This document shows, piece by piece, positions 1-64,000 of a stretch of DNA of 64,000 nucleotides. The stretch lies in the NCBI GenBank assembly GCA_014360205.1, contig JACIXZ010000003.1, forward strand, positions 1 through 64,000, read 5' to 3'. Source of the DNA: Tissierellales bacterium (GTDB taxonomy: Bacteria > Bacillota > Clostridia > Tissierellales > Tissierellaceae). Both the position numbers and the translations under genes were made by a program. A model generated the notes under the pieces. That model was not told the DNA's origin and ran no database searches. It was given only the letters and a program-made list of their open reading frames with translations. The stretch's first letter is position 1. Each line of letters starts with the position of its first letter.

Positions 1-96
<96 letters not shown>

Positions 97-212
97 ATAG
101 TTTGATTTAGCTCAATTACTTCTTACTTTTTAAAAATTAACTTTGTAGTTTATTCAAAGTTTCACACTGTTTAGTTTTCTTGGTTCGCTGTCGCTCTTTT
201 GGCGACTTTGTT

Positions 213-242
213 AGTATAACATCTTCTATTATATCGTGTCAA
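213..242 (-). promoter_or_regulatory. rRNA operon promoter
   Basis: On the minus strand a perfect -35 TTGACA (237-242) and a -10 TATACT (213-218) are separated by 18 bases, about 120 bases before the mature 16S end. The transcribed leader contains a short hairpin, GTCGC-caaaaga-GCGAC, just after the -10, as is common in rrn leaders. Bases 97-212 hold this leader and no gene. Confidence 0.8.
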
Positions 243-260
243 TACCTTTTTTAAAGTTTT

Positions 261-1472
261 TTAAAGTTTTTGTAAAATATTTATTAACTTAATAAACAAA
301 CGTTCCCACGATAGTTCTTTTAAATCATAATCTATTGCGGTAAATTGATTATACCCATCTAGTATTCTTTTAATCATTTTTTCTATGCTTTTTTCTAGCG
401 ATTTTTCAAAAATAATTTTCCCATCCTCTGAGACATCATCTATGCTAGACATTGGTGGCAAATCAACATATTCTATTATACCACTATTATTTATTTTATC
501 TCCCAAATACTCTTTTATTCCGTTATGGTTTGTTGCTACTACTAGCAATCCACAAGCTAATGCTTCTATAGTTACCAAGCCTAATCCTTCATAAAACGAG
601 GGAAGAACGAATATGTGTGATTTCCTAAATACATTTCCCAGTTCTTTTTGACTAAGATTTCCAAGCCATATTGCCCCATTTTCATTTGCCATTTCTAGAA
701 TTTTTTCTTTCTCTTCTCCATTTCCATCTCCTGCTAATTTAAGTTCGATATCATATTTATGTCTCAAATTACTATAGGCTTTTATGAGATAAGGTATTCC
801 TTTGCTGTTGCTCAATTTTCCGGCATAAATCAATTTAATTGGTTTGATATCAGGCTTTGTTTTAGGTGGATAGAAGAATTCTTGATTATATCCGGCTCCT
901 ATAACTTCAATTTTATCTTGTGGAATATTATATAAAAGGTTAATTTCTGATTTTTGTTCGGTTGACAATGTTAATACATAATCTAATTTTTGGCACCCTT
1001 CAAGTACAAATTCTGTATACTTAGGATTTAGATGCATTTGTCTGATATCTGTCCCATGACATATTGCTACGACTTTTTTATTCCCTTTATATTTACAAAC
1101 AAGGGATGTTAAAATCCAAAGGTGATGTGATATTATTATGTCTGGATTAAAAATATTTAAAGCTTTTAAAAATGATTTCTCAAATGCTTTAACCCAAGTT
1201 GATAGCATCTCATCGCTTAAATCCTTATATCTAGTGCTCGGGTAAGGCATTATATCACTCATCCCAACAATATTAAATGGTAATTCTTCAGTATTAAATT
1301 CGACTAAATCCAAATAGCTCAAAGAATCATTTTCATATGTTAAGCCTTCTTGTATTGCTCCAACTAATCCTTGTTCATGATTATTCTTCTTTCCTTCATC
1401 AATCAACGAATTTACATATATCCCACTTCCAGTTTTCCCCGGAAATTGAGATATGATATGAAGTATTTTCAT
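261..1472 (-). CDS. Glycosyltransferase family 4 (GT-B) protein
   Basis: A 403-residue predicted retaining GT-B glycosyltransferase that would transfer a sugar from a nucleotide-sugar donor, probably for a surface glycan. The N-terminal half opens with KILHIISQFPG and has an HGTD segment near 140. The C-terminal Glycos_transf_1 half has LIYAGKLSNSKGIPYL near 215 and the EX7E signature in SFYEGLGLVTIEALACG near 290-308. The ATG at 1472 is preferred over the in-frame GTG at 1481 because an AGGTGAG Shine-Dalgarno site fits it. It lies between lysS and the rRNA operon and is separated from lysS by a terminator. Donor and acceptor cannot be inferred; no other glycan genes adjoin it. Confidence 0.85.
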   Translation of the reverse strand: MKILHIISQFPGKTGSGIYVNSLIDEGKKNNHEQGLVGAIQEGLTYENDSLSYLDLVEFNTEELPFNIVGMSDIMPYPSTRYKDLSDEMLSTWVKAFEKSFLKALNIFNPDIIISHHLWILTSLVCKYKGNKKVVAICHGTDIRQMHLNPKYTEFVLEGCQKLDYVLTLSTEQKSEINLLYNIPQDKIEVIGAGYNQEFFYPPKTKPDIKPIKLIYAGKLSNSKGIPYLIKAYSNLRHKYDIELKLAGDGNGEEKEKILEMANENGAIWLGNLSQKELGNVFRKSHIFVLPSFYEGLGLVTIEALACGLLVVATNHNGIKEYLGDKINNSGIIEYVDLPPMSSIDDVSEDGKIIFEKSLEKSIEKMIKRILDGYNQFTAIDYDLKELSWERLFIKLINILQKL

Positions 1473-1489
1473 CTCTCTCACCTATAAAA

Positions 1490-1513
1490 TATTGCGGCTA
1501 AATAGCCGCAATA
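1490..1513 (-). terminator. Rho-independent terminator after lysS
   Basis: A perfect 10-bp stem (TATTGCGGCT/AGCCGCAATA, 4-base loop) begins 6 bases beyond the lysS stop codon and is followed on the minus strand by a short T-rich run. Confidence 0.75.
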
Positions 1514-1518
1514 AATAA

Positions 1519-2997
1519 TTAATCTTCTAAAGGTTTCATAGTAGGGAATAGGATTACATCTCTTATGCTAGACTGATTTGTTAATAGCATAATCATTCTA
1601 TCTATTCCAATCCCTTCTCCTCCTGTAGGAGGCAAGCCTACTTCAATGGCATTTATAAAGTCAGTATCCATTGGATGAGCTTCTTCATCTCCGGATTCCT
1701 TTTGTCTTACTTGTTCTTCAAATCTCTCTCTTTGATCTATAGGGTCATTTAATTCTGAGAATGCATTTGCGATTTCCCAAGTGTTTATGAATGCTTCAAA
1801 TCTATTTGTGATTCTTGGATCTTTAGGATTTCTCTTTGCTAAAGGTGATATATCTACAGGGTGACCAGTAATAAATGTAGGTTGGATAAGATGCTGCTCA
1901 ACAAATTCTTCAAACATCTCTGCTATTATCATTCCTCTGGTCATATTATCTTCGATTTCTAGACCCTTTTCTCTAGCAACTTTTCTTGCTTCTTCATCGG
2001 TGTCAATTAGGCTAAAGTCAACTCCTGTATATTTCTTTACCGCTTCAGCCATATCCATTCTATCCCAAGGAGGTGTCAAATCTATTTCAGTCCCTTGATA
2101 GTTTATTACTGTAGTCCCCAATGTTTTCATAGCTACATATGAGAATAATTCTTCTGTAAGCTTTATCATGTCTTCAAAATCAGCATAGGCTTGATAAAAT
2201 TCTATACTTGTAAATTCAGGATTGTGCCTTTGGTCCATTCCTTCATTTCTAAACATTTTCCCCATTTCATAAACTCTTTCAAATCCGCCGACAATTAGCC
2301 TCTTTAAATAAAGTTCATTTGCAATTCTTAAATACATGTCAATATCTAAAGCGTTATGATGAGTTATAAATGGTCTTGCATTTGCACCTCCAGCAATAGT
2401 GCTAAGTATTGGTGTTTCAACCTCTAAATAACCTCTGTTGTCTAGAAACTCTTTGACGGCTTTAATTATTTTGCTTCTAAGTATAAATGTGTCTTTAACT
2501 TCAGGATTGACTATTAAGTCTACATATCTTTGTCTATATCTAAGTTCTTGGTCTTTAAGACCATGGAATTTTTCAGGAAGAATTTGAAGCGATTTTGATA
2601 AAAGAGTTATTTTTTCAGCTCTTATTGAAATTTCTCCTGTTTGAGTTTTAAATACAATCCCTTCAGCTCCGACAATATCTCCTATGTCCAAAAAATCTAA
2701 ATCTTCGTATCCTTCATCTCCAAGCACATCTTTCTTAGCAAATAGTTGAATTCTTCCATCACTATCTTGCAAGTCGAAAAATGTAACTTTACCATGCCCT
2801 CTTCTAGACATCAACCTTCCTGCTACACTTACCTTTTGCCCTTCGAGTTCATCATAATTTTCTTTGATTTCAATACTATGATGTGTATATTCATATTTTT
2901 CAATTAAATAAGGGTTTTTACCTTTTTCTATAAGTTTAGCTAATTTGTCTCTTCTAATTTTTAGCATTTCATTTAAATTTTGTTCATTATTATCCAC
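1519..2997 (-). CDS. lysS: Lysyl-tRNA synthetase, class II
   Basis: Charges tRNA-Lys with lysine using ATP, in the cytoplasm. At 492 residues it has the usual length. An N-terminal OB-fold anticodon-binding domain (about 55-150) precedes a class II catalytic domain with motif 2 ([16 protein letters not shown], about 245-262) and motif 3 ([10 protein letters not shown] near 465). The start is GTG at 2997 with a GAGGGGGG ribosome-binding site. It follows greA by 29 bases and is probably co-transcribed with it from the promoter at 3591-3619. No T-box leader is visible. Confidence 0.97.
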
Positions 2998-3026
2998 TTA
3001 AAGCCCCCCTCAATTTAGAATTCATA

Positions 3027-3503
3027 TTATCTCATTATTGCCTTTACTTTATATTTGATAACTCCATCAGGCGCTTGTACACTTATAGTATCTCCTACTT
3101 TTCTTCCAAGCAGTGCTTTACCCATAGGAGACTCATTTGATATTTTACCTTCGAATGGATCTGCCTCAGCTGAACCTACTATCGTATATTCCATTTCTTC
3201 GTTAAATTCTATGTCTAAAACAATAACTCTTGATCCTATTGTCACTATTTCAGTAGATATTTCATCATCATCTATAACTACTGCATTTCTAAGCATAGCT
3301 TCAAGTTTAGCTATTCTCTCTTCTAATTTTGCCTGCTCGTTTTTGGCTTGGTCATATTCTGCATTCTCGCTGATATCTCCAAAAGCAAGAGCTTGTTTTA
3401 TTCTATCTGCTATCTCTTTTCTCTTTACTACTTTTGCTTCCTCTAATTCCATTTCTAGTTTTTCTAAACCTTCAGGGGTCAGAAATACTTCCTTTTCGGT
3501 CAT
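3027..3503 (-). CDS. greA: Transcription elongation factor GreA
   Basis: Rescues backtracked RNA polymerase by stimulating cleavage of the nascent transcript. The 158 residues match the family length: an N-terminal coiled coil (about 1-75) with the conserved [13 protein letters not shown] segment and acidic tip, and a C-terminal FKBP-like domain (about 80-158) with [15 protein letters not shown] good AAAGGAGAG ribosome-binding site precedes the ATG. It is the first gene of a probable greA-lysS operon, as in many Firmicutes. Confidence 0.96.
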
Positions 3504-3590
3504 TTGACTCTCTCCTTTGATTTAATTATTACATGTGATGTGATTATGCTTCAAATTGTATCTGAATATTTCTAACTTTGTATGCAACCT

Positions 3591-3619
3591 ATTATAATCA
3601 AGCATAAATTAGTTGTCAA
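3591..3619 (-). promoter_or_regulatory. Sigma-A promoter of greA-lysS
   Basis: Perfect consensus on the minus strand: TTGACA (3614-3619), a 17-base spacer, TATAAT (3591-3596). It lies in the 129-base gap between dusB and greA, about 90 bases before the greA start. Confidence 0.85.
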
Positions 3620-3632
3620 GCTATAAACAATC

Positions 3633-4619
3633 TTATTTGTCAAGAACATTTAGTGTTCTTAAATAGTTATTTAAAACCATCTCCAATTCTTCTCGAGAAC
3701 TTATCCTATTAATTTGGTCTCTAACTGATTTTGAATTTCTTAATCCTTTGATGTATGCATGTATGTGTTTTCTCATCTCTTTTATGCCTACTTTTTCTCC
3801 TTTTAAATCACACATTTCATTCAAGTGATATATAACCATATTTATAATCATCTCTGGATTAGGTATTGTTATTTCTCTGTTTTCTAGTGCTTCTTTGATG
3901 TTTAAAAATATCCATGGATTTCCTATTGCACCTCTCCCAATAGCAACATAATCACAATCAGTTTTTTCTATCATATCTAACGCATCTTTTGCATCAAATA
4001 TATCTCCATTACCAATAACTGGTATTGATACGCTTTGTTTTACCTTTCTTATGAAATCAATATCAGCTTTCCCAGAATAGAACATTTCTCTAGTTCTAGC
4101 ATGTACTGTTATCGCACTTGCTCCTGCTTGTTCTAGCATCTTTGCAAATTCAACACCATTAATGTTGTTTTTATCCCAGCCCATTCTAATTTTTACAGTA
4201 ACTGGTTTATTAGAAACTTCTACTATCTTTTTTACAATTCTGTAGCTCAATTTCATATCTCTCATCAATGCACTGCCTTCATTATTTTTTACGATTTTAG
4301 GAGCTGGACACCCCATATTTATGTCAATTATGTCAAAATCATTTCGTGTGTTTAGTTTAGTTTCAACAACATATGCCATTATATCTGGGTCAGAGCCAAA
4401 TATTTGAATAGCCATAGGTCTCTCTATTTCATCAGTAATGGTCAATTCCTCTGTCTTTTTATCATTATAATACATTGCTTTTGCACTGACCATCTCGCTT
4501 GTTACTAATCCAGCTCCTAGGTTTTTTGCTATTTTTCTAAAAGGTAAGTCTGTATAGCCAGCCATTGGAGCTAATACAGCTTTTGAATCAATTTTTACTT
4601 TTCCTATTATACCGATCAA
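3633..4619 (-). CDS. dusB: tRNA-dihydrouridine synthase (DusB-type)
   Basis: FMN-dependent, NADPH-using enzyme that reduces uridines in the tRNA D-loop. The 328 residues form a TIM barrel with APMAGYTDLPFR (about 17-28), INMGCPAPK with the catalytic cysteine at about 104, VKIRMGWD for FMN/substrate, and GNGDI and GRGAIGNPW in the phosphate-binding part. It lies downstream of coaX, as in related Firmicutes. The start is uncertain: the TTG at 4619 directly abuts the AGGAG ribosome-binding site, which is too close, and no ordinary alternative start follows within a suitable distance. Confidence 0.93.
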   Translation of the reverse strand: MIGIIGKVKIDSKAVLAPMAGYTDLPFRKIAKNLGAGLVTSEMVSAKAMYYNDKKTEELTITDEIERPMAIQIFGSDPDIMAYVVETKLNTRNDFDIIDINMGCPAPKIVKNNEGSALMRDMKLSYRIVKKIVEVSNKPVTVKIRMGWDKNNINGVEFAKMLEQAGASAITVHARTREMFYSGKADIDFIRKVKQSVSIPVIGNGDIFDAKDALDMIEKTDCDYVAIGRGAIGNPWIFLNIKEALENREITIPNPEMIINMVIYHLNEMCDLKGEKVGIKEMRKHIHAYIKGLRNSKSVRDQINRISSREELEMVLNNYLRTLNVLDK

Positions 4620-4627
4620 CTCCTATC

Positions 4628-4664
4628 AAATAAGGTAAGTAACGTCTAGTTACTTACCTTATTT
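4628..4664 (-). terminator. Hairpin at the coaX/dusB junction
   Basis: A perfect 16-bp stem (4628-4643 with 4649-4664) has a 5-base loop containing the coaX stop codon. Only three T residues follow on the minus strand before the dusB ribosome-binding site, so it may act as an attenuator or mRNA-processing hairpin rather than a full terminator. Confidence 0.5.
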
Positions 4665-5428
4665 CTTTCATATATTATCCTTAAACCTTCTAGTGTTAAA
4701 TACTTATCCACGACTTTTATTCTCTTAGTCTGCGCAGAAATCAGATTAGCAAATCCTCCAGTAGCTACTACCATAACTTCATCAGGATTTTTATCCATTT
4801 CTTCTATCATTTTTTCTATGATGTAATCTATCATTCCCGCAAAACCATAAATAAGCCCAGATTGGATGCTTGTAATAGTATTTCTCCCAATTACTTTCTC
4901 AGGTTTAGTAATCTCTACCTTAGGCAGCTTAGCAGTTCTTAAGAACAATGCCTCAGCAGAAATATTTATCCCAGGTGTTATAACCCCACCTAAATATTCC
5001 CCTTGTTCATTCACATAGCAAAATGTATTAGCTGTACCAAAGTCTACAATTATAACTGGACCACCAAATTTCTCATAAGCTGCAACTGCATTGACTATTC
5101 TATCAGCTCCGACTTCTTTTGGATTATCGTATTTGATATTCATACCCGTCTTTACCCCTGGTCCTATTACAATAGGTACTTTATTGAAATATCTTTGTGA
5201 CATTGCTGGTAAAGTATGCATTAGTGTCGGAACTACAGAAGAAATGATTATATCATCTATATCTTCTCTTTTGATATTGTCATACTTAAAAAATTGATCA
5301 AATAGCAATCCATATTCATCAGAGGTTTTTTCTTTATCAGTGGCAATTCTTCTATCATAAACCAATTTATTCCCATCATAAACTCCAAATACGATATTAG
5401 TGTTTCCTACATCTATAACCAATAACAA
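4646..5428 (-). CDS. coaX: Type III pantothenate kinase
   Basis: Phosphorylates pantothenate in the first step of coenzyme A synthesis. It is an ASKHA-fold enzyme with DVGNTN near the N-terminus, [16 protein letters not shown] in the middle, DFGTANTF as the second phosphate loop, and GGVITPGI. I prefer the TTG at 5428, because AAGGTGA lies five bases upstream and the protein then begins [11 protein letters not shown] as in the family; an ATG at 5449 that overlaps the preceding stop codon is the alternative. It directly follows an ECF transporter gene, which supports pantothenate as that transporter's substrate. Confidence 0.95.
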
Positions 5429-5445
5429 TTTTTCACCTTCTAGCA

Positions 5446-6192
5446 TCATTTTCTTTTGAGTGCAGTAACAACACTTGATACAACTATTGCTGCAATTATT
5501 GTCTCTGGTATACCATTTGCAACACCAATTCCTGCGATTACTCTTCCTACAAATTGTGTATCCTGTCCTATAGATTCAACAAACTGTTCCCCATATATTA
5601 AATAAATCATAGACAATACTAATACTGTGTTTGTAAGTGTCCCTATGACAGCACTTATTAAAACATCTATTGATTTACCTTTAAGTTTCTTGGTCGTAAC
5701 ATATATCATCGCTGATGCCAATATAATTAATATTATATTTATAAGCACACTCCATATGCTAGTGTAATTGATTATATCAAGATATAATCCTCTAGCCAAA
5801 TATAAAATTATTCCCGCCCATATTAAATTCATAATCCATATCGTTTTTTCATTGCCAATTTTATTAAAAAAGCTATAGCTATAATAAGATGTTATCCCAA
5901 TAAGTATTCTTGGAAGAACAGAAACTAATGGATTAAGAAAGAATGGACTTACAGGCGTAGGTGCGGTAATTGCTTGATATATACTAAATAGCCCAAAGAT
6001 TAATCCAACTAACGCTCCTACAATGGGTCCTTCTAGTATTGCTCCTATTATAACAGGTATGTGCATAGTTGTAGCTCTAGTAGGCCCTACTGGTATAAAC
6101 CCTAAAGGTGTCATTCCTAAAACAATTGAAACAGCTCCTAAAACTCCAATGACAGTCAATCTTCTAACATTTACACTTTTACCATTTTTCAT
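5446..6192 (-). CDS. ECF transporter substrate-binding (S) component, probably for pantothenate
   Basis: A 248-residue membrane protein with about six hydrophobic segments. It has the typical S-component start (a basic N-terminus, then [19 protein letters not shown]) and [26 protein letters not shown], as in PanT/RibU-like proteins. It would bind a vitamin and work with a shared EcfT/EcfA energising module encoded elsewhere. Its stop overlaps the alternative start of the pantothenate kinase gene, so pantothenate is the best guess (inference from context). A GGAGGT ribosome-binding site decides the ATG. The 127 bases upstream contain a TATAAT and small stem-loops that I could not assign to a known riboswitch. 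Confidence 0.83.
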
Positions 6193-6319
6193 TTTATACC
6201 TCCGCTCTAGTTCCTTTTGGATACCAGTCGATATTCCAAATTTTTATTATAGTCTGGCTCTTACAGATGCCAGCTTGTTAACAAGATAATTATACATATT
6301 TAGAAATAAATATACAAGA

Positions 6320-7276
6320 TTAATTTATTATATCCTTATAGGCTTTGAGCTTTGCCAAGCTTTCAGCATTAAAAATTGAATTTACTATTGCTCTCCTAAC
6401 AACCTCTGCTCCCAATGTAAATACTAAATTAATGTCTGCATCTATTTCATTGGTAGCCAAAGAAAAGATTGTGTCCCCATCATACATTGTATGAACAGGA
6501 TTTATTGCTCTGGCAAATCCATTATGTGATATTTCTGCGAGCTTATTTGCATATGCTTTAGTCAATCTTGCATTGGTCGCTACTACTCCTATTGTTGTAT
6601 TTGTATGATTTAGAGTCTTTTTTAAATGTCCACTTTTCATTATTTCAAGAGTATTTAGCAATTTCTTTTCATTATAATCATAAACACCTGCAATTTGCTC
6701 AGTTCCTTCATATATATCTCCTAGGCTATTAGTACATATTATTGCCGAAACAATCAGATCTCCTACTTTGATCGAGGCACTACCTATTCCTGATTTCATA
6801 GCACTTTCAAATCCCAAAATTTTCCCGACACTAGCACCCATTCCACAGCCTATATTCCCTTGCCTATCTTCATTTAAAGTTGCATTTTCACATGCTCTAT
6901 AACCCATTTCTTTATCAGGTCTAATCGTATGATCCCCTAAATTTAAATCAAATATAACTGCAGATGCTACTATAGGAACTTTAGTAAATCCTACATCTAA
7001 TCCTATCCCCTTCTTTTCTAAAAACTCCATAACTCCAGATGAAGCATCTAATCCAAAAGCAGAACCTCCTGATAATACTATAGCATTTATTTTTTCTACC
7101 ATCTTATCAGGTCTAAAAAGATCGGTTTCTCTTGTTCCCGGTGCACTGCCTCTAACATCAACTCCTCCGATTGCTCCTTCTTCACTAATAATGACAGTTA
7201 GCCCTGTAATTCCTTCTTCCGAATGTGCATGTCCTACTTTTATGCCTTTTACATCTGTTATATAACCACTGTACAT
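6320..7276 (-). CDS. P1 family (DmpA/S58-type) aminopeptidase-like protein
   Basis: A 318-residue member of the DmpA/L-aminopeptidase D-esterase family, which are N-terminal-nucleophile-type hydrolases that cleave themselves into two chains. Visible signatures are GLTVIISEEGAIGGVDVRG near the N-terminus, AIVLSGGSAFGLDASSG (about 86-102), and NTTIGVVATNA (about 225-235), which holds the probable nucleophilic threonine in place of the serine of DmpA. Substrate is unknown; beta-peptides or D-amino-acid amides are possible from family knowledge. It stands alone between the ECF gene and the decarboxylase operon terminator. Confidence 0.85.
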   Translation of the reverse strand: MYSGYITDVKGIKVGHAHSEEGITGLTVIISEEGAIGGVDVRGSAPGTRETDLFRPDKMVEKINAIVLSGGSAFGLDASSGVMEFLEKKGIGLDVGFTKVPIVASAVIFDLNLGDHTIRPDKEMGYRACENATLNEDRQGNIGCGMGASVGKILGFESAMKSGIGSASIKVGDLIVSAIICTNSLGDIYEGTEQIAGVYDYNEKKLLNTLEIMKSGHLKKTLNHTNTTIGVVATNARLTKAYANKLAEISHNGFARAINPVHTMYDGDTIFSLATNEIDADINLVFTLGAEVVRRAIVNSIFNAESLAKLKAYKDIIN

Positions 7277-7330
7277 TTTTTACATCTCCTAATATATAAT
7301 TTTCTATTTATTACCCAAAACTTAAAAATT

Positions 7331-7357
7331 GCCATCAAAGTCCCAAACTTTGATGGC
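7331..7357 (-). terminator. Terminator of the methylmalonyl-CoA operon
   Basis: Perfect 11-bp stem GCCATCAAAGT/ACTTTGATGGC with a 5-base loop, followed by AATTTTT on the minus strand, just beyond the mmdB stop codon. Confidence 0.85.
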
Positions 7358-7362
7358 TTATT

Positions 7363-8541
7363 TTAACTAAAAAACATTAAAAGCATTCCTGCTGCTATTG
7401 CTGAACCTATAACCCCTGCTACATTTGGCCCCATAGCATGCATAAGTAAATAATTCTTTGGATTTTCTTCTTGCCCTACTTTTTGTGAAACTCTAGCTGC
7501 CATTGGAACAGCAGATACTCCAGCTGAACCAATCAAAGGATTTACCTTTCCACCTGTTACTTTATACATTATTTTGCCAAATAAAACTCCTGATGCTGTC
7601 CCTATTGAGAATGCAACTAACCCTAATGCAATAATCCCTAGTGTTTTTAAATTCCAAAAACTCTCAGCACTTGCAGTTGCTCCAACTGTTACGCCTAATA
7701 AGATTGTTACTATATTTATAAGCTCATTTTGCACAGTCTTTGATAGCCTATCAGTAACACCTGATTCTCTAAATAAATTACCTAGCATAAGCATACCAAC
7801 TAATGTTGCAGCTGAAGGCAAAAGTAAAGATACAACTAAAGTTACCATAATAGGAAATATGATTCTTTCCCTTTTTGATACTGGTCTTAACTGTTCCATA
7901 ACTACAGTTCTTTCTTCCTTAGTCGTTAGAGCTCTCATAATAGGTGGTTGTATGATTGGTACTAATGCCATATATGAATATGCAGCTACTGCAATAGGTC
8001 CCAAAAGTTGAGGTGCTAACTTTGCAGTTAGATACAAGGCAGTAGGCCCATCTGCTCCACCAATTATTCCAATGCTTGCTGCTTCTGCTCCTGGATATCC
8101 CAAAAGTATTGCACCGATAAATGTAGCGAATATTCCAATTTGAGCAGCTGCGCCAAGTAAAATAGATTTTGGATTTGCTATAAGAGGACCAAAATCAGTC
8201 ATAGCACCAATACCTAAAAATATTAGAGGAGGATAAATCCCCAATTTCACTCCTTGGTAAAGATAGTACAATAATCCTCCATACTCCTTTGTATGGCTTA
8301 TCAGTTCTCCAGTGTTTGGGTCTTTAATTATCTCAACAACTGGTTCTTTCATCATATTTGCACCGGGTAGATTTGTTAAAAGCATCCCAAAAGCTATCGG
8401 CACCAATAATAATGGCTCAAAACCCTTACCTATCGCTAAATACAACAACACTAGCGATATTGTCAACATTATAATATTGCCAAAAGATATTGTTGCAAAC
8501 CCTGTACTCTCAAGAAAATCAACTAATACAGTTGCAGTCAT
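7363..8541 (-). CDS. mmdB: Sodium-pumping methylmalonyl-CoA decarboxylase, beta subunit
   Basis: Membrane subunit that decarboxylates carboxybiotin and exports sodium ions. The 392 residues are strongly hydrophobic, with about nine to eleven membrane segments. They carry the family motif [11 protein letters not shown] (about 161-171) with the sodium-site aspartate at 164, and [21 protein letters not shown] near the C-terminus. It is the last gene of the operon mcm large-mcm small-meaB-mce-mmdADCB. Oxaloacetate and glutaconyl-CoA pumps share this subunit; the methylmalonyl-CoA assignment rests on the neighbouring mutase and epimerase. Confidence 0.94.
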
Positions 8542-8566
8542 TTATTTCACCCTTTCTGAGTTAGCT

Positions 8567-8953
8567 CTATTCAATTATTGCTAATTTGTCACCAGTATTT
8601 ACGGAATTGCCTTCATTAACTAATATTTTAACTAGTTTGCCATCTCTAGGTGCTACAATTTCATTTTCCATTTTCATTGCTTCTAATATTAAAATTACTT
8701 CTCCAGCTTTTACTTGTTGTCCTTCTTTAGCAACTAATTTCCATATATTGCCTGGCATAGGAGCTTCTATAGATTCTTGATCTTTTGAAGTAGTTACTTC
8801 TATTTTAGATTCTTTTTTTGGTAATTCTTTTTCCACTGTGTTTTTTTCTAAATTATCCATTTTCTGAGTTTGTACTGCGCTTTCATTTGAAGCAATTTCT
8901 TCTACTTCAACCTCATAACTTTGTCCATTTACATTTATTATGAATTTTCTCAT
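8567..8953 (-). CDS. mmdC: Methylmalonyl-CoA decarboxylase biotin carrier (gamma) subunit
   Basis: A 128-residue biotin carboxyl carrier protein. The N-terminal 20 residues are a short anchor, followed by a Lys/Glu-rich linker (about 25-60) and a biotinyl domain with EAMKMEN (91-97), where Lys94 is the biotinylation site. It carries CO2 from the MmdA active site to the membrane beta subunit. The ribosome-binding site is GGGGGA. It sits between the delta and beta subunit genes. Confidence 0.94.
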
Positions 8954-8968
8954 TTCTAATCCCCCGAT

Positions 8969-9331
8969 CTATATTTTGTTAAAGATTTGTTCTAATTGAG
9001 CAGCACGTTTCCATTCGCTAATTTCAGAAGGAATTCTTTTAATTGTGCTTATTTTTATATTTTCAACTTTATTACCGGTAGAACATGCTATAGCAGCTGC
9101 TATTACTGCCACTAATTCTTCATTAAGTTTATCTTCTATAGATTCATTCTCTATATCAAATGTTTTTGTTAATGTATTTTTTGTTTCAACATTTGTATTT
9201 TTCTGTTCACTTTTTCCAAAAGCTTGCAATCTATTTATTAGAAAGGAAATCAATAAAAGTATCAAAAATACAACAAGTATACTAGTTAATGCTATAATTA
9301 AGGATTCACCAATGCTTATATTTTCTCCCAT
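8969..9331 (-). CDS. mmdD: Decarboxylase delta subunit (OadG family)
   Basis: A 120-residue small membrane subunit with one transmembrane helix (about residues 10-31), a charged linker, and a C-terminal region ending SEWKRAAQLEQIFNKI, as in OadG/MmdD proteins. It tethers the carboxyltransferase to the membrane part of the pump. AGGAGG precedes the ATG. Sequence conservation is low in this family; the single helix, size and position between mmdA and mmdC make the call. Confidence 0.88.
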   Translation of the reverse strand: MGENISIGESLIIALTSILVVFLILLLISFLINRLQAFGKSEQKNTNVETKNTLTKTFDIENESIEDKLNEELVAVIAAAIACSTGNKVENIKISTIKRIPSEISEWKRAAQLEQIFNKI

Positions 9332-9342
9332 CTGAATGCCTC

Positions 9343-10887
9343 CTATACAGGTAAATTGCCATGCTTTTTGCTAGGCCTATTTTCTCTTTTAGTTTCTAGC
9401 ATATCAAATGCACTAATCAATCTAGGTCTAGTATGACTTGGTATTAATATATCATCTACAAAACCTCTCTGAGCTGCGATTGTAGGATTTGCTACAGTAT
9501 TTCTATATCTTTCTATCATTTCTTTTCTAGTGCTTATAGGATCTTCTGAATTTGCAATTTCATTTTTAAATATTATATTTGCAGCACCGTCTGGACCCAT
9601 TACTGCAATTTCTGCTGTTGGCCATGCAAATACTTGATCAGCTCCTAAATCTTTGCTACACATTGCAAGATATGCTCCTCCATAAGCTTTCCTTATGATT
9701 AGTGTAACTTTAGGAACTGTAGCTTCAGAATATGCATAAAGCATTTTTGCTCCATGTCTAATTATGCCTCCATATTCTTGATTTGTACCTGGTAGAAATC
9801 CAGGAACATCTACTAAGTTTAGCAATGGAATATTATAAGCATCACAAGTCCTAATAAACCTGCCTGCTTTATCAGATGCGTTTATGTCTAAACATCCAGC
9901 TAATATCTTAGGCTGATTAGCCACTACACCTATAGTTTTTCCATTTAATCTAATGTATCCAGTTATTATATTGTTTGCATATAGTGGTTGAACTTCAAAA
10001 AACATATTGTCATCTGCAATAGATTTAATTATGTCTTTCATGTCATATGGTTTATTTGGATTTTCAGGTACTATTTCATTTAGCATTTCATCAGTTCGAT
10101 TGATGTTATCATTTGTCCTAACGATTGGTGGCATCTCCATATTGTTTGAAGGTAGATACGAAAGCAATTCTCTAACTCTTTTTATTGTCTCTTCCTCGGT
10201 CTTATCAATAAAATGAGCTACTCCACTAATCCTATTATGTGTCATCGCTCCTCCAAGTTGTTCTTGAGTTACTTCTTCCCCTGTTACTGATTTTATTACT
10301 TGAGGCCCTGTAATAAACATCATGCTGGTTTTTTCAGTCATAAATATAAAATCAGTAAGAGCCGGAGAATAAACTGCTCCTCCTGCACATGGGCCCATAA
10401 TAACAGATATTTGTGGTATAACACCAGAAGCTAATGTGTTTCTATAGAATATCTTTCCATATCCAGATAAAGCATCTACTCCTTCCTGAATCCTTGCTCC
10501 ACCTGAATCATTAAAGCCTACAATAGGTGCTCCCATCTTAAGTGCCATATCTTGAACCTTTACAATCTTATTTGCGTGCATTTCTCCTAATGAACCACCG
10601 ACAACAGTGAAGTCTTGTGCATAAACAAAAGTTAGTCTTCCATCTACAGTTCCATACCCAGTGACTACTCCATCGGCAGGTGCTTCTACATTTTCCATAT
10701 CAAAATTAGTAGACCTATGTTTTACGAACATATCTATTTCAATAAAACTTCCTTCATCTAAAAGTAAATTTATTCTTTCTCTCGCAGTCAATTTCCCAGA
10801 GCTATGTTGTTTTTCTATCTTTTTAATGCCACCGCCTAGTTTGATTCTCTCTTTTTCTTTGATTAATTCATTGATTTTGTCATTCAT
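9343..10887 (-). CDS. mmdA: Methylmalonyl-CoA decarboxylase carboxyltransferase (alpha) subunit
   Basis: Transfers the carboxyl group of methylmalonyl-CoA to biotin, giving propionyl-CoA. At 514 residues it has the normal length, with two crotonase-fold carboxyltransferase halves: KLTARERINLLLDEGSF, FNDSGGARIQEG and GPCAGGAVYSPALTDF in the N-half; LVDVPGFLPGTNQEYGGIIRHGAK and YGGAYLAMCSKDLGAD in the C-half. In other organisms close relatives are propionyl-CoA carboxylase beta chains; linkage to OadG- and OadB-type subunits indicates the sodium-pumping decarboxylase. Confidence 0.95.
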   Translation of the reverse strand: MNDKINELIKEKERIKLGGGIKKIEKQHSSGKLTARERINLLLDEGSFIEIDMFVKHRSTNFDMENVEAPADGVVTGYGTVDGRLTFVYAQDFTVVGGSLGEMHANKIVKVQDMALKMGAPIVGFNDSGGARIQEGVDALSGYGKIFYRNTLASGVIPQISVIMGPCAGGAVYSPALTDFIFMTEKTSMMFITGPQVIKSVTGEEVTQEQLGGAMTHNRISGVAHFIDKTEEETIKRVRELLSYLPSNNMEMPPIVRTNDNINRTDEMLNEIVPENPNKPYDMKDIIKSIADDNMFFEVQPLYANNIITGYIRLNGKTIGVVANQPKILAGCLDINASDKAGRFIRTCDAYNIPLLNLVDVPGFLPGTNQEYGGIIRHGAKMLYAYSEATVPKVTLIIRKAYGGAYLAMCSKDLGADQVFAWPTAEIAVMGPDGAANIIFKNEIANSEDPISTRKEMIERYRNTVANPTIAAQRGFVDDILIPSHTRPRLISAFDMLETKRENRPSKKHGNLPV

Positions 10888-10905
10888 CTTTATCCTCCTT
10901 AGAGA

Positions 10906-11307
10906 TTATTCTCTTTCGCTTATTTCAATAAGTACGCCATTTGTTGATTTGGGATGTAAAAACGCAATTTTTGCTCCACCTGCTCCGTATCTAGGTTTTT
11001 CATCTATTAGCCTTACTCCTTTGTTTTTTAAATCTTCAAGAGTTGCTTCTATATTATCTACTCTAAATGCAATATGCTGAATACCTTCACCCTTTTTTTC
11101 AATGAACTTTGCGATAGGACCTTCCTCGTCAGTCGATTCTAAGAGTTCTATCTCAGTATCCCCTATTGGCAAAAAAGCCACTTTTACTTTCTGCTCTTCT
11201 ACTACTTCTTTACCTTCGCACTTAATTCCTAACATTTGTTCGTAGAATTCAACTGCCTTTTCTAAATCTTTTACAGCTATTCCAATATGATCTATTTTTT
11301 TTACCAT
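10906..11307 (-). CDS. mce: Methylmalonyl-CoA epimerase
   Basis: Interconverts (R)- and (S)-methylmalonyl-CoA, linking the mutase to the decarboxylase. The 133 residues form a VOC/glyoxalase fold with metal ligands His7 ([11 protein letters not shown]), the His in [11 protein letters not shown] and the Glu in VLIEISE at the C-terminus. Lies between meaB and mmdA with 15-19-base gaps. Confidence 0.95.
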
Positions 11308-11322
11308 TAGAACCCTCCTCGC

Positions 11323-12258
11323 TTAGTTCAGCAATAAATTTATTAGTTCTTCCTTGGCTGTATATGGATCTTTCTTCCTTGCATATACTTCTTTTGCAAG
11401 TTTATTTAACAAATCATTCTCAACTGCTTTTTTCATAATCAAATTAATTAAATTTTCTTTTACTAAATCCAAAACTTCTTGTTTAACATTATCTATTCTT
11501 CTCTTTTCAAAATTCCCAGTTCTCATCTGATAATCTTTATGTTCTAAAACAGCATCTAAAAGAATGTCAATATCTTTGTTTTTTAAAGCTGATACTTTTA
11601 TAACTTTTGGTCTGAAATCTGTGTTTTCGTTTAAATCCAAGTTCATCTCTATTTCAAATTTAGTCTTATCAGCTCCGTCTAAATCTGACTTGTTTATGGC
11701 AAAAACATCTGCTATTTCCATCGTCCCAGCTTTAATAGCCTGAATGTCATCCCCCATGTTTGGAGTTAAAACCATCACAACTGTATCTGCCATTTTTACT
11801 ATATCTATCTCTGATTGTCCAACACCTACTGTTTCAATGAAAATATAATCGCATCCAAAAATATCCAAAACTTTTATTGCACTTGAAGTGGCTTTTGATA
11901 AACCTCCTAGATTCCCTCTAGTTCCCATGCTCCTAATAAAAACACCTTCATCTAATATGAGGTCGGTCATTCTAATTCTATCTCCAAGTATTGCTCCTCC
12001 TGTAAAGGGGCTAGTTGGGTCTATTGCAAGAATACCTATCTTAAATCCTTTTTCACGTAATTTTTTAGCCATTTTATCTGTTAAAGTTGACTTACCTGCT
12101 CCAGGTGATCCTGTTACTCCTATCACATAGGCATTTCCAGTTTTTTCATATAATTTTTTTAGGATTTCTTCTGCTTCTTTTTCATTGTTTTCAAGCATTG
12201 ATATAAGTCTAGCACAAGCTATTTTATCTCCGGCTAAAATTTTATCTTCGATATTCAA
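11323..12258 (-). CDS. meaB: Methylmalonyl-CoA mutase-associated GTPase MeaB
   Basis: G-protein chaperone that gates loading of adenosylcobalamin into methylmalonyl-CoA mutase and protects it from inactivation. The 311 residues include the Walker A loop GSPGAGKST (50-58), LAIDPTSPFTGGAILGDRIRM, the ETVGVGQSE switch segment and the guanine-specificity motif NKSD. Start is TTG at 12258 with AGGCGGTGA upstream. Located directly after the B12-binding subunit, the usual arrangement. Confidence 0.96.
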   Translation of the reverse strand: MNIEDKILAGDKIACARLISMLENNEKEAEEILKKLYEKTGNAYVIGVTGSPGAGKSTLTDKMAKKLREKGFKIGILAIDPTSPFTGGAILGDRIRMTDLILDEGVFIRSMGTRGNLGGLSKATSSAIKVLDIFGCDYIFIETVGVGQSEIDIVKMADTVVMVLTPNMGDDIQAIKAGTMEIADVFAINKSDLDGADKTKFEIEMNLDLNENTDFRPKVIKVSALKNKDIDILLDAVLEHKDYQMRTGNFEKRRIDNVKQEVLDLVKENLINLIMKKAVENDLLNKLAKEVYARKKDPYTAKEELINLLLN

Positions 12259-12269
12259 TTCATCACCGC

Positions 12270-12668
12270 CTATTGCCTCTTTACATGAGTTTTAATAAAT
12301 TCGACTACATCTTTTGTACTAGTTCCTGGAGTAAAAATTGCCTCGACTCCCGAGGAAATCAAAAAAGGAATATCATCTTCAGGAATTACTCCACCTCCAA
12401 CTATGAGTCTATCAGTAACTCCTCTTTCTTTCAAAAGATTTACTACCTTAGGAAATAATGTGTTATGTGCTCCTGATAAAATACTCATTGCAACAACATC
12501 TACATCTTCTTGGATAGCCGCTTCAACGATTTGTTCAGGAGTTTGCCTTAAACCAGTATATATTACTTCCATTCCCGCATCTCTTAGAGCTCTAGCAATT
12601 ACCTTTGCGCCTCTATCATGTCCATCCAACCCTGGCTTAGCAACCAAAACTCTTATTGGTCTTTCCAT
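12270..12668 (-). CDS. Methylmalonyl-CoA mutase, B12-binding subunit
   Basis: A 132-residue cobalamin-binding domain as a separate polypeptide. The base-off/His-on motif DxHxxG is at 15-20 (LDGHDRG), followed by the conserved [15 protein letters not shown] and GGGVIPEDD segments. It pairs with the 559-residue catalytic subunit encoded 17 bases upstream. This split form is typical of archaea and many anaerobes, in contrast to the fused large chain of other bacteria. Confidence 0.95.
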
Positions 12669-12685
12669 TTGTTTTCCTCCTCATA

Positions 12686-14365
12686 TTATAAAATGACCGA
12701 TTGTTCATATTCTCCAAATACTTCCCTTAATGCACCACATATTTCGCCAAGTGTAGCATAACTTTTTACAGCTTCTAAAATATATGGCATCAAATTTTCA
12801 TCAGTCTTTGCCTTTTCTACAAGCATATCAATGCTTTCTTTTACCTTCACGTTATCTCTTTCTTGACGTAATCTTTGCAATTTCTTCTTTTGAACTATCT
12901 CAACTTGAGGGTCTACTTTTAATATCTCTTTCTTGTGATTTTCTTCGATTTTAAATTTATTTACACCTACTACAACTCTTTCGCCGCTTTCTACTTGCAT
13001 TTGGTATTTATAAGCAGAATTTTGAATTTCCTTTTGAATATATCCAGTTTCAATTGCTTTAGTTGCACCGCCTAAATTGTCTATGTTCTTTATATATTCC
13101 ATTGCTTCTTTTTCGATTTTATCAGTTAAACTTTCTATATAATAAGAGCCTGCTAATGGATCAATTGTTTCAGTAACTCCTGATTCATAAGCAACAATTT
13201 GTTGAGTTCTCAAAGCAATCATTACAGAATCTTCAGTAGGCAATGCTAAAGCTTCATCTCTGGAATTTGTATGAAGTGATTGAGTTCCTCCTAATACCGC
13301 TGCAAGTGTCTGAATTGCTACTCTAACAATATTATTATCTGGTTGTTGAGCAGTTAAAGTCGAGCCTGCAGTCTGAGTGTGAAATTTAAGTTGCATTGAT
13401 TTTTCAGATTTAGCTTTAAATCTATCTCTCATTATCTTTGCCCAAAGTCTTCGAGCAGCTCTGAACTTAGCTACTTCTTCTAATAAATCGTTATGGGCAT
13501 TAAAGAAAAATGATAATCTAGGAGCAAATTCATCTACTTCAAGCCCCGCATTTATTGCTGCCTCAACATAGGCTATTCCATCTGCTAATGTAAATGCTAC
13601 TTCTTGAGCAGCTGTTGAACCAGCTTCTCTAATATGATATCCACTAATACTTATGGTATTCCACTGAGGAACATATTTAGAACAGTATTCAAAAATGTTA
13701 GTTATCAATCTCATTGATTCCTCTGGAGGAAATATATAAGTTCCCCTAGCTATATATTCTTTAAGTATATCATTTTGAATTGTTCCTCTTAACTTATCTG
13801 TCGTTACACCTTGTTTCTCTGCAACTGCTATGTACATTGCCAGCAAAACGCTTGCCGGTGCATTTATAGTCATTGATGTGCTAACTTTATCCAAAGGTAT
13901 GCCATCAAATAATATTTCCATATCCTTTAATGAGTCAATCGCAACTCCTACTTTTCCTACTTCCCCTTCGCTAAGTGGATGATCTGAATCATACCCTATC
14001 TGAGTTGGTAAATCAAATGCAACACTCAATCCAGTCTGCCCCTGCTCTAACAAATATTTATATCTCTTATTTGATTCTTCAGCCGTAGCAAATCCAGCAT
14101 ATTGTCGCATAGTCCAGAGTCTTCCTCTGTACATGGTAGGCTGTACTCCCCTTGTAAATGGGAATTGTCCTGGATATCCAATCTCTTCTTCGTAATCAAT
14201 ATCTTTGATATCTACAGGTGTATATAGTCTCTTGACTTCGAGCCCTGATCCTGTTGTAAATGTTTTCTTTCGTTCTGGAAATTTCTCAATTAACTTTGCT
14301 ATTTTGTTATCTTCCCAATTTTGATAAGACGATAATATTTTATCAAGCTTATCTTCATTATACAT
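12686..14365 (-). CDS. Methylmalonyl-CoA mutase, catalytic (large) subunit
   Basis: Adenosylcobalamin-dependent interconversion of succinyl-CoA and (R)-methylmalonyl-CoA. The 559 residues form the TIM-barrel domain only: [29 protein letters not shown] near the N-terminus, [38 protein letters not shown], and [28 protein letters not shown]. The ATG at 14365 is chosen because AAGGGGG lies eight bases upstream; an in-frame ATG at 14395 has no ribosome-binding site. It is the first gene of the propionate operon and follows a promoter with a long inverted repeat. Confidence 0.96.
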
Positions 14366-14400
14366 TTCATTGACCCCCTTGGATTTCACTATCATTTTTA

Positions 14401-14430
14401 ATTATATTAGAAAATGTAGCAATTTTGCAA
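14401..14430 (-). promoter_or_regulatory. Promoter of the methylmalonyl-CoA operon
   Basis: Minus-strand -35 TTGCAA (14425-14430), 18-base spacer, -10 TATAAT (14401-14406). The predicted leader is only about 30 bases before the ATG at 14365. The -35 lies inside one arm of the 25-bp inverted repeat. Confidence 0.6.
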
Positions 14431-14476
14431 TATATATTTCATTTTAATAAGAAAATGAAATATATATTGCAAAATT
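14421..14476. repeat. 25-bp perfect inverted repeat, probable operator
   Basis: Arms 14421-14445 and 14452-14476 are exactly complementary over 25 bases with a 6-base spacer. The arm nearer the gene includes the -35 element of the operon promoter. It is distinct from the ftsH terminator at 14528-14559 and has no T-run of its own, so an operator is more likely than a terminator. Confidence 0.7.
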
Positions 14477-14527
14477 TTATTCCTCATAGTTATTTTACCT
14501 TAAATTTCACTTTACTAAAAGTAAAAA

Positions 14528-14559
14528 AGCAGGAAATTAAATTGCTTTAATTTCCTGCT
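14528..14559 (-). terminator. ftsH terminator
   Basis: Perfect 14-bp stem (14528-14541 with 14546-14559), 4-base loop, then a T-run on the minus strand. The ftsH stop codon lies inside the stem. Confidence 0.85.
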
Positions 14560-16361
14560 ACTATAGCTTCAAATTCTTTTCCGTCTATTGTCTCTTTTTC
14601 CATAAGTGCTTGTGCTAATCTATGCAATACATCTATATTTTCCTTTAATAGCGACTCTGCTTTATGATAAGCCCTATCTATTATATTTCTCATTTCTTTA
14701 TCTATTTCAGCAGCAACTTCTTCACTATAATTTCTAGTTCTACCTAAATCTCTTCCTAGGAACACTTCATCATTGTCAGTTCCGTAAGTCATAGGGCCTA
14801 ACCTTTCACTCATTCCATAGTGAGTTACCATATCTCTTGCTATTTTAGTTGCCCTTTCTATATCGTTTTGAGCTCCAGTGCTAATATCTTCTAATACTAA
14901 TGCTTCAGTTACTCTTCCTCCCAATAAAACTGCTAATCTATCTTCCATTTCGCCTTTGGTCATGTAGTTTCTATCTTCATCAGGAATGTATGCAGTAAAT
15001 CCTCCAGCCATACCTCTAGGTATTATAGTTACTAAATGGACTGGATCAGAGCCTGGAATCAATTTTGCTGTTAAAGCATGACCTGCTTCATGATAAGCTG
15101 TAAGTCTTTTCTCTTTAGGGCTTATCACCTTGCTTTTCTTTGCTGGCCCCGCTTGAACTTTTATTGATGCTTCTTCAATCAAATTCATGGGTATTTGTTT
15201 TAAGTTATATCTAGCGGTTAAAAGTGCAGCCTCATTCATTAAGTTTTCCAAATCAGCAGGAGTAAATCCCGGCGTTCTCTTAGCTACAACTTTAAGATCG
15301 ACATCTTCAGCTAAAGGCTTATTTCTAGAATGAATCTTTAATATCTCTTCCCTGCCCTTTACATCAGGCAATCCTACATATATAGTCCTATCAAATCTTC
15401 CCGGTCTTAGTAAAGCTGGATCAAGTATGTCTGCTCTGTTAGTAGCAGCCATTACTATAATACCTTCATTTTTACTAAATCCATCCATTTCTACTAACAG
15501 TTGGTTCAAAGTTTGTTCTCTTTCATCATGTCCTCCGCCTAATCCTGCGCCTCTTCTTCTACCAACTGCATCTATTTCATCAATGAACACTATGCAAGGA
15601 GCATTTTTCTTGGCTTGTTCAAATAAATCTCTAACTCTGCTTGCACCTACACCAACGAACATTTCAACAAAATCAGAACCTGATATAGTAAAAAATGGTA
15701 CTCCCGCTTCACCTGCAACTGCTTTGCTAAGATAAGTTTTACCTGTTCCTGGAGGACCAACCATCAGTACTCCAGTTGGAATTCTAGCTCCAATATCGAT
15801 ATATTTTTTAGGATTTTTAAGGAAATCAACTATCTCCTGCAATTCTTCTTTCTCTTCTTCAAGCCCTGCAACATCACTAAAGGTAACAACTTTACCTTCC
15901 TCTAATTTTTGCATTTTAGCACGGCTTCGTCCAAAAGACATTACTCCTTTATTTCCACCGCCTTGGCTTTGCTGCATCATTACCATCCAAAATACCCCAA
16001 ATATAAGGAGTATAAAAATAGTTGGCAATAATTCTATATACCAGGGTGTAGTCGGAATCTGCTCGGCATCATATATGATTTCTCCACTGTCAACCAAATC
16101 TTTTACATAGTCGTGATAAAATGTGACCCTTGTTTCTTCAGGCAAAATAGAGGTAAATTTATTTCCATTAGCTAATTCACCTTCAACAGTATTCCCAATA
16201 GAAGTAATCCTAGTTATACTACCATCATTTAAATTTGCTACTAATTCAGTAAAACTAAGTTCTATAGGCCTTTCAACATTAGTTCCAAGCATCCTAGCAC
16301 TAAGCATAATCAGTAAAACTATTATCAAATAAATACTTATGCCTCTAAAAATTCTCTTCAA
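14547..16361 (-). CDS. ftsH: ATP-dependent zinc metalloprotease FtsH
   Basis: Membrane-anchored AAA protease for quality control of membrane and some soluble proteins. About 604 residues: two transmembrane helices (about 7-22 and 111-128) flanking an extracytoplasmic domain, AAA module with Walker A GPPGTGKT (about 202-209), Walker [12 protein letters not shown], the second region of homology [20 protein letters not shown], and the zinc motif HEAGH in the M41 peptidase domain. GGAGG is nine bases before a TTG at 16361; an upstream TTG at 16379 overlaps that site and is unlikely to be used. Confidence 0.96.
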
Positions 16362-16405
16362 AGTTCTGTCTCCCTCCAATTCATACTAAATCTATGATTG
16401 TTATG

Positions 16406-16945
16406 TTATTTATAGTATTCTTCTTTTAATGATGCAACAAATGGGTAATTTCTATATTTTTCATTATAATCCAATCCATATCCTATAATGAATTCATCAG
16501 GAATTTTAAACCCCATGTAGTCCACATCTATTTCTATTTTTCTTCTTTCAGGTTTATCTAGTAAAGTGCATATTTTTACGCTTTTTGCTCCTCTTTTTAC
16601 TAATAGTTCTTTTAAGTATCCCAAAGTCAATCCTGTATCTATTATGTCTTCAACTATTATTATGTCCTTATCTTCTACACTATAATCCAAGTCTTTAATT
16701 ATTCTAACTTCGCCTGTAGAAACACTTGATTTGCCATAACTAGATACTGCCATAAAATCGATATTAATTGGTATCTTAATTTCTCGAATTAAATCAGACA
16801 AAAATACTACTGCACCTTTTAGTATACCCAAAACTACTGGTTCCTTACCTATATAGTCTTTTGATATCTCATCACCTAGTTCTTTTACTCTTTTTTTAAT
16901 TTCTTCTTCAGTAATTAAAATCTCTTTTATTGCTTGATCATCCAA
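16406..16945 (-). CDS. hpt: Hypoxanthine phosphoribosyltransferase
   Basis: Purine salvage: converts hypoxanthine or guanine plus PRPP to IMP or GMP. The 179 residues contain the PRPP loop IIIVEDIIDTGLTL (about 95-108) and the base-specificity segment near VDYMGFKIPDEFIIGYGLDY. Start is TTG at 16945 with GGAGGT upstream. Lies between tilS and ftsH, the order conserved in Bacillus. Confidence 0.96.
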   Translation of the reverse strand: MDDQAIKEILITEEEIKKRVKELGDEISKDYIGKEPVVLGILKGAVVFLSDLIREIKIPINIDFMAVSSYGKSSVSTGEVRIIKDLDYSVEDKDIIIVEDIIDTGLTLGYLKELLVKRGAKSVKICTLLDKPERRKIEIDVDYMGFKIPDEFIIGYGLDYNEKYRNYPFVASLKEEYYK

Positions 16946-16960
16946 TTGAATACCTCCAAA

Positions 16961-18346
16961 CTAAAATTTTTTATACTGCATTTTTAATACCCTTTGAGTT
17001 TTATTTGTAATCTTAAAAATATCTGAAATATCATATCCAACAACCCAAATTATGTTATTATCATCACAAATAAGAGGAATCTTATCTCTTTCTTCAGAGG
17101 GTACTTTTTTATCAATAAAGTACTTCTTTATCTTTTTCTTCCCATTTAAACCTAAAGGATAAAAAACATCGCCATTTTTTCTTGTCCTTATAATAATTGG
17201 CTCTTTTATTTTATCATAGTCGAAGTACTTTGTATTTGATAAATTATAATTTATATCAGATAAATCTACTATTTCAATGTTTAGCTTTAAATTTAATTCT
17301 TCTACCAAATTTTCTCCTAAAGATAATTCTCTTGGTTCAAAAGCTAAACTTTCTGGTTTTTCTAATTGTAAATGTAGATTTCCGTAAGAGATTTTAGCCT
17401 TTATAGATTTGCCTATGTCTATACTTTTGCCAGTTGTGTTGCTCTTTAATAAATCACTTACCATTTCAATATGCTTTTGGTCGATATCTACTATATCATC
17501 GCAAAGATAAAATATGGCTTTCCTTATTATTCTATTCCTAATTGCAGGAGTTTCCTCATTTAAAATACTGCCTTGAATGATTATACTATTATTATCTTTT
17601 TTTTTCATCAATAATTTAAACTTTTTTTCTGCAATTTCATCTAAAGCTTCTGCATCCGCTTGCGCATTTTTAGAAAGTCTATATAAACTGTCTACAATAT
17701 TAGGATTAAAGTTTTCTTCGATATATGGAAATAATTCCAATCGTATTTTATTTCTTTGATACATTGTTTTGGCATTAGTATAATCTTCGACATAGTCTAA
17801 ATTATTTGATATTAGGTATTCATAAATTTCACTTCGTTTAATATTTAATATAGGTCTTATTATATCTTGTGACTTGAATTTCATGCCTATTAGTCCATCT
17901 ATTCCGCTGCCACGAATTATCCTATGCATTATGGTCTCTGCTTGATCATTTTTATTGTGAGCCACAGCGATTTTCCCACTGCCTAAAGTGCTTAAAACTT
18001 CTCTAAAAAACCCATATCTTAGAATTCTACCAGCTTCTTCAGATGATATTTTATTTTCTTTAGCATATCTGTTCATATCTACTTTTTTGCTAAAAAATTG
18101 CAAATTATATTTTTTCGACAATTCTTCTACAAAAGCTTCATCTCTATCTGCATCTATTCCTCTTACACCATGATTTAAGTGAGCAACATAAAGATTATAA
18201 TCAAACACTTCTTTTAATTTAACTAATAAATCCAATAATACTACTGAGTCAATTCCTCCAGATATACCTGCTAAAATATTCTCTTTAGGTAAAATCAAAC
18301 CATTTTCTTCTATTGTTTTATAAAATTTTCTAAATAGCTCTTCCAT
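16961..18346 (-). CDS. tilS: tRNA(Ile)-lysidine synthetase
   Basis: Modifies C34 of the AUA-reading isoleucine tRNA to lysidine, an essential step. The 461 residues have the PP-loop SGGIDSVVL (about 28-36), AHLNHGVRG, AHNKNDQAETIMHRIIRGSGIDGL, and a C-terminal TilS domain with FYPLGLNGKKKIKKYFIDKKVP. Followed 15 bases later by hpt. Confidence 0.96.
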   Translation of the reverse strand: MEELFRKFYKTIEENGLILPKENILAGISGGIDSVVLLDLLVKLKEVFDYNLYVAHLNHGVRGIDADRDEAFVEELSKKYNLQFFSKKVDMNRYAKENKISSEEAGRILRYGFFREVLSTLGSGKIAVAHNKNDQAETIMHRIIRGSGIDGLIGMKFKSQDIIRPILNIKRSEIYEYLISNNLDYVEDYTNAKTMYQRNKIRLELFPYIEENFNPNIVDSLYRLSKNAQADAEALDEIAEKKFKLLMKKKDNNSIIIQGSILNEETPAIRNRIIRKAIFYLCDDIVDIDQKHIEMVSDLLKSNTTGKSIDIGKSIKAKISYGNLHLQLEKPESLAFEPRELSLGENLVEELNLKLNIEIVDLSDINYNLSNTKYFDYDKIKEPIIIRTRKNGDVFYPLGLNGKKKIKKYFIDKKVPSEERDKIPLICDDNNIIWVVGYDISDIFKITNKTQRVLKMQYKKF

Positions 18347-18373
18347 AACTTCACCTTTTCTTATATAAACAAA

Positions 18374-18392
18374 AAACCGGGAAACCCGGTTT
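18374..18392 (-). terminator. Terminator after the S1-domain gene
   Basis: Stem AAACCGGG/CCCGGTTT with a 3-base loop followed by TTTTTT on the minus strand, between the S1-domain gene and tilS. Confidence 0.75.
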
Positions 18393-18394
18393 AT

Positions 18395-18811
18395 TTAATC
18401 GTTATATCCTGCTTTTTTGCTTCTTAATCCACTACTCTTTCTATTATCTCTTGTTTTCATTTGGTCTAATTTCTCATTGCTATCTTTTAAATACATGTTG
18501 AGCATGTCCTCAAAAGATAAATTTCTCTGTCTTTCATCATTCTTGTGCCAATCTATATCGGCTGGTTTTGAAGTTTTTGGTTTTGCTTGTCTTATTGACA
18601 AACTTATCTTTCCATCATTAGATATCGACAAGACCTTCACTCTGACCTTCTGATCTTTTTTTAAATAGTCTGATACCTTTTCTACATATTCGTGAGACAC
18701 TTCTGATATATGTACCAAACCACTTTTTCCATCTGGCAGCTCAACAAAAGCTCCAAAATTTGTTATACCTGTTACAGTACCCTCAACTATTTCTCCTACA
18801 GATAGGGGCAT
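18395..18811 (-). CDS. S1 domain RNA-binding protein (YabR-like)
   Basis: A 138-residue protein with one S1 domain (about 1-72: GEIVEGTVTGITNFGAFVELPDGKSGLVHISEVS) and a basic, probably disordered tail ending RKSSGLRSKKAGYND. Homologues of this size and position (after divIC) are YabR-type general RNA-binding or ribosome-associated proteins. An AGGAGG site is about 12 bases from the ATG, a slightly long spacing. Confidence 0.9.
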   Translation of the reverse strand: MPLSVGEIVEGTVTGITNFGAFVELPDGKSGLVHISEVSHEYVEKVSDYLKKDQKVRVKVLSISNDGKISLSIRQAKPKTSKPADIDWHKNDERQRNLSFEDMLNMYLKDSNEKLDQMKTRDNRKSSGLRSKKAGYND

Positions 18812-18924
18812 AAATTAATTCTTCCTCCTTAGATTAATAATATATGATAAGTATATATCAATATTTACCACTTGTCAATCTCTTATCTTTAAGAGGTCAT
18901 ACTGTTTTAAATTAACTCATTATT

Positions 18925-19260
18925 TTATCTTTTAAATGGATTGTTTTCATTTAATTTATTTTTGTCAATATATATTATCTCTCTTGGCTTAACTAAGCCA
19001 TACTCATCCCTCGCAACTTTTTCTACAAATGATAAAGTGCCACTTTCCTTAATTTCATTATCTAACATTGTAATTTCATTTTCTAAATTAAAAATATCAT
19101 TTTCTAATTGAGACTTTTCTTTCATAAGATTCTTTTTCATTTCCATTTGATTTAAGTAAGTAGTGGCTGTATATAAAAGCATGAGTAAAATTAAAAGATG
19201 GTGGATTCTAAATCCTTTCTTTTTAATTTTTCTTTTTCTTCTTGTAGTTTTTACGGGCAT
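18925..19260 (-). CDS. divIC: Septum formation initiator DivIC/FtsB family
   Basis: Bitopic cell-division protein of the FtsL-DivIB-DivIC complex. The 111 residues have a very basic cytoplasmic N-terminus (TTRRKRKIKKKGF), one transmembrane helix (about 20-37), then an extracytoplasmic coiled coil (about 38-75) and the conserved VARDEYGLVKPREIIY segment. In Bacillus yabP and yabQ lie between rqcP and this gene; here only 61 bases separate them. Confidence 0.9.
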   Translation of the reverse strand: MPVKTTRRKRKIKKKGFRIHHLLILLMLLYTATTYLNQMEMKKNLMKEKSQLENDIFNLENEITMLDNEIKESGTLSFVEKVARDEYGLVKPREIIYIDKNKLNENNPFKR

Positions 19261-19321
19261 GAGATCACCACCTAAAAGTTATATATAGAATTATCTCACT
19301 TTTCTGTATAAATTTCAACAT

Positions 19322-19564
19322 CTATTCAACTATTTTATACATTTCTGCGGCTTCAGATTTTGATGTATTTTCCTTTGTATTTACTACCTCAATTTTTAAA
19401 TTCTTATTTCCAAACCTAACCTCAATTATATCTCCTGATTTTACTTCATCTCCAGCTTTTGCAATTTTCCCATTTATAGATACTTTCCCTTCATCGCATG
19501 CTTCTTTTGCAATTGTTCTTCGCTTTATAATTCTTGAATCCTTAAGAAATTTATCAATTCTCAT
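19322..19564 (-). CDS. rqcP: S4-domain ribosome quality-control factor RqcP (YabO)
   Basis: An 80-residue RNA-binding S4-domain protein: MRIDKFLKDSRIIKRRTIAK, then EGKVSINGKIAKAGDEVKSGD. Family members (formerly HslR/YabO) bind the obstructed 50S subunit and assist RqcH in alanine tailing. The ATG at 19564 is preferred to a GTG three codons upstream on ribosome-binding-site spacing. Followed by divIC without the usual yabP and yabQ. Confidence 0.9.
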   Translation of the reverse strand: MRIDKFLKDSRIIKRRTIAKEACDEGKVSINGKIAKAGDEVKSGDIIEVRFGNKNLKIEVVNTKENTSKSEAAEMYKIVE

Positions 19565-19582
19565 AAATCTCACTCCTGTTAA

Positions 19583-19611
19583 AAAAAATCAGGTCTAAGA
19601 CCTGATTTTTT
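19583..19611 (-). terminator. HU gene terminator
   Basis: Perfect 13-bp stem (AAAAAATCAGGTC/GACCTGATTTTTT) with a 3-base loop and a run of T on the minus strand; the HU stop codon overlaps the stem. Confidence 0.88.
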
Positions 19612-19909
19612 ATTTCTTTTTACCTTTTTTAGTTGCGTTTACACTTTCCTTAAGAGCTTTTCCTGCTTTGAAAACAGGTGCCTTAGAAGCTGGGATCTTA
19701 ATTACTTCTTCAGGATTTCTTGGGTTTCTTCCTTCTCTTGCTTTTCTTTCTCTAACTTCGAATGTTCCAAACCCAACTAATTGAACTTTGTCCCCTGCTA
19801 CTAGAGTCTCCTCTACAGATTTCATGAATGCATTCAATGCAGCTTCTGCGTCTTTTTTTGTAAGGTTACTCTTTTCTGCCATGCTAGCGATTAATTCAGC
19901 TTTGTTCAT
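19610..19909 (-). CDS. hup: HU family DNA-binding protein
   Basis: Histone-like nucleoid protein that bends DNA. The 99 residues match [45 protein letters not shown] in the beta-arm region, and a C-terminal [11 protein letters not shown] plus a lysine tail. Lies between mazG and rqcP; it has its own strong terminator. Confidence 0.97.
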
Positions 19910-19946
19910 TTTTACTCCTCCTTTTATTTTAAATGAGCTTTAAAAA

Positions 19947-21428
19947 TTATTTTGTTGTGTCATCTAAGCGAGTCTTTGCTTGATCCCACAATTCATCTAA
20001 TTCTTCTATATTCATCTCAAGCAAATTTCTATCTTTTTCTTTGGCTAATTCTTCGACTACTCTAAATCTACTTATGAATTTATCTGTAGCTTTATGCAGA
20101 GCAATCTCAGGATTGACCTTTAAAAATCTAGCTAAATTTACAACGGAAAACAAAAGATCTCCTAATTCATCTTCATATTTAAGAGTATTTTTTTCTCCAT
20201 TTTCAATTAGCTCAAGTAGTTCATTATATTCCTCTAAAACCTTTTTTATAGGGCCTTCTATGTCAATCCAATCAAAGCCTATTTCAGAAGCTAGATTTTG
20301 TATCTTTTTACTTCTTAAAAGTGCAGGTAATCGAGGGATATTCTCCATTCTACCCGATAAAGTATCAATGGATCTTGAACCATACTTTATCATATTCCAA
20401 TTATATACTACTTTTTCAGTATTTACCAGTGTTTTTTTTAAAAAAATATGAGGATGTCTTGTAATTAACTTATTAGCAAGTGAGCTTGTAACATCTATTA
20501 GTGTAAAATAGCCATTTTCATATGCTATTTGAGTGTGTAGCAAAACTTGCAATATTAAATCTCCTAGTTCTTCAGCTAGGTGATCATAATCCTCTTCTTC
20601 TATAGCTTCGATTACTTCATATGACTCTTCTATCAAATTTTCTCTCAATGTAAAATGATCTTGTGCTCTATCCCATGGGCATCCATCTTTAGAGCGTAAC
20701 TGTGCAACTATATTAACTAGATCATTAAAGTCATATATAGGATTTTTTTCTTTATCAACTTTTAAAACAACTAAAGATGTCAATGCCCCTATGTTTTTAG
20801 ATTTGTCAATTTCCATAACTTTTATTTTTTCTATCAATTCTTTTCCTTTTACACCGGCATAATGGACTAAATATACATCATATTCATCGCCATATATTTC
20901 TGATAATATCAGTTTTACTTCAGAAGCAACTCTCATGTTATAAACCTGGCAAATAATATGATTAAAATTTATATCAATATGGGTTGTTTTTAATTCTAAT
21001 GCATCTATAATTTTTATCCCATCTATTGGATCAATTTTAAGAGATGCAAGCAGAGGCTCAATAAAGCTTTCACTAGGAACTATATTTATTTCTACTGATT
21101 TAAGGCTAGCTCTTTGCAACAAAATACTTACTGTTTTTTCAGCTACCATCGGGTGTCCTGGAACTATATAATTTATTTCATCATTATATTCTAATTCATA
21201 GAATAATGCTGAAACTATTTTATCGTAAACATCATCAAAATTATCTTCCGTCTCGTAGATATAATCCATGCTTGTAAAATCAACTTTATTTTCATAAAAG
21301 TATTCCACTGTAGGATGGTTTTTAGTCCTTAAAATATTCTTATTTCCACTTTTTATTTTTTCTACTGCTCCTAAGGTCAAGGATTCTATGTTCCCACAAC
21401 CTAAGCCTATTACATTTATTTTTTTCAT
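19947..21428 (-). CDS. mazG: Tetrapyrrole methylase-like/MazG fusion (YabN), NTP pyrophosphohydrolase
   Basis: About 493 residues in two parts. Residues 1-215 are a TP-methylase-like domain (INVIGLGCGNIESLTLGAVEKI, YIVPGHPMVAEKTV). Residues 225-490 are a MazG pyrophosphohydrolase with LRSKDGCPWDRAQDHFTLRENL and EEx2-3E-type magnesium-binding segments (LAEELGDLILQVLLH; KYEDELGDLLFSVVN). It hydrolyses aberrant nucleoside triphosphates. The ATG at 21428 fits the GGAGG site; an upstream TTG at 21440 overlaps it. Same order as Bacillus yabM-yabN. Confidence 0.94.
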   Translation of the reverse strand: MKKINVIGLGCGNIESLTLGAVEKIKSGNKNILRTKNHPTVEYFYENKVDFTSMDYIYETEDNFDDVYDKIVSALFYELEYNDEINYIVPGHPMVAEKTVSILLQRASLKSVEINIVPSESFIEPLLASLKIDPIDGIKIIDALELKTTHIDINFNHIICQVYNMRVASEVKLILSEIYGDEYDVYLVHYAGVKGKELIEKIKVMEIDKSKNIGALTSLVVLKVDKEKNPIYDFNDLVNIVAQLRSKDGCPWDRAQDHFTLRENLIEESYEVIEAIEEEDYDHLAEELGDLILQVLLHTQIAYENGYFTLIDVTSSLANKLITRHPHIFLKKTLVNTEKVVYNWNMIKYGSRSIDTLSGRMENIPRLPALLRSKKIQNLASEIGFDWIDIEGPIKKVLEEYNELLELIENGEKNTLKYEDELGDLLFSVVNLARFLKVNPEIALHKATDKFISRFRVVEELAKEKDRNLLEMNIEELDELWDQAKTRLDDTTK

Positions 21429-21440
21429 CAGAACCTCCAA

Positions 21441-23042
21441 CTAAAGATATTTGCTAGCTATTGACAATATCTTTTCATTTTTTGTTATCAGCATAATATC
21501 CTCTTTTGTTATAGTCTTTGTAGCAAATAAAGCTATGATATACGCTATTACGCCTAGAAAAACTGCTACTAAAGTTGAAATTGAGTTGCCTAAAACCATG
21601 TTTATAAAGTAGTAGCCTAGCGCAACAACTATTGCCATCAACAATGAAGAAATCATAGGTTTTATTAGAATATCTCTTAATTCTAAATCTATTTTACCTC
21701 TTGTTACCACATACCTCAAATTTAACATGGAAGCAATTGCATATGCAGTAACTGTACTAATTGCTGCCCCATTAATATTTATTGAAGGTATAGCCGTTAA
21801 AGTATATGTTAAAAAAATCTTTGCCATTGCTCCAATAAACAAGTTTCTTACGGGTATAAATGGCTTTCCTAGCCCTTGAATTATGGCTGTCAAAGATTGA
21901 ACTAATGTAAGAAATATTACACCAAAAGACAAATATCTTAATATTCTCCCTGTACTAACTATTACTTCCTCAGTATTGCTAAAATATAAGAGCCTGATTA
22001 TTGGTTCAGCTAAAACAAATAGCCCCAAAGCGCATGGCATTCCTATCAATAAAGTTATTCTAATACCAGAGGAAATTGTAGAGTTTAATTCTCCTTTTTC
22101 TCCTTTTGCTTTAAGTGAAGAAATAGCAGGAACTAAACTCATTGCTATGGCCATCGAAAATACTTGTGGTAGATTTATCAGTGTTTGTGCCATCCCTTTT
22201 AGTTGTCCATATAAAGCATTTGATTCTTGTTGAGAAAAAGATATCGATTGAAGTCTTCGCAATACCAATCCTGCATCTATTGCATCCATAATTGGTGCTA
22301 TAGCAGACCCAATTGTTATTGGGATTGCTATTAATAATAAATCTCTAATGATGCTTTTGGCTGGGTAATCTTTAACTTCAATTGCTCTATTAGACTCTTT
22401 TTTTATGGTATCCCTAAATAAGTAATAAATAAAAACTATGCAAATAGTTCCGAATAATGCTCCTACAGAACCTCCTAAAGATGCTCCACCTGCAGCTATT
22501 GGAATCCCATTATCTAGCAGTATTATCGTTAAAGTAAGTCCAAATACCACTCTAAATAATTGTTCTATGATTTGAGACAGTGCAGTAGGCACCATATTTT
22601 GTCTACCTTGGAAAAATCCTCTAAAAGCTGACATTATAGGTACAAAAAGCAATGCTGGTGCTAGTGCAATAAGTGCATAATAAGCATTTGGATTACCTAA
22701 GAATTCGACTATTCTATTTGCAAATATCAATAATATGGAAGATGTAACCACTCCAGCAATTGCCATTACAGTAAGTGCTGTTTTAAATACTTTATTAGCA
22801 TTTGTATAATCTCCCAGTGCCCTTCTTTCTGAAACGATCTTAGCTACCGCTACAGGTATACCTGAAGTTGATATTGTAAGTAATAAAACATAGAAAGGAT
22901 AAGCAGTTTGATAATATCCCATACCTTCATCTTTTATAATGTTCGAGAGAGGTATTCTATATATCGCTCCTAATATTTTGACAATCACTCCAGCTATTCC
23001 AAGAATAGCTGCCCCTTTTACGAAATTATTTTGTTTTGACAT
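21441..23042 (-). CDS. Polysaccharide biosynthesis/MurJ-like flippase (YabM/SpoVB family)
   Basis: A 533-residue MATE/MOP-superfamily membrane protein with about 14 transmembrane helices, beginning FVKGAAILGIAGVIVKILGAIYRIPLSNIIKDEGMGYY, the signature of the SpoVB/YabM/MurJ-like group that flips lipid-linked wall or spore-coat precursors. Its position between mazG and mfd corresponds to YabM (vegetative) of Bacillus. Substrate is not determinable; peptidoglycan lipid II or another lipid-linked glycan is likely. Confidence 0.88.
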   Translation of the reverse strand: MSKQNNFVKGAAILGIAGVIVKILGAIYRIPLSNIIKDEGMGYYQTAYPFYVLLLTISTSGIPVAVAKIVSERRALGDYTNANKVFKTALTVMAIAGVVTSSILLIFANRIVEFLGNPNAYYALIALAPALLFVPIMSAFRGFFQGRQNMVPTALSQIIEQLFRVVFGLTLTIILLDNGIPIAAGGASLGGSVGALFGTICIVFIYYLFRDTIKKESNRAIEVKDYPAKSIIRDLLLIAIPITIGSAIAPIMDAIDAGLVLRRLQSISFSQQESNALYGQLKGMAQTLINLPQVFSMAIAMSLVPAISSLKAKGEKGELNSTISSGIRITLLIGMPCALGLFVLAEPIIRLLYFSNTEEVIVSTGRILRYLSFGVIFLTLVQSLTAIIQGLGKPFIPVRNLFIGAMAKIFLTYTLTAIPSININGAAISTVTAYAIASMLNLRYVVTRGKIDLELRDILIKPMISSLLMAIVVALGYYFINMVLGNSISTLVAVFLGVIAYIIALFATKTITKEDIMLITKNEKILSIASKYL

Positions 23043-23063
23043 CTAATTATCCTCCTGGATGAA

Positions 23064-23984
23064 TTAATTAAAATAATCATAATAATCTTTAATCTTTGAT
23101 TCATCTTTTAACATTGTTACATAGGCAATATAACTCTCTTTTTTTAGTTCTTGTACTATATCTTCTCTTAGTTCTTCTAGTGTTTCAAGTTTATCTGTAA
23201 GCTTTATTATATAGTATCCATTAGGAGCTTTTATTACATCGCTTATCTCTCCTATTTCTAGTTTTTTTATATAATCATCAAAAAAAGGATTTATTCCGCC
23301 TCTTACAAACCCTATATCTCCGCCATGAATTGCAGATATACTATTTTCGGATTCAATCTCTGCTACTTTTTCAAAACTCTCTCCATTTTTAATTCTATTT
23401 AATACTTCAAAAGCTTTCTGTTCATCTTCTAAAAATATCTCACTAATCCTATACTTTATCAACATATCCTTGTAGTTTCTATAATAATCATCTATTAATT
23501 TTTCTTCAATTTCTATGGTTTCAAAATAATGAGCTTTATGTTTGTTTATCATCAATTCATTTTTTTCTAATCGCTCTATTTCTTGCCAACTTACACCAAT
23601 CTCGTCAATAACTTCAATAAACTCTTCTTTTACATCTCCTATCATTTCATCGATATATTCAGCCAATTCATCATCAGTTATCACCAAGCCACTTTTTATA
23701 AAATCCTGTTCTATAATTTTTTCAAGAATGAGTTTGTCTAGAACATCTCTTTTTAGCTTGGATTCATATGTCTTACCTGGTTCTACTTCTTCATAAAGAA
23801 ATTCCTTAACATTTTGGTGCACAAAAAATGCTTTATATATCTCAAGTTCTTTATTGTATTCTTCAATTGTAATTTCTTCTCCATTTACCACAGCGATTAT
23901 CCCTTTTTTATTCGAAGCACAACCAGTTAGCAATATTGCTAATGATAATGAAAGGAATAGAATCCTTTTTATATTATTATTCAA
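23064..23984 (-). CDS. PrsA/SurA-type peptidyl-prolyl isomerase lipoprotein
   Basis: A 306-residue extracytoplasmic foldase. Signal peptide with lipobox LLTGC (about 19-23); SurA-like chaperone helices (about 30-165) with NGEEITIEEYNKELE; a parvulin domain (about 170-270) with YRISEIFLEDEQKAFEVLNRIKNGESFEKVAE and GGDIGFVRGGINPFFDD. Start is TTG at 23984 with AAGGAAG. It occupies the place where spoVT lies in Bacillus, between mfd and yabM. Confidence 0.88.
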   Translation of the reverse strand: MNNNIKRILFLSLSLAILLTGCASNKKGIIAVVNGEEITIEEYNKELEIYKAFFVHQNVKEFLYEEVEPGKTYESKLKRDVLDKLILEKIIEQDFIKSGLVITDDELAEYIDEMIGDVKEEFIEVIDEIGVSWQEIERLEKNELMINKHKAHYFETIEIEEKLIDDYYRNYKDMLIKYRISEIFLEDEQKAFEVLNRIKNGESFEKVAEIESENSISAIHGGDIGFVRGGINPFFDDYIKKLEIGEISDVIKAPNGYYIIKLTDKLETLEELREDIVQELKKESYIAYVTMLKDESKIKDYYDYFN

Positions 23985-23998
23985 ATAACCACTTCCTT

Positions 23999-26900
23999 TT
24001 ATACATCTTGAAGCTTATTGTTGATTTTGTCAATTATTTCAACTAATTCTAGAGTTGTTTTAAGTTTGTCCTTTTTTACCCTAACAGAAATGTTTGCATC
24101 TTTTGTTAAATCAAATGAAATATTATTTTTATACAGATCTGTTAAAGAAGAAATTAGCTCTAAAGATAGCTTATTTGAATTAGCAAAATAAATTTTTAAA
24201 CCTTTATCTGTTTGTTGAATATTTATTATTTGATTTCTACTTGCAAGATATCTTATATATGAAATCATTATCAAATTATAGACTGGTTTAGGAATGTCGC
24301 CGAATCTATCGATTAATTCATCTGTTAATTCTTCTATATCATCATTGTTTTCAACTGATGATATTTTTCTATAAATCTCTATTCTTTGCTCTTCTTCTTC
24401 GATATATGATGAACTGATAAAAGCATCTAATTTCAAATCTATTGTAGTGTCAACATTTTCAACTGTATTTACACCTTTTACCTTTTGAATAGCCTCTCTC
24501 AAATATTTAATGTATAAATCATATCCTATGCTTTCAATATGACCATGTTGACTTAACCCTAGTAAATTCCCAGAACCTCTGATTTCTAGATCCCTCATAG
24601 CAATCTTAAATCCAGCTCCAAATTCTGTAAAATCTTTGATAGCTTTCAATCTTTTTTGAGCTACTTCACTTAAAACTTTGTCTTTTTGATACATAAGATA
24701 AGCATAAGAGAGCCTGTTTGTTCTGCCTACTCTGCCTTTTAACTGATAAAGTTGAGATAATCCAAATTTATCGGCATCATGAATTATTATAGTGTTTACA
24801 TTTTGTATGTCCATTCCTGTCTCTATGATTGTAGTACATACCAATACATCAAATACGTTATTTATAAAATCAAGCATCACATTTTCTAATTGTCTTTCTG
24901 TCATCTGTCCATGGGCTACTCTAAAGCTTGCCTCAGGTACTAATTGTTCAAGTTCAAAAGCAACTTTCTCAATGGATTCTACTCTGTTATAAACATAGTA
25001 GACTTGGCCACCTCTTGAAATTTCTTTTAGTATAGCTTCTCTAATAAGTGATTTATTGAATTCAGATACATATGTCTGAACGGGATATCTTTCTTCTGGT
25101 GGCTCATCAATAATGGACATATCTCTAATACCAATTAAACTCATATTTAGAGTCCTTGGTATAGGTGTAGCGCTTAATGTTAGACAGTCAACATTTTCCT
25201 TAAGCTTCTTCAAGGCTTCCTTGTGTTTAACTCCAAATCTCTGTTCTTCGTCTATTATAAGCAATCCTAAATCTTTGAAAACTACATCACTTGACAATAA
25301 TCTATGTGTTCCAACAACAATATCTATCGAACCTTTTCTTATCATTGATATTGTGTTTTTTATGCTTTTAGAAGAACTAAATCTGCTTAAAATTCCTATT
25401 TTTACAGGAAAATCAGAAAATCTTTCAATAATTGTGTTATAGTGTTGTTGTGCCAATATTGTAGTAGGGACTAAGATTGCTACTTGTTTTCCATCCATTA
25501 CTGCTTTGAAAGCAGCCCTTAAAGCTACTTCTGTTTTCCCATAGCCTACATCTCCGCAAAGCAGCCTATCCATAGGTCTTTTTCTTTCCATATCAGCTTT
25601 TATTTCCTCTACAGCTCTTAATTGCCCTTCAGTTTCTTGATATGGAAAACTCTCCTCAAATTGCTTTTGCCATACAGTATCTTTAGAAAATGCATATCCT
25701 TCTATGCTTTCTCTCTTGGCATAAAGTTCTACGAGGTCTTTGGCCATTTCCTCAATAGCTTTCTTGGTTTTATTTCTCTTTTTGACCCATTCTATACTAT
25801 TTAAGCTGTTAACCTTAGGCAAGTTTGTATCATTACCTACATACTTTTGAATCATATTCATTTGTTCTATTGGCAAGTATAGTTTGTCTTTACCTTTATA
25901 AGCTATTGATAGATAATCTTTTTTTACTCCACCTACTTCAAGTTGTACAATTCCTAAATATTGCCCAATGCCATGATTCTCATGAACTACATAATCGCCT
26001 TCATTTAAATCCCCTAAAGATATAGAATCATTGCCTTTTGATTTCTTCTTTATGCTTTTTTTAGTCCTTTTATTAGTACCTAATATATCCCTATCACTGA
26101 TTAAGACAAATTTAGCACTTTCATACTCAAAACCTTTCTCCAGGCTTCTTGGAATTAAAAACACTTGAGAAGACTGAATAACTTCGTTTTCACTCTCTAT
26201 TATTGATGAATAAATATCAGCTTCATCTAGTTCTTTTTTTAATCTCTGAGCACGTTCTAAACTTCCTGAAAAAATTATGATTTTATATCCACGATAAATA
26301 TATCTTTTTAAATCATCTAAAAGAAAGTTAAACTTGTTTGCATAATATGAACCTTGTTTTGTTGAAATTTGATGTATTGACTTAGGTGGGAAATCTCTAT
26401 CCTCTTTTAGAAAAAAGCTTGATATTATTATGTTTTTTCCTTTTAAGATCTTCGTAAATATTGAATAATCAAAATTAAATTTTAAATGACCACTAAGTAT
26501 CTCCCCAGTATCAAAAAGCTCTAATAGTTCCGAATTGTTCATTTCTTTATTTATCTTGATTTTTTCCTCAATTTTTACTGGCTCTTCAATAAAAATAATA
26601 CAATCATTAGCTAAATAGTCGACTATGTTCCCAAGAATATCCTCTTTTATATAAGGTATTATTAAATCTAAGTTTGCTAAATCACTGTTTTCATTTAGTT
26701 TTTCAATTATTGAATTGAATTTATTAACTGCCGTATCACTTGCTTTGGCGTTTTTTTGTCTTTGCAAATATTTGTTTAAATCTTTTATTATATTTTGTGC
26801 AGAATATTTTTTTTGAGATTCAGATAAAAATATCTCTTTTGTAGGAATTATGTCCACTTCATTTGTGTTCTCAATAGACCTTTGAGTGATATGATCAAAG

Positions 26901-27520
26901 TATCTAATTGAATCTATTTCATTGTCAAATAACTCAATTCTTACGGGATAAGTATTGTTTGGAGAATAAATATCTATTATTCCTCCTCTAATGCTAAATT
27001 GTCCTTTCCCTTCAACAAGATTTACCCTCTCATATCCTATTTCTACTAGTTTATTTTGAATCGATTGAATATCTATTGTGGTATCTATATCTATATGCAT
27101 TATAGATTCGATAAATATATGCCTATCCATTAACATATTGAATAAGCTAAGAGGACTTGATGTTATTATCATATTATCATTTTTGATAAGTCTGTATAAA
27201 ATTCTCAGTCTTTCGTGTGTGATTTGATTGCTTAATGCTTCTATATCGTAAAAAATTGTTTCCCTTTTAGGAAAATATTCTATATCTTCACTGTTTGTCA
27301 TTGATGTTAAATTCTCAGCTAATTTTTTCGCTCTTGTTTCTTCAGAAGTTATAATAAAAATTTGCTTGTTTAAATGTTTATTTAGTGCATAAGTAATATG
27401 CGAAATATTTTCTTCAATTAATCCATGTATCATTATTGGAAATTCGCTTTTTTCAATGCTCTCATTTAGTTTTCTATAAGAATCCAAATTTAACAATGGA
27501 TCAATTAAAACATTTTTCAT
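23999..27520 (-). CDS. mfd: Transcription-repair coupling factor Mfd
   Basis: Removes RNA polymerase stalled at DNA lesions and recruits UvrA. At 1173 residues it is full length: UvrB-like N-terminus with VEGKGQFSIRGGIIDIYSP (about 167-185), RNA-polymerase-interacting CarD-like domain with NEGDYVVHENHGIGQYLG (about 503-520), a superfamily 2 helicase with Walker A CGDVGYGKTEVA and DEEQRFGVKHKE, the RecG-like VGRTNR region, and a C-terminal TRCF domain. Next gene upstream is pth, in Bacillus order. Confidence 0.97.
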   Translation of the reverse strand: MKNVLIDPLLNLDSYRKLNESIEKSEFPIMIHGLIEENISHITYALNKHLNKQIFIITSEETRAKKLAENLTSMTNSEDIEYFPKRETIFYDIEALSNQITHERLRILYRLIKNDNMIITSSPLSLFNMLMDRHIFIESIMHIDIDTTIDIQSIQNKLVEIGYERVNLVEGKGQFSIRGGIIDIYSPNNTYPVRIELFDNEIDSIRYFDHITQRSIENTNEVDIIPTKEIFLSESQKKYSAQNIIKDLNKYLQRQKNAKASDTAVNKFNSIIEKLNENSDLANLDLIIPYIKEDILGNIVDYLANDCIIFIEEPVKIEEKIKINKEMNNSELLELFDTGEILSGHLKFNFDYSIFTKILKGKNIIISSFFLKEDRDFPPKSIHQISTKQGSYYANKFNFLLDDLKRYIYRGYKIIIFSGSLERAQRLKKELDEADIYSSIIESENEVIQSSQVFLIPRSLEKGFEYESAKFVLISDRDILGTNKRTKKSIKKKSKGNDSISLGDLNEGDYVVHENHGIGQYLGIVQLEVGGVKKDYLSIAYKGKDKLYLPIEQMNMIQKYVGNDTNLPKVNSLNSIEWVKKRNKTKKAIEEMAKDLVELYAKRESIEGYAFSKDTVWQKQFEESFPYQETEGQLRAVEEIKADMERKRPMDRLLCGDVGYGKTEVALRAAFKAVMDGKQVAILVPTTILAQQHYNTIIERFSDFPVKIGILSRFSSSKSIKNTISMIRKGSIDIVVGTHRLLSSDVVFKDLGLLIIDEEQRFGVKHKEALKKLKENVDCLTLSATPIPRTLNMSLIGIRDMSIIDEPPEERYPVQTYVSEFNKSLIREAILKEISRGGQVYYVYNRVESIEKVAFELEQLVPEASFRVAHGQMTERQLENVMLDFINNVFDVLVCTTIIETGMDIQNVNTIIIHDADKFGLSQLYQLKGRVGRTNRLSYAYLMYQKDKVLSEVAQKRLKAIKDFTEFGAGFKIAMRDLEIRGSGNLLGLSQHGHIESIGYDLYIKYLREAIQKVKGVNTVENVDTTIDLKLDAFISSSYIEEEEQRIEIYRKISSVENNDDIEELTDELIDRFGDIPKPVYNLIMISYIRYLASRNQIINIQQTDKGLKIYFANSNKLSLELISSLTDLYKNNISFDLTKDANISVRVKKDKLKTTLELVEIIDKINNKLQDV

Positions 27521-27544
27521 ACTTTTCCCCTCTTAACACCTTAA

Positions 27545-27563
27545 GCCCAGGTTAAACCTGGGC
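27545..27563 (-). other. Short GC-rich hairpin between pth and mfd
   Basis: Stem GCCCAGGTT/AACCTGGGC with a 1-base loop lies between the pth stop and the mfd start. It has no T-run after it on the minus strand, so it may be an attenuator or processing site rather than a terminator. Confidence 0.4.
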
Positions 27564-27570
27564 ATCTAAG

Positions 27571-28131
27571 TTAATCATTATATAAGTTCATAGCTTTATC
27601 TATTCCATCTTTTATAAATGTTTCTACTGCATCTGCTGCCTTTATTATAGCTTTATCAATCTTTATTTTTTCCTCTTTGGTAAAATCACTAAGAACAAAA
27701 TCAGCTAAATCCCAAGCCTGTGGTTTTTTGCCAACACCTATTCTAATTCTAGGAAAATCAGTGCTGTTTAATTCTTTTATAACAGATTTCATACCGTTAT
27801 GAGTTCCGCTTGAGCCTTTTTTTCTTATTCTTATTGATGCAAAATCTATATCTATATCATCGTAAATAATCAACAGGTTTTCAAGAGGTATTTTATAGAA
27901 AGCAACAGCTTTTTTTATAGCTATACCGCTATTGTTCATATAAGTTATTGGTTTAAGCAAAATGACTTTTTCTCCAAAAAGGTTTACTTCCCTAGTAAAA
28001 CTGTCAAATTTAACTCTGTTTATATCTATATTATTTCTTTTAGCCAGTTCATCGACTACCATGTATCCTATATTATGTCGAGTATTTGCATACTCTTGGC
28101 CTGGATTACCCAGCCCGGCAACTATTATCAC
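27571..28131 (-). CDS. pth: Peptidyl-tRNA hydrolase
   Basis: Recycles peptidyl-tRNA that drops off the ribosome. The 186 residues carry VAGLGNPGQEYANTRHNIGYM (catalytic His about 20), KPITYMNNSG, IIYDDIDIDFASIRIRKKGSSGTHNGMKS, and DFPRIRIGVGKK. Start is GTG at 28131 with AAGGAG. Called spoVC in Bacillus, but it is an essential translation gene. Confidence 0.96.
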   Translation of the reverse strand: MIIVAGLGNPGQEYANTRHNIGYMVVDELAKRNNIDINRVKFDSFTREVNLFGEKVILLKPITYMNNSGIAIKKAVAFYKIPLENLLIIYDDIDIDFASIRIRKKGSSGTHNGMKSVIKELNSTDFPRIRIGVGKKPQAWDLADFVLSDFTKEEKIKIDKAIIKAADAVETFIKDGIDKAMNLYND

Positions 28132-28147
28132 CGAACCATCTCCTTGT

Positions 28148-29095
28148 TCAATTGAAAATTATGCTTACTGACTGATTGCTGTTAATTCTTTTTATAGCTT
28201 CGGCAAATAAAGGAGCTACGCTTACTATATCAATTTTATCTATCTTTGCCATTTCTGGTAATGGTATGGTATCTGTAATTACAAATTTTTCTAATACCGA
28301 ATCATGAATTCTCTCTATGGCAGGTCCTGAAAGTACTCCATGAGTTGCACAGCCGTACACCTTATTTGCTCCAAAATTTTTCAAAACACTTGCAGCTTTT
28401 ACAATTGTTCCCGCTGTATCAGCTATATCATCAACTAAAATTACATTCTTGCCTTCAATATCACCTATTACATTCATAACTTCAGAAACATTTGCCTTTG
28501 GTCGCCTTTTTTCTATGATCGCTATTGGAAGATCTAAAATATTAGCAAAAGTTCTAGCTCTAGTAACGCCACCTAAATCAGGTGAAGCTACTATCGAATC
28601 TTTATCGATAATATTTTTAAAATAGTTTGCCAACAAAGGTATCCCAGATAAGTGATCAACAGGAATGTCAAAATATCCTTGTATTTGTCCTGCATGTAAA
28701 TCCATAGTTACAACCCTATCAGCACCTGCTACAGCAATAAGATTAGCTACCAATTTGGCAGTAATAGGTTCTCTTGCTTTTGTCTTTCTATCTTGCCTTG
28801 CATACCCATAATATGGTATTACAGCATTAACTCTCCCTGCAGAAGCTCTCTTAACCGCATCAATCATTATCAGTAACTCCATTAGATTGTCATTTACGGG
28901 TGAACATGTTGGTTGAATGATAAACACATCTGCTCCTCTTACCGTTTCTCTTATATCGACATTTATTTCTCCATCACTAAAAGTCGATACTTCACAGTCG
29001 CCAAGTTTAGCATTCATCTCTTCGCATATTTTTTTTGCAAGCTCTTTGTTGGCATTACCACTAAAAGCTTTAATCTCCCCATAGCAAAGATTCAT
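28148..29095 (-). CDS. prs: Ribose-phosphate pyrophosphokinase
   Basis: Makes PRPP from ribose 5-phosphate and ATP for nucleotide, His and Trp synthesis. The 315 residues include [55 protein letters not shown], the PRPP-binding [15 protein letters not shown], and the flexible-loop KRRP. AGGAGG precedes the ATG; glmU is 17 bases upstream. Confidence 0.97.
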
Positions 29096-29112
29096 TTGTA
29101 TTTTCCTCCTAG

Positions 29113-30498
29113 TTATTTATGTTTTATTAATCCCTTTTTCTTAACCCAACCTTGAATGTTTACTTGTCTTGCTCTAGCTATTGAAAGGTCTCCTTCATTT
29201 ACATTTTCAGTTATTGTTGAACCCGCAGCTATGTATCCATATTCTTCTACTATAACTGGAGCAACTAAATTGGAATTGCTGCCTATGAAAGCATTATCTT
29301 TCACAATAGAGCGATATTTATTTTTGCCATCATAGTTAACAAATACAACCCCACATCCAATATTAACATTTTTACCTACTTCAGCATCTCCCACATAAGA
29401 TAGATGAGCTGCTTTAGAATTTTCACCAATAGATGAATTTTTAATCTCTACAAAATTCCCAATTTTGACATTATCTTCTAACCTGCAATTTGGTCTTAAG
29501 TGTGCAAATGGGCCTATATGACAGTTGTTTCCAACTATGCTTGATTCTATAAGAGTTGATTCTATTTCACAATTATCACCAATGATGCTATTTGATATTC
29601 TAGTTATCCCTCTAATTATACAATTCTCTCCTATTCTAGAACCACTTTCTATTTCAGCTCCTGGAAATATAATCGTATCATAACCTATGCTTACGTTTGG
29701 TTCAATGTAAGTAGAGTCAGGATCAACTAGAGTAACTCCATTATCTAAATGGTATCTGTTTATTCTCTTTTGCATAATTTTTGAGGCATATGCTAACTGC
29801 TCTCTTGAATTTACTCCAATTATCTCTTCAAAATCGTCAATTTTATATGCACTTACCCTTAAGCCAAGTGAATTTAAAATCTCGATTGCATCAGTTAAAT
29901 AATATTCATTTTGAACATTATTGTTGTCTATTTTTTTTATCGAATCCTTTAAAGCTTTACCATTAAAACAATAAATTCCAGAATTTATTTCATTTACTCT
30001 TCTTTCATCTTCCGATGCATCCTTTTGCTCTACTATCTTTAATAAATCACCATTGCTCTTTCTTATTATTCTACCATATCCAGTAGGATCTTCAAGTATA
30101 GTAGTTAAAACTGTAGCAATGCTATTTGTTTTTTTGTGATATTCTATGAGATTTCTCAACGATAAACTTGTTATAAGAGGTGTATCTGCACATAAAATTA
30201 TTACATTGTCATCATCTTCGACCTCATCAATTGCCTGCATTACTGCAAACGCAGTTCCATATGGATCATTTGTTCCTGTGGGTTGTTCTTTAATGATTGA
30301 ATCAGTTTCTTTTAAATAAGCAATAAGTTCTTCTTTTTTATGACCAACAACAACCACTTTCTTTTCTATGTTTGCATTAGTAGCCTCTTCTAAGACATAT
30401 GAAATCATAGGTTTACCACAAATTTTATGTAATACTTTTGGATGCCTTGATTTCATCCTCTTTCCTTCTCCAGCTGCAAGAATTATTCCAATATTCAA
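29113..30498 (-). CDS. glmU: Bifunctional GlmU: GlcN-1-P acetyltransferase / GlcNAc-1-P uridyltransferase
   Basis: Makes UDP-GlcNAc for the cell wall. About 461 residues: nucleotidyltransferase half with [13 protein letters not shown] near the N-terminus, [14 protein letters not shown], and DTPLIT; left-handed beta-helix acetyltransferase half with hexapeptide repeats ([43 protein letters not shown]). The TTG at 30498 is chosen because AGGCGGTGA lies just upstream; an in-frame start 17 codons earlier has no such site and no conserved sequence. Confidence 0.96.
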
Positions 30499-30602
30499 TC
30501 TATCACCGCCTTTTGTTTTACTCTCTTTATTTATTTTATCCCAAAACAAAAATAAGTCTATATCAAATTACAATATTTGATGATAAATTTTAAGTCAAAA
30601 AA

Positions 30603-30630
30603 AGTAAAAAAGCCTATTGGCTTTTTTACT
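30603..30630 (-). terminator. spoVG terminator
   Basis: Perfect 12-bp stem AGTAAAAAAGCC/GGCTTTTTTACT with a 4-base loop followed by seven T on the minus strand. The spoVG stop codon is within the stem. Confidence 0.9.
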
Positions 30631-30916
30631 CGTTGATTTCCGTCTGTGCTGTGTGTTCTTGTGCTAATGTTTTTTCATACTCTTCAAAAACTGCTTCTTG
30701 GATTTTTTGCCTTGTGGTGGCATTAATTGGGTGAGCAATGTCTCTAAATTCACCATCTGCCATTTTTCTGCTTGGCATAGCAATGAATAACCCATTTTGC
30801 CCTTCTATGACTTTTATATCATGAACAACAAATTCATCATCAAAAGTCACAGACACTATTGCCTTCATTTTGCCTTCTTCTGTTACTTTTCTTACCCTTA
30901 CGTCTGTTATCTTCAT
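30626..30916 (-). CDS. spoVG: SpoVG family regulatory protein
   Basis: A 96-residue nucleic-acid-binding regulator with the family hallmarks [28 protein letters not shown], and [20 protein letters not shown]. It is conserved also in non-sporulating Firmicutes (for example Staphylococcus, Listeria), so it does not by itself indicate sporulation. GGTGGTGA ribosome-binding site. Located upstream of glmU as in Bacillus, but separated by its own terminator. Confidence 0.96.
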
Positions 30917-30960
30917 AGTCTCACCACCTTCCTAGACGAAACAATCGCATCCAAATATAT

Positions 30961-30989
30961 ATTTTCTAATTTTTTAGAAAAATACCTTT
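30961..30989 (-). promoter_or_regulatory. Possible sigma-H-type promoter of spoVG
   Basis: Minus strand reads AAAGGTATTT (30980-30989), 12 bases, then AGAAAAT (30961-30967), resembling the sigma-H pattern RWAGGAWWT-N12-RGAAT with mismatches. spoVG is a classic sigma-H target in Bacillus. AT-rich sequence makes chance resemblance possible. Confidence 0.4.
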
Positions 30990-31047
30990 ATTTATTTTAA
31001 CTTTATTTATTTTAAATTTAAAAAAGTATTTAATATTTATCTCATTG

Positions 31048-31056
31048 TGATATAAT
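31048..31056 (+). promoter_or_regulatory. Extended -10 promoter of murC
   Basis: TGATATAAT (TG at 31048-31049, TATAAT at 31051-31056) lies about 76 bases before murC; no good -35 is visible. The 216-base gap between spoVG and murC otherwise holds only AT-rich sequence and the spoVG promoter. Confidence 0.5.
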
Positions 31057-31132
31057 TTATCCGAAAACCAATTAAAAAAATAAAAAAAACAATACTATAT
31101 ATTGATTATATACGTCTTCAGGAGGAAAGTAA

Positions 31133-32548
31133 ATGTTTGAATTTAATTTATATGAAAAAATTTTCAAAAAAATCCATTTTATTGGTATAGGTGGAATTAG
31201 TATGAGTGGTTTAGCAGAAATTCTTCATTATAAAGGTTTTTCCGTAACAGGAACAGATGTGAAAAGAAGTTCTGTCACAGATCATCTCGAAAATATTGGA
31301 ATCAAGGTTTTTATCGGTCATGATGAGAAAAATATAGATGATTCTGATTTAGTTATTTATACTGATGCTGTTTCGCAAGATAACGAAGAATTAAATGCGT
31401 GTTTAAAAAGAGGTATCCCCTTAGTTGATAGAGCAACATTTTTAGGGGCATTGATGAAAAATTATAAAAATAGCATAGGTATTTCTGGCACTCATGGAAA
31501 GACAACAACAACTAGTATGCTTGCAAGCATACTTAATCACAATTATTTAGATCCTACAATGCTTGTAGGTGGAAATTTAGATGACATAGGTGGAAATGTA
31601 AAATTAGGTTCAGATGATTTGCTTTTAACTGAAGCTTGCGAATACAAGGCTAATATTTTGAAATATTTTCCAACAATTGCAGTAATTTTAAATATTGATG
31701 AAGATCATTTAGATTATTTTGAGGATATTGAACACATAAAAAACACTTTCAAAGCATATTTTAAAAATATACCTGATGATGGTTATTTAGTTGTTAATAT
31801 TGATGATGAGAATATAAATTCTATAATAAGTCATGTAAATTCAAATATAATTACTTTCGGAATCAATAATGAAGCAAATATAAATGCTAGAAATATTGAA
31901 TATGATTTTAGAGGTTATCCTTCTTTTGATATTTACAAAGATAGTTCATTTGTAGGCAATCTGAAGCTAAATGTAATGGGAGAACATAATATATATAATG
32001 CTTTGGCAGCTTATAGTGTTGCTAATTTAATCGGAATTGATGATGAAGATATACTCAAGAGTTTATCTGCTTTTCACGGAGTTCATAGGAGACTAGAGAA
32101 CAAAGGATTCTTAGGTGATATCAAGATAATCGATGATTATGCTCATCATCCAACTGAAATCATGGCTTCTTTAAGAGCTATTAGAAATTCATCAAAAGAA
32201 AAGATTTATTGTGTTTTTCAACCTCACACTTTTACAAGAACAAGAATACTGCTTGATAGTTTTGCCAAAGCTTTTTCCGATGCAGATAAAGTTATTATAG
32301 CTGATATATATGCTGCTAGAGAAAAAGATTTAGGAGAAATTCATTCTAGAGATCTTGCCGAGAAGATACGACAAGCAGGTACTGATGCTATTTATTTAGG
32401 ATCATTTGAAGATATTGAAAATTTTCTATTAAAAGAAGTAACTAATCACGACATCATAGTTACTATGGGAGCAGGGAATGTATACGAGATAGGGGAAAAT
32501 CTATTAAATCTATATAATCAAAATAGAGAAAATAAAATAGTAGTATAA
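31133..32548 (+). CDS. murC: UDP-N-acetylmuramate--L-alanine ligase
   Basis: Adds L-alanine to UDP-MurNAc, the first amino-acid step of peptidoglycan stem-peptide synthesis. The 471 residues have the nucleotide-binding IHFIGIGGISMSGLAEI (about 13-29), ATP loop GISGTHGKTTTTSM (about 114-127), EACEYKANIL, and DDYAHHPTEI in the C-terminal domain. AGGAGG precedes the ATG. It is the first plus-strand gene after a long minus-strand run. Confidence 0.97.
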   Translation: MFEFNLYEKIFKKIHFIGIGGISMSGLAEILHYKGFSVTGTDVKRSSVTDHLENIGIKVFIGHDEKNIDDSDLVIYTDAVSQDNEELNACLKRGIPLVDRATFLGALMKNYKNSIGISGTHGKTTTTSMLASILNHNYLDPTMLVGGNLDDIGGNVKLGSDDLLLTEACEYKANILKYFPTIAVILNIDEDHLDYFEDIEHIKNTFKAYFKNIPDDGYLVVNIDDENINSIISHVNSNIITFGINNEANINARNIEYDFRGYPSFDIYKDSSFVGNLKLNVMGEHNIYNALAAYSVANLIGIDDEDILKSLSAFHGVHRRLENKGFLGDIKIIDDYAHHPTEIMASLRAIRNSSKEKIYCVFQPHTFTRTRILLDSFAKAFSDADKVIIADIYAAREKDLGEIHSRDLAEKIRQAGTDAIYLGSFEDIENFLLKEVTNHDIIVTMGAGNVYEIGENLLNLYNQNRENKIVV

Positions 32549-32575
32549 AAAAGCAGGTTAAATAACCTGCTTTTT
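32548..32575. terminator. Bidirectional terminator between murC and hbd
   Basis: Perfect 13-bp stem (AAAAAGCAGGTTA/TAACCTGCTTTTT, 2-base loop) with A/T tracts on both sides, serving the convergent murC and hbd genes. Confidence 0.9.
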
Positions 32576-33422
32576 AATATTCAAAAAACCCTTTTTTAGT
32601 TTTTCTTCCTAGTAAGTTCCCACGAACCATCTTTCTTAATAGTGGATGAGCTCTATATTTAGAGTCTTTAAATTCATCATACAAAACATCCATTATAGCT
32701 AGGCAAACATCCAAACCAATCAAATCAGCTAAAGCTAAAGGCCCAATAGGATGATTAGCTCCTAGTTTCATAGCTTCATCTATGTCTTCTGCTGTTGCAA
32801 CTCCATCGGCTAAAATACCTACTGCTTCATTTATCATTGGAATAAGTATTCTATTAACCACAAACCCTGGAGCTTCTTCAACTTCTACCGCCACTTTATC
32901 AAGTTTTACTGCTAAATCAAATATAATTCTCTTAGTTTCCTCTGAAGTTGCAATCCCTTTTATGACTTCGATGAGTTTCATAACTGGTACTGGATTAAAA
33001 AAGTGCATGCCGATTACCTTGTCAGGTCTATTTGTTGCGTTAGCAATTTCTGTAATAGACAAAGAAGAAGTATTTGTTGCTAGTATGGCTTCTTTCTTAC
33101 AAACTTCATCTAATTTCTTGAAAGTTTCTTTTTTTATGTCCATATCTTCTGAAATGGCTTCAATAACTAAATCACAGTCACTTAAATCATCATAAGATGT
33201 AGTAATGGATATTAATGATAGAGCTTTTTCCATATCCTCTCTAGACATCTTCTCTTTTGACACTAATTTATCAAAAGCTTTTTCAACCGGTGTTATGCTA
33301 CCCCTTTTGTTGTTTTCATCGATAGATCTTACCCAAACGATTACTTCATATCCTTTTTGAGCAAAAACTTGAACAATTCCTAATGCCATTGTGCCTCTGC
33401 CTAATACACCTATCTTTTTCAT
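32574..33422 (-). CDS. hbd: 3-hydroxybutyryl-CoA dehydrogenase
   Basis: Interconverts acetoacetyl-CoA and 3-hydroxybutyryl-CoA in butyrate-type metabolism. The 282 residues match the clostridial enzyme: N-terminal Rossmann domain, [12 protein letters not shown], the catalytic [15 protein letters not shown], and [15 protein letters not shown]. The dinucleotide loop reads GRGTMA rather than the usual GAGTMG, and the strand-2 end reads VWVRS without the usual acidic residue, so the cofactor may be NADP(H). Forms an operon with crt 12 bases upstream. Confidence 0.94.
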
Positions 33423-33434
33423 TTTTCGCCTCCA

Positions 33435-34214
33435 TTATTTACCCTTAAATTGAGGGGCTCTTTTTTCAACAAATGCCTTCATGCCTTCTTTTTGATCTTC
33501 TGTTGCAAAGCACAGACCAAATAAATTTTTTTCTATTTCCATTCCTGTCTCGATGTCAACTTCAGCACTTCTGTTTATAGCCACTTTTGAATACCTTACT
33601 GCTGGTTGCGATTTTAATGCAATTTTTTTTGCCATGTTAATGACTTCGCTCAAAAGTTCATCAGGATTAACTATCTTATTAACTAATCCAATTCTAAAAG
33701 CCTCATCTGCTTCTATTATGTCAGTGGTAAAGATAAGTTCTTTAGCTTTTGCAATCCCAACTAATCTTTGAAGTCTATTAGTTCCACCAAACCCAGGAGT
33801 TATCCCCAATCCAACCTCTGGTTGACCGAATTTAGCTTTATTTGATGCTATTCTAATGTCACATGCCATAGCAAGTTCTAATCCTCCACCTAATGCATAG
33901 CCATTTATTGCAGCAATGGAAGGTTTTTCACAAATTTCTATCTTTCTAAATACGTCAAGACCTGCTTGAGCAAATTTTCTAGCGCTAGCTGAATCTAAAT
34001 CTTTCATTTCTGTTATGTCTGCTCCAGCAACAAAAGCTCTTCCTTCTCCCGTGACTATAATAACATAAACTTCTTCATCACTGATTAACTCATCCACAGC
34101 TTTTGAAATTTCAGACAACAATTCTAAATTTAAAGCATTTAAAGCACTTTGCCTGTTAATAGATAAGATGCCGATGTTTCCATCTTTCTTTAAAATGATA
34201 TTTTCATAGTTCAA
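33435..34214 (-). CDS. crt: Enoyl-CoA hydratase / crotonase
   Basis: Hydrates crotonyl-CoA to 3-hydroxybutyryl-CoA. The 259 residues of the crotonase fold show the oxyanion-hole segment AFVAGADITEM, catalytic glutamates in GGGLELAMACDIRIA and GQPEVGLGITPGFGGTNRLQRLVG, and a C-terminal QKEGMKAFVEKRAPQFKG. Start is TTG at 34214 with AGGGGTGA. First gene of crt-hbd. Confidence 0.95.
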   Translation of the reverse strand: MNYENIILKKDGNIGILSINRQSALNALNLELLSEISKAVDELISDEEVYVIIVTGEGRAFVAGADITEMKDLDSASARKFAQAGLDVFRKIEICEKPSIAAINGYALGGGLELAMACDIRIASNKAKFGQPEVGLGITPGFGGTNRLQRLVGIAKAKELIFTTDIIEADEAFRIGLVNKIVNPDELLSEVINMAKKIALKSQPAVRYSKVAINRSAEVDIETGMEIEKNLFGLCFATEDQKEGMKAFVEKRAPQFKGK

Positions 34215-34234
34215 GCTATCACCCCTCTTTGTTT

Positions 34235-34263
34235 ATAATATAACAATCTTTATTGTTTTTCAA
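34235..34263 (-). promoter_or_regulatory. Promoter of crt-hbd
   Basis: Minus strand TTGAAA (34258-34263), 17-base spacer, TATTAT (34235-34240). The spacer contains a small inverted repeat AACAAT-aaag-ATTGTT that could be part of an operator. Confidence 0.6.
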
Positions 34264-34290
34264 CTTAAATTCCACACCAAATTTTAAGAA

Positions 34291-35586
34291 TTATTCAGGT
34301 TTTCCCAATAGTTTAAACATATTTTTCTTATACATTTCGACTCCAGGCTGATCAAATGGATTAATTCCTTGAATATATCCAGAAATTGCACATGCTTTTT
34401 CAAAGAAGTAAATCAAACTTCCCATATTGTACTCATCCAATTTTTCAATCTCTATAACTAAATTTGGAACATTCCCTTTTACATGTGCTTGCAGAGTTCC
34501 TTCAAAAGCCTTCTCATTTACATAGCTTATAGTCTTTCCTGAGAGATAATTTAGTTTATCTAAATCCATTTCTTCATTTTCAATAGTCATATCTTTGCCT
34601 AATTCTTTAATTATTAAATTTGTTTCAAATATATTTCTTTTACCATCTTGAATCCATTGTCCCATTGAATGTAAATCTGCAGTGAAATTTACACTTGCTG
34701 GATATATTCCTTTCCCATCCTTGCCTTCTGATTCACCATATAATTGCTTCCACCATTCCGAAATAAATGATAATGATGGCTCATAGTTTGTCAAAATCTC
34801 AATATCTTTACCTTTTCTATTTAAAATTTGCCTCGATGCTGCATACATATAACATTCATTCTCAAACAAATTATCATTTGAATATATCTTCTCAGCATCA
34901 AAAGCACCTTTTAATATTTCGTCAGTATTTATATTTGAAACAGCTATCGGAAGTAAGCCTACTGGAGTTAATACAGAATACCTTCCACCTATATCATCAG
35001 GTATTATAAATGTTTCATATCCATTTATTTTAGCTAATTCTTTTAATGCTCCTTTGCTTTTATCTGTTGTGGCAATGATTCTTTTCTTTGCTCCTTCTTT
35101 TCCATACTTTTCTTCCATGAATTTTTTAAAAAACCTAAATGCAATAGCTGGTTCTGTAGTAGTTCCTGATTTAGAAATTACATTTACATATACCTCTTTA
35201 TCTTTGATTACTTCAAATAAGTCAGATAGATATTTCCCAGAGATATTGTTCCCTGCAAATAACACCTTAGGACTTTTGCTCTTTTCAATTAGGTTATAAA
35301 AGCTATGATTTAATGCCTCTATGACTGCTCTTGCCCCCAGATATGAACCTCCTATGCCTATTACTATGAAATAATCCGCATTTTCCCTTATTTCATCAGC
35401 TTTATTTAATAATCTCTTATATTCTTCATTATCAAAATGCAATGATAAATCAAGCCATCCAGTAAAGTCATTTCCTTGCCCTGTTCTATCATGAAGCATT
35501 TTATGTGCTAATTTAACCTGAGATTCCATAAACTTATATTCGTAATCTTTAATAAATGAATTTGTATTATCAAAATTTATTCCCAT
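34291..35586 (-). CDS. pgi: Glucose-6-phosphate isomerase
   Basis: Glycolytic isomerase of glucose 6-phosphate and fructose 6-phosphate. The 431 residues are the compact Firmicute form with [17 protein letters not shown] (about 77-93), [16 protein letters not shown] (about 136-151), [14 protein letters not shown] and [26 protein letters not shown] ribosome-binding site; downstream of the phosphatase gene at 35599 by 12 bases. Confidence 0.96.
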
Positions 35587-35598
35587 ATTTTTCCTCCT

Positions 35599-36723
35599 TT
35601 AACTCTTCACTTCTACTAAAACTAAAGCGTAATCATCTTTTTGCTCTCCCCAACTGTGTATAATAAATTTGTCTTCGATTTCATGAAGCAAATTGTCAGG
35701 GTGATTTTTAACTGTATCGAGCACTCCTTCTATTCCAAACTGTTTTCCATTATAGTCCATAGCTTCAGTTATGCCATCAGTGTATAATAAGATTTTGTCT
35801 CCAATATTTAGTTTTACTTGCTTTTCTTCATAGTTCATCTCATCAAACAAAATGGTAATAGGATATCCTTTCATTTTTAATGGATTGACATCAATGCTAT
35901 TGAACTTTATAGGATAGCAGTTATGCCCAGCATTTGAATAGGAAAAAGTACTTTCAGTTCTGTTGTATACACCATAAAATATTGTGAAATATTTATCAGG
36001 TTCTAAGCCAAATTCTATAAATCTCTTATGCAATTCTAAAAGTGCTTTAGATGGGCTCTTAATTTCGTCTTTTATATCTCTCATCATTTGTTTAATAAAC
36101 ATAGTAAGCATAGAAGCAGCAATCCCATGGCCCGCTACATCGCTTATATATATGCCTATTTTTTCATCATCAATGCGAAATACATCGAACATATCTCCAC
36201 TAAGCATTTCTGATGCTTTATAAATATATTCTATATTAAGATTTTCAAACATTCCTTGCCTGGGCAAAATTTTCTCTTGTACTTTTCTTGCAAATTTTAA
36301 ATCTTCACTTATGAGTTTATTTCTCTCCAGTAATTCTAATTCTAGTTTTCTCTCTCTTGTAACATCTCTAAAAACTTCAACTGCAGCGACAATATCTCCG
36401 TCAACATTTCTTACTGGTGAACTCTTTACAGAATAATACCTACCGTTGACTATTTCTTCCTTTTGGAAAGTTTCCCCAGAAAATATGCTTTGTAATGTTA
36501 TGCAATGAACACATCTATCCTCTTTGGTCAAAATATTATAACAACTAGAGCCAACTATGTCTTCTCCCAAATCTCTTTTCATAGCTTTATTTGCATATAT
36601 TACTAGTCCTTCTTTCGATACTACTCTTACCCAATCTGCCATTCCATCTAATACTTGATAATTTAGTATCCCATGTTGAAACATAGTAATTTTGCTATTT
36701 AATTTATTGTTACTTTCTATCAC
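35599..36723 (-). CDS. PAS domain/PP2C-type (SpoIIE-like) serine phosphatase
   Basis: About 374 residues: an N-terminal PAS-like sensor (about 15-125; VLDGMADWVRVVSKEGLVIYANKAM, and a C-x4-C pair in SSCYNILTKEDRCVHC) followed by a short coiled coil and a PP2C/RsbU-type phosphatase with GDMFDVFRID, YISDVAGHGIAASMLTMFIK, and LLYTDGITEAMDYNGKQFG. It probably dephosphorylates an anti-sigma antagonist in a partner-switching pathway; no such partner is nearby. Start is GTG at 36723, supported by GGGGTGA. It is not the membrane SpoIIE of sporulation, which has an N-terminal ten-helix domain. Confidence 0.85.
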   Translation of the reverse strand: MIESNNKLNSKITMFQHGILNYQVLDGMADWVRVVSKEGLVIYANKAMKRDLGEDIVGSSCYNILTKEDRCVHCITLQSIFSGETFQKEEIVNGRYYSVKSSPVRNVDGDIVAAVEVFRDVTRERKLELELLERNKLISEDLKFARKVQEKILPRQGMFENLNIEYIYKASEMLSGDMFDVFRIDDEKIGIYISDVAGHGIAASMLTMFIKQMMRDIKDEIKSPSKALLELHKRFIEFGLEPDKYFTIFYGVYNRTESTFSYSNAGHNCYPIKFNSIDVNPLKMKGYPITILFDEMNYEEKQVKLNIGDKILLYTDGITEAMDYNGKQFGIEGVLDTVKNHPDNLLHEIEDKFIIHSWGEQKDDYALVLVEVKS

Positions 36724-36746
36724 AAAATCACCCCGCGGTATATACA

Positions 36747-37277
36747 CTATCCTTCATAATTTACTTTCTCTTCTTTATCCTCTAAATATCTAGCTAAAGC
36801 ATATAAACAATCTGATAATCTGTTAACATATTTTATTAGAGTTTCATCTACATACTCTTCTTTAGATAATGAAATTATTCTCCTTTCAGCCCTTCTGCAA
36901 ATAGTCCTTGCAACATGCAAATGAGCTGATTGTTTGTTAGTCCCCGGGATGATAAATCCTGTTGGATTGTTTATTTTGTCCATATAAATATCTATTATAT
37001 TCTCAAGATAATCAATATCATCTTCTTTTACTCTGTATTTTATCTTATTTTGATCCATTGTTGCTAGGTTTGATGCCACTACAAATAACTTGTTTTGAAT
37101 TTTGAACAAAATTTCCTTTATTTCATCTTCTTCTACATAATTCTTTGCTAAACCTATAAAACTGCCAAGTTCATCTATCGTACCATAGCTTTCTACTCTA
37201 ATATCATCTTTATAAACTCTCTGATTGTCAAACAATGAAGTAGTCCCTTTATCTCCTGTCTTAGTATAAATTCCCAT
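36747..37277 (-). CDS. Cob(I)alamin adenosyltransferase, PduO type
   Basis: Attaches the 5'-deoxyadenosyl group of ATP to cobalamin, producing the cofactor needed by methylmalonyl-CoA mutase at 12.7-14.4 kb. The 176 residues have the hallmark IYTKTGDKGTTSLFDNQRVYKDD at the N-terminus (given here as IYTKTGDKGTTSLF), ESYGTIDELGSFIG, and HVARTICRRAERR. The ATG at 37277 fits the AAGGGTGA site. It overlaps neither neighbour and follows the RNA methyltransferase gene by four bases. Confidence 0.95.
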   Translation of the reverse strand: MGIYTKTGDKGTTSLFDNQRVYKDDIRVESYGTIDELGSFIGLAKNYVEEDEIKEILFKIQNKLFVVASNLATMDQNKIKYRVKEDDIDYLENIIDIYMDKINNPTGFIIPGTNKQSAHLHVARTICRRAERRIISLSKEEYVDETLIKYVNRLSDCLYALARYLEDKEEKVNYEG

Positions 37278-37281
37278 AAAA

Positions 37282-38421
37282 TCACCCTTCCTTTGTTGGT
37301 TTAGGCCCAAAGAATTGATAATAATCAACCTTTATTCTTCCATTATACAACTTTCTCTTTCTATCAGATTTTCTGCCAAAATAATGTTCAAATTCCTCAT
37401 CGCTTGTGATAACATATATTGACCATTTGTCTAGTTCTCTAAATTTATTGCCAAAATCTATATATAACTGTCTAACCTCATCGTTGTCTCCCATTCTAAC
37501 GCCATATGGAGGATTGGTTATTAAAACACCATATTCGTTTTTTATATCAACCTCTCTCATATCTTTGACAAAGAAAGTTATTTCATCGTCCAATCCCAAA
37601 TTCGCCAAATTATCTCTTGCAATCAAAATTGATTTCTTATCAATGTCACTTCCCATAATTCTAAGTTTAACATCATGTTTTACAGAATTTCTTGCTCTAA
37701 CCCTTTCTGCTTTCACAAGTTCTTTTGAAAATACTTCCCATTCTTCAAAATCAAATTTTCTATCTAATCCAGGAGCAATATTTTTGCCTATTAATAAGGC
37801 TTCCAATAGTATAGTTCCAGATCCACAAAAAGGATCGTATAAAAGTCTGTCATTGTTCCAATAGCTTAGCATCACTAAACTTGCAGCAAGAGTTTCTTTA
37901 ATGGGGGCTAAATTTGCTCTATTTCTATAACCTCTCTTATGAAGTCCATCTCCCGATGTATCAAGAGTAAGTGTCGCGATATCTTTATTAAGTGAAACTT
38001 CTACTTTAAATCTAGCTCCAGTTTTTGAGAACCACTCCACATCATAGTTTTCTTTCAGTCTTTCAACTATAGCTTTCTCTACTATGCTTTGGCAATCAGA
38101 AACACTGAATAGCTTTGAATTTAGGCTTTTTCCAGAAACTAAAAAATTGCCATCTATATCTATCCATTCTTCCCATGGGAGTTCTTTGGTTTTATCAAAT
38201 AATTCTGCAAAACTAAAAGCTTTAAATTCTCCTACTTTAATAGATATTCTTTCTGCAGTCCTAAGCCACATATTCAATTTAACTACATCTTCTATTTCGC
38301 CTCTAATGGTTATCTTGCCATTTTCAACTTTAAATTCATCATATCCTAAATTTAACAGCTCTCTTTTTGTTAAAGCTTCTAACCCAAAAGTTGTTGAAGC
38401 TATTATATCAATTTTTTTCAA
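37282..38421 (-). CDS. THUMP-domain class I RNA methyltransferase (RlmL/YpsC family)
   Basis: A 379-residue S-adenosylmethionine-dependent N2-guanine methyltransferase of the RlmL/YpsC group, likely acting on 23S rRNA. N-terminal ferredoxin-like and THUMP regions (about 1-155), then the methyltransferase domain with YDPFCGSGTILLEALLIG (about 195-212) and catalytic NPPYGVRMG near 300. Start is TTG at 38421 with GAGGTGGGA. Confidence 0.92.
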   Translation of the reverse strand: MKKIDIIASTTFGLEALTKRELLNLGYDEFKVENGKITIRGEIEDVVKLNMWLRTAERISIKVGEFKAFSFAELFDKTKELPWEEWIDIDGNFLVSGKSLNSKLFSVSDCQSIVEKAIVERLKENYDVEWFSKTGARFKVEVSLNKDIATLTLDTSGDGLHKRGYRNRANLAPIKETLAASLVMLSYWNNDRLLYDPFCGSGTILLEALLIGKNIAPGLDRKFDFEEWEVFSKELVKAERVRARNSVKHDVKLRIMGSDIDKKSILIARDNLANLGLDDEITFFVKDMREVDIKNEYGVLITNPPYGVRMGDNDEVRQLYIDFGNKFRELDKWSIYVITSDEEFEHYFGRKSDRKRKLYNGRIKVDYYQFFGPKPTKEG

Positions 38422-38475
38422 TTAATCCCACCTCATATTTATATTATACTTAAAATTTCAATTAATACCATTTAT

Positions 38476-38505
38476 TTGTTGTAATAAAAAATTTTTGGGT
38501 ATAAA
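38476..38505 (+). promoter_or_regulatory. Possible promoter of the superoxide reductase gene
   Basis: TTGTTG (38476-38481), 18-base spacer, TATAAA (38500-38505), about 35 bases before the start codon. Only a moderate match. Confidence 0.35.
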
Positions 38506-38539
38506 AAATAAGGATAAAATTTTAAAGGAGGGGTAATAT

Positions 38540-38914
38540 ATGAGTATAGGTAATTTATATCAAACAGGAGACTTTAAGGGTGAAAAGCATGTTCCAGTAA
38601 TCCATGCTCCAGAGACTGTAAAAAGAGGAGAAAAAATAGAGGTAAAAGTTTTAATTGGTGAAGAAATTCCTCATCCTAATACATTAGAGCATCATATATC
38701 ATGGATCAAGTTGTACTTCAAACCAGAAGGATCTAAATTTCCAGTTGAATTAGGAACATATGATTTTAATGCTCATGGTGAATCTGATTTATTCACAGAG
38801 CCTTGTGTTGTATCTGTTTTTAGTACGACACAACCAGGTACATTATATGCTACTAGCTATTGTAATATTCATGGCTTGTGGGAAAATGCAGTAGACATAA
38901 AAGTTGAGGCATAA
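38540..38914 (+). CDS. Superoxide reductase (neelaredoxin type)
   Basis: Reduces superoxide to hydrogen peroxide without making oxygen, a defence typical of anaerobes. The 124 residues carry the iron-site ligands: GEKHVPVIHAP with the conserved Glu-Lys-His, HPNTLEHHISWI with two or three His, and CNIHGLW with the Cys and His ligands. It lacks the N-terminal desulforedoxin domain of the two-iron form. A strong AAAGGAGGGG ribosome-binding site precedes the ATG. Monocistronic; tyrS follows with its own promoter. Confidence 0.94.
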   Translation: MSIGNLYQTGDFKGEKHVPVIHAPETVKRGEKIEVKVLIGEEIPHPNTLEHHISWIKLYFKPEGSKFPVELGTYDFNAHGESDLFTEPCVVSVFSTTQPGTLYATSYCNIHGLWENAVDIKVEA

Positions 38915-38919
38915 TTAAC

Positions 38920-38948
38920 TTGACAACAAACAATTTATATATTAGTAT
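38920..38948 (+). promoter_or_regulatory. Promoter of the tyrS T-box transcript
   Basis: TTGACA (38920-38925), 17-base spacer, TAGTAT (38943-38948), just after the superoxide reductase stop and before the T-box leader. Confidence 0.7.
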
Positions 38949-38954
38949 GGTGTT

Positions 38955-39153
38955 AATTGAAAATTAGACGATGAAGGACTTTATTAGAATATATGATGTG
39001 CTTTTAGAGAGCTAGTGTTTGGTGGAAACTAGTAGCAGTCAAGTATTCGAATTACAATCTGGAGTTTTGAGGTTTTCACACCATACGTGTATGAGGCTTT
39101 AAGCGAATTAAGGTGGTACCACGGGTCTTCTCGTCCTTTAGATGAGAAGACCC
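38955..39153 (+). promoter_or_regulatory. Tyrosine T-box riboswitch
   Basis: A tRNA-sensing leader that lets tyrS be transcribed when uncharged tRNA-Tyr accumulates. Visible parts: the AGAGAG motif and GGTGGAAACTAG of stem I (about 39006-39032), a candidate tyrosine specifier TAC at 39053-39055 followed by CTGGAG, the 14-base T-box core AAGGTGGTACCACG (about 39110-39123), and the terminator 39123-39153. The start is set from the promoter and is approximate. Confidence 0.92.
39123..39153 (+). terminator. T-box regulated terminator
   Basis: Perfect 10-bp stem GGGTCTTCTC/GAGAAGACCC followed by TTTATTTTATTTT; its 5' arm overlaps the end of the T-box sequence, as expected for mutually exclusive antiterminator and terminator. 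Confidence 0.92.
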
Positions 39154-39180
39154 TTTATTTTATTTTAGGAGGGATATATT

Positions 39181-40404
39181 TTGGAAAATGTTTTTGATAT
39201 TCTTAGTGAAAGAGGATATATAGATCAAGTAACACATGAAGAAGAATTAAAAGAATTGCTTGGCAAAGAAAAAGTTACATTTTATATAGGATTTGATGCC
39301 ACTGCTGATAGTTTAACATTGGGTCATTTTTTGCAAATAATGGTTATGACTCATATGCAAAGAGCTGGGCATAGGCCTATAGCCCTAATTGGCGGTGGGA
39401 CTACTATGATTGGTGATCCATCAGGAAAATCTGATATGAGAAGAGTTTTAACAAGAGATATAATCGACTACAATGCTAATAGATTTAAAGAACAGTTGTC
39501 AAAATTTCTTGACTTTTCTAATGGTAATGCAATAATGGTAAACAATGCAGATTGGCTGTTGGAATTAAAATTTGTTGATTTTATGAGAGAAATCGGTGTG
39601 CATTTTTCAGTTAATCGAATGCTTACATTTGATTGCTACAAAAATAGATTAGAAAAAGGTCTTACATTTTTTGAGTTCGGTTACATGCTAATGCAAAGTT
39701 ATGATTTTCTTTATTTATATAGAAACTATAATTGCAAACTTCAGCTAGGCGGAAGTGATCAATGGTCAAATATAATTGGAGGATACGAATTAGTAAGAAA
39801 ACTTGAAAATGATACAGCATATGGCATGACTTTTCAGCTCTTGACCACTGCATCAGGAAACAAAATGGGAAAAACCGAAAAAGGCACTATATGGCTTGAC
39901 AAAGATAAAACTTCACCTTTTGATTTCTATCAGTATCTTAGAAATACAGATGATAGAGATGTTAAGAAGTTCTTATATCTCTTGACATTTTTATCTAAAG
40001 AAGAAATTGAAGATTTGACAAAAGAAGGTGGAGAAAGTTTAAATAAGGCCAAAGAGGTATTAGCCTATGAAGTTACTAAAATGGTACATGGTAAAGCTGA
40101 AGCAGATTCCGCTTTAAATGCTGCTAGAGCATTATTCTCAAATGGTGGAGATGAAAATTCTATTCCTCATACAATTATGGAAAAGTCCATCTTTGAAAAT
40201 GGAATAAATGTAGTTGATTTGTTGTTCGAAACTAAACTTGCTAAATCAAAAAGTGAAGGTAGAAGATTGATTGAACAAGGTGGAGTAAGTCTAAATGGAA
40301 TTAAAGTAGAATCAATAGATAAAATTGTAACATTGTCAGATTTTACTGATAATAGACTGATGATTAAGAAAGGTAAAAAACAATATCATCAAATCAGATT
40401 ATAA
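39181..40404 (+). CDS. tyrS: Tyrosyl-tRNA synthetase
   Basis: Class I synthetase charging tRNA-Tyr. The 407 residues include IGFDATADSLTLGHFLQIMVM with the HIGH-like motif (LGHF, about 45-52), the tyrosine-binding QLGGSDQWSNI (about 190-200), the KMSKS-like KMGKTEKG (about 228-235), and a C-terminal S4 RNA-binding domain (about 335-400, LAKSKSEGRRLIEQGGVSLNG). Start is TTG at 39181 with AGGAGGG eight bases upstream. Controlled by the T-box leader. Confidence 0.97.
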   Translation: MENVFDILSERGYIDQVTHEEELKELLGKEKVTFYIGFDATADSLTLGHFLQIMVMTHMQRAGHRPIALIGGGTTMIGDPSGKSDMRRVLTRDIIDYNANRFKEQLSKFLDFSNGNAIMVNNADWLLELKFVDFMREIGVHFSVNRMLTFDCYKNRLEKGLTFFEFGYMLMQSYDFLYLYRNYNCKLQLGGSDQWSNIIGGYELVRKLENDTAYGMTFQLLTTASGNKMGKTEKGTIWLDKDKTSPFDFYQYLRNTDDRDVKKFLYLLTFLSKEEIEDLTKEGGESLNKAKEVLAYEVTKMVHGKAEADSALNAARALFSNGGDENSIPHTIMEKSIFENGINVVDLLFETKLAKSKSEGRRLIEQGGVSLNGIKVESIDKIVTLSDFTDNRLMIKKGKKQYHQIRL

Positions 40405-40424
40405 TGTGGAAATTTCCACATTAT
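40401..40424 (+). terminator. tyrS terminator
   Basis: A 24-base perfect palindrome centred on GGAAATTTCC followed by ATTTTTTATT, overlapping the tyrS stop codon. Confidence 0.85.
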
Positions 40425-40473
40425 ATTTTTTATTAATATTTGATAAATAAGTATCAATTTTACACTTTTACGC

Positions 40474-40501
40474 TTGATTAAAAAAATCTAAGGTTTATAA
40501 T
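40474..40501 (+). promoter_or_regulatory. Promoter of bcd-etfBA
   Basis: TTGATT (40474-40479), 16-base spacer, TATAAT (40496-40501), about 75 bases before the gene. A 6-bp inverted repeat TTGATA-aataag-TATCAA lies upstream at 40440-40457. Confidence 0.6.
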
Positions 40502-40576
40502 AATAATTGGGGATAAATATTTTAATTTTTTTAATAATGATAGTTATTTTTTTAACATTTGTGAGGGGTGAATTTG

Positions 40577-41728
40577 TTGAATAACGGTATGAATTTTGAT
40601 TTAAACGAGAAACAAACTCTTATGAGAAAATTGTTTCGAGAATTTGCAGAGAAAGAAGTAAAGCCTCTAGCAGCAGAAATCGATGAAGAGGAAAGATTTC
40701 CTATTGAAAATGTAAGAAAAATGTCAGAGCTTGGTATGATGGGAATACCTTTTGAAAGCAAATATGGTGGTTCAGATGGAGATAATTTATCATATATCTT
40801 AGCAGTAGAAGAACTTTCAAAAGTATGTGCAACGACTGGTGTAATTCTATCTGCACACACATCTCTTTGTTGTAATCCAATCTATGCTTATGGCACCGAT
40901 GAGCAGAAGATGAAATATTTAGTGCCTTTGGCTAAAGGAGAAAAACTTGGCGCATTCGGCCTTACAGAGCCAAATGCTGGATCAGATGCTGCAATGCAAC
41001 AAACTACTGCTATTAAAGAAGGAGACTATTATAAAATAAACGGCTCTAAAATTTTTATAACAAATGGTGGATATGCAGACATCTACATCATATTTGCAAT
41101 GACCGATAAGCAAAAAGGAACTAGAGGTATATCAGCATTCATAGTTGAAAAAGATATGGACGGTTTCTCAATAGGTAAAATCGAAAAGAAGCTTGGAATT
41201 CATGGTAGTTCTACTGCTGAATTGATTTTCAAAGACCTTTATGTTCCTAAAGAAAACCTATTAGGTCAAGAAGGTAAAGGTTTTGGGATAGCTATGTCAA
41301 CTCTTGATGGCGGAAGAATAGGTATCGCTGCACAAGCTGTTGGAATAGCTCAAGGAGCATTAAATGAAACTATAAAATATGTAAAAGAAAGAAAACAATT
41401 TGGAAGGCCTATATCAGCTTTTCAAAACACTCAATTTATAATCGCAGATTTGCAAACAAAGATAGATGCAGCAAGACTTTTAGTGTATAGAGCTGCTTAT
41501 TTGAAAGATACTAATCAAAGCTATACTACTGAAGCTGCAATGGCAAAGCTATTTGCTGCTGAAGTGGCTATGGAAACTACTACAAAAGCTGTTCAGCTAC
41601 ATGGTGGATATGGTTATACAAGAGATTATCCAGTAGAAAGAATGTTCAGAGATGCAAAAATTACTGAAATCTATGAAGGCACATCTGAAATTCAAAGATT
41701 AGTAATATCAAATAAATTATTAAAATGA
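40577..41728 (+). CDS. bcd: Butyryl-CoA (short-chain acyl-CoA) dehydrogenase
   Basis: FAD enzyme reducing crotonyl-CoA to butyryl-CoA, or the reverse, with electron-transferring flavoprotein. About 383 residues: [26 protein letters not shown] at the N-terminus (first 20 shown elsewhere conserved), [12 protein letters not shown] and [12 protein letters not shown] around the flavin, [16 protein letters not shown], and the catalytic Glu in YEGTSEIQ near residue 367. The start is ambiguous: GAGGGG suits TTG at 40577 best, with TTG 40574 and ATG 40589 also possible. Followed by etfB and etfA, the standard Bcd/Etf unit. Confidence 0.94.
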
Positions 41729-41740
41729 TAGGAGTCGATT

Positions 41741-42529
41741 ATGAATATACTAGTATTGTTAAAACAAGTTCCAGATACAACTGAAATGCAAATAGACAAA
41801 GAAACCGGCACACTTATAAGAACAGGTGTTCCAACAATAACAAATCCCGATGACTTAGCAGGGTTTGAGATGGCTTTAAGAATAAAAGATGAAAAGGGAG
41901 CTAAAGTTACCTGTATAACAATGGGGCCTCCTCAAGCAAAAAATATGCTTAGAGAATTATATGCAATGGGTGCTGACGAATGTATTTTAGTAAGTGACCC
42001 TAAATTTGGCGGTGCTGATACTTGGGCAACTTCAAATACTTTAGCTGCTGTTATAAATCAATTAGATTATGATCTTATTATAGCTGGCAGACAAGCTATT
42101 GATGGAGATACAGCACAAGTTGGACCACAAACAGCTGAAAAATTAGGGATACCACAAATAACTTATGTTGACGGAATATTAGAAATAAACGATGAGAAGA
42201 TAAGGGTAAAAAAAGCTTTAGAAAATAGTTATGAGATACTTGAATGCCCTCTTCCATGTTTAATAACAACATTGAGCACAATTGCTACCCCAAGGTATAT
42301 GAGTGTTAAAGGAATAAGTCATGCTTTTGATAAAGATATAAAGGTTGTTACATTTAACGACATTGACATTGATCCTTCAATAATAGGCTTGAAAGGGTCT
42401 CCTACAAAAGTAAAGAAGACCTTTACAAAAGAAGCTCACAAAAATTCTGATGTACTAGAATTAGATCCAAAAACAACCGCTAGAAAAATTGTTGAAACAC
42501 TAATAGATTTTAAGTTTATTGGTAAATAA
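41741..42529 (+). CDS. etfB: Electron transfer flavoprotein beta subunit
   Basis: The 262 residues begin MNILVLLKQVPDTTEM and include ALRIKDEKGAKVTCITMGPPQAK, DLIIAGRQAIDGDTAQVGPQTAE with the nucleotide-binding loop, and LECPLPCLITT. It pairs with EtfA to carry electrons to or from Bcd; in anaerobes such complexes can bifurcate electrons between crotonyl-CoA and ferredoxin, which is possible but not provable here. Lies 12 bases after bcd. Confidence 0.95.
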   Translation: MNILVLLKQVPDTTEMQIDKETGTLIRTGVPTITNPDDLAGFEMALRIKDEKGAKVTCITMGPPQAKNMLRELYAMGADECILVSDPKFGGADTWATSNTLAAVINQLDYDLIIAGRQAIDGDTAQVGPQTAEKLGIPQITYVDGILEINDEKIRVKKALENSYEILECPLPCLITTLSTIATPRYMSVKGISHAFDKDIKVVTFNDIDIDPSIIGLKGSPTKVKKTFTKEAHKNSDVLELDPKTTARKIVETLIDFKFIGK

Positions 42530-42541
42530 GGAGATTGAGAT

Positions 42542-43570
42542 ATGGATATAAAAGAATATAGAGATATATATGTATTTTGCGAGGAAAAAGATGGAAATAT
42601 AAATGATGCTTCTTTGGAATTGTTAGGTGAAGCTCGTAGATTAGTAGAAAATAGACCTCAACTTGGATATAAAGTAGTTGGAGTTGCAATTGGTAATTTA
42701 AGCGAAGACTTAATAAAAGAAATAGGATATTATGGTGCTGATAAAATCATCTGGCTATATAATAAAGATATAAATCACTATAGTACCGAAATATTCACTA
42801 CTCTATTTGTTGATGAGATAATAGAAAAAGATAAACCTGATATCGTACTTGTTCCTGCTACAGTAATGGGAAGAGATTTAGCTCCTAGAATTGCTGCTAG
42901 ATGTGATACTGGTTTAACAGCAGATGCTACCAAACTTGAATTTGACCCTGAAAATGAAAATTCATCATTATTGTATGTTACAAGACCAGCATTTGGAGGA
43001 AATTTATTTGGTACTATCATAAATGAAACGAAGAGACCTCAAATGACAACTATTAGGCCTGGAGTAATGGAAAAACTTCAAAAGGATACAACTAAACAAT
43101 TTGAAATTGAAAAAAGGGAAGTTTCCATTATAAACATAAATGATCCAGTAAAATTAGTTGAAGTTCTTCCAAGAGATCACATGGCTGTAGATATTACAAA
43201 AGCAGACATAATAATCTCAGGCGGCCGTGGGATTGGCGACAATTTTCATGTTCTTGAAGAATGTGCAAAGATGATTGGAGCAGAAGTTGGGGCTTCTAGA
43301 GGGGCTGTAGACAAAGGTTATATATCAAAAGACCATCAGGTTGGTCAAACTGGTAAGACAGTAAGACCTAAAGTTTATATAGCATGTGGTATTTCAGGAG
43401 CTGTTCAGCATTTGGCTGGTATGGAAAAATCAGATTTTATAATTGCAATAAATAAAGATCCAGATGCTCCAATATTTAGCGTAGCAAATATCGGATTTGT
43501 CGGAGATGCATTAGAAATAGTTCCTCTTATTACCGAAGAAATAAAAAGATACAGAGAAAGACCATATTAA
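42542..43570 (+). CDS. etfA: Electron transfer flavoprotein alpha subunit
   Basis: The 342 residues have an N-terminal domain with IVLVPATVMGRDLAPRIAARCDTGLTAD (seen as two segments) and the C-terminal FAD-binding domain with ISGGRGIGD, GASRGAVDKGY, QVGQTGKTVRPKVYIACGIS, and INKDPDAPIFSVANIGFVGD. GGAGA ribosome-binding site. Last gene of bcd-etfB-etfA, ending in a strong bidirectional terminator. Confidence 0.95.
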   Translation: MDIKEYRDIYVFCEEKDGNINDASLELLGEARRLVENRPQLGYKVVGVAIGNLSEDLIKEIGYYGADKIIWLYNKDINHYSTEIFTTLFVDEIIEKDKPDIVLVPATVMGRDLAPRIAARCDTGLTADATKLEFDPENENSSLLYVTRPAFGGNLFGTIINETKRPQMTTIRPGVMEKLQKDTTKQFEIEKREVSIININDPVKLVEVLPRDHMAVDITKADIIISGGRGIGDNFHVLEECAKMIGAEVGASRGAVDKGYISKDHQVGQTGKTVRPKVYIACGISGAVQHLAGMEKSDFIIAINKDPDAPIFSVANIGFVGDALEIVPLITEEIKRYRERPY

Positions 43571-43600
43571 TATAGTGAGTGCATATGCACTCACTATATT
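43569..43600. terminator. Bidirectional terminator between etfA and pgeF
   Basis: A 32-base perfect palindrome (two 16-base halves, centre GCATATGC) between the convergent genes; it overlaps the end of etfA and contains the pgeF stop codon at 43594-43596. Confidence 0.8.
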
Positions 43601-44367
43601 AATGTTATCGCTCCCATAAGCCCATATGATTCTTTATCTCGTCTATAAGAATGCAAAAATTCGGTTGAATAGGTAGATAAATCTATGTCAATAACATTTT
43701 CCTGTTTCAAACCCTTCTCTATCAATGCTTGCTTGTTAATTCCTTTTATATCTATTAAATACTTAGTTGTATTTTTAATAGCTGAAAAATCCGATATATT
43801 TGAAAATTTTTGCTCAAACATTAAATAAACATCTTCTTCTACCTCAAAATCTTCTTTATCGATTGAAGGTCCTAGTACTGCTATTAAATCAGTAGGAATT
43901 GATGAAAAGTTTTCTATCATCATATCTATAGCTTTTCTAACAATTGTTTTTAATGTACCTCTCCAACCCGAGTGAATATTTGCATGAACTTTATTGACTG
44001 GGTCATAAATAATAATTGGAGTGCAATCAGCAAACCTCGTAATAAGTCCAATACCTCTTTTATTTGTCATCAAGCCATCTGTGTCGTTAAAATGTCTTCC
44101 TATATTATTTTCTATACCATCATAAATGCTATTAACAATCATAACATTATCCCCATGAACCTGTAGCCCATTAAAAAGCATTGTAGGTCTTTTACCAATA
44201 AATTCATATGCTTTGTATAAATTTAATTTCACGATATTAGGGTCTTTAGTAGTTTTTAACCCAATATCCATATCCTTAGTAGTAAAGCAATGATATAAAC
44301 CCTTTTGTCTTAATTCTTTTACATAAATAAATTTATTATTTTCATAACAAACAATGTCGTAATTCAA
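43594..44367 (-). CDS. pgeF: Peptidoglycan editing factor PgeF (YlmD/YfiH, Cu-oxidase_4 family)
   Basis: The 257 residues match the YfiH family: QVHGDNVMIV, TDGLMTNKRGIGLITRFADCTPIIIYDP with the conserved Asp-Cys, and NIHSGWRGTLKTIVRKAI with the His; together these form the metal/active site. Family members act in purine-nucleoside chemistry and, in E. coli, prevent mis-incorporation of L-Ser into the peptidoglycan precursor. Start is TTG at 44367 with AAAGGTAGGAG. Confidence 0.92.
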   Translation of the reverse strand: MNYDIVCYENNKFIYVKELRQKGLYHCFTTKDMDIGLKTTKDPNIVKLNLYKAYEFIGKRPTMLFNGLQVHGDNVMIVNSIYDGIENNIGRHFNDTDGLMTNKRGIGLITRFADCTPIIIYDPVNKVHANIHSGWRGTLKTIVRKAIDMMIENFSSIPTDLIAVLGPSIDKEDFEVEEDVYLMFEQKFSNISDFSAIKNTTKYLIDIKGINKQALIEKGLKQENVIDIDLSTYSTEFLHSYRRDKESYGLMGAITLI

Positions 44368-44397
44368 TTTACTCCTACCTTTCTTCTATTCCTGTTA

Positions 44398-45024
44398 TTA
44401 TAGTTCTCCAATTTCTTTCATTATATCTATAAACTGCTTTGTCATTCTGGCTGTAAAACCCCATATGATATATTCTCCATATTGATAAAATAATACAGCA
44501 TGCTTTCCTTCTCTAAAATTATAATCTCTACCCTTTGGAATAAGCTCATAAGGAAAAGACTCATTACTTTCGGTTTTTAATACTAACTCAAAAATCATTG
44601 GTTCATGTGTTAAAAAATAATCTAGAGGTACTGCAAATATATGATCAACTTCATCCTGATTAGGTTTAATATCTTCTAATCTTATGTTTTTTATCTCTCC
44701 AAGAAAACAATGAATCGTAAAATTAGCATAAGATATTAAGTAATCTAATTCTCCTATTTTACATATATTTTCTTCATCTATATTTAACTCCTCCATGGTT
44801 TCTCTCAAAGCAGCCTGTTCAAAAGTTTCATTTTTTTCAACTCTTCCTCCTGGAAATGAAATTTCTCCAGGTTGAGCCAAGAGGGTAGAAGCTCTTAATT
44901 CATATATTATATGCCATTTATCATCTATTTTTATCAATGGAATTAAAACGGAGTATTTATTTTTTATATCTATTGGTTGGGGTATTCTTGAATTTAATTT
45001 TCTTTTTAATTCTTCGATATTCAT
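44398..45024 (-). CDS. NUDIX hydrolase, CoA-pyrophosphatase-like
   Basis: A 208-residue NUDIX protein with the box GGRVEKNETFEQAALRETMEEL (residues about 57-78, shown only in part by GGRVE...RETMEEL). The upstream EISFPGG and the ASTLLAQPGE segment resemble the NudL/CoA diphosphatase group, which cleaves CoA to phosphopantetheine. Lies one base after the patatin-like gene, so the two are coupled. Substrate is inferred from family similarity only. Confidence 0.85.
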   Translation of the reverse strand: MNIEELKRKLNSRIPQPIDIKNKYSVLIPLIKIDDKWHIIYELRASTLLAQPGEISFPGGRVEKNETFEQAALRETMEELNIDEENICKIGELDYLISYANFTIHCFLGEIKNIRLEDIKPNQDEVDHIFAVPLDYFLTHEPMIFELVLKTESNESFPYELIPKGRDYNFREGKHAVLFYQYGEYIIWGFTARMTKQFIDIMKEIGEL

Positions 45025-45025
45025 T

Positions 45026-46231
45026 CTATACCTCCAGATTTCTAATCATATCATAAGCTATTTTTATCAATATATCATCTCTCATAGAAGTATTCATGAT
45101 ATTTGCTTTAACCAGTATTTTTTCAAAAGTTGATATCTGATTTGGAATTACTAAAGCTGGCTGTTTTTGCAATAGACTCACACATTCTTTAAATTCATAA
45201 ATCTTAAATTTTTCTATTTCATAATATGCTAATAACACCTCTATAAGAAATAACACAAAATCTTCATAGTCATAGTTATCATTAAGATCTAATAACTTTG
45301 CAATCCTAGGAATGATTATTTCAAACAATGTTCTCTTATTAGGGGCTTCAGTTATATTTAGAGTTTCTGCTATTGATTCTAAACAATCTTCCTTTAAATT
45401 AGATAACAGATGAAAATAATATTCTTCACCTAAAGGATAAAAATAGTACTTATTGCCTTTTAATCCATTTATTACTTTAAGAGCATCATAATAACCAAGT
45501 TTTAAATTTTGTATAGCTAAATCTTTTTCATAAGTAAATGAATTCCCAATATTGTCAGAAGGTGAAATAGTTATTATATTATATTTGTCCTTAGGTATTT
45601 TTCTAGTTATACCTAATGCTTTAGTTCTAATTAAAATCAAATCAGTAAATCCTTTATCAATAAGCATTTTGTATGGAAGATTATCATAATATGCTCCATC
45701 TAAATAATACTTTCCATTTATCCTTTCTCTTTTAAAAACTGGCAAATAACAAGATGCAAGAATATATTCTTTCATTTCACCAACGGGTATATCTTCTTTA
45801 AATAATTTCAATGGCTTTAAATCTGAAACATTTACTGTAACTAGTCCATAATCTAATCTTGACTTTCTGATTAAATCTTCATTTATATAAGTGTCAATTA
45901 AATTTTTAAGTGGAGTTATATCAAATCCACCATCGACTATAACTTCTCGCAATGTGCTTAAAAATATTCTAAGTTCATCTTTATTTGGTCTAGACTCTCT
46001 AAACTTTCTAATTTCTTCTTCATTTGCATTAATAACATTTGTATAATTAACATTTTGCCAAAGTTCATAAGCTATATCAAAATCACCTTGAGCTATCATT
46101 GCTCCATTAAGTGCTCCTACCGAAGTACCAACAATTGCACTTATTTCAAAGTCATTTTCTAAAATTGCTCTATATGCTCCTAAATGATAAGCTCCTTTTG
46201 CTCCTCCACCTTCTAAAGTAACTCCATACAT
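45026..46231 (-). CDS. Patatin-like phospholipase
   Basis: A 401-residue serine lipase-like protein. Residues 1-210 are the patatin domain: oxyanion-hole GGGAKGAYHLGAYRA (about 8-22), nucleophile elbow GTSVGALNGAM with Ser38, and the dyad Asp in DGAYYDNLP near 172. The C-terminal 190 residues are unlike known domains to my eye. Probably cytoplasmic, as no signal peptide is visible. Coupled to the NUDIX gene. Confidence 0.88.
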   Translation of the reverse strand: MYGVTLEGGGAKGAYHLGAYRAILENDFEISAIVGTSVGALNGAMIAQGDFDIAYELWQNVNYTNVINANEEEIRKFRESRPNKDELRIFLSTLREVIVDGGFDITPLKNLIDTYINEDLIRKSRLDYGLVTVNVSDLKPLKLFKEDIPVGEMKEYILASCYLPVFKRERINGKYYLDGAYYDNLPYKMLIDKGFTDLILIRTKALGITRKIPKDKYNIITISPSDNIGNSFTYEKDLAIQNLKLGYYDALKVINGLKGNKYYFYPLGEEYYFHLLSNLKEDCLESIAETLNITEAPNKRTLFEIIIPRIAKLLDLNDNYDYEDFVLFLIEVLLAYYEIEKFKIYEFKECVSLLQKQPALVIPNQISTFEKILVKANIMNTSMRDDILIKIAYDMIRNLEV

Positions 46232-46288
46232 ATAAAAACCTCCTCATTGATAAATATTATATACCCATATAATATAAATATATATTTA

Positions 46289-46297
46289 TGTTATAAT
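46289..46297 (+). promoter_or_regulatory. Extended -10 promoter of the dCMP deaminase gene
   Basis: TGTTATAAT (TG 46289-46290, TATAAT 46292-46297) just 24 bases before the ATG, in the 89-base divergent gap with the patatin gene. Confidence 0.5.
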
Positions 46298-46320
46298 ACA
46301 TTTTAATAGGAGGTTTTTAT

Positions 46321-46749
46321 ATGGAAACTAGAAAAAATTGGAATAAATATTTTATGGAAATTACAGAAATGGTAGCATCACGCTCTACTTGCGATAGAGC
46401 ATTTGTGGGTTGTGTTTTAGTAAATGATGAACATAGAATTGTTTCAACGGGATACAATGGGTCTGTGTCAGGTAACCCTCATTGCGATGACGTTGGGCAC
46501 ACTATTAGAGATGGACATTGTATAGCTACTATACATGCAGAAATGAATGCACTTTTATATTGTGCTAAAGAAGGGATTTCTGTAAAAAATTGCATAGCAT
46601 ATGTAACTCATTTCCCCTGTCTTAACTGTACTAAAGCTCTAATTCAAGCTGGGATAAAAAAAATATATTATAAGCATGAATATAATGTGGATGAATATGC
46701 CAAATATTTGTTAAAAAACAACAAAGTAGACATTGAAAAGTTAGAGTAG
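46321..46749 (+). CDS. dCMP deaminase (ComEB family)
   Basis: Zinc enzyme converting dCMP to dUMP for thymidylate synthesis. The 142 residues have the HAEMNALLYC zinc/catalytic motif (about 70-79) and PCLNCTKALIQAGI (about 98-111), plus the dCMP-specific N-terminal SRSTCDRAFVGCVLV. AGGAGG ribosome-binding site. Its last nine bases overlap the 3' end of the convergent RNase H gene. Confidence 0.95.
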   Translation: METRKNWNKYFMEITEMVASRSTCDRAFVGCVLVNDEHRIVSTGYNGSVSGNPHCDDVGHTIRDGHCIATIHAEMNALLYCAKEGISVKNCIAYVTHFPCLNCTKALIQAGIKKIYYKHEYNVDEYAKYLLKNNKVDIEKLE

Positions 46750-47334
46750 CTTAGAATTCTTTGCCAATTTATCAGCTTCTTCATTAAATTCATCCCCAGA
46801 ATGTGCTTTTACTTTAATAAAATTTACATTTAATTTGTCTTTTATAGTATCGTAAAATTCTTTATAAGCTTTAGTGCCAGCCTTTGTGGTTTTCCATTTT
46901 CCTAAAGCCCAATTCTCTATGCCCATATAATCATAATAAACAATTAACTTCTTCACATTGTTTTCAAGGGCCCATTTCATTACTTCTTCTGCACCTTTGA
47001 TTTCTCCAGCGACATTTCTCATATTGGATAACTCTGCATCATCATATCTTTGTGAAAATGTTATCTTTTCCCCTTTGTAAAAAATTACTGCTCCAAATCC
47101 AAACGTATGTGTTTCCAAGTCGAAACTTCCATCGATATAAGCTATGGCAGTGTCTTGATTTAAATCTATGGAAGGATTTTTATCTGTTGATTCTTCCTCT
47201 ATAAATGCCTTTGCCTCTTCATAAGTTTTAAACTTCTTGTATTCAGCGCCACTAAAACCTTCTACTTCTCTTTTACAATCCTCCCACGAATTATATATCC
47301 CAATATTTCTTCCTTTCTTAACTGCGTAAAACAT
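46741..47334 (-). CDS. Ribonuclease H with N-terminal hybrid-binding domain
   Basis: Degrades RNA in RNA-DNA hybrids. About 197 residues: an N-terminal caulimovirus-viroplasmin-like domain (about 1-45; FYAVKKGRNIGIYNSWEDCK, EYKKFKTYEEAKAFI) that binds hybrids, then a type 1 RNase H with catalytic acids in AYIDGSFD, GEIKGAEE, and HSGDEFNEEADKLA. The ATG at 47334 sits beyond GAGGTGG; an ATG four codons earlier overlaps that site. Confidence 0.92.
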   Translation of the reverse strand: MFYAVKKGRNIGIYNSWEDCKREVEGFSGAEYKKFKTYEEAKAFIEEESTDKNPSIDLNQDTAIAYIDGSFDLETHTFGFGAVIFYKGEKITFSQRYDDAELSNMRNVAGEIKGAEEVMKWALENNVKKLIVYYDYMGIENWALGKWKTTKAGTKAYKEFYDTIKDKLNVNFIKVKAHSGDEFNEEADKLAKNSKLL

Positions 47335-47468
47335 ATTCCACCTCATTGAATTTATTGTTTAATATTATCTTTAAATTTAGAAAATATCAAGTAATTTCTT
47401 TCTATATATTATAAGTTCGTTATATTTGTATCATTTTTAATATTATTGTTAATTTTCAGTTATTTATA

Positions 47469-47497
47469 TTGTAACTAATTTTTATTTCTGCTACAAT
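47469..47497 (+). promoter_or_regulatory. Promoter of the alanine symporter gene
   Basis: TTGTAA (47469-47474), 17-base spacer, TACAAT (47492-47497). The predicted start of transcription falls in the first arm of the inverted repeat 47497-47540. Confidence 0.65.
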
Positions 47498-47540
47498 TAA
47501 ATTAATTGATATAAACGTTTTCTTATATCAATTAATTTAA
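47497..47540 (+). repeat. 18-bp perfect inverted repeat in the symporter leader
   Basis: Arms 47497-47514 and 47523-47540 are exactly complementary with an 8-base loop. It lies between the -10 element and the AAGGAGG ribosome-binding site, so it is either an operator over the transcription start or a 5'-terminal mRNA hairpin. No T-run follows. Confidence 0.65.
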
Positions 47541-47557
47541 TAATAAGGAGGAATATT

Positions 47558-48904
47558 ATGGAATTATTCGAACAAATCAATTCTGCTGTAAATGCTGTCG
47601 TTTGGGGTCCGCCAATGCTCATTCTATTAGTTGGACTTGGCATTTACTTGAGCATTAGAACAAGATTTTTCGCTATAACTAAATTGGGCTACATTCTAAA
47701 GAACACCCTATTAAAAATTTTCTCCAAAGAACAACGTGGGGAAGGGGAAGTAACCGCCTTCCAAGCAGTAGCAACCGCACTAGCTGCAACGGTAGGAACA
47801 GGTAATATTGCTGGTGTTGCAACAGCCATAGCACTTGGTGGCCCTGGTGCAGTCTTTTGGATGTGGGTTTCAGCTATTTTTGGCATGACAACTAAGTTTT
47901 CAGAAGTAGTTTTATCTGTTAATTTCAGAGAAAAAACTGAAGATGGTAGATTTGTAGGCGGTCCAATGTATTACATCGAAAAAGGATTGAATTTAAAATG
48001 GTTAGCAATTATATTTTCAATATTTGGTGCTATAGCTGCTTTTGGAATAGGTAATATGGTTCAATCCAATTCAGTTGCTGCATCTCTACAAGAAACTTTC
48101 AAAGTTCCTCCTATAGCAACAGGAATAGTTCTCGCAATATTAGCAGCACTTGTAATAATCGGTGGTATAAAAAGAATTGGTGCTGTAACTGAAAAACTGG
48201 TTCCATTTATGGCAGCAATTTATATCATAGGTGCAATTGTAATAATCATAGGAAATATTACTCATATTCCTGAAGCTTTTGCCCTTATATTTTCTCATGC
48301 ATTTACCGGAAGTGCAGCAGCAGGTGGTTTTGCTGGTGCAACAGTTAGACAAGCAATGACAAAAGGGGTTGCCAGGGGAGTATTCTCAAATGAAGCTGGT
48401 CTTGGTTCTGCTCCAATAGCTCATGCCGCTGCTACAACAGATCACCCAGTTAGACAAGGTTTATGGGGTGTATTTGAAGTATTCATGGATACTATTGTAA
48501 TCTGTACTATGACAGCCTTAGCAATTTTGGTTTCAGGACTCTGGGATAGCGGAGCATCAGGAGCTGTATTAACGACTCAAGCATTTAATGAATCTATTCC
48601 AGGTGGCGGATATATTGTAACAATAGGAATTATGTTATTTGCATTTTCAACAATACTTGGATGGAGCTATTATGGTGAAAAATGTATAGAATATTTATTT
48701 GGTCCTAAAGCAATTTTGCCTTATAGAATAGTTTATATTCCATTCATAATAATTGGCTCTATCGGTGGATTAGAATTATTGTGGGATTTAGCCGATACTT
48801 TAAATGGTTTAATGGCTATTCCTAACTTAATTGGTGTTCTAATGTTAAGTGGAACCGTAATTAAATTGACTAAAGAGTTCTTCAAAAAAGAAGGTTTATC
48901 ATAA
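47558..48904 (+). CDS. Sodium:alanine symporter (AGCS family)
   Basis: Imports alanine or glycine with sodium ions. The 448 residues have about 11 membrane helices and AGCS signatures: FQAVATALAATVGTGNIAGVATAI (about 68-91, shown in part: GTGNIAGVATAIALGGPGA), GGPMYYIEKGL, FSNEAGLGSAPIAHAAA. A sodium gradient for it could come from the methylmalonyl-CoA decarboxylase pump (inference). Monocistronic with its own promoter and terminator. Confidence 0.95.
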   Translation: MELFEQINSAVNAVVWGPPMLILLVGLGIYLSIRTRFFAITKLGYILKNTLLKIFSKEQRGEGEVTAFQAVATALAATVGTGNIAGVATAIALGGPGAVFWMWVSAIFGMTTKFSEVVLSVNFREKTEDGRFVGGPMYYIEKGLNLKWLAIIFSIFGAIAAFGIGNMVQSNSVAASLQETFKVPPIATGIVLAILAALVIIGGIKRIGAVTEKLVPFMAAIYIIGAIVIIIGNITHIPEAFALIFSHAFTGSAAAGGFAGATVRQAMTKGVARGVFSNEAGLGSAPIAHAAATTDHPVRQGLWGVFEVFMDTIVICTMTALAILVSGLWDSGASGAVLTTQAFNESIPGGGYIVTIGIMLFAFSTILGWSYYGEKCIEYLFGPKAILPYRIVYIPFIIIGSIGGLELLWDLADTLNGLMAIPNLIGVLMLSGTVIKLTKEFFKKEGLS

Positions 48905-48934
48905 AAAAAGAAGTAGCCTAGGCTACTTCTTTTT
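48905..48934. terminator. Bidirectional terminator
   Basis: A 30-base perfect palindrome centred on GCCTAGGC with A and T tracts on either side, serving the symporter gene (+) and the pgpA gene (-), whose stop codon it overlaps. Confidence 0.9.
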
Positions 48935-49442
48935 ACATTGAATGTGCAACTCTGCTTGCTGCTGCCGCAGCTAATGCAGCTACTAAATCATCCAGAAAAG
49001 TGTTGCATATTTCTTTTTTTTCGTTATCTAATTCACCAATTATTCCTAGTTTGACTTTGTCTAAGTATCCAAAATTTGTAAGACCTATTGTCCCATATAC
49101 ATTTACTATCGACAAAGGCAAAATCTCATCTATTCCATATAGCCCTTCATCAGCTAATATTATAGATTCCAAAGGTTCAGGAAGCATTCTCTTCTCAGCT
49201 AATTCATCTAATGCGATTCCGGTTAGAACTGCATGGATTATTTCCCTTTTAGATAATACCTTGTCAAGACTTTCTAAACACATTTCAATCGTTAAATTAT
49301 CATGATATTCCTTTTGAAGCTCATAGACGATATTTGCTATGTCTATCAGAGCTACTCCTCGCTTATTTAAAGCATCTATTGTCATTTGTTTCAATTCTTC
49401 AGAGTCATACTTGTGCTTATACCTATTTTTATCTTTGTTCAT
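48933..49442 (-). CDS. pgpA: Phosphatidylglycerophosphatase A family protein
   Basis: A 169-residue protein of the PgpA/YutG group, which removes phosphate from phosphatidylglycerophosphate in phospholipid synthesis. Visible segments are GVALIDIANIVYELQ, ILADEGLYGIDEILPLSIVNVYGTIGLTNFGYLDK, and FLDDLVAALAAAAASRVAHS, in which the acidic residues form the likely metal site. The hydrophobicity is low for E. coli PgpA, as usual for the Firmicute form. Confidence 0.85.
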   Translation of the reverse strand: MNKDKNRYKHKYDSEELKQMTIDALNKRGVALIDIANIVYELQKEYHDNLTIEMCLESLDKVLSKREIIHAVLTGIALDELAEKRMLPEPLESIILADEGLYGIDEILPLSIVNVYGTIGLTNFGYLDKVKLGIIGELDNEKKEICNTFLDDLVAALAAAAASRVAHSM

Positions 49443-49495
49443 AAAATCACCTCTTTCTTATTTTTACCCTTACTATGCCTAATGACTACATAAAT

Positions 49496-49524
49496 TTGAA
49501 TTTTATGTTAAAAATATGTATAAT
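49496..49524 (+). promoter_or_regulatory. Promoter of the FMN-binding lipoprotein gene
   Basis: TTGAAT (49496-49501), 17-base spacer, TATAAT (49519-49524), 35 bases before the GTG start. Confidence 0.7.
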
Positions 49525-49558
49525 ATATATATACTTAAGATAGAAAGGAGTGATAAAT

Positions 49559-49909
49559 GTGAAAAAGTACATGATAGTTCTTTTGTCTGTGTTAGTTCTT
49601 TCACTTGTATTAGTTGGATGTAGCAGCGGTGGAAGTGAAGAAGTAACATATAAAGACGGCACATATGAAGGACAAGGCGAAGGAATGCATCCTTTGAAGG
49701 TTTCTGTCGAAATAAAAGATGGTAAAATAGCATCAGTTACTGTTATCGAAGAACAAGAAACTGATGGGATAGCAGACCCAGCACTTGAACAAATACCTGC
49801 TGCTATAGTTGAAAAAAATTCAACTGATGTCGACATAGTTTCTGGAGCAACTCTAACAAGCAATGGTATAATCGAAGCTGTTAACAATGCTTTAGAACAA
49901 GCAAAATAA
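49559..49909 (+). CDS. FMN-binding domain lipoprotein
   Basis: A 116-residue exported lipoprotein: signal peptide with lipobox LVGC (Cys21), then a single FMN_bind domain with DGTYEGQGEG, VSVEIKDGKIASVTV and the covalent flavinylation motif DIVSGAT (92-98) followed by LTS. In related proteins ApbE attaches FMN to the last Thr of this motif (Thr98). GTG at 49559 is preferred to GTG at 49550 because AAAGGAG fits it. apbE lies 0.8 kb away on the opposite strand. Probably an extracytosolic one-flavin electron carrier. Confidence 0.9.
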   Translation: MKKYMIVLLSVLVLSLVLVGCSSGGSEEVTYKDGTYEGQGEGMHPLKVSVEIKDGKIASVTVIEEQETDGIADPALEQIPAAIVEKNSTDVDIVSGATLTSNGIIEAVNNALEQAK

Positions 49910-49913
49910 TATT

Positions 49914-49945
49914 ATGACAGACTCAAATCATATTGAGTCTGTCAT
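49914..49945. terminator. Bidirectional terminator
   Basis: Perfect 13-bp stem ATGACAGACTCAA/TTGAGTCTGTCAT with a 6-base loop and a T-run on the plus side; the stop codon of the convergent racemase gene is inside the stem. Confidence 0.85.
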
Positions 49946-50645
49946 TTTTATTTAAATTCGCCCCTGATTCAATGATTGCTCTTTTAGCAAGCAAATCTAA
50001 TGAGTCAACTATTTCTATTCTTTCTTTTAAATTATATATTTCTACAGCAACTGAAAGTTCTGTACAACCAACAATAAAAATTTCAACTCCTTTATTCTTC
50101 AAATTTGTAAATTCACTAAATATATCAGCTAAATTATTATCATATTTCCCCTTTTTGATACTATATATCAACTTCATGAAAACTTTTTGCCCACTATTTG
50201 AAGGTATAAGAAAGTCAATATTCTCTCTCTCCAATAGGTTTTGATATACTCCTCCATAAATAGTACCATCTGTTCCTAATATCCCAACTTTTTTATTCCT
50301 ATAGTTTACCTTGATTTCATCTACTGCTATCTCTATCATGTTTAATAAAGGTATATTTATGTTGCTTATTATGTCTTCATAAAAATAATGTGCATTATTA
50401 CATGGCATGATTAAAAAATCTGCGCCACTAATCTCTAATCTTTTAGCAGACTTTATCAACTCAGGTCTTGGATCTTCCCCTTTTTTTAATATGAAATTTG
50501 TTCTATCAGGTATTTTCGTATTATTATCAATTAAAATCGGAGGGTGCTCTTGGTCAGATGAAGCGCTGGTATTTAACACTATCTTTTCAAATAATTTTAC
50601 AGTAGCTAAAGGTCCCATTCCTCCAATAATTCCTATTGTTTTCAT
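49923..50645 (-). CDS. Aspartate/glutamate racemase family protein
   Basis: A 240-residue two-cysteine racemase: IGIIGGMGPLATVKLFEKI at the N-terminus, first catalytic Cys in MPCNNAHYFY (about residue 85), second in VGCTELSVAV (about 194), and KVGILGTDGTIYGGVYQ between. Most like aspartate racemase; D-aspartate would be used in peptidoglycan cross-bridges, but the neighbours give no hint. Follows apbE by 22 bases. Confidence 0.9.
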   Translation of the reverse strand: MKTIGIIGGMGPLATVKLFEKIVLNTSASSDQEHPPILIDNNTKIPDRTNFILKKGEDPRPELIKSAKRLEISGADFLIMPCNNAHYFYEDIISNINIPLLNMIEIAVDEIKVNYRNKKVGILGTDGTIYGGVYQNLLERENIDFLIPSNSGQKVFMKLIYSIKKGKYDNNLADIFSEFTNLKNKGVEIFIVGCTELSVAVEIYNLKERIEIVDSLDLLAKRAIIESGANLNKNDRLNMI

Positions 50646-50667
50646 AAGTTTCCTTCTTTATTCTTAA

Positions 50668-51753
50668 TTAATTGTTTGATGTGGCATTTCCATAGTTTTT
50701 TGATATTTTTTTGTACCCTTCTGTCATTTCTACAGAGCCATCATGAAAAATCCAAATTGCTTCTAATCCATCTATAGATTCTGCTAATTCCCTGCTTTCT
50801 TCATATGGTAGCAAAAACAATTCCGTAGAATAAAAATCTGCTTCTCCTGAATTTGGTGTTACCACTGTGACTGCTCGATAGTGTGTAGCAGGCATTAAAG
50901 TATCTGGATCAATTAAATGATGAATCCTTTTTTCTCCGACTACATAATATCTTTGATAATCTCCTGATGTAACTACTGATAAATCATTAATAAATATGGT
51001 GTCTAATACCTTATCTTCATCAGTTAAAACATTCTTATTAGGATCTTGGATACCTATTCCCCATTTTTCTCTAACACCATCTAAAGGCTTTCCTATAGCC
51101 TTAACATTTCCTCCTGCACTCATAATAAATGAGTTAAATCCTAATGCCTTAATCTCATCTATGACAATCTCTGTAGCGTATCCCTTGGCTATTGCCCCTA
51201 CATCTAAGCGCATATTAGGATCTTCTAAAAATACAGTGTTATTTATATCATCAACAATAACCTTATTAATATCAGTATGTTTATTAGCAGCTTCCAACTC
51301 TTCAATTGATGGGATTTTAGCATTATTTGGATCTAGTTCAGCTTCATCTCTGTATTTAGCCCAAACATCTAGAACACTGCCAAAAGCAATATTTGTTCTT
51401 TGCTTGTTATTAAAATACATTTCTTTTGAAAAATTTATTAAATCTATTATTTCTCTATCCACTTTTACAGGCTTAATTCCTGCATTGTCGTTAATTGTTT
51501 TAATATTGTTTATACCTTCATAGTTGTTATATCTATCAAATAACTTATGCAGTTCTAGAAGCCTTTCATGCATTATCTGCGTGTAATTTCTGAATTCATC
51601 CTCTGTCTCTGTATATCCTACTACTTGAATCACAGTATCAAATGTATCAAAAAATGTCTCTGTATACCTTGTATAAGAAGGCTTATTTGTACACCCGCTT
51701 AAAATTGAGATCAAAATTGTAAATGTTAAAATATAAATTATGCTTTTTTTCAC
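50668..51753 (-). CDS. apbE: FAD:protein FMN transferase ApbE
   Basis: Covalently attaches FMN from FAD to Thr in target flavoproteins outside the membrane. About 361 residues with a lipoprotein signal (lipobox ILSGC, Cys21), FDTFDTVIQVVGYTE, MRLDVGAIAKGYATEIVIDEI, GGNVKAIGKPLDG, and DLSVVTSGDYQRYYVVGEKRIHHLIDP (seen as two halves), all typical ApbE motifs. The GTG at 51753 is chosen on AGGGTGA. Likely substrate: the FMN-binding lipoprotein at 49559-49909. Confidence 0.94.
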   Translation of the reverse strand: MKKSIIYILTFTILISILSGCTNKPSYTRYTETFFDTFDTVIQVVGYTETEDEFRNYTQIMHERLLELHKLFDRYNNYEGINNIKTINDNAGIKPVKVDREIIDLINFSKEMYFNNKQRTNIAFGSVLDVWAKYRDEAELDPNNAKIPSIEELEAANKHTDINKVIVDDINNTVFLEDPNMRLDVGAIAKGYATEIVIDEIKALGFNSFIMSAGGNVKAIGKPLDGVREKWGIGIQDPNKNVLTDEDKVLDTIFINDLSVVTSGDYQRYYVVGEKRIHHLIDPDTLMPATHYRAVTVVTPNSGEADFYSTELFLLPYEESRELAESIDGLEAIWIFHDGSVEMTEGYKKISKNYGNATSNN

Positions 51754-51867
51754 TATATCACCCTGATTAATCATAACAAAAAAAAATAAAATATTCAAAT
51801 TAAACCTGTTAAAAGAATGATTTTAATTTAATTTTTCTAATTATTTCTAGATTCACATTAATAAATA

Positions 51868-51916
51868 AAAAGCATCGGCATAGTCAGCGAAATTACTAAC
51901 TTTGCCAATGCTTTTA
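51868..51916 (-). terminator. Terminator after the tandem-domain lipoprotein gene
   Basis: An imperfect 12-13-bp stem (51868-51881 with 51904-51916) with an inner TAGT/ACTA pairing, followed by TTTTTATTT on the minus strand. The 183 bases between this gene and apbE hold only this and the apbE ribosome-binding region. Confidence 0.65.
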
Positions 51917-51936
51917 TCTGAAATTTTAAATCTAAA

Positions 51937-53049
51937 TTATTTTGCGTTATTTATAGCTTCTTCTACTACAACTAGGTATTCATTAACATGAATTGTTACA
52001 CTTGAAACTAGATCTTCTTCTGCAGGTCTTCCTTCTTCTAATTTCATAGCTTTTATTTCATCTAAGCTCTTGCCTTTCATCCATTCTGCTAGAGCTTGAG
52101 CTTGTTCATACCATTCTTTTCCTATAGGAGATACTTTCCCCATGCCATAGTCTTCTTTTAATTCATTTTTAGTTCTTAGTTCAGCAGTTTTATCTATCGC
52201 TACTTTACCTTCTTCATCGAATGGTATAACTACTTGTGCAGTATCAATTATTGACCCAACTACTTTACCTTCTGCATCTAATGCTACAGCTGAAATCATA
52301 GTATCTACTTGAGCTTTTGCAGTTACAGGATTTCCATTTGCATCAGTTCCAGCACTTACTGATTTAGCTATAGATGTCTTAATTCCCAATCCAACTTTTT
52401 CTGCACCATTTACATCTATTGAATTATTCCATGCTTCTTCTATTGCTCTTAGATAATCTCCAACATCAATAGTTACAGATGAAGTAAGCTCTGGTACATT
52501 TGGTACAGATGGATGTGCTTCATCTCTCATGGTAGTTTCCATAGATAAAATTTCATCTACAGTTTTTCCTATCATCCATTCTTGCAATGCATCCATTTGT
52601 TCAAACCATTCTTTGCCAATTCCAGATGCTTTTACCATGCCATAATCTGCTCCTAGGTCTCTCTTAGTAGGAACTTCTGCATTTACATCGCTTGTTACTT
52701 GCATATTTTCATCAAAAGCTACTCTTGTTTGAGCTGTATCTATAGATACACTTACTACTTTTCCATCAGCGTCAAATCCTACTGCAGCTATCATAACATC
52801 TGCTTGAGCTGTTGCGTTAACTGGATTTCCGTTAGCATCTACGCCCTTATCTTTTGATTTAGCAATAGAAACTATATGTCCTAAACCTAACTTTGTAATA
52901 GTTCCTTCATCAGTTGCTGGTGTTTCTGCTCCTGTGTCAGGAGTTGGTGTTTGTACTGGTTCTTCTACTGGTGTTTCAGTTGAAGAACATCCAACTAAAA
53001 GTGCAACTGACAAAGCTATCATAAGTACAATCGATAATACTCTTTTCAT
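51937..53049 (-). CDS. Lipoprotein with two tandem copies of an unnamed domain
   Basis: A 370-residue exported lipoprotein (lipobox LLVGC, Cys21) with a Thr/Pro/Glu-rich linker (about 24-48). Two repeats follow, about 52-198 and 208-370. Both have K(L/V)GLG, a Thr-rich DANGNPV(N/T)A segment, a strand of type DA(D/E)GKVV with IDTAQ, a YGM(V/G)K segment, IGKEW(F/Y)EQ, GK(T/S)(V/L)DEI and SSVTI at the end. The GKVVSVSID part resembles an FMN_bind strand, but neither copy has the SGAT flavinylation motif. I do not recognise the function. ATGGGGGG precedes the ATG at 53049; apbE is the next gene downstream. Confidence 0.85.
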   Translation of the reverse strand: MKRVLSIVLMIALSVALLVGCSSTETPVEEPVQTPTPDTGAETPATDEGTITKLGLGHIVSIAKSKDKGVDANGNPVNATAQADVMIAAVGFDADGKVVSVSIDTAQTRVAFDENMQVTSDVNAEVPTKRDLGADYGMVKASGIGKEWFEQMDALQEWMIGKTVDEILSMETTMRDEAHPSVPNVPELTSSVTIDVGDYLRAIEEAWNNSIDVNGAEKVGLGIKTSIAKSVSAGTDANGNPVTAKAQVDTMISAVALDAEGKVVGSIIDTAQVVIPFDEEGKVAIDKTAELRTKNELKEDYGMGKVSPIGKEWYEQAQALAEWMKGKSLDEIKAMKLEEGRPAEEDLVSSVTIHVNEYLVVVEEAINNAK

Positions 53050-53085
53050 ATATTTCCCCCCATATTTTAAGTTTATTCCTAGATG

Positions 53086-53114
53086 ATTATAACACATCAC
53101 TGATATGTTATCAA
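53086..53114 (-). promoter_or_regulatory. Promoter of the tandem-domain lipoprotein gene
   Basis: Minus strand TTGATA (53109-53114), 17-base spacer, TATAAT (53086-53091). The -35 abuts an 18-bp inverted repeat. Confidence 0.8.
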
Positions 53115-53150
53115 TACATATTGATAAATATTTATTTATCAATATGTATT
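53113..53150. repeat. 18-bp perfect inverted repeat, probable operator
   Basis: Arms 53113-53130 and 53133-53150 are exactly complementary with a 2-base spacer. It touches the -35 element of the lipoprotein promoter. The adjacent TATCAATACATATTGATA (53109-53126) is a second, overlapping near-palindrome. The position suggests an operator or activator site. Confidence 0.65.
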
Positions 53151-53202
53151 TAATTTTATTTCCTTTTCATTTTTAATAAATAGATGATACTAAATAACAC
53201 CT

Positions 53203-55032
53203 TTATTCTACAGTAACTGATTTAGCCAAATTCCTTGGTTTATCTACATCATTTCCCTTTAACAGAGCTGTATAATAAGAAATGAGTTGAGCTACAACTA
53301 CAGAAATTAACGGCATGAATATATTAAAGCTTTCCTCTAGTAATACTACCTCATCACATATTTCTTTGAGATCTTCATTCTTTTTTCTGGTTACTCCAAC
53401 TACATAAGCTCCTCTTGCTTTTACTTCTTTTATGTTAGAAACCATTTTATCATAAATCAAAGACTGAGTGGCAAAAGCTATTACAGGTGTTCCTTCTTCT
53501 ATCAGTGCAATGCTGCCATGTTTTAATTCTCCTGCAGGAAAACTTTCAGTGTGTATATATGATATTTCTTTAAGTTTTAAGGCACCTTCAAGTGCTGTAT
53601 AATAATCAAGTCCTCTTCCTAAATAAAAAACTGATTGTTTGTCTTTTATGGTCTCACTTATTTTTTTTGCTTTTTCATCGCATTCTGATAATGTTATTTC
53701 TAATTTTTCAGGTATTGACCTTAATTCATTTAGTATCTCTTCATAACATTCCAATTTTATTGTGTTTTTAAGTCTTCCAAATTGAAGTGCCATCAAGTAA
53801 AAGGCAACCAGCTGAGTGGTGTAAGCTTTTGTCGAAGCAACCGCAATCTCAGGGCCTGCCCATGTATAGAATACATCATCTGATTCCCTTGCAATAGAGC
53901 TGCCTACTACATTTGTGATGGATAAAATTCTAGCGCCTTTTTCTTTAGCATCTTTTAATGCCTGAAGCGTATCAGCCGTTTCTCCAGATTGACTTACAAT
54001 AACAACTAATGTGTTTTCATCTATATTGTGTTCACTGTATCTAAATTCAGATGCTATATCTGCTATTGTATCTACTTTTAGAAATGTTTGGAATAAATAT
54101 TTACCTATAAGTCCTGCATGATATGCAGTTCCACATGCCACGATGTATATTTTGTTGATTCTATCCAAATCTTCTTTTGTTATGCTGATATTTTCTAATG
54201 CTATATTTCCTTCTTCATCAATTCTTCTTTCTATAGTCTCTCTTACTGCAGAAGGTTGTTGATGAATTTCTTTAAGCATAAAATGTGCATATCCTTCTTT
54301 AGAAGCTGATTCAACATCCCAAGAGATTTCTTCTGATTTTCTATTAACTTTGTTTCTTCCTTTGTCATATATTTCATAACCATCTTTTGAAATTCTAATT
54401 ATGTCTTTGTTATCTAAGTAAACAACTTTTTTAGTGTATTTTAAAACAGCAGGTATGTCTGATGCAACTATAGTTTCATTCTCTCCAACTCCAAGTATTA
54501 GTGGACTTTCGTTTCTAACAGCTATTATTTCATTAGGATTGTTTTCAGATACTATTGCCAATGCATATGCTCCTTTTAATCTGTCCTCAGCTTTAAAAAC
54601 AGCTTCTAATAGATTTCCATCATAAAAATAATCTATTAGATGTGCCACAACTTCAGTATCTGTATCTGAAATAAATTTATAGCCTTCATTTTCTAATTCT
54701 TCTTTTATTTCTCTATAGTTTTCAATAATTCCATTATGAACAACAGCTATTGTACCCGAGCTATTTGTATGAGGATGAGAATTTAAATCGGAAGGAACTC
54801 CATGAGTTGCCCATCTAGTATGACCTATCCCTACATTGCCACTAATCGGATCTTCTTCTAAGCTTTTTCTCAAATTAGAGAGTCTGCCAGCCATTTTCCT
54901 TATTTCTAATTTGCCATTTTCAATTATGCCAACACCTGCAGAATCATATCCTCTATACTCTAGTTTCTCTAATCCATCAAGTATGACTTCTTGGGCATTT
55001 CTATTCCCGACATATCCAACAATTCCACACAT
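53203..55032 (-). CDS. glmS: Glutamine--fructose-6-phosphate aminotransferase (isomerizing)
   Basis: Makes glucosamine 6-phosphate from fructose 6-phosphate and glutamine, committing carbon to cell-wall amino sugars. The 609 residues begin MCGIVGYVG with the catalytic Cys2 of the glutaminase, followed by LEYRGYDSAG, GIGHTRWATHG, and two SIS domains (VACGTAYHAG, VVIVSQSGETADT, ESFPAGELKHG) ending DKPRNLAKSVTVE. AAAAGGAGG ribosome-binding site. The short 48-base gap from apt leaves no room for a glmS ribozyme. Confidence 0.97.
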   Translation of the reverse strand: MCGIVGYVGNRNAQEVILDGLEKLEYRGYDSAGVGIIENGKLEIRKMAGRLSNLRKSLEEDPISGNVGIGHTRWATHGVPSDLNSHPHTNSSGTIAVVHNGIIENYREIKEELENEGYKFISDTDTEVVAHLIDYFYDGNLLEAVFKAEDRLKGAYALAIVSENNPNEIIAVRNESPLILGVGENETIVASDIPAVLKYTKKVVYLDNKDIIRISKDGYEIYDKGRNKVNRKSEEISWDVESASKEGYAHFMLKEIHQQPSAVRETIERRIDEEGNIALENISITKEDLDRINKIYIVACGTAYHAGLIGKYLFQTFLKVDTIADIASEFRYSEHNIDENTLVVIVSQSGETADTLQALKDAKEKGARILSITNVVGSSIARESDDVFYTWAGPEIAVASTKAYTTQLVAFYLMALQFGRLKNTIKLECYEEILNELRSIPEKLEITLSECDEKAKKISETIKDKQSVFYLGRGLDYYTALEGALKLKEISYIHTESFPAGELKHGSIALIEEGTPVIAFATQSLIYDKMVSNIKEVKARGAYVVGVTRKKNEDLKEICDEVVLLEESFNIFMPLISVVVAQLISYYTALLKGNDVDKPRNLAKSVTVE

Positions 55033-55061
55033 TTATTTAATCCTCCTTTTTTAGAGAAAAA

Positions 55062-55085
55062 ATTAACGTCCCAAAAGACGTTAAT
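55062..55085 (-). terminator. apt terminator
   Basis: Stem ATTAACGTC/GACGTTAAT with a 6-base loop followed by TTTTTT on the minus strand; the apt stop codon is inside the stem. It lies just 30 bases before glmS. Confidence 0.75.
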
Positions 55086-55596
55086 CATATTTAACTAAAG
55101 AATTTACATGATACCCTTCAAGCTTTTCTCGACCTTTCAAGTCAGTTAGCTCTATTACGAATTCAAGTGCTACTACTTCTCCTCCAAATGATTCAATGAG
55201 TTTTGTAGCTGCTAAAACAGTTCCTGCAGTTGCTAATAAATCATCAATTATCGCAACTCTATCGCCTTTTTTTATTGCTTCTGTTTGAATTTCTAATGTT
55301 GCTGTTCCGTATTCTAAATCATAATCATATTTAGTTGTCTCCCCTGGAAGTTTGCCGGGTTTTCTAACCGGTATAAAGCCTACTCCGAGTCCATATGCTA
55401 CTGCAGCTCCGAATAAAAACCCCCTAGCTTCGGGCCCAACAATATAGTCTACGTTTTTATCTTTTAAATCTTCTATCATAAGGCTCACTGTTTCATGAAA
55501 TGCTTCCTTGTCTCTGGTTAGTGTAGTAATATCCTTAAAACTAACACCTTTAATCGGAAAATCTTCAATCTCTCTGATCTTTGATTTCAAATTCAA
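55081..55596 (-). CDS. apt: Adenine phosphoribosyltransferase
   Basis: Salvages adenine to AMP using PRPP. About 171 residues, the normal length, with [18 protein letters not shown] (about 6-23), [33 protein letters not shown], and the PRPP motif [13 protein letters not shown]. Start is TTG at 55596 with AAGGGGGAAG; an in-frame ATG 20 codons upstream adds non-conserved sequence. Confidence 0.96.
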
Positions 55597-55680
55597 GTTT
55601 CTTCCCCCTTGATTTTTATATAAAACACAGTTACTTCGCAAATAATAGTTTATCATAAACTAAGAAAAAATAAAAATAAT

Positions 55681-57231
55681 TTATTGCTCATTTTTTATAT
55701 CCAAAACTCTATCTTTTATTGGCTCATATAACTTAGATTTATCTATTGTAGAATCTTTTTGAGAAATAATATCTAAAGCTATTTTAGCACCCATATCCAT
55801 CCCTTGACAACCTGCTAATAATATTATATCTCCTTTTTGTACTTCATCTAATGCTTTCTTAATTGCATCATGCAAGGTATCATAAATTTCTAGAGATAGT
55901 CCCGAATTAAAAATTTCCTCGCGAAATACTTCTTCCTCTATAGGTTTTACTTCATCTTTAGATGTAACACTTCCTATACTTCTAGTAGCTATTATTTTTT
56001 TCAACCCTAATTTTTCTTTCCATGATATCAAAGCTTTTGCATTTTCCCTATTAACAGTTGGTCCTCTGTTACCCCTAATTGCATATACTATATGAAAATT
56101 TTTCTTATCCATGTCGCTAATACTTTCTAGTGTAGAATTAATATTTTTTAAATTAGCAAAATGATCATCTATAATAAGAAAATCTCCTTCATATATAAAC
56201 TCAAATCTTCTCTCTACTCCTTTGAACTGGCTCAATGTTTTTATTATAATTTCTTTATTAATCCCATAAGCTAATGAAATACATATACTTGCCATAGCAT
56301 TTTCTATTGAATGATATCCAGGTATTTTAAGTTCAACATCAAAATTATCTTTTTTTATAACTAAATTTTCTAAATTAATATCATTTTTTATGTTAACACT
56401 AAACTTAGCCCTACCCCCAACTAACTTCACATTCTCACAAAGTATATCTGCATCATTTCCGTTTATAGTAAATGTTATAACATTAGCCATTGTATTAAAC
56501 TTTAAGGATGCTATTCTTTCATAATCTACATTCAATATAGCAATTGCACCTTTCTTAGCATTTTTTATCAAACTTGATTTTGCCATCCAATAATTTTCAA
56601 AACCTCCATGTTGATCAATATGCTCTCTTGCTAAATTTGCAAAAGAAACAATGTCAAAGTCTACATCGTTTACTCTTTTTAATTCAAGTGCTGATGATGA
56701 AACTTCCATGACACAAGTATTGATATTTTGATTTTTCAATATAGAAAAATTCCTTTGTAAATCAAGGCTTTCGGGAGTAGTTAGTTCTGAGACTTCAATT
56801 TTATTGCCTAATTTATTCAATACACTACCCAATAAACCAGCTTCTATCTTGGCATTTCTTAATATGTTTTCGACTAAAAATGATGTAGTAGTTTTCCCGT
56901 TAGTGGCAGTTATACCTATTACTCTCATCTTTTTAGTAGGTGAGCTATAATAGATATCACTTATTGAAGATAGAGATTTGCGTGAATCCTTAACTCTTAT
57001 TTGCATTATATTTGCATCAATAAAATCTTCTACCACTGCAGCTTTAGCTCCATTTTGCATAGCATCTTCAATATACTTATGCCCATCAGTCAAAAATCCT
57101 TTTATAGCAACATAAACTGAATTATGGGTTGCTTTTTTAGAATGGTATGCAATACCCTCTACATCAAAGTCTTCATTGTAGTTTATGATTTCGTAGTGTT
57201 CCAATTGCTTAATCAATTCTGAAATTTTCAT
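55681..57231 (-). CDS. MurE-like Mur ligase with altered signature residues
   Basis: A 516-residue Mur ligase with MurE architecture: N-terminal UDP-binding domain (about 1-95), ATP-binding central domain with GITATNGKTTTS (106-117) and TTPESLDLQ (151-159), and a C-terminal domain. Residues diagnostic of MurE are changed: SSHAL is SSSAL (178-182), DYAHTP is DDHFAN (365-370), the DNPR amino-acid-specificity motif is absent (the region reads TRSIGSVTSK, about 426-435), and GKGHE is GCQGMD (about 484-489). It may ligate a different amino acid or act on another substrate. Terminates the HD-GYP run of genes; the true murE is presumably elsewhere. Confidence 0.85.
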   Translation of the reverse strand: MKISELIKQLEHYEIINYNEDFDVEGIAYHSKKATHNSVYVAIKGFLTDGHKYIEDAMQNGAKAAVVEDFIDANIMQIRVKDSRKSLSSISDIYYSSPTKKMRVIGITATNGKTTTSFLVENILRNAKIEAGLLGSVLNKLGNKIEVSELTTPESLDLQRNFSILKNQNINTCVMEVSSSALELKRVNDVDFDIVSFANLAREHIDQHGGFENYWMAKSSLIKNAKKGAIAILNVDYERIASLKFNTMANVITFTINGNDADILCENVKLVGGRAKFSVNIKNDINLENLVIKKDNFDVELKIPGYHSIENAMASICISLAYGINKEIIIKTLSQFKGVERRFEFIYEGDFLIIDDHFANLKNINSTLESISDMDKKNFHIVYAIRGNRGPTVNRENAKALISWKEKLGLKKIIATRSIGSVTSKDEVKPIEEEVFREEIFNSGLSLEIYDTLHDAIKKALDEVQKGDIILLAGCQGMDMGAKIALDIISQKDSTIDKSKLYEPIKDRVLDIKNEQ

Positions 57232-57301
57232 GTAATCACCTACTAAAAATAATATGTTTAACTTTTGTAACTAAAAAAATTTAGACAAATAAAAATATGT
57301 A

Positions 57302-57322
57302 CCCAAACAAATTATGTTTGGG
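57302..57322 (-). terminator. Hairpin/terminator after the DUF5317 gene
   Basis: Stem CCCAAACA/TGTTTGGG with a 5-base loop, overlapping the DUF5317 stop codon and followed by GTACATATTTTTA on the minus strand; a weak-to-moderate terminator before the Mur ligase gene. Confidence 0.5.
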
Positions 57323-57872
57323 ATAAATTATTTAACATCTCTTTCTGAAAAAACACAAAAACACCTGCCATAATGAAAATATCCCCTATGCTGATTATTT
57401 TGGGTAGAGGGTATGGCTTAGGTATAGTTATAATGTCAGCAAGAATAAAAAATTTAGTATCTTCATCTGCTGGAGTATGTATAATATCATATTCTCTCTC
57501 TTCTATTACAGTTTCATCAATATCCAATTTAGGAGAAAAATAAACTGGCATTTTCCCACCATTTGCCATTATAACAATAAAGTTTAATAATATGCCAATC
57601 ATAAATAATTTCATGTATACTTTTTTTATATTTAATAGTGAAGTGATAATCAATAAAACATAGCTTAAAAAAATAATATGAAATGAATAATTGCTAACAA
57701 AATATTTGATCTCTGAAGAAGTACTATTATTTAATAAACCAAATAATCCTTGTAAAAGAAAAGCTCCAACGAAAAGAAAATATCCCTTAAAAACAACATT
57801 GGAAAGATTTCTAAATTTTCCACCTCTTAGTTTTGCTATTATAATTGATATTAAGGAAGGTTCTAAAAACAT
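57312..57872 (-). CDS. DUF5317 family membrane protein
   Basis: A 186-residue protein with about five hydrophobic segments (near 30-45, 65-82, 90-108, 135-150 and 160-175) and the family segment VIMANGGKMPVYF (about 98-110). Function is unknown. It starts one base after the HD-GYP stop codon, so translation is coupled. I recall DUF5317 proteins next to HD-GYP genes in other Clostridia, which needs a neighbourhood search to confirm. Confidence 0.8.
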   Translation of the reverse strand: MFLEPSLISIIIAKLRGGKFRNLSNVVFKGYFLFVGAFLLQGLFGLLNNSTSSEIKYFVSNYSFHIIFLSYVLLIITSLLNIKKVYMKLFMIGILLNFIVIMANGGKMPVYFSPKLDIDETVIEEREYDIIHTPADEDTKFFILADIITIPKPYPLPKIISIGDIFIMAGVFVFFQKEMLNNLSQT

Positions 57873-57873
57873 A

Positions 57874-59121
57874 TCACACCTGCTGATTAATCATATTTAT
57901 AAAAGTTTCAACTAATTTAGGATCAAATTGTGTTCCAGAGTACTTTTTAAGCTCTTCTATTGCCATCTCCTTTGTCAATGCTTTTCGATAAGGTCTATCA
58001 GTTGTCATAGCATCGAAAGTATCTGCAATCATAAGAATGCTAGCCTCTATAGGTATCTCTTCACCTTTTAATCCATCAGGATAACCAGTACCATCATATT
58101 TTTCGTGATGGTGTCGGACAATTTTTGTGACGTCACTTAAGAAATTAACTTTACCAATTATGTCAGCACCAATAGTTGGATGTTTCATAATTATTTCATA
58201 TTCTTCTTTTGTCAACTTTCCAGCTTTATTTAATATTTCATCTTTAATCCCAATTTTGCCTATGTCATGAAGCACAGCAGCTGTTCTTATGTTTTCAATA
58301 CTATCAAAGGAAAGATGAGAAGCTTTTGCAAGTCCCACTGCAAGTTCTTCTACTCTGTTGGCGTGTCCACTTGTATAAGAATCTTTTGCTTCGACAGCTT
58401 TATTTAATGCTTGAATAGTTGAAATATATAAATTTCTCATATCTATGTATAATTTAAATGAATATCTTGCAAGTAATAATGGGCCAAAGAACAGTATAAC
58501 TGCACCATACCCATAGCTTATAAAAGCGAGAGCAATAATTATGCCTATTGTTCCTACAGCTATAGAATTTAGAAATGTGCCTCTGATGTTACCCATCCAT
58601 GTATTAGTTATAGAAGTTCCACTTGATAACCCTAAAAATACAGATATAAAAAATGTATTTACTAGCACACCTATAGCAACTATAGCTAAAGTCGGAAATA
58701 ATGAAAAATCGCTGATTTGGCCTCCAGTATTTAAATATGCCAATCCCATGATTCCAGAAACTAAGATGCTTTGTACTACATTAAACAATGTCTTATGTGC
58801 CGGCAAATTAAACAAATGAACATAACCTCTTCCTTCAATCTTAGGGAATCTAAATAAGACCCCTAATGATGTAGCAGTAGCAGCCAGCAAAGGTCCTCCA
58901 ACTATAACCGTAGCTACATTTATGGCATATCCAACCGACACACCGACTGTGTTGTTTGGTAGGGGTATGAGTAAAGATTCCACAGCTATAGCTAGAAAAG
59001 TCCAGAATATATACATGGATATATTGTCTATTCTGTAATTATTAAATATATATATATATAGACTAATTGCCAATATACTTAGTACTAACAAATAAACTTT
59101 GGTCTTTAAATTTAGTTTCAT
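57874..59121 (-). CDS. Membrane HD-GYP domain protein, predicted c-di-GMP phosphodiesterase
   Basis: About 415 residues. The N-terminal half (1-230) has about seven membrane helices and resembles a sensory MASE-like domain, not a known receptor. The C-terminal half is HD-GYP: AVLHDIGKIGIKDEILNKAG with the HD pair (near 280), MKHPTIGADII, RHHHEKYDGTGYPDGLKGEEIP with the GYP motif, and ADTFDAMTTDRPYRKALT. Predicted to hydrolyse cyclic di-GMP in response to a signal across the membrane. TGGAGG decides the ATG at 59121. Preceded by the small-ORF cassette. Confidence 0.92.
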   Translation of the reverse strand: MKLNLKTKVYLLVLSILAISLYIYIFNNYRIDNISMYIFWTFLAIAVESLLIPLPNNTVGVSVGYAINVATVIVGGPLLAATATSLGVLFRFPKIEGRGYVHLFNLPAHKTLFNVVQSILVSGIMGLAYLNTGGQISDFSLFPTLAIVAIGVLVNTFFISVFLGLSSGTSITNTWMGNIRGTFLNSIAVGTIGIIIALAFISYGYGAVILFFGPLLLARYSFKLYIDMRNLYISTIQALNKAVEAKDSYTSGHANRVEELAVGLAKASHLSFDSIENIRTAAVLHDIGKIGIKDEILNKAGKLTKEEYEIIMKHPTIGADIIGKVNFLSDVTKIVRHHHEKYDGTGYPDGLKGEEIPIEASILMIADTFDAMTTDRPYRKALTKEMAIEELKKYSGTQFDPKLVETFINMINQQV

Positions 59122-59160
59122 AAAATCCTCCATATATATAAAATGCCGGCTAGATATTTA

Positions 59161-59238
59161 CTAGATTAAAGTATAGTTTGCGCCTGCTGCTAATGCAAGT
59201 GCTAAAACGCTTAGCAATATAGTTGCGATCTTTTTCAT
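59161..59238 (-). CDS. 25-residue secretion-signal-like small ORF
   Basis: ATG at 59238 with AGGAGG nine bases upstream, 25 codons, TAG at 59161. The peptide is Met-Lys-Lys, a hydrophobic core IATILLSVLALALAAG, and a C-terminal hexapeptide ANYTLI. It looks like a signal peptide carrying a very short mature tail, as in the precursors of enterococcal pheromone inhibitors, or a tiny membrane protein. It has no Cys, so it is not an AgrD-type cyclic peptide. Lies 39 bases before HD-GYP, on the same strand. Translation is not proven. Confidence 0.65.
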   Translation of the reverse strand: MKKIATILLSVLALALAAGANYTLI

Positions 59239-59298
59239 CGAATATAGCCTCCTTCATAGAGTACTCTGCTTATCCGCTAGTCAAGCATGCTATATTCG
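59239..59298 (-). promoter_or_regulatory. RBS-proximal hairpin before the small ORF
   Basis: Ten-base perfect arms CGAATATAGC (59239-59248 and its complement at 59289-59298) flank a 40-base loop. The 3' arm on the minus strand occupies the spacer between AGGAGG and the ATG, so the stem would hide the start site. The loop contains the palindrome AGAGTACTCT and a GCTT/AAGC pairing. Confidence 0.55.
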
Positions 59299-59346
59299 CT
59301 CCGCTAATTTTTAATTTCTTCGCTTAAATTTAGCCGGCATTTTAGG

Positions 59347-59961
59347 CTATTTTGTTAAAAACCTATTGATTGAATCTAAGGTAGCTTTTGCTACAGAGAC
59401 ATAATAGTCATTTTTTACTACACTAGATCCTGATAATATAATTTCCTGCCCATTTATTAGACTTGAAACTAATACAACGACTACCTGCACTCCTGCTATG
59501 GTAATATTTCTTATATCTTCAACTATAAATAAATCATTTATTCCTAAAGAGTTTTCTACAGCCATGACCGTACATTCTGCAAGCATTCTTTCAATATTTC
59601 TATAAGAATTAACACCTGTTTTATACCCTACAAATTCTTCATCAGCTTTTAGAATACTCACCTTTATGTTTGCTTTATTCCCAGATGTTTCTTTAGAAAT
59701 TCCATTTAATTTTAATCTAGGTTTTATTTTTCTAATATCTATGTCATCTAATTGAGCCACACTAATTTTTCTGTGATCAATTCTATAATCGAAATTAGCC
59801 AATAATACTGATTCTACATCTCTAGCAATTTGCTTAGGATTTCTTGTACCATTGGAAACAATATGGATTTCATCAATATGACTATCCTCACCAATTATTA
59901 TTTTACTTGAAATCACCGAATCGATTTGTTGTAAATTTTCTTCAATAATTTTATGATCCAT
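59347..59961 (-). CDS. Conserved-looking protein of unknown function
   Basis: A 204-residue soluble protein with no signal peptide or membrane segment. Notable parts are DEIHIVSNGTRNPKQIARDVESVLLANFDYRIDHRKISVAQLD (about 30-72), and a C-terminal hydrophobic strand AGVQVVVVLVSS followed by SVAKATLDSINRF. I recall similar sequences in other Clostridia but no assigned function. The ATG at 59961 is chosen on GGGGGA. First gene of the run that includes the small ORF, HD-GYP and DUF5317. Confidence 0.8.
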   Translation of the reverse strand: MDHKIIEENLQQIDSVISSKIIIGEDSHIDEIHIVSNGTRNPKQIARDVESVLLANFDYRIDHRKISVAQLDDIDIRKIKPRLKLNGISKETSGNKANIKVSILKADEEFVGYKTGVNSYRNIERMLAECTVMAVENSLGINDLFIVEDIRNITIAGVQVVVVLVSSLINGQEIILSGSSVVKNDYYVSVAKATLDSINRFLTK

Positions 59962-60007
59962 ATTATCCCCCACAATTAAGAATTTAGTGACAATTCACTA
60001 TATATAG

Positions 60008-60036
60008 ATAATAACATTTATCTATATATTTTTCAA
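60008..60036 (-). promoter_or_regulatory. Promoter with embedded inverted repeat
   Basis: Minus strand TTGAAA (60031-60036), 17-base spacer, TATTAT (60008-60013). An 11-bp inverted repeat (arms about 60000-60010 and 60019-60029) spans the spacer and -10, a typical repressor position. It should drive the unknown gene and, by read-through, the HD-GYP run. Confidence 0.55.
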
Positions 60037-60051
60037 TAAAAGATAAAAATT

Positions 60052-60078
60052 AAGCTCTCATTTTAAAAATGAGAACTT
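60052..60078 (-). terminator. Terminator of the LacI-family gene
   Basis: Stem AAGCTCTCATTTT with AAAATGAGAACTT (one mismatch), followed by AATTTTTATC on the minus strand; overlaps the gene's stop codon. Confidence 0.75.
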
Positions 60079-61100
60079 AGATTTGCTGATGACTTTCTTA
60101 TATGAATTGTGTGAGGTACTATTGTTTTCTTTATATTTCCCCCTTCAATATTTTCAAGCAATATCTTTACAGCTTCTTCTCCTAAAGTATCGGCATGTAT
60201 ATCAACTGAAGTGATTGGTATCTGAAACTGTCTGGAAAGTATACTGTTATTAAAGCTAGCAACAGCAACTTCATTTGGTATTTCAATATTATTTTCTAGC
60301 AAGTATCTTACTACCCCGAAAGCCACTAAATCGTCTGTTGCAAGAATTGCATCTGGATTTATTTTGTTATCAAATAAATACTTTGCATAAATATATCCAG
60401 TTTTTTCATCGAAATCCCCTATATAAATTAAATTCTCATCAATTTCATATTTAGCTTCAATTAATGCTTTCTCATATCCTTTAATTCTATGAACAGTTGC
60501 AATCATGTTTTTGTCCCCAGCGATGATAGATATCTTTTTTTTGCCTTGTTGTATCAAATGTTTGGTTAATTCATAAGAGGCAGTAATATTATCATTGTCT
60601 ACATGGTTGAAGGTTTGTCCTTCATCAAGTGGAGAACCTATAACACAAAATGGAAAATTTATTTCTGTTAAATATGCGATGGCTTTATCATTGACTCTAC
60701 TTGTCATTAAAATTACTCCGTCTATCTTTGAAGCGCTAATTAACTTCTTCATTGACTCTATCTCATCTTCATCGCCTTGAAATGTAGATAGTAGAACATC
60801 ATAGCTAAAAGTTGTCGCACCTCTAACTATACCTCTTAATGCTTCTTGAAAGAATGGATTAAGTAAAGTCTCTCCCGGTCTAACAGGCATTATTAGTCCA
60901 ATAGTGTTAGAAACACTACTAGCTAAAGATCTAGCTATTGCATTGGGATAATATCCCAACTCTTTCATACATAATTTAACTCTTTTTGCAGTTTCTTCAC
61001 TAATTCTTGGACTATTTGATATTACTCTAGATACCGTTGAAGGTGAAACATTTGCCATCTTTGCAACATCTTTTATAGTGGTTCTCTTAATGCTTTGCAT
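60063..61100 (-). CDS. LacI-family transcriptional regulator
   Basis: A 345-residue repressor: helix-turn-helix and hinge IKDVAKMANVSPSTVSRVIS (about 8-27) with SEETAKRVKLCMKELGYYPNAIARSL, then a periplasmic-binding-protein-like sugar sensor domain with GLIMPVRP and DAILATDDLVAFG. It lies 15 bases after the sugar ABC ATPase gene and probably senses its sugar. MalR-type regulators have the same layout. Confidence 0.94.
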   Translation of the reverse strand: MQSIKRTTIKDVAKMANVSPSTVSRVISNSPRISEETAKRVKLCMKELGYYPNAIARSLASSVSNTIGLIMPVRPGETLLNPFFQEALRGIVRGATTFSYDVLLSTFQGDEDEIESMKKLISASKIDGVILMTSRVNDKAIAYLTEINFPFCVIGSPLDEGQTFNHVDNDNITASYELTKHLIQQGKKKISIIAGDKNMIATVHRIKGYEKALIEAKYEIDENLIYIGDFDEKTGYIYAKYLFDNKINPDAILATDDLVAFGVVRYLLENNIEIPNEVAVASFNNSILSRQFQIPITSVDIHADTLGEEAVKILLENIEGGNIKKTIVPHTIHIRKSSANLSSHF

Positions 61101-61115
61101 TCTATCTTCTTCCCT

Positions 61116-62201
61116 TTAATTTATTCTCATAGTTGTTTCAGAATCAAAATAATGTATAGCATTAATATCAAATCCAAATTTATGAACTTCTCCTTCATTA
61201 TATACATAATGTCCTGGAGTAGATATGACTAAGTCCGAACCATCTGAAAGCTTTGCATGAAGTATCTTTTCTTTTCCAAGCATTTCAACTACTTCTATGG
61301 TTGCAGTAAAATTGTCCCCAAATTCTCCGCCACTCTCAAATCTCTCAGGCCTTATACCTATGCATATGCTTTTGTTTTCGAATTCTTTTAGTGCTTTTCG
61401 GTCTTCTTCTGAAGGAGTTAAAACAATAGTCTCATTTTTAGATATAAATTTACCGTCTTTATAGATACCTTCTATAATATTCATAGTAGGTGAACCTATA
61501 AATTTAGCAACAAAAATATTACTAGGTTTATTGTAAAAATCATCTGGTTTTCCAACTTGTTGGATTTTCCCTTTATCTAAAAGGACAATCTTTGTTGCCA
61601 TAGTCATAGCTTCTGTTTGATCATGAGTAACATATATTGAAGTAGTCCCTAGCTGTTTGTGTATCTTAACTAATTCAACTCTCATATGTTCTCTCAACTT
61701 AGCATCTAGATTTGATAATGGCTCATCCATTAAAAATACTTTAGGGTTTCTTACAATAGCCCTGCCTAATGCAACTCTTTGCCTTTGCCCTCCAGAGATA
61801 TCTGCAGGCTTTGCATATAAGTAATCTTCTATTTGCAATAATTTAGCAGCAGATCTAACCCTTTCATCAATTATTTTTTTCTGTTCTTTTCTCATTGTTA
61901 AAGAAAATGCCATATTCTCATAAACAGTCATATGTGGATAAAGTGCATATGATTGAAAAACCATAGCAATATCCCTATCCTTTGGAGGTACTGTATTAAC
62001 TCTCCTGTTGTCAAATAAAAGATCTCCTTCTGTTATTGAGTTAAGTCCTGCTATCATTCTTAACAATGTGGTCTTTCCACATCCTGATGGACCTAGTATT
62101 ACGCAAAAATCCTTATCATCTATCTCAAGGTTTATATTTCTAAGAGTAAATTCTTCTCTACCTTCATATTTTTTCCCAATATTTTTTAGTTCTACTTTCA
62201 T
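61116..62201 (-). CDS. Sugar ABC transporter ATPase (MsmK/UgpC type)
   Basis: A 361-residue ATPase of carbohydrate uptake-1 systems: Walker A GPSGCGKTT (about 37-45), Q-loop MVFQSYALYPH, signature ISGGQRQRVALGRA, Walker B VFLMDEPLSNLDAK, the switch His in VTHDQTEAM, and a C-terminal MOI/TOBE domain (about 240-361). It energises the two permeases encoded upstream. Confidence 0.95.
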   Translation of the reverse strand: MKVELKNIGKKYEGREEFTLRNINLEIDDKDFCVILGPSGCGKTTLLRMIAGLNSITEGDLLFDNRRVNTVPPKDRDIAMVFQSYALYPHMTVYENMAFSLTMRKEQKKIIDERVRSAAKLLQIEDYLYAKPADISGGQRQRVALGRAIVRNPKVFLMDEPLSNLDAKLREHMRVELVKIHKQLGTTSIYVTHDQTEAMTMATKIVLLDKGKIQQVGKPDDFYNKPSNIFVAKFIGSPTMNIIEGIYKDGKFISKNETIVLTPSEEDRKALKEFENKSICIGIRPERFESGGEFGDNFTATIEVVEMLGKEKILHAKLSDGSDLVISTPGHYVYNEGEVHKFGFDINAIHYFDSETTMRIN

Positions 62202-62214
62202 TATATAATTCCTC

Positions 62215-63111
62215 CTATCCTTTAACAGATCCGCTTGTTAAGCCTGAAACAAGTTGTTTTTGTAAAGCCATGAATAATACAACAATTGGTATTGCTGTTA
62301 AAAGTCCTCCTGCTGCGAATGCTGGTTGATTCATCGTTCTAAAATCGGTTACAAGAGTATACAATCCTGCTGCTAATGTGTATGAACTTGGATTTGTTAA
62401 AAGAACCTTAGCTAATAAATAATCCATAAAAGGCCCTATAAATGACCAAAGAGCTATTATCGTTAACATAGGCCTAGCTATAGGCATTATTATTAGCCTA
62501 TAAACATTAAAATTAGAACACCCATCGATCCTAGCAGCATCATCTAATTCAGTTGACACTGAGTCAATGTAACCTTTTAGAATAAATGTATTTGATGCTA
62601 TAGAACCTCCTGTATATATCAAAATCAACATCATCTGTCTAGTGAATTGAGGAATTATAGCCGAAATAATTGAATGCATTGTAAAATAGGCAGTGATACC
62701 AGCAAAGGTAGGTATGGTTTGTATCAACAAGATAGCCATTAATGATGCTTTTCTACCTTTGAATCTATATCTCGAATATGCATATCCTGTAAACGATACA
62801 ACTATCAAAGTAAGTATAGCTGTGGTTCCAGCTATAATTAATGTGTTCTTAACCCATGTTAAATAAAGTGTTTCAGTAAATAAATACTGGAAATGTCTAA
62901 CAGAAAATTCAAAATTAGAATTAGCCATTATATATTGTTGTTGCTTTCCGTTAAATGCAGATACAAACATCTGAAACAAAGGCCAAATGATTGCATAAAC
63001 CCAGGCAAATAGAATAACATAAGATAAGAATATCCCAATTTTACCAAATAAAGTTAATGGAGGTTTGTCAGAAAGATACAATTTATCCTTTTCTTCTTTT
63101 TTTCTTGCCAT
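62215..63111 (-). CDS. Sugar ABC transporter permease (MalG type)
   Basis: A 298-residue inner permease with about six helices and the EAA-type loop ELDDAARIDGCSNFNVYRLIIMPIARPMLT (about 190-220, in parts), as in MalG. Its start overlaps the stop codon of the upstream permease (TAATG), showing coupling. The FNGKQQQYIMANSNFEFSVRHFQYLF segment is typical of maltodextrin-type permeases. The sugar is not certain; a maltose/maltodextrin-type substrate is likely. Confidence 0.93.
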   Translation of the reverse strand: MARKKEEKDKLYLSDKPPLTLFGKIGIFLSYVILFAWVYAIIWPLFQMFVSAFNGKQQQYIMANSNFEFSVRHFQYLFTETLYLTWVKNTLIIAGTTAILTLIVVSFTGYAYSRYRFKGRKASLMAILLIQTIPTFAGITAYFTMHSIISAIIPQFTRQMMLILIYTGGSIASNTFILKGYIDSVSTELDDAARIDGCSNFNVYRLIIMPIARPMLTIIALWSFIGPFMDYLLAKVLLTNPSSYTLAAGLYTLVTDFRTMNQPAFAAGGLLTAIPIVVLFMALQKQLVSGLTSGSVKG

Positions 63112-64000
63112 TACAATCTTCCCTCCTTAAATTGCTTAGAATTTCTAAATCCTATGAAAGTAAACAGCATAAGACCAATAGATATAAACATTGTTATGGC
63201 TGCTCCAATAGCCTGATATTGATTATCCATTGTCAATTTGTAAATATATGAAATCAATATATCTGAAGACCCTGCTAAATTTCCATATTTAATAGGATTG
63301 AAAGGTCCACCGCCATTAAATAAGAATATAGCTGAAAAATTGTTAAAATTGAATGTATATTGAGTTACCAATAATGGTGCTGTTTGAAATAATACCAAGG
63401 GTACGGTTATTCTTCTAACCTTATCCCAAGCAGTAGCCCCATCCATATCTGCTGCTTCATATAAATCTCCTGGAATAGCTTGCAATACTCCTGTTGTAAG
63501 TATAAAAATATATGAGCTTCCTAACCAACCTTGCATCAAGATAAGCGCAATCCTAGTTAATGTTGGATTGTTTTTTATCTCTATTCTTAATCCAGTTAAG
63601 TCGTTTAATATTTCAGTTAACACCCCTCCTGGTGCTACCATAATGCTGAAGAACATTATTGTGATAAATGCAGGAACTGCCCAAGGAAGCAAGTAAATAG
63701 TTCTAAAAAATCTCTTTGCCTTAATTCTTTCATTATTTACTAAAAGAGCAAGAATAAATCCAATCAAAATTGCTAAAGTCGTGGCTACCAATGTCCACAC
63801 TAATGTCCATCCTAAAATCAGCCAGAAAACTCTACCTGCTAATCCCTGTCCTGTCAAAATCATCTTATAATTGCTTAAACCAATCCAAGTAAACTTTGAT
63901 TGATGCTGTGGATCCATATTGGTAAATGATAGTAGGAACGTTGTCATGATTGGAACAAGTACTATGAATATAATTATCAATAAAGCTGGCAAGGATACAA
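63111..64000 (-). CDS. Sugar ABC transporter permease (MalF type), partial
   Basis: The reading frame is open to the window end, so the N-terminus is missing. The visible 296 residues have about six helices, GLSNYKMILTGQGLAGRVFW, YLLPWAVPAFITIMFF, and the EAA loop DLYEAADMDGATAWDKVRRITVPL, as in MalF. Pairs with the MalG-type permease. The binding-protein gene is presumably upstream, outside the window. Confidence 0.93.
   Translation of the reverse strand, partial: VSLPALLIIIFIVLVPIMTTFLLSFTNMDPQHQSKFTWIGLSNYKMILTGQGLAGRVFWLILGWTLVWTLVATTLAILIGFILALLVNNERIKAKRFFRTIYLLPWAVPAFITIMFFSIMVAPGGVLTEILNDLTGLRIEIKNNPTLTRIALILMQGWLGSSYIFILTTGVLQAIPGDLYEAADMDGATAWDKVRRITVPLVLFQTAPLLVTQYTFNFNNFSAIFLFNGGGPFNPIKYGNLAGSSDILISYIYKLTMDNQYQAIGAAITMFISIGLMLFTFIGFRNSKQFKEGRL

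Follow-up and report, generated by a model that had tools for sequence, protein, structure and literature searches.

A short peptide gene lies directly ahead of a membrane HD-GYP gene

The window, by which we mean the whole 64,000-nucleotide stretch of DNA that was analysed, carries on its minus strand a gene for a peptide of 25 residues, MKKIATILLSVLALALAAGANYTLI, at 59161..59238 (stop included), which consists of MKK, 16 hydrophobic or small residues and ANYTLI. The gene begins with ATG and is preceded by the Shine-Dalgarno sequence GGAGG (59248..59252, minus strand), placed 9 nt before the ATG, with its last base inside the RNA helix P2 described below. A sequence-only reading of this DNA had reported a short ORF with a ribosome-binding site, the layout of MKK, a 16-residue core and ANYTLI, and an adjoining HD-GYP gene, and each of these was found again on renewed inspection. 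The HD-GYP gene, at 57874..59133 on the minus strand, encodes a membrane c-di-GMP phosphodiesterase with a membrane domain (residues 1–236) followed by the HD-GYP domain. Its longest ORF opens 27 nt past the peptide stop codon; the likelier start is the ATG at 59121, with a GGAGG of its own.

Two partner genes and an RNA structure, all missed in the sequence-only reading, complete the locus. P208, an uncharacterised gene directly upstream (59347..59973, minus strand), probably starts at ATG 59961, which has its own Shine-Dalgarno sequence, rather than at the longest-ORF start. On the other side of the HD-GYP gene lies a gene for a DUF5317 membrane protein (57312..57872, minus strand; PF17248, 121.4 bits). 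Elsewhere in the window, Rfam matches mark the 5' end of a 16S rRNA gene (1–97), a pan motif (6199–6276) and a T-box leader (38962–39141).

The peptide ORF is conserved and under purifying selection

Orthologues of the HD-GYP protein were picked by protein search alone, disregarding the peptide. In a first set of 60 relatives, 52 gave a match and loci were taken for the best 30; 26 of these were usable, the other four (L033, L035, L037, L038) having no N-terminal match or no upstream DNA. A second set of 291 genomes of the class gave 35 with a match at E 1e-70 and 30 loci, 27 of them new; hits in five genomes came without a locus, and four of these were later read as L163, L167, L216 and L217. 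At all 53 protein-selected loci (26 + 27) a short ORF lies between P208, where that gene is in reach, and the HD-GYP gene. The sequence-only reading, which had regarded the peptide as being without homologues, was therefore wrong on this point, and the check it had proposed, a search for a homologous ORF ahead of orthologous HD-GYP genes, came out in favour of the peptide. ORF and Shine-Dalgarno sequence are intact together in 52 of the 53 loci; in the exception, L036, a short tandem duplication parts the ORF from its Shine-Dalgarno sequence. The genome concerned, G054, has two copies of the element, L036 and L184, the latter with an intact ORF near a contig end. The most deviant versions are a divergent 21-mer in L107 and a 39-residue peptide in L020, where the RNA core has decayed. 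When protein- and RNA-selected loci were pooled, the ORF was present in 142 loci, representing 102 distinct elements, and absent from none, with 11 loci unreadable through a cut, an N run or a missing N-terminal match.

Substitutions between 14 pairs, which reuse no genome and whose independence was not checked on a tree, gave a pN/pS of 0.22 and a dN/dS of 0.15 (pS 0.438, pN 0.094), with 62, 17 and 109 differences at codon positions 1, 2 and 3. The same bases read in the other two frames gave pN/pS values of 0.81 and 2.00, and random placement of the changes gave 0.95 (range 0.70–1.26, minimum 0.57 of 300). Single pairs vary, and the L023/L028 pair has 0 synonymous and 2 other changes. Among pairs of 25-mers the tail (codons 21–25) is less constrained than codons 2–20, with a pN/pS of 0.31 vs 0.15. 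The peptide ORF is real and under purifying selection, and the codon-level constraint that the sequence-only reading had asked for is present. That reading had also cautioned that short hydrophobic ORFs can arise by chance, an explanation that would be possible for an ORF seen in one genome alone and in a window as rich in short ORFs as this one. The worry is not borne out by the comparative data, in which the ORF, its position, its codon constraint and the RNA structure around it are all conserved; we reject a chance ORF without function as exceedingly improbable.

The element recurs across Bacillota

A covariance model built from the leader alone, containing no coding sequence, matched 53 of 249 genomes of the order, 37 of 391 genomes sampled from the class and 15 of 398 sampled from the phylum. 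There is one copy per genome except for the two in G054, so that 52 of the 53 genomes of the order are single-copy. Of 39 leader hits that were read, 32 lead straight into a peptide of like layout; in L059, L070 and L091 the peptide begins and is cut by the contig end, L076 is the duplicated copy, L090 is the divergent 21-mer already noted, and in L079 and L103 a peptide start that was initially missed was present in the same genomes on later reading. Twenty more order-level hits gave the peptide in 18 cases, the site being taken up by an N run in L199 and a contig end in L202, and all 13 hits outside the class have P208, the HD-GYP gene and the peptide. The element accompanies the HD-GYP enzyme in about a hundred genomes, spans many Bacillota families and, where the flanks are readable, nearly always occurs with the peptide and the module.

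Two loci, L042 (labelled Candidatus Eisenbacteria) and L046 (labelled 'bacterium'), retain P208, the HD-GYP gene, UAGCGAAGCG twice and P1, and encode a dissimilar peptide of 20 residues (MFFFRFFYDILLFGTKTGWE in L042, locus 4650–5030). Their contigs are GC-rich, and horizontal transfer, mislabelling or deep ancestry are all possible.

A structured RNA surrounds the peptide cistron

A 17-nt inverted repeat (59139–59155 and 59328–59344) flanks the whole ORF, and RNAalifold applied to 25 elements folds it into a long-range stem, P1, around the entire cistron, together with a helix, P2, over the spacer between Shine-Dalgarno sequence and AUG, and a hairpin, P3. All of these features lie on the minus strand. 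The 5' arm of P1 (59328..59344) stands just past the P208 stop codon; the 3' arm (59139..59155) starts 5 nt past the peptide stop and ends just ahead of the HD-GYP start, leaving the HD-GYP Shine-Dalgarno sequence of the window uncovered. In P2, the 5' strand CGAATATAGC (59289..59298) pairs across the start region with GCTATATTCG (59239..59248), which fills the spacer between the Shine-Dalgarno sequence and the ATG of the peptide gene. P3 (TGCTT/AAGCA, 59267..59287) presents in its loop the second copy of a UAGCGNA motif (59273–59279); the first conserved copy, UAGCGNAG (59299..59306), lies just ahead of P2 in alignment columns that are invariant or nearly so. That the N is identical in both UAGCGNA copies looked like co-variation within Tissierellales, and this idea was dropped as it does not hold strictly over the 102 elements.

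Compensatory changes occur in 10 of 10 pairs of P1, in which 92.8% of cells are paired, and 5 of the 6 pairs of P3 have changed on both sides. Over the whole structure, 93.7% of cells pair, vs 84.1% in shuffles and 29–41% in slid controls, a comparison that favours the structure over its slid versions because it was derived from the alignment on which it was tested. Both-side changes are found in 17 of 23 counted pairs (RNAalifold gave 25, and two within the ORF, with no compensatory change, were omitted), and none of 500 shuffles attains any of these measures. The leader alone, separately aligned, gave the same P2 and P3, and the minimum-energy fold of the window sequence holds P1, P2 and P3. 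Since the single-sequence z-score of the window RNA is only modest (−1.85; 9 of 200 shuffles fold as well), the support for the structure is comparative. Across 41 loci, P1 arms have a median pairing energy of −23.4 kcal/mol with their own partner vs −15.6 kcal/mol with swapped arms, and P1 beats 95% of its own shuffles in 34 loci and fails to do so in 7. A repeated mobile element framed by inverted repeats was considered and rejected: the genome of the window contains a single full copy, and the co-variation of the arms is that of an RNA stem.

In Rfam, the window stretch had no match up to E 5; at gathering thresholds, 13 loci gave tRNA only, and at up to E 1, 8 loci gave only rli52 and MIR4208, neither of which reached its gathering score or fell within the element. 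The rli52 match lies at 416–498 of L128, with 45 bits vs a gathering score of 70.

The RNA may itself be the main actor, the two UAGCGNA copies forming the basis of a riboswitch or of a protein-binding site and perhaps being read by P208, with the peptide a mere output or a product resembling a type I toxin. P208 stands ahead of the RNA in 40 of 40 loci, and the RNA reaches beyond the peptide sequence: L042 and L046 keep the RNA features with their dissimilar peptides, suggesting that the RNA predates the peptide sequence or is under tighter constraint. A dN/dS of 0.15, however, shows that the peptide product matters, and single copies in a fixed gene order are unlike mobile toxin-antitoxin loci. 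We consider this explanation improbable.

The position of P1 raises another alternative, in which the short ORF is a ribosome-arrest leader: the nascent, signal-like peptide would act as a monitor of export or of insertion into the membrane, P1 would be opened by a ribosome that stalls or terminates, HD-GYP translation would change as a result, and the free peptide would have no role. Arrest peptides are likewise constrained at the amino-acid level, and the conserved L-A-G-A stretch may have an arrest role. The 3' arm of P1 in the window, lodged between the peptide stop and the HD-GYP start, is suitably placed, and there are precedents for a conserved uORF lying within a structured RNA, such as the odc1 motif (PMC8632094). 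Against an arrest leader, the C-terminal codons, which should be fixed, are less constrained than the core and encode 87 distinct tails, the gap from peptide stop to HD-GYP start ranges from 25 to 95 nt over 25 loci, and the HD-GYP Shine-Dalgarno sequence of the window is outside P1. This alternative, too, appears unlikely, if marginally less so than one in which the RNA is the main actor.

The peptide combines a constrained core with a diverse short tail

The 102 distinct peptides typically follow one plan, with K or R, a hydrophobic core, L-x-L-A-[GAS]-G-A and a tail. Sixty-five are 25 residues long, and 100 have K or R within residues 2–6. The motif [AGSTC]-G-[AS] occurs near the C-terminal end of 97, with A as its last residue in 94 of these; the five peptides without it, which are left out of the tail counts, have S for G (L171), A for G (L194) or cannot be aligned (L042, L046, L107). 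Measured from the motif, the tail has 5 residues in 80 of 97 peptides (4 in 6, 6 in 4, 7 in 4, 10 in 2 and 19 in 1), and 29-mers with a longer N-terminal part still carry a 5-residue tail. An F, W or Y is found in 95 of 97 tails, W standing at tail position 4 in only 65. There are 87 distinct tails among the 97, and such diverse, less constrained sequences are as would be expected of a diverging signal.

The lowest entropies are 0.57, 0.52, 0.65 and 0.20 at residues 14, 16, 17 and 20, where residues 19 and 20 are partly fixed by the chosen motif; outside the motif, conservation is highest at L14, L16 and A17. Counted without the motif, G occupies residue 19 in 97 of 102 peptides. This pattern would fit either the c-region of a signal peptide or a helix-packing face. 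The chosen motif itself partly dictates the small residues at −3 and −1 and the G at −2; the signal-peptidase rule does not account for a near-invariant G, which would suit helix packing. For a clostridial signal peptide, the N-terminal part, of about 20 residues, is short. The sequence-only reading had likened the layout to that of pheromone precursors; the layout is conserved and would be compatible with putative export and cleavage by signal peptidase, after which a variable tail of about 5 residues would remain.

The same features could mark a membrane microprotein, that is, an uncut single helix that packs through its L-A-[GAS]-G-A face on the HD-GYP membrane domain and stabilises or inhibits the enzyme, much as MgrB acts on PhoQ as a membrane microprotein. 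The entropy minima at residues 14, 16, 17 and 20, the G at residue 19, the constrained core and the strict linkage with the HD-GYP gene all favour such a role. The tail, however, is kept at 5 residues in 80 of 97 peptides in spite of N-terminal parts of varying length, and in closer pairs the core does not follow the membrane domain, as set out below. We regard a microprotein as a serious contender that is nonetheless rather less than likely.

The HD-GYP enzyme, P208 and DUF5317 form a module

The HD-GYP protein of the window matches HD_5 with 149.4 bits, and H289 D290, H318, H342 H343, G350 Y351 P352 and D371 are invariant among 41 HD-GYP sequences. We take these to be the HD, HH, GYP and metal-ligand residues, and their conservation is as expected of an active HD-GYP phosphodiesterase. 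The membrane domain appears MASE9-like: MASE9 (PF20972) scored 16.8 bits in the window protein, below its cut-off of 24.3; among orthologues, L159 reached 28.3, above the cut-off, L151 and L165 scored 24.0 and 23.9, and L142 and L133 were unlisted.

A structural model of the membrane domain (pLDDT 93.6) resembles ECF S-components: in a structure search its first 22 rows were S-components and CbiM-type proteins (Z 9.9–13.7; S-component alignments of 153–191 residues, 9–18% identity), and the next fold was Lnt, at Z 8.4. In the fold search used, Z values of about 14 can be reached by mostly helical models that lack a true match; for this predicted likeness we rely on the unbroken run of one family in the top rows. 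Foldseek gave a best E-value of only 5e-3 for the same domain. S-components bind vitamins and metals, so the ligand of the membrane domain may not be a peptide.

P208 lies upstream of the HD-GYP gene and the RNA in each of the 40 loci fetched and has no Pfam family at E 0.001 and no NCBIfam family. Its model (pLDDT 91) has two predicted domains. The N-terminal part resembles CDF C-terminal and PrgK ring domains (Z up to 8.8) and an adenylation domain (9.1), scores in the range where common arrangements fall, and the C-terminal part of the predicted model resembles the LeuA/citramalate-synthase regulatory domain (Z 10.8, 116 aligned residues, rmsd 3.0). Foldseek listed double-stranded-RNA-binding domains among its matches, with poor superposition. 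We draw no function from these fold matches; P208 is a candidate RNA reader or small-ligand binder.

DUF5317 lies downstream of the HD-GYP gene in 37 of the 40 loci, the exceptions being L152, L154 and L161. In L157 (7204–8826) and L164 (7220–8956) the DUF5317 proteins have 541 and 579 residues, with long C-terminal parts that have no Pfam match at E 0.1, and L156 has two DUF5317 genes in tandem.

Tail divergence may track the membrane domain

Next, we compared peptide distances with those of the partner proteins, using 88 of the 102 elements, or 65 with a DUF5317 control, and omitting those without a usable protein. Tail distances follow those of the membrane domain with a partial rank correlation of 0.313 (840 pairs) once HD-domain and P208 distances are removed, a value that depends on an analyst-chosen threshold, as do those below, and on pairs from related genomes that are not independent. 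Random sets of five variable columns reached 0.313 in 5 of 300 cases for the HD domain and 0 of 300 for P208, and 148 of 300 sets from the membrane domain did so as a positive control. Over all pairs the partial correlation is 0.271, reached by 5 of 300 HD-domain and 3 of 300 P208 sets; among the closest pairs (threshold 0.40) it is weaker, at 0.225, reached by 21 and 32 of 300. With DUF5317 as the membrane control (threshold 0.45) it is 0.234, reached by 6, 4, 10 and 11 of 150 sets from the HD domain, P208, DUF5317 and hydrophobic DUF5317 columns, respectively; over all pairs the corresponding value is reached by 3, 2, 9 and 16 of 150.

No comparable link exists between the tail and DUF5317 or P208 distances, and the link with the HD domain is weaker (0.136 at 0.50, 0.127 over all pairs, −0.003 at 0.45). 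The core, which should track the membrane domain if the peptide acted as an uncut packing helix, fails to do so in the closer pairs, with partial correlations of 0.025 (0.45) and 0.062 (0.40), but gives 0.228 over all pairs. That tail divergence tracks the sensor membrane domain is suggestive only.

A candidate peptide input to c-di-GMP turnover

The explanation we favour, tentatively, is that of a dedicated exported or membrane peptide that serves as an input to a c-di-GMP phosphodiesterase and whose translation is under RNA control. The stretch of about 205 nt between P208 and the HD-GYP gene would be transcribed as a structured RNA, in which P1 would insulate the peptide cistron from its neighbours or process it, and P2, by holding the Shine-Dalgarno/AUG region, would control peptide translation and hence the amount of peptide. 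Once made, the peptide would enter the membrane through its signal-like core. A cut, most likely after the conserved G-A, would free about 5 hydrophobic or aromatic residues (here NYTLI), and this tail or, failing that, the whole membrane peptide would be the ligand of the S-component-like HD-GYP membrane domain, its binding setting c-di-GMP breakdown. The analysis shows the conservation, the coding constraint, the RNA structure, the module and the conserved catalytic motifs, and predicts the S-component-like fold; in this scheme we infer export, the cut and binding, as well as which way the effect runs and what P208 and DUF5317 do. A released or exposed tail is favoured as the sensor ligand because of the tail diversity, its held length, the small residues that precede it, the link to the membrane domain and the predicted pocket-type fold; together, the S-component-like fold of the model and the co-variation of the tail lean towards a peptide-sensing c-di-GMP switch.

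A more far-reaching proposal is a new, phylum-wide class of signalling modules, in which a cassette of structured RNA codes for a pentapeptide-like pheromone that the cells make themselves and that binds extracellularly to a vitamin-transporter-like (S-component) domain fused to a c-di-GMP phosphodiesterase, with P208 the likely RNA reader. We consider this version doubtful; if it were true, c-di-GMP would directly reflect the density of the cells or their own export state. To our knowledge, the ligands of most c-di-GMP enzymes are unknown, and dedicated, gene-encoded ligands of such enzymes would be rare. Here a candidate ligand, receptor and control RNA sit in one gene cluster in many Bacillota families, so that what an orphan membrane c-di-GMP enzyme senses becomes directly testable with short synthetic peptides.

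Comparison with known systems

The peptide and the RNA gave nothing above cut-off in Rfam, Pfam and NCBIfam as searched, and the peptide-RNA cassette with its enzyme is a promising candidate for a bacterial signalling system not previously described. In the open-licence PMC literature, no description of the module was found by title or abstract start among the papers listed and no mention of DUF5317 was found, and MASE9 was absent among the matches listed. AgrD, Phr, AimP, LptM and lipoprotein identities were tried for the peptide and rejected, matches being sub-threshold or lacking. Specifically, the AgrD model was unmatched by 25 members and 10 further peptides, and the tails of the 102 peptides contain no Cys, the AgrD-type ring residue; LPAM_1 (Pfam) matched the window peptide only below threshold, with 11 bits vs a cut-off of 20.

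Among RNAs, according to the accessible part of PMC8632094, the odc1 motif is structured and contains the ribosome-binding site of a short ORF that is conserved, and the present RNA likewise holds the start site of one. The odc1 and other uORF RNAs treated there, however, belong to other phyla and partner genes, and here a long-range stem surrounds the full cistron; the present element was not found in the accessible parts of PMC8632094 or PMC11109978. The enzyme resembles MASE9-HD-GYP phosphodiesterases in its HD_5 match and in the MASE9 match of L159, and differs from them in its fixed partnership with P208, the peptide cassette and DUF5317 and in the S-component-like fold predicted here. 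With the ECF S-components RibU, BioY, FolT and ThiT it shares the predicted membrane-domain fold; in contrast to them, an HD-GYP domain follows, sequence identity is low, and transport is not implied.

Closest in layout are systems in which a small precursor is encoded beside the protein that it controls. In Rap-Phr systems the active peptide is short, variable and C-terminal. The present locus shares with Rap-Phr and other RRNPP systems a short precursor of exported type, as its sequence would suggest, beside the protein it would control; the likeness to Phr_nterm (TIGR04429) is weak, 16 of 25 members matching at E up to 1 (best E 0.003). Unlike in Rap-Phr, the window peptide scores 14.2 bits vs a Phr_nterm cut-off of 25, the partner is a membrane HD-GYP enzyme and the gene lies within a structured RNA. 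The Pfam families in the window proteins are HD_5, HD and a weak MASE9 in the HD-GYP protein and DUF5317 in the next gene, and no TPR domain (Pfam) was found in the window HD-GYP, P208 and DUF5317 proteins or in five other HD-GYP orthologues.

Enterococcal inhibitor and sex pheromone precursors and streptococcal SHP have about 21–25 residues, are nearly all signal sequence and carry the active peptide at the C-terminus, and the present peptide resembles them in size and layout. It departs from lipoprotein pheromones of the cAD1 type in having Gly at the place of the lipobox Cys in 97 of 102 peptides (L163 has a Cys one residue ahead of this place). Export of SHP is treated in the accessible part of PMC10075063. 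In contrast to the enterococcal and SHP systems, there is no Rgg/PrgX-type partner among the named neighbours, and the gene sits in an RNA cassette. By analogy, the present system would work like Rap-Phr or the enterococcal and SHP precursors, yet it differs from them in its partner, in its model scores and in the lipobox.
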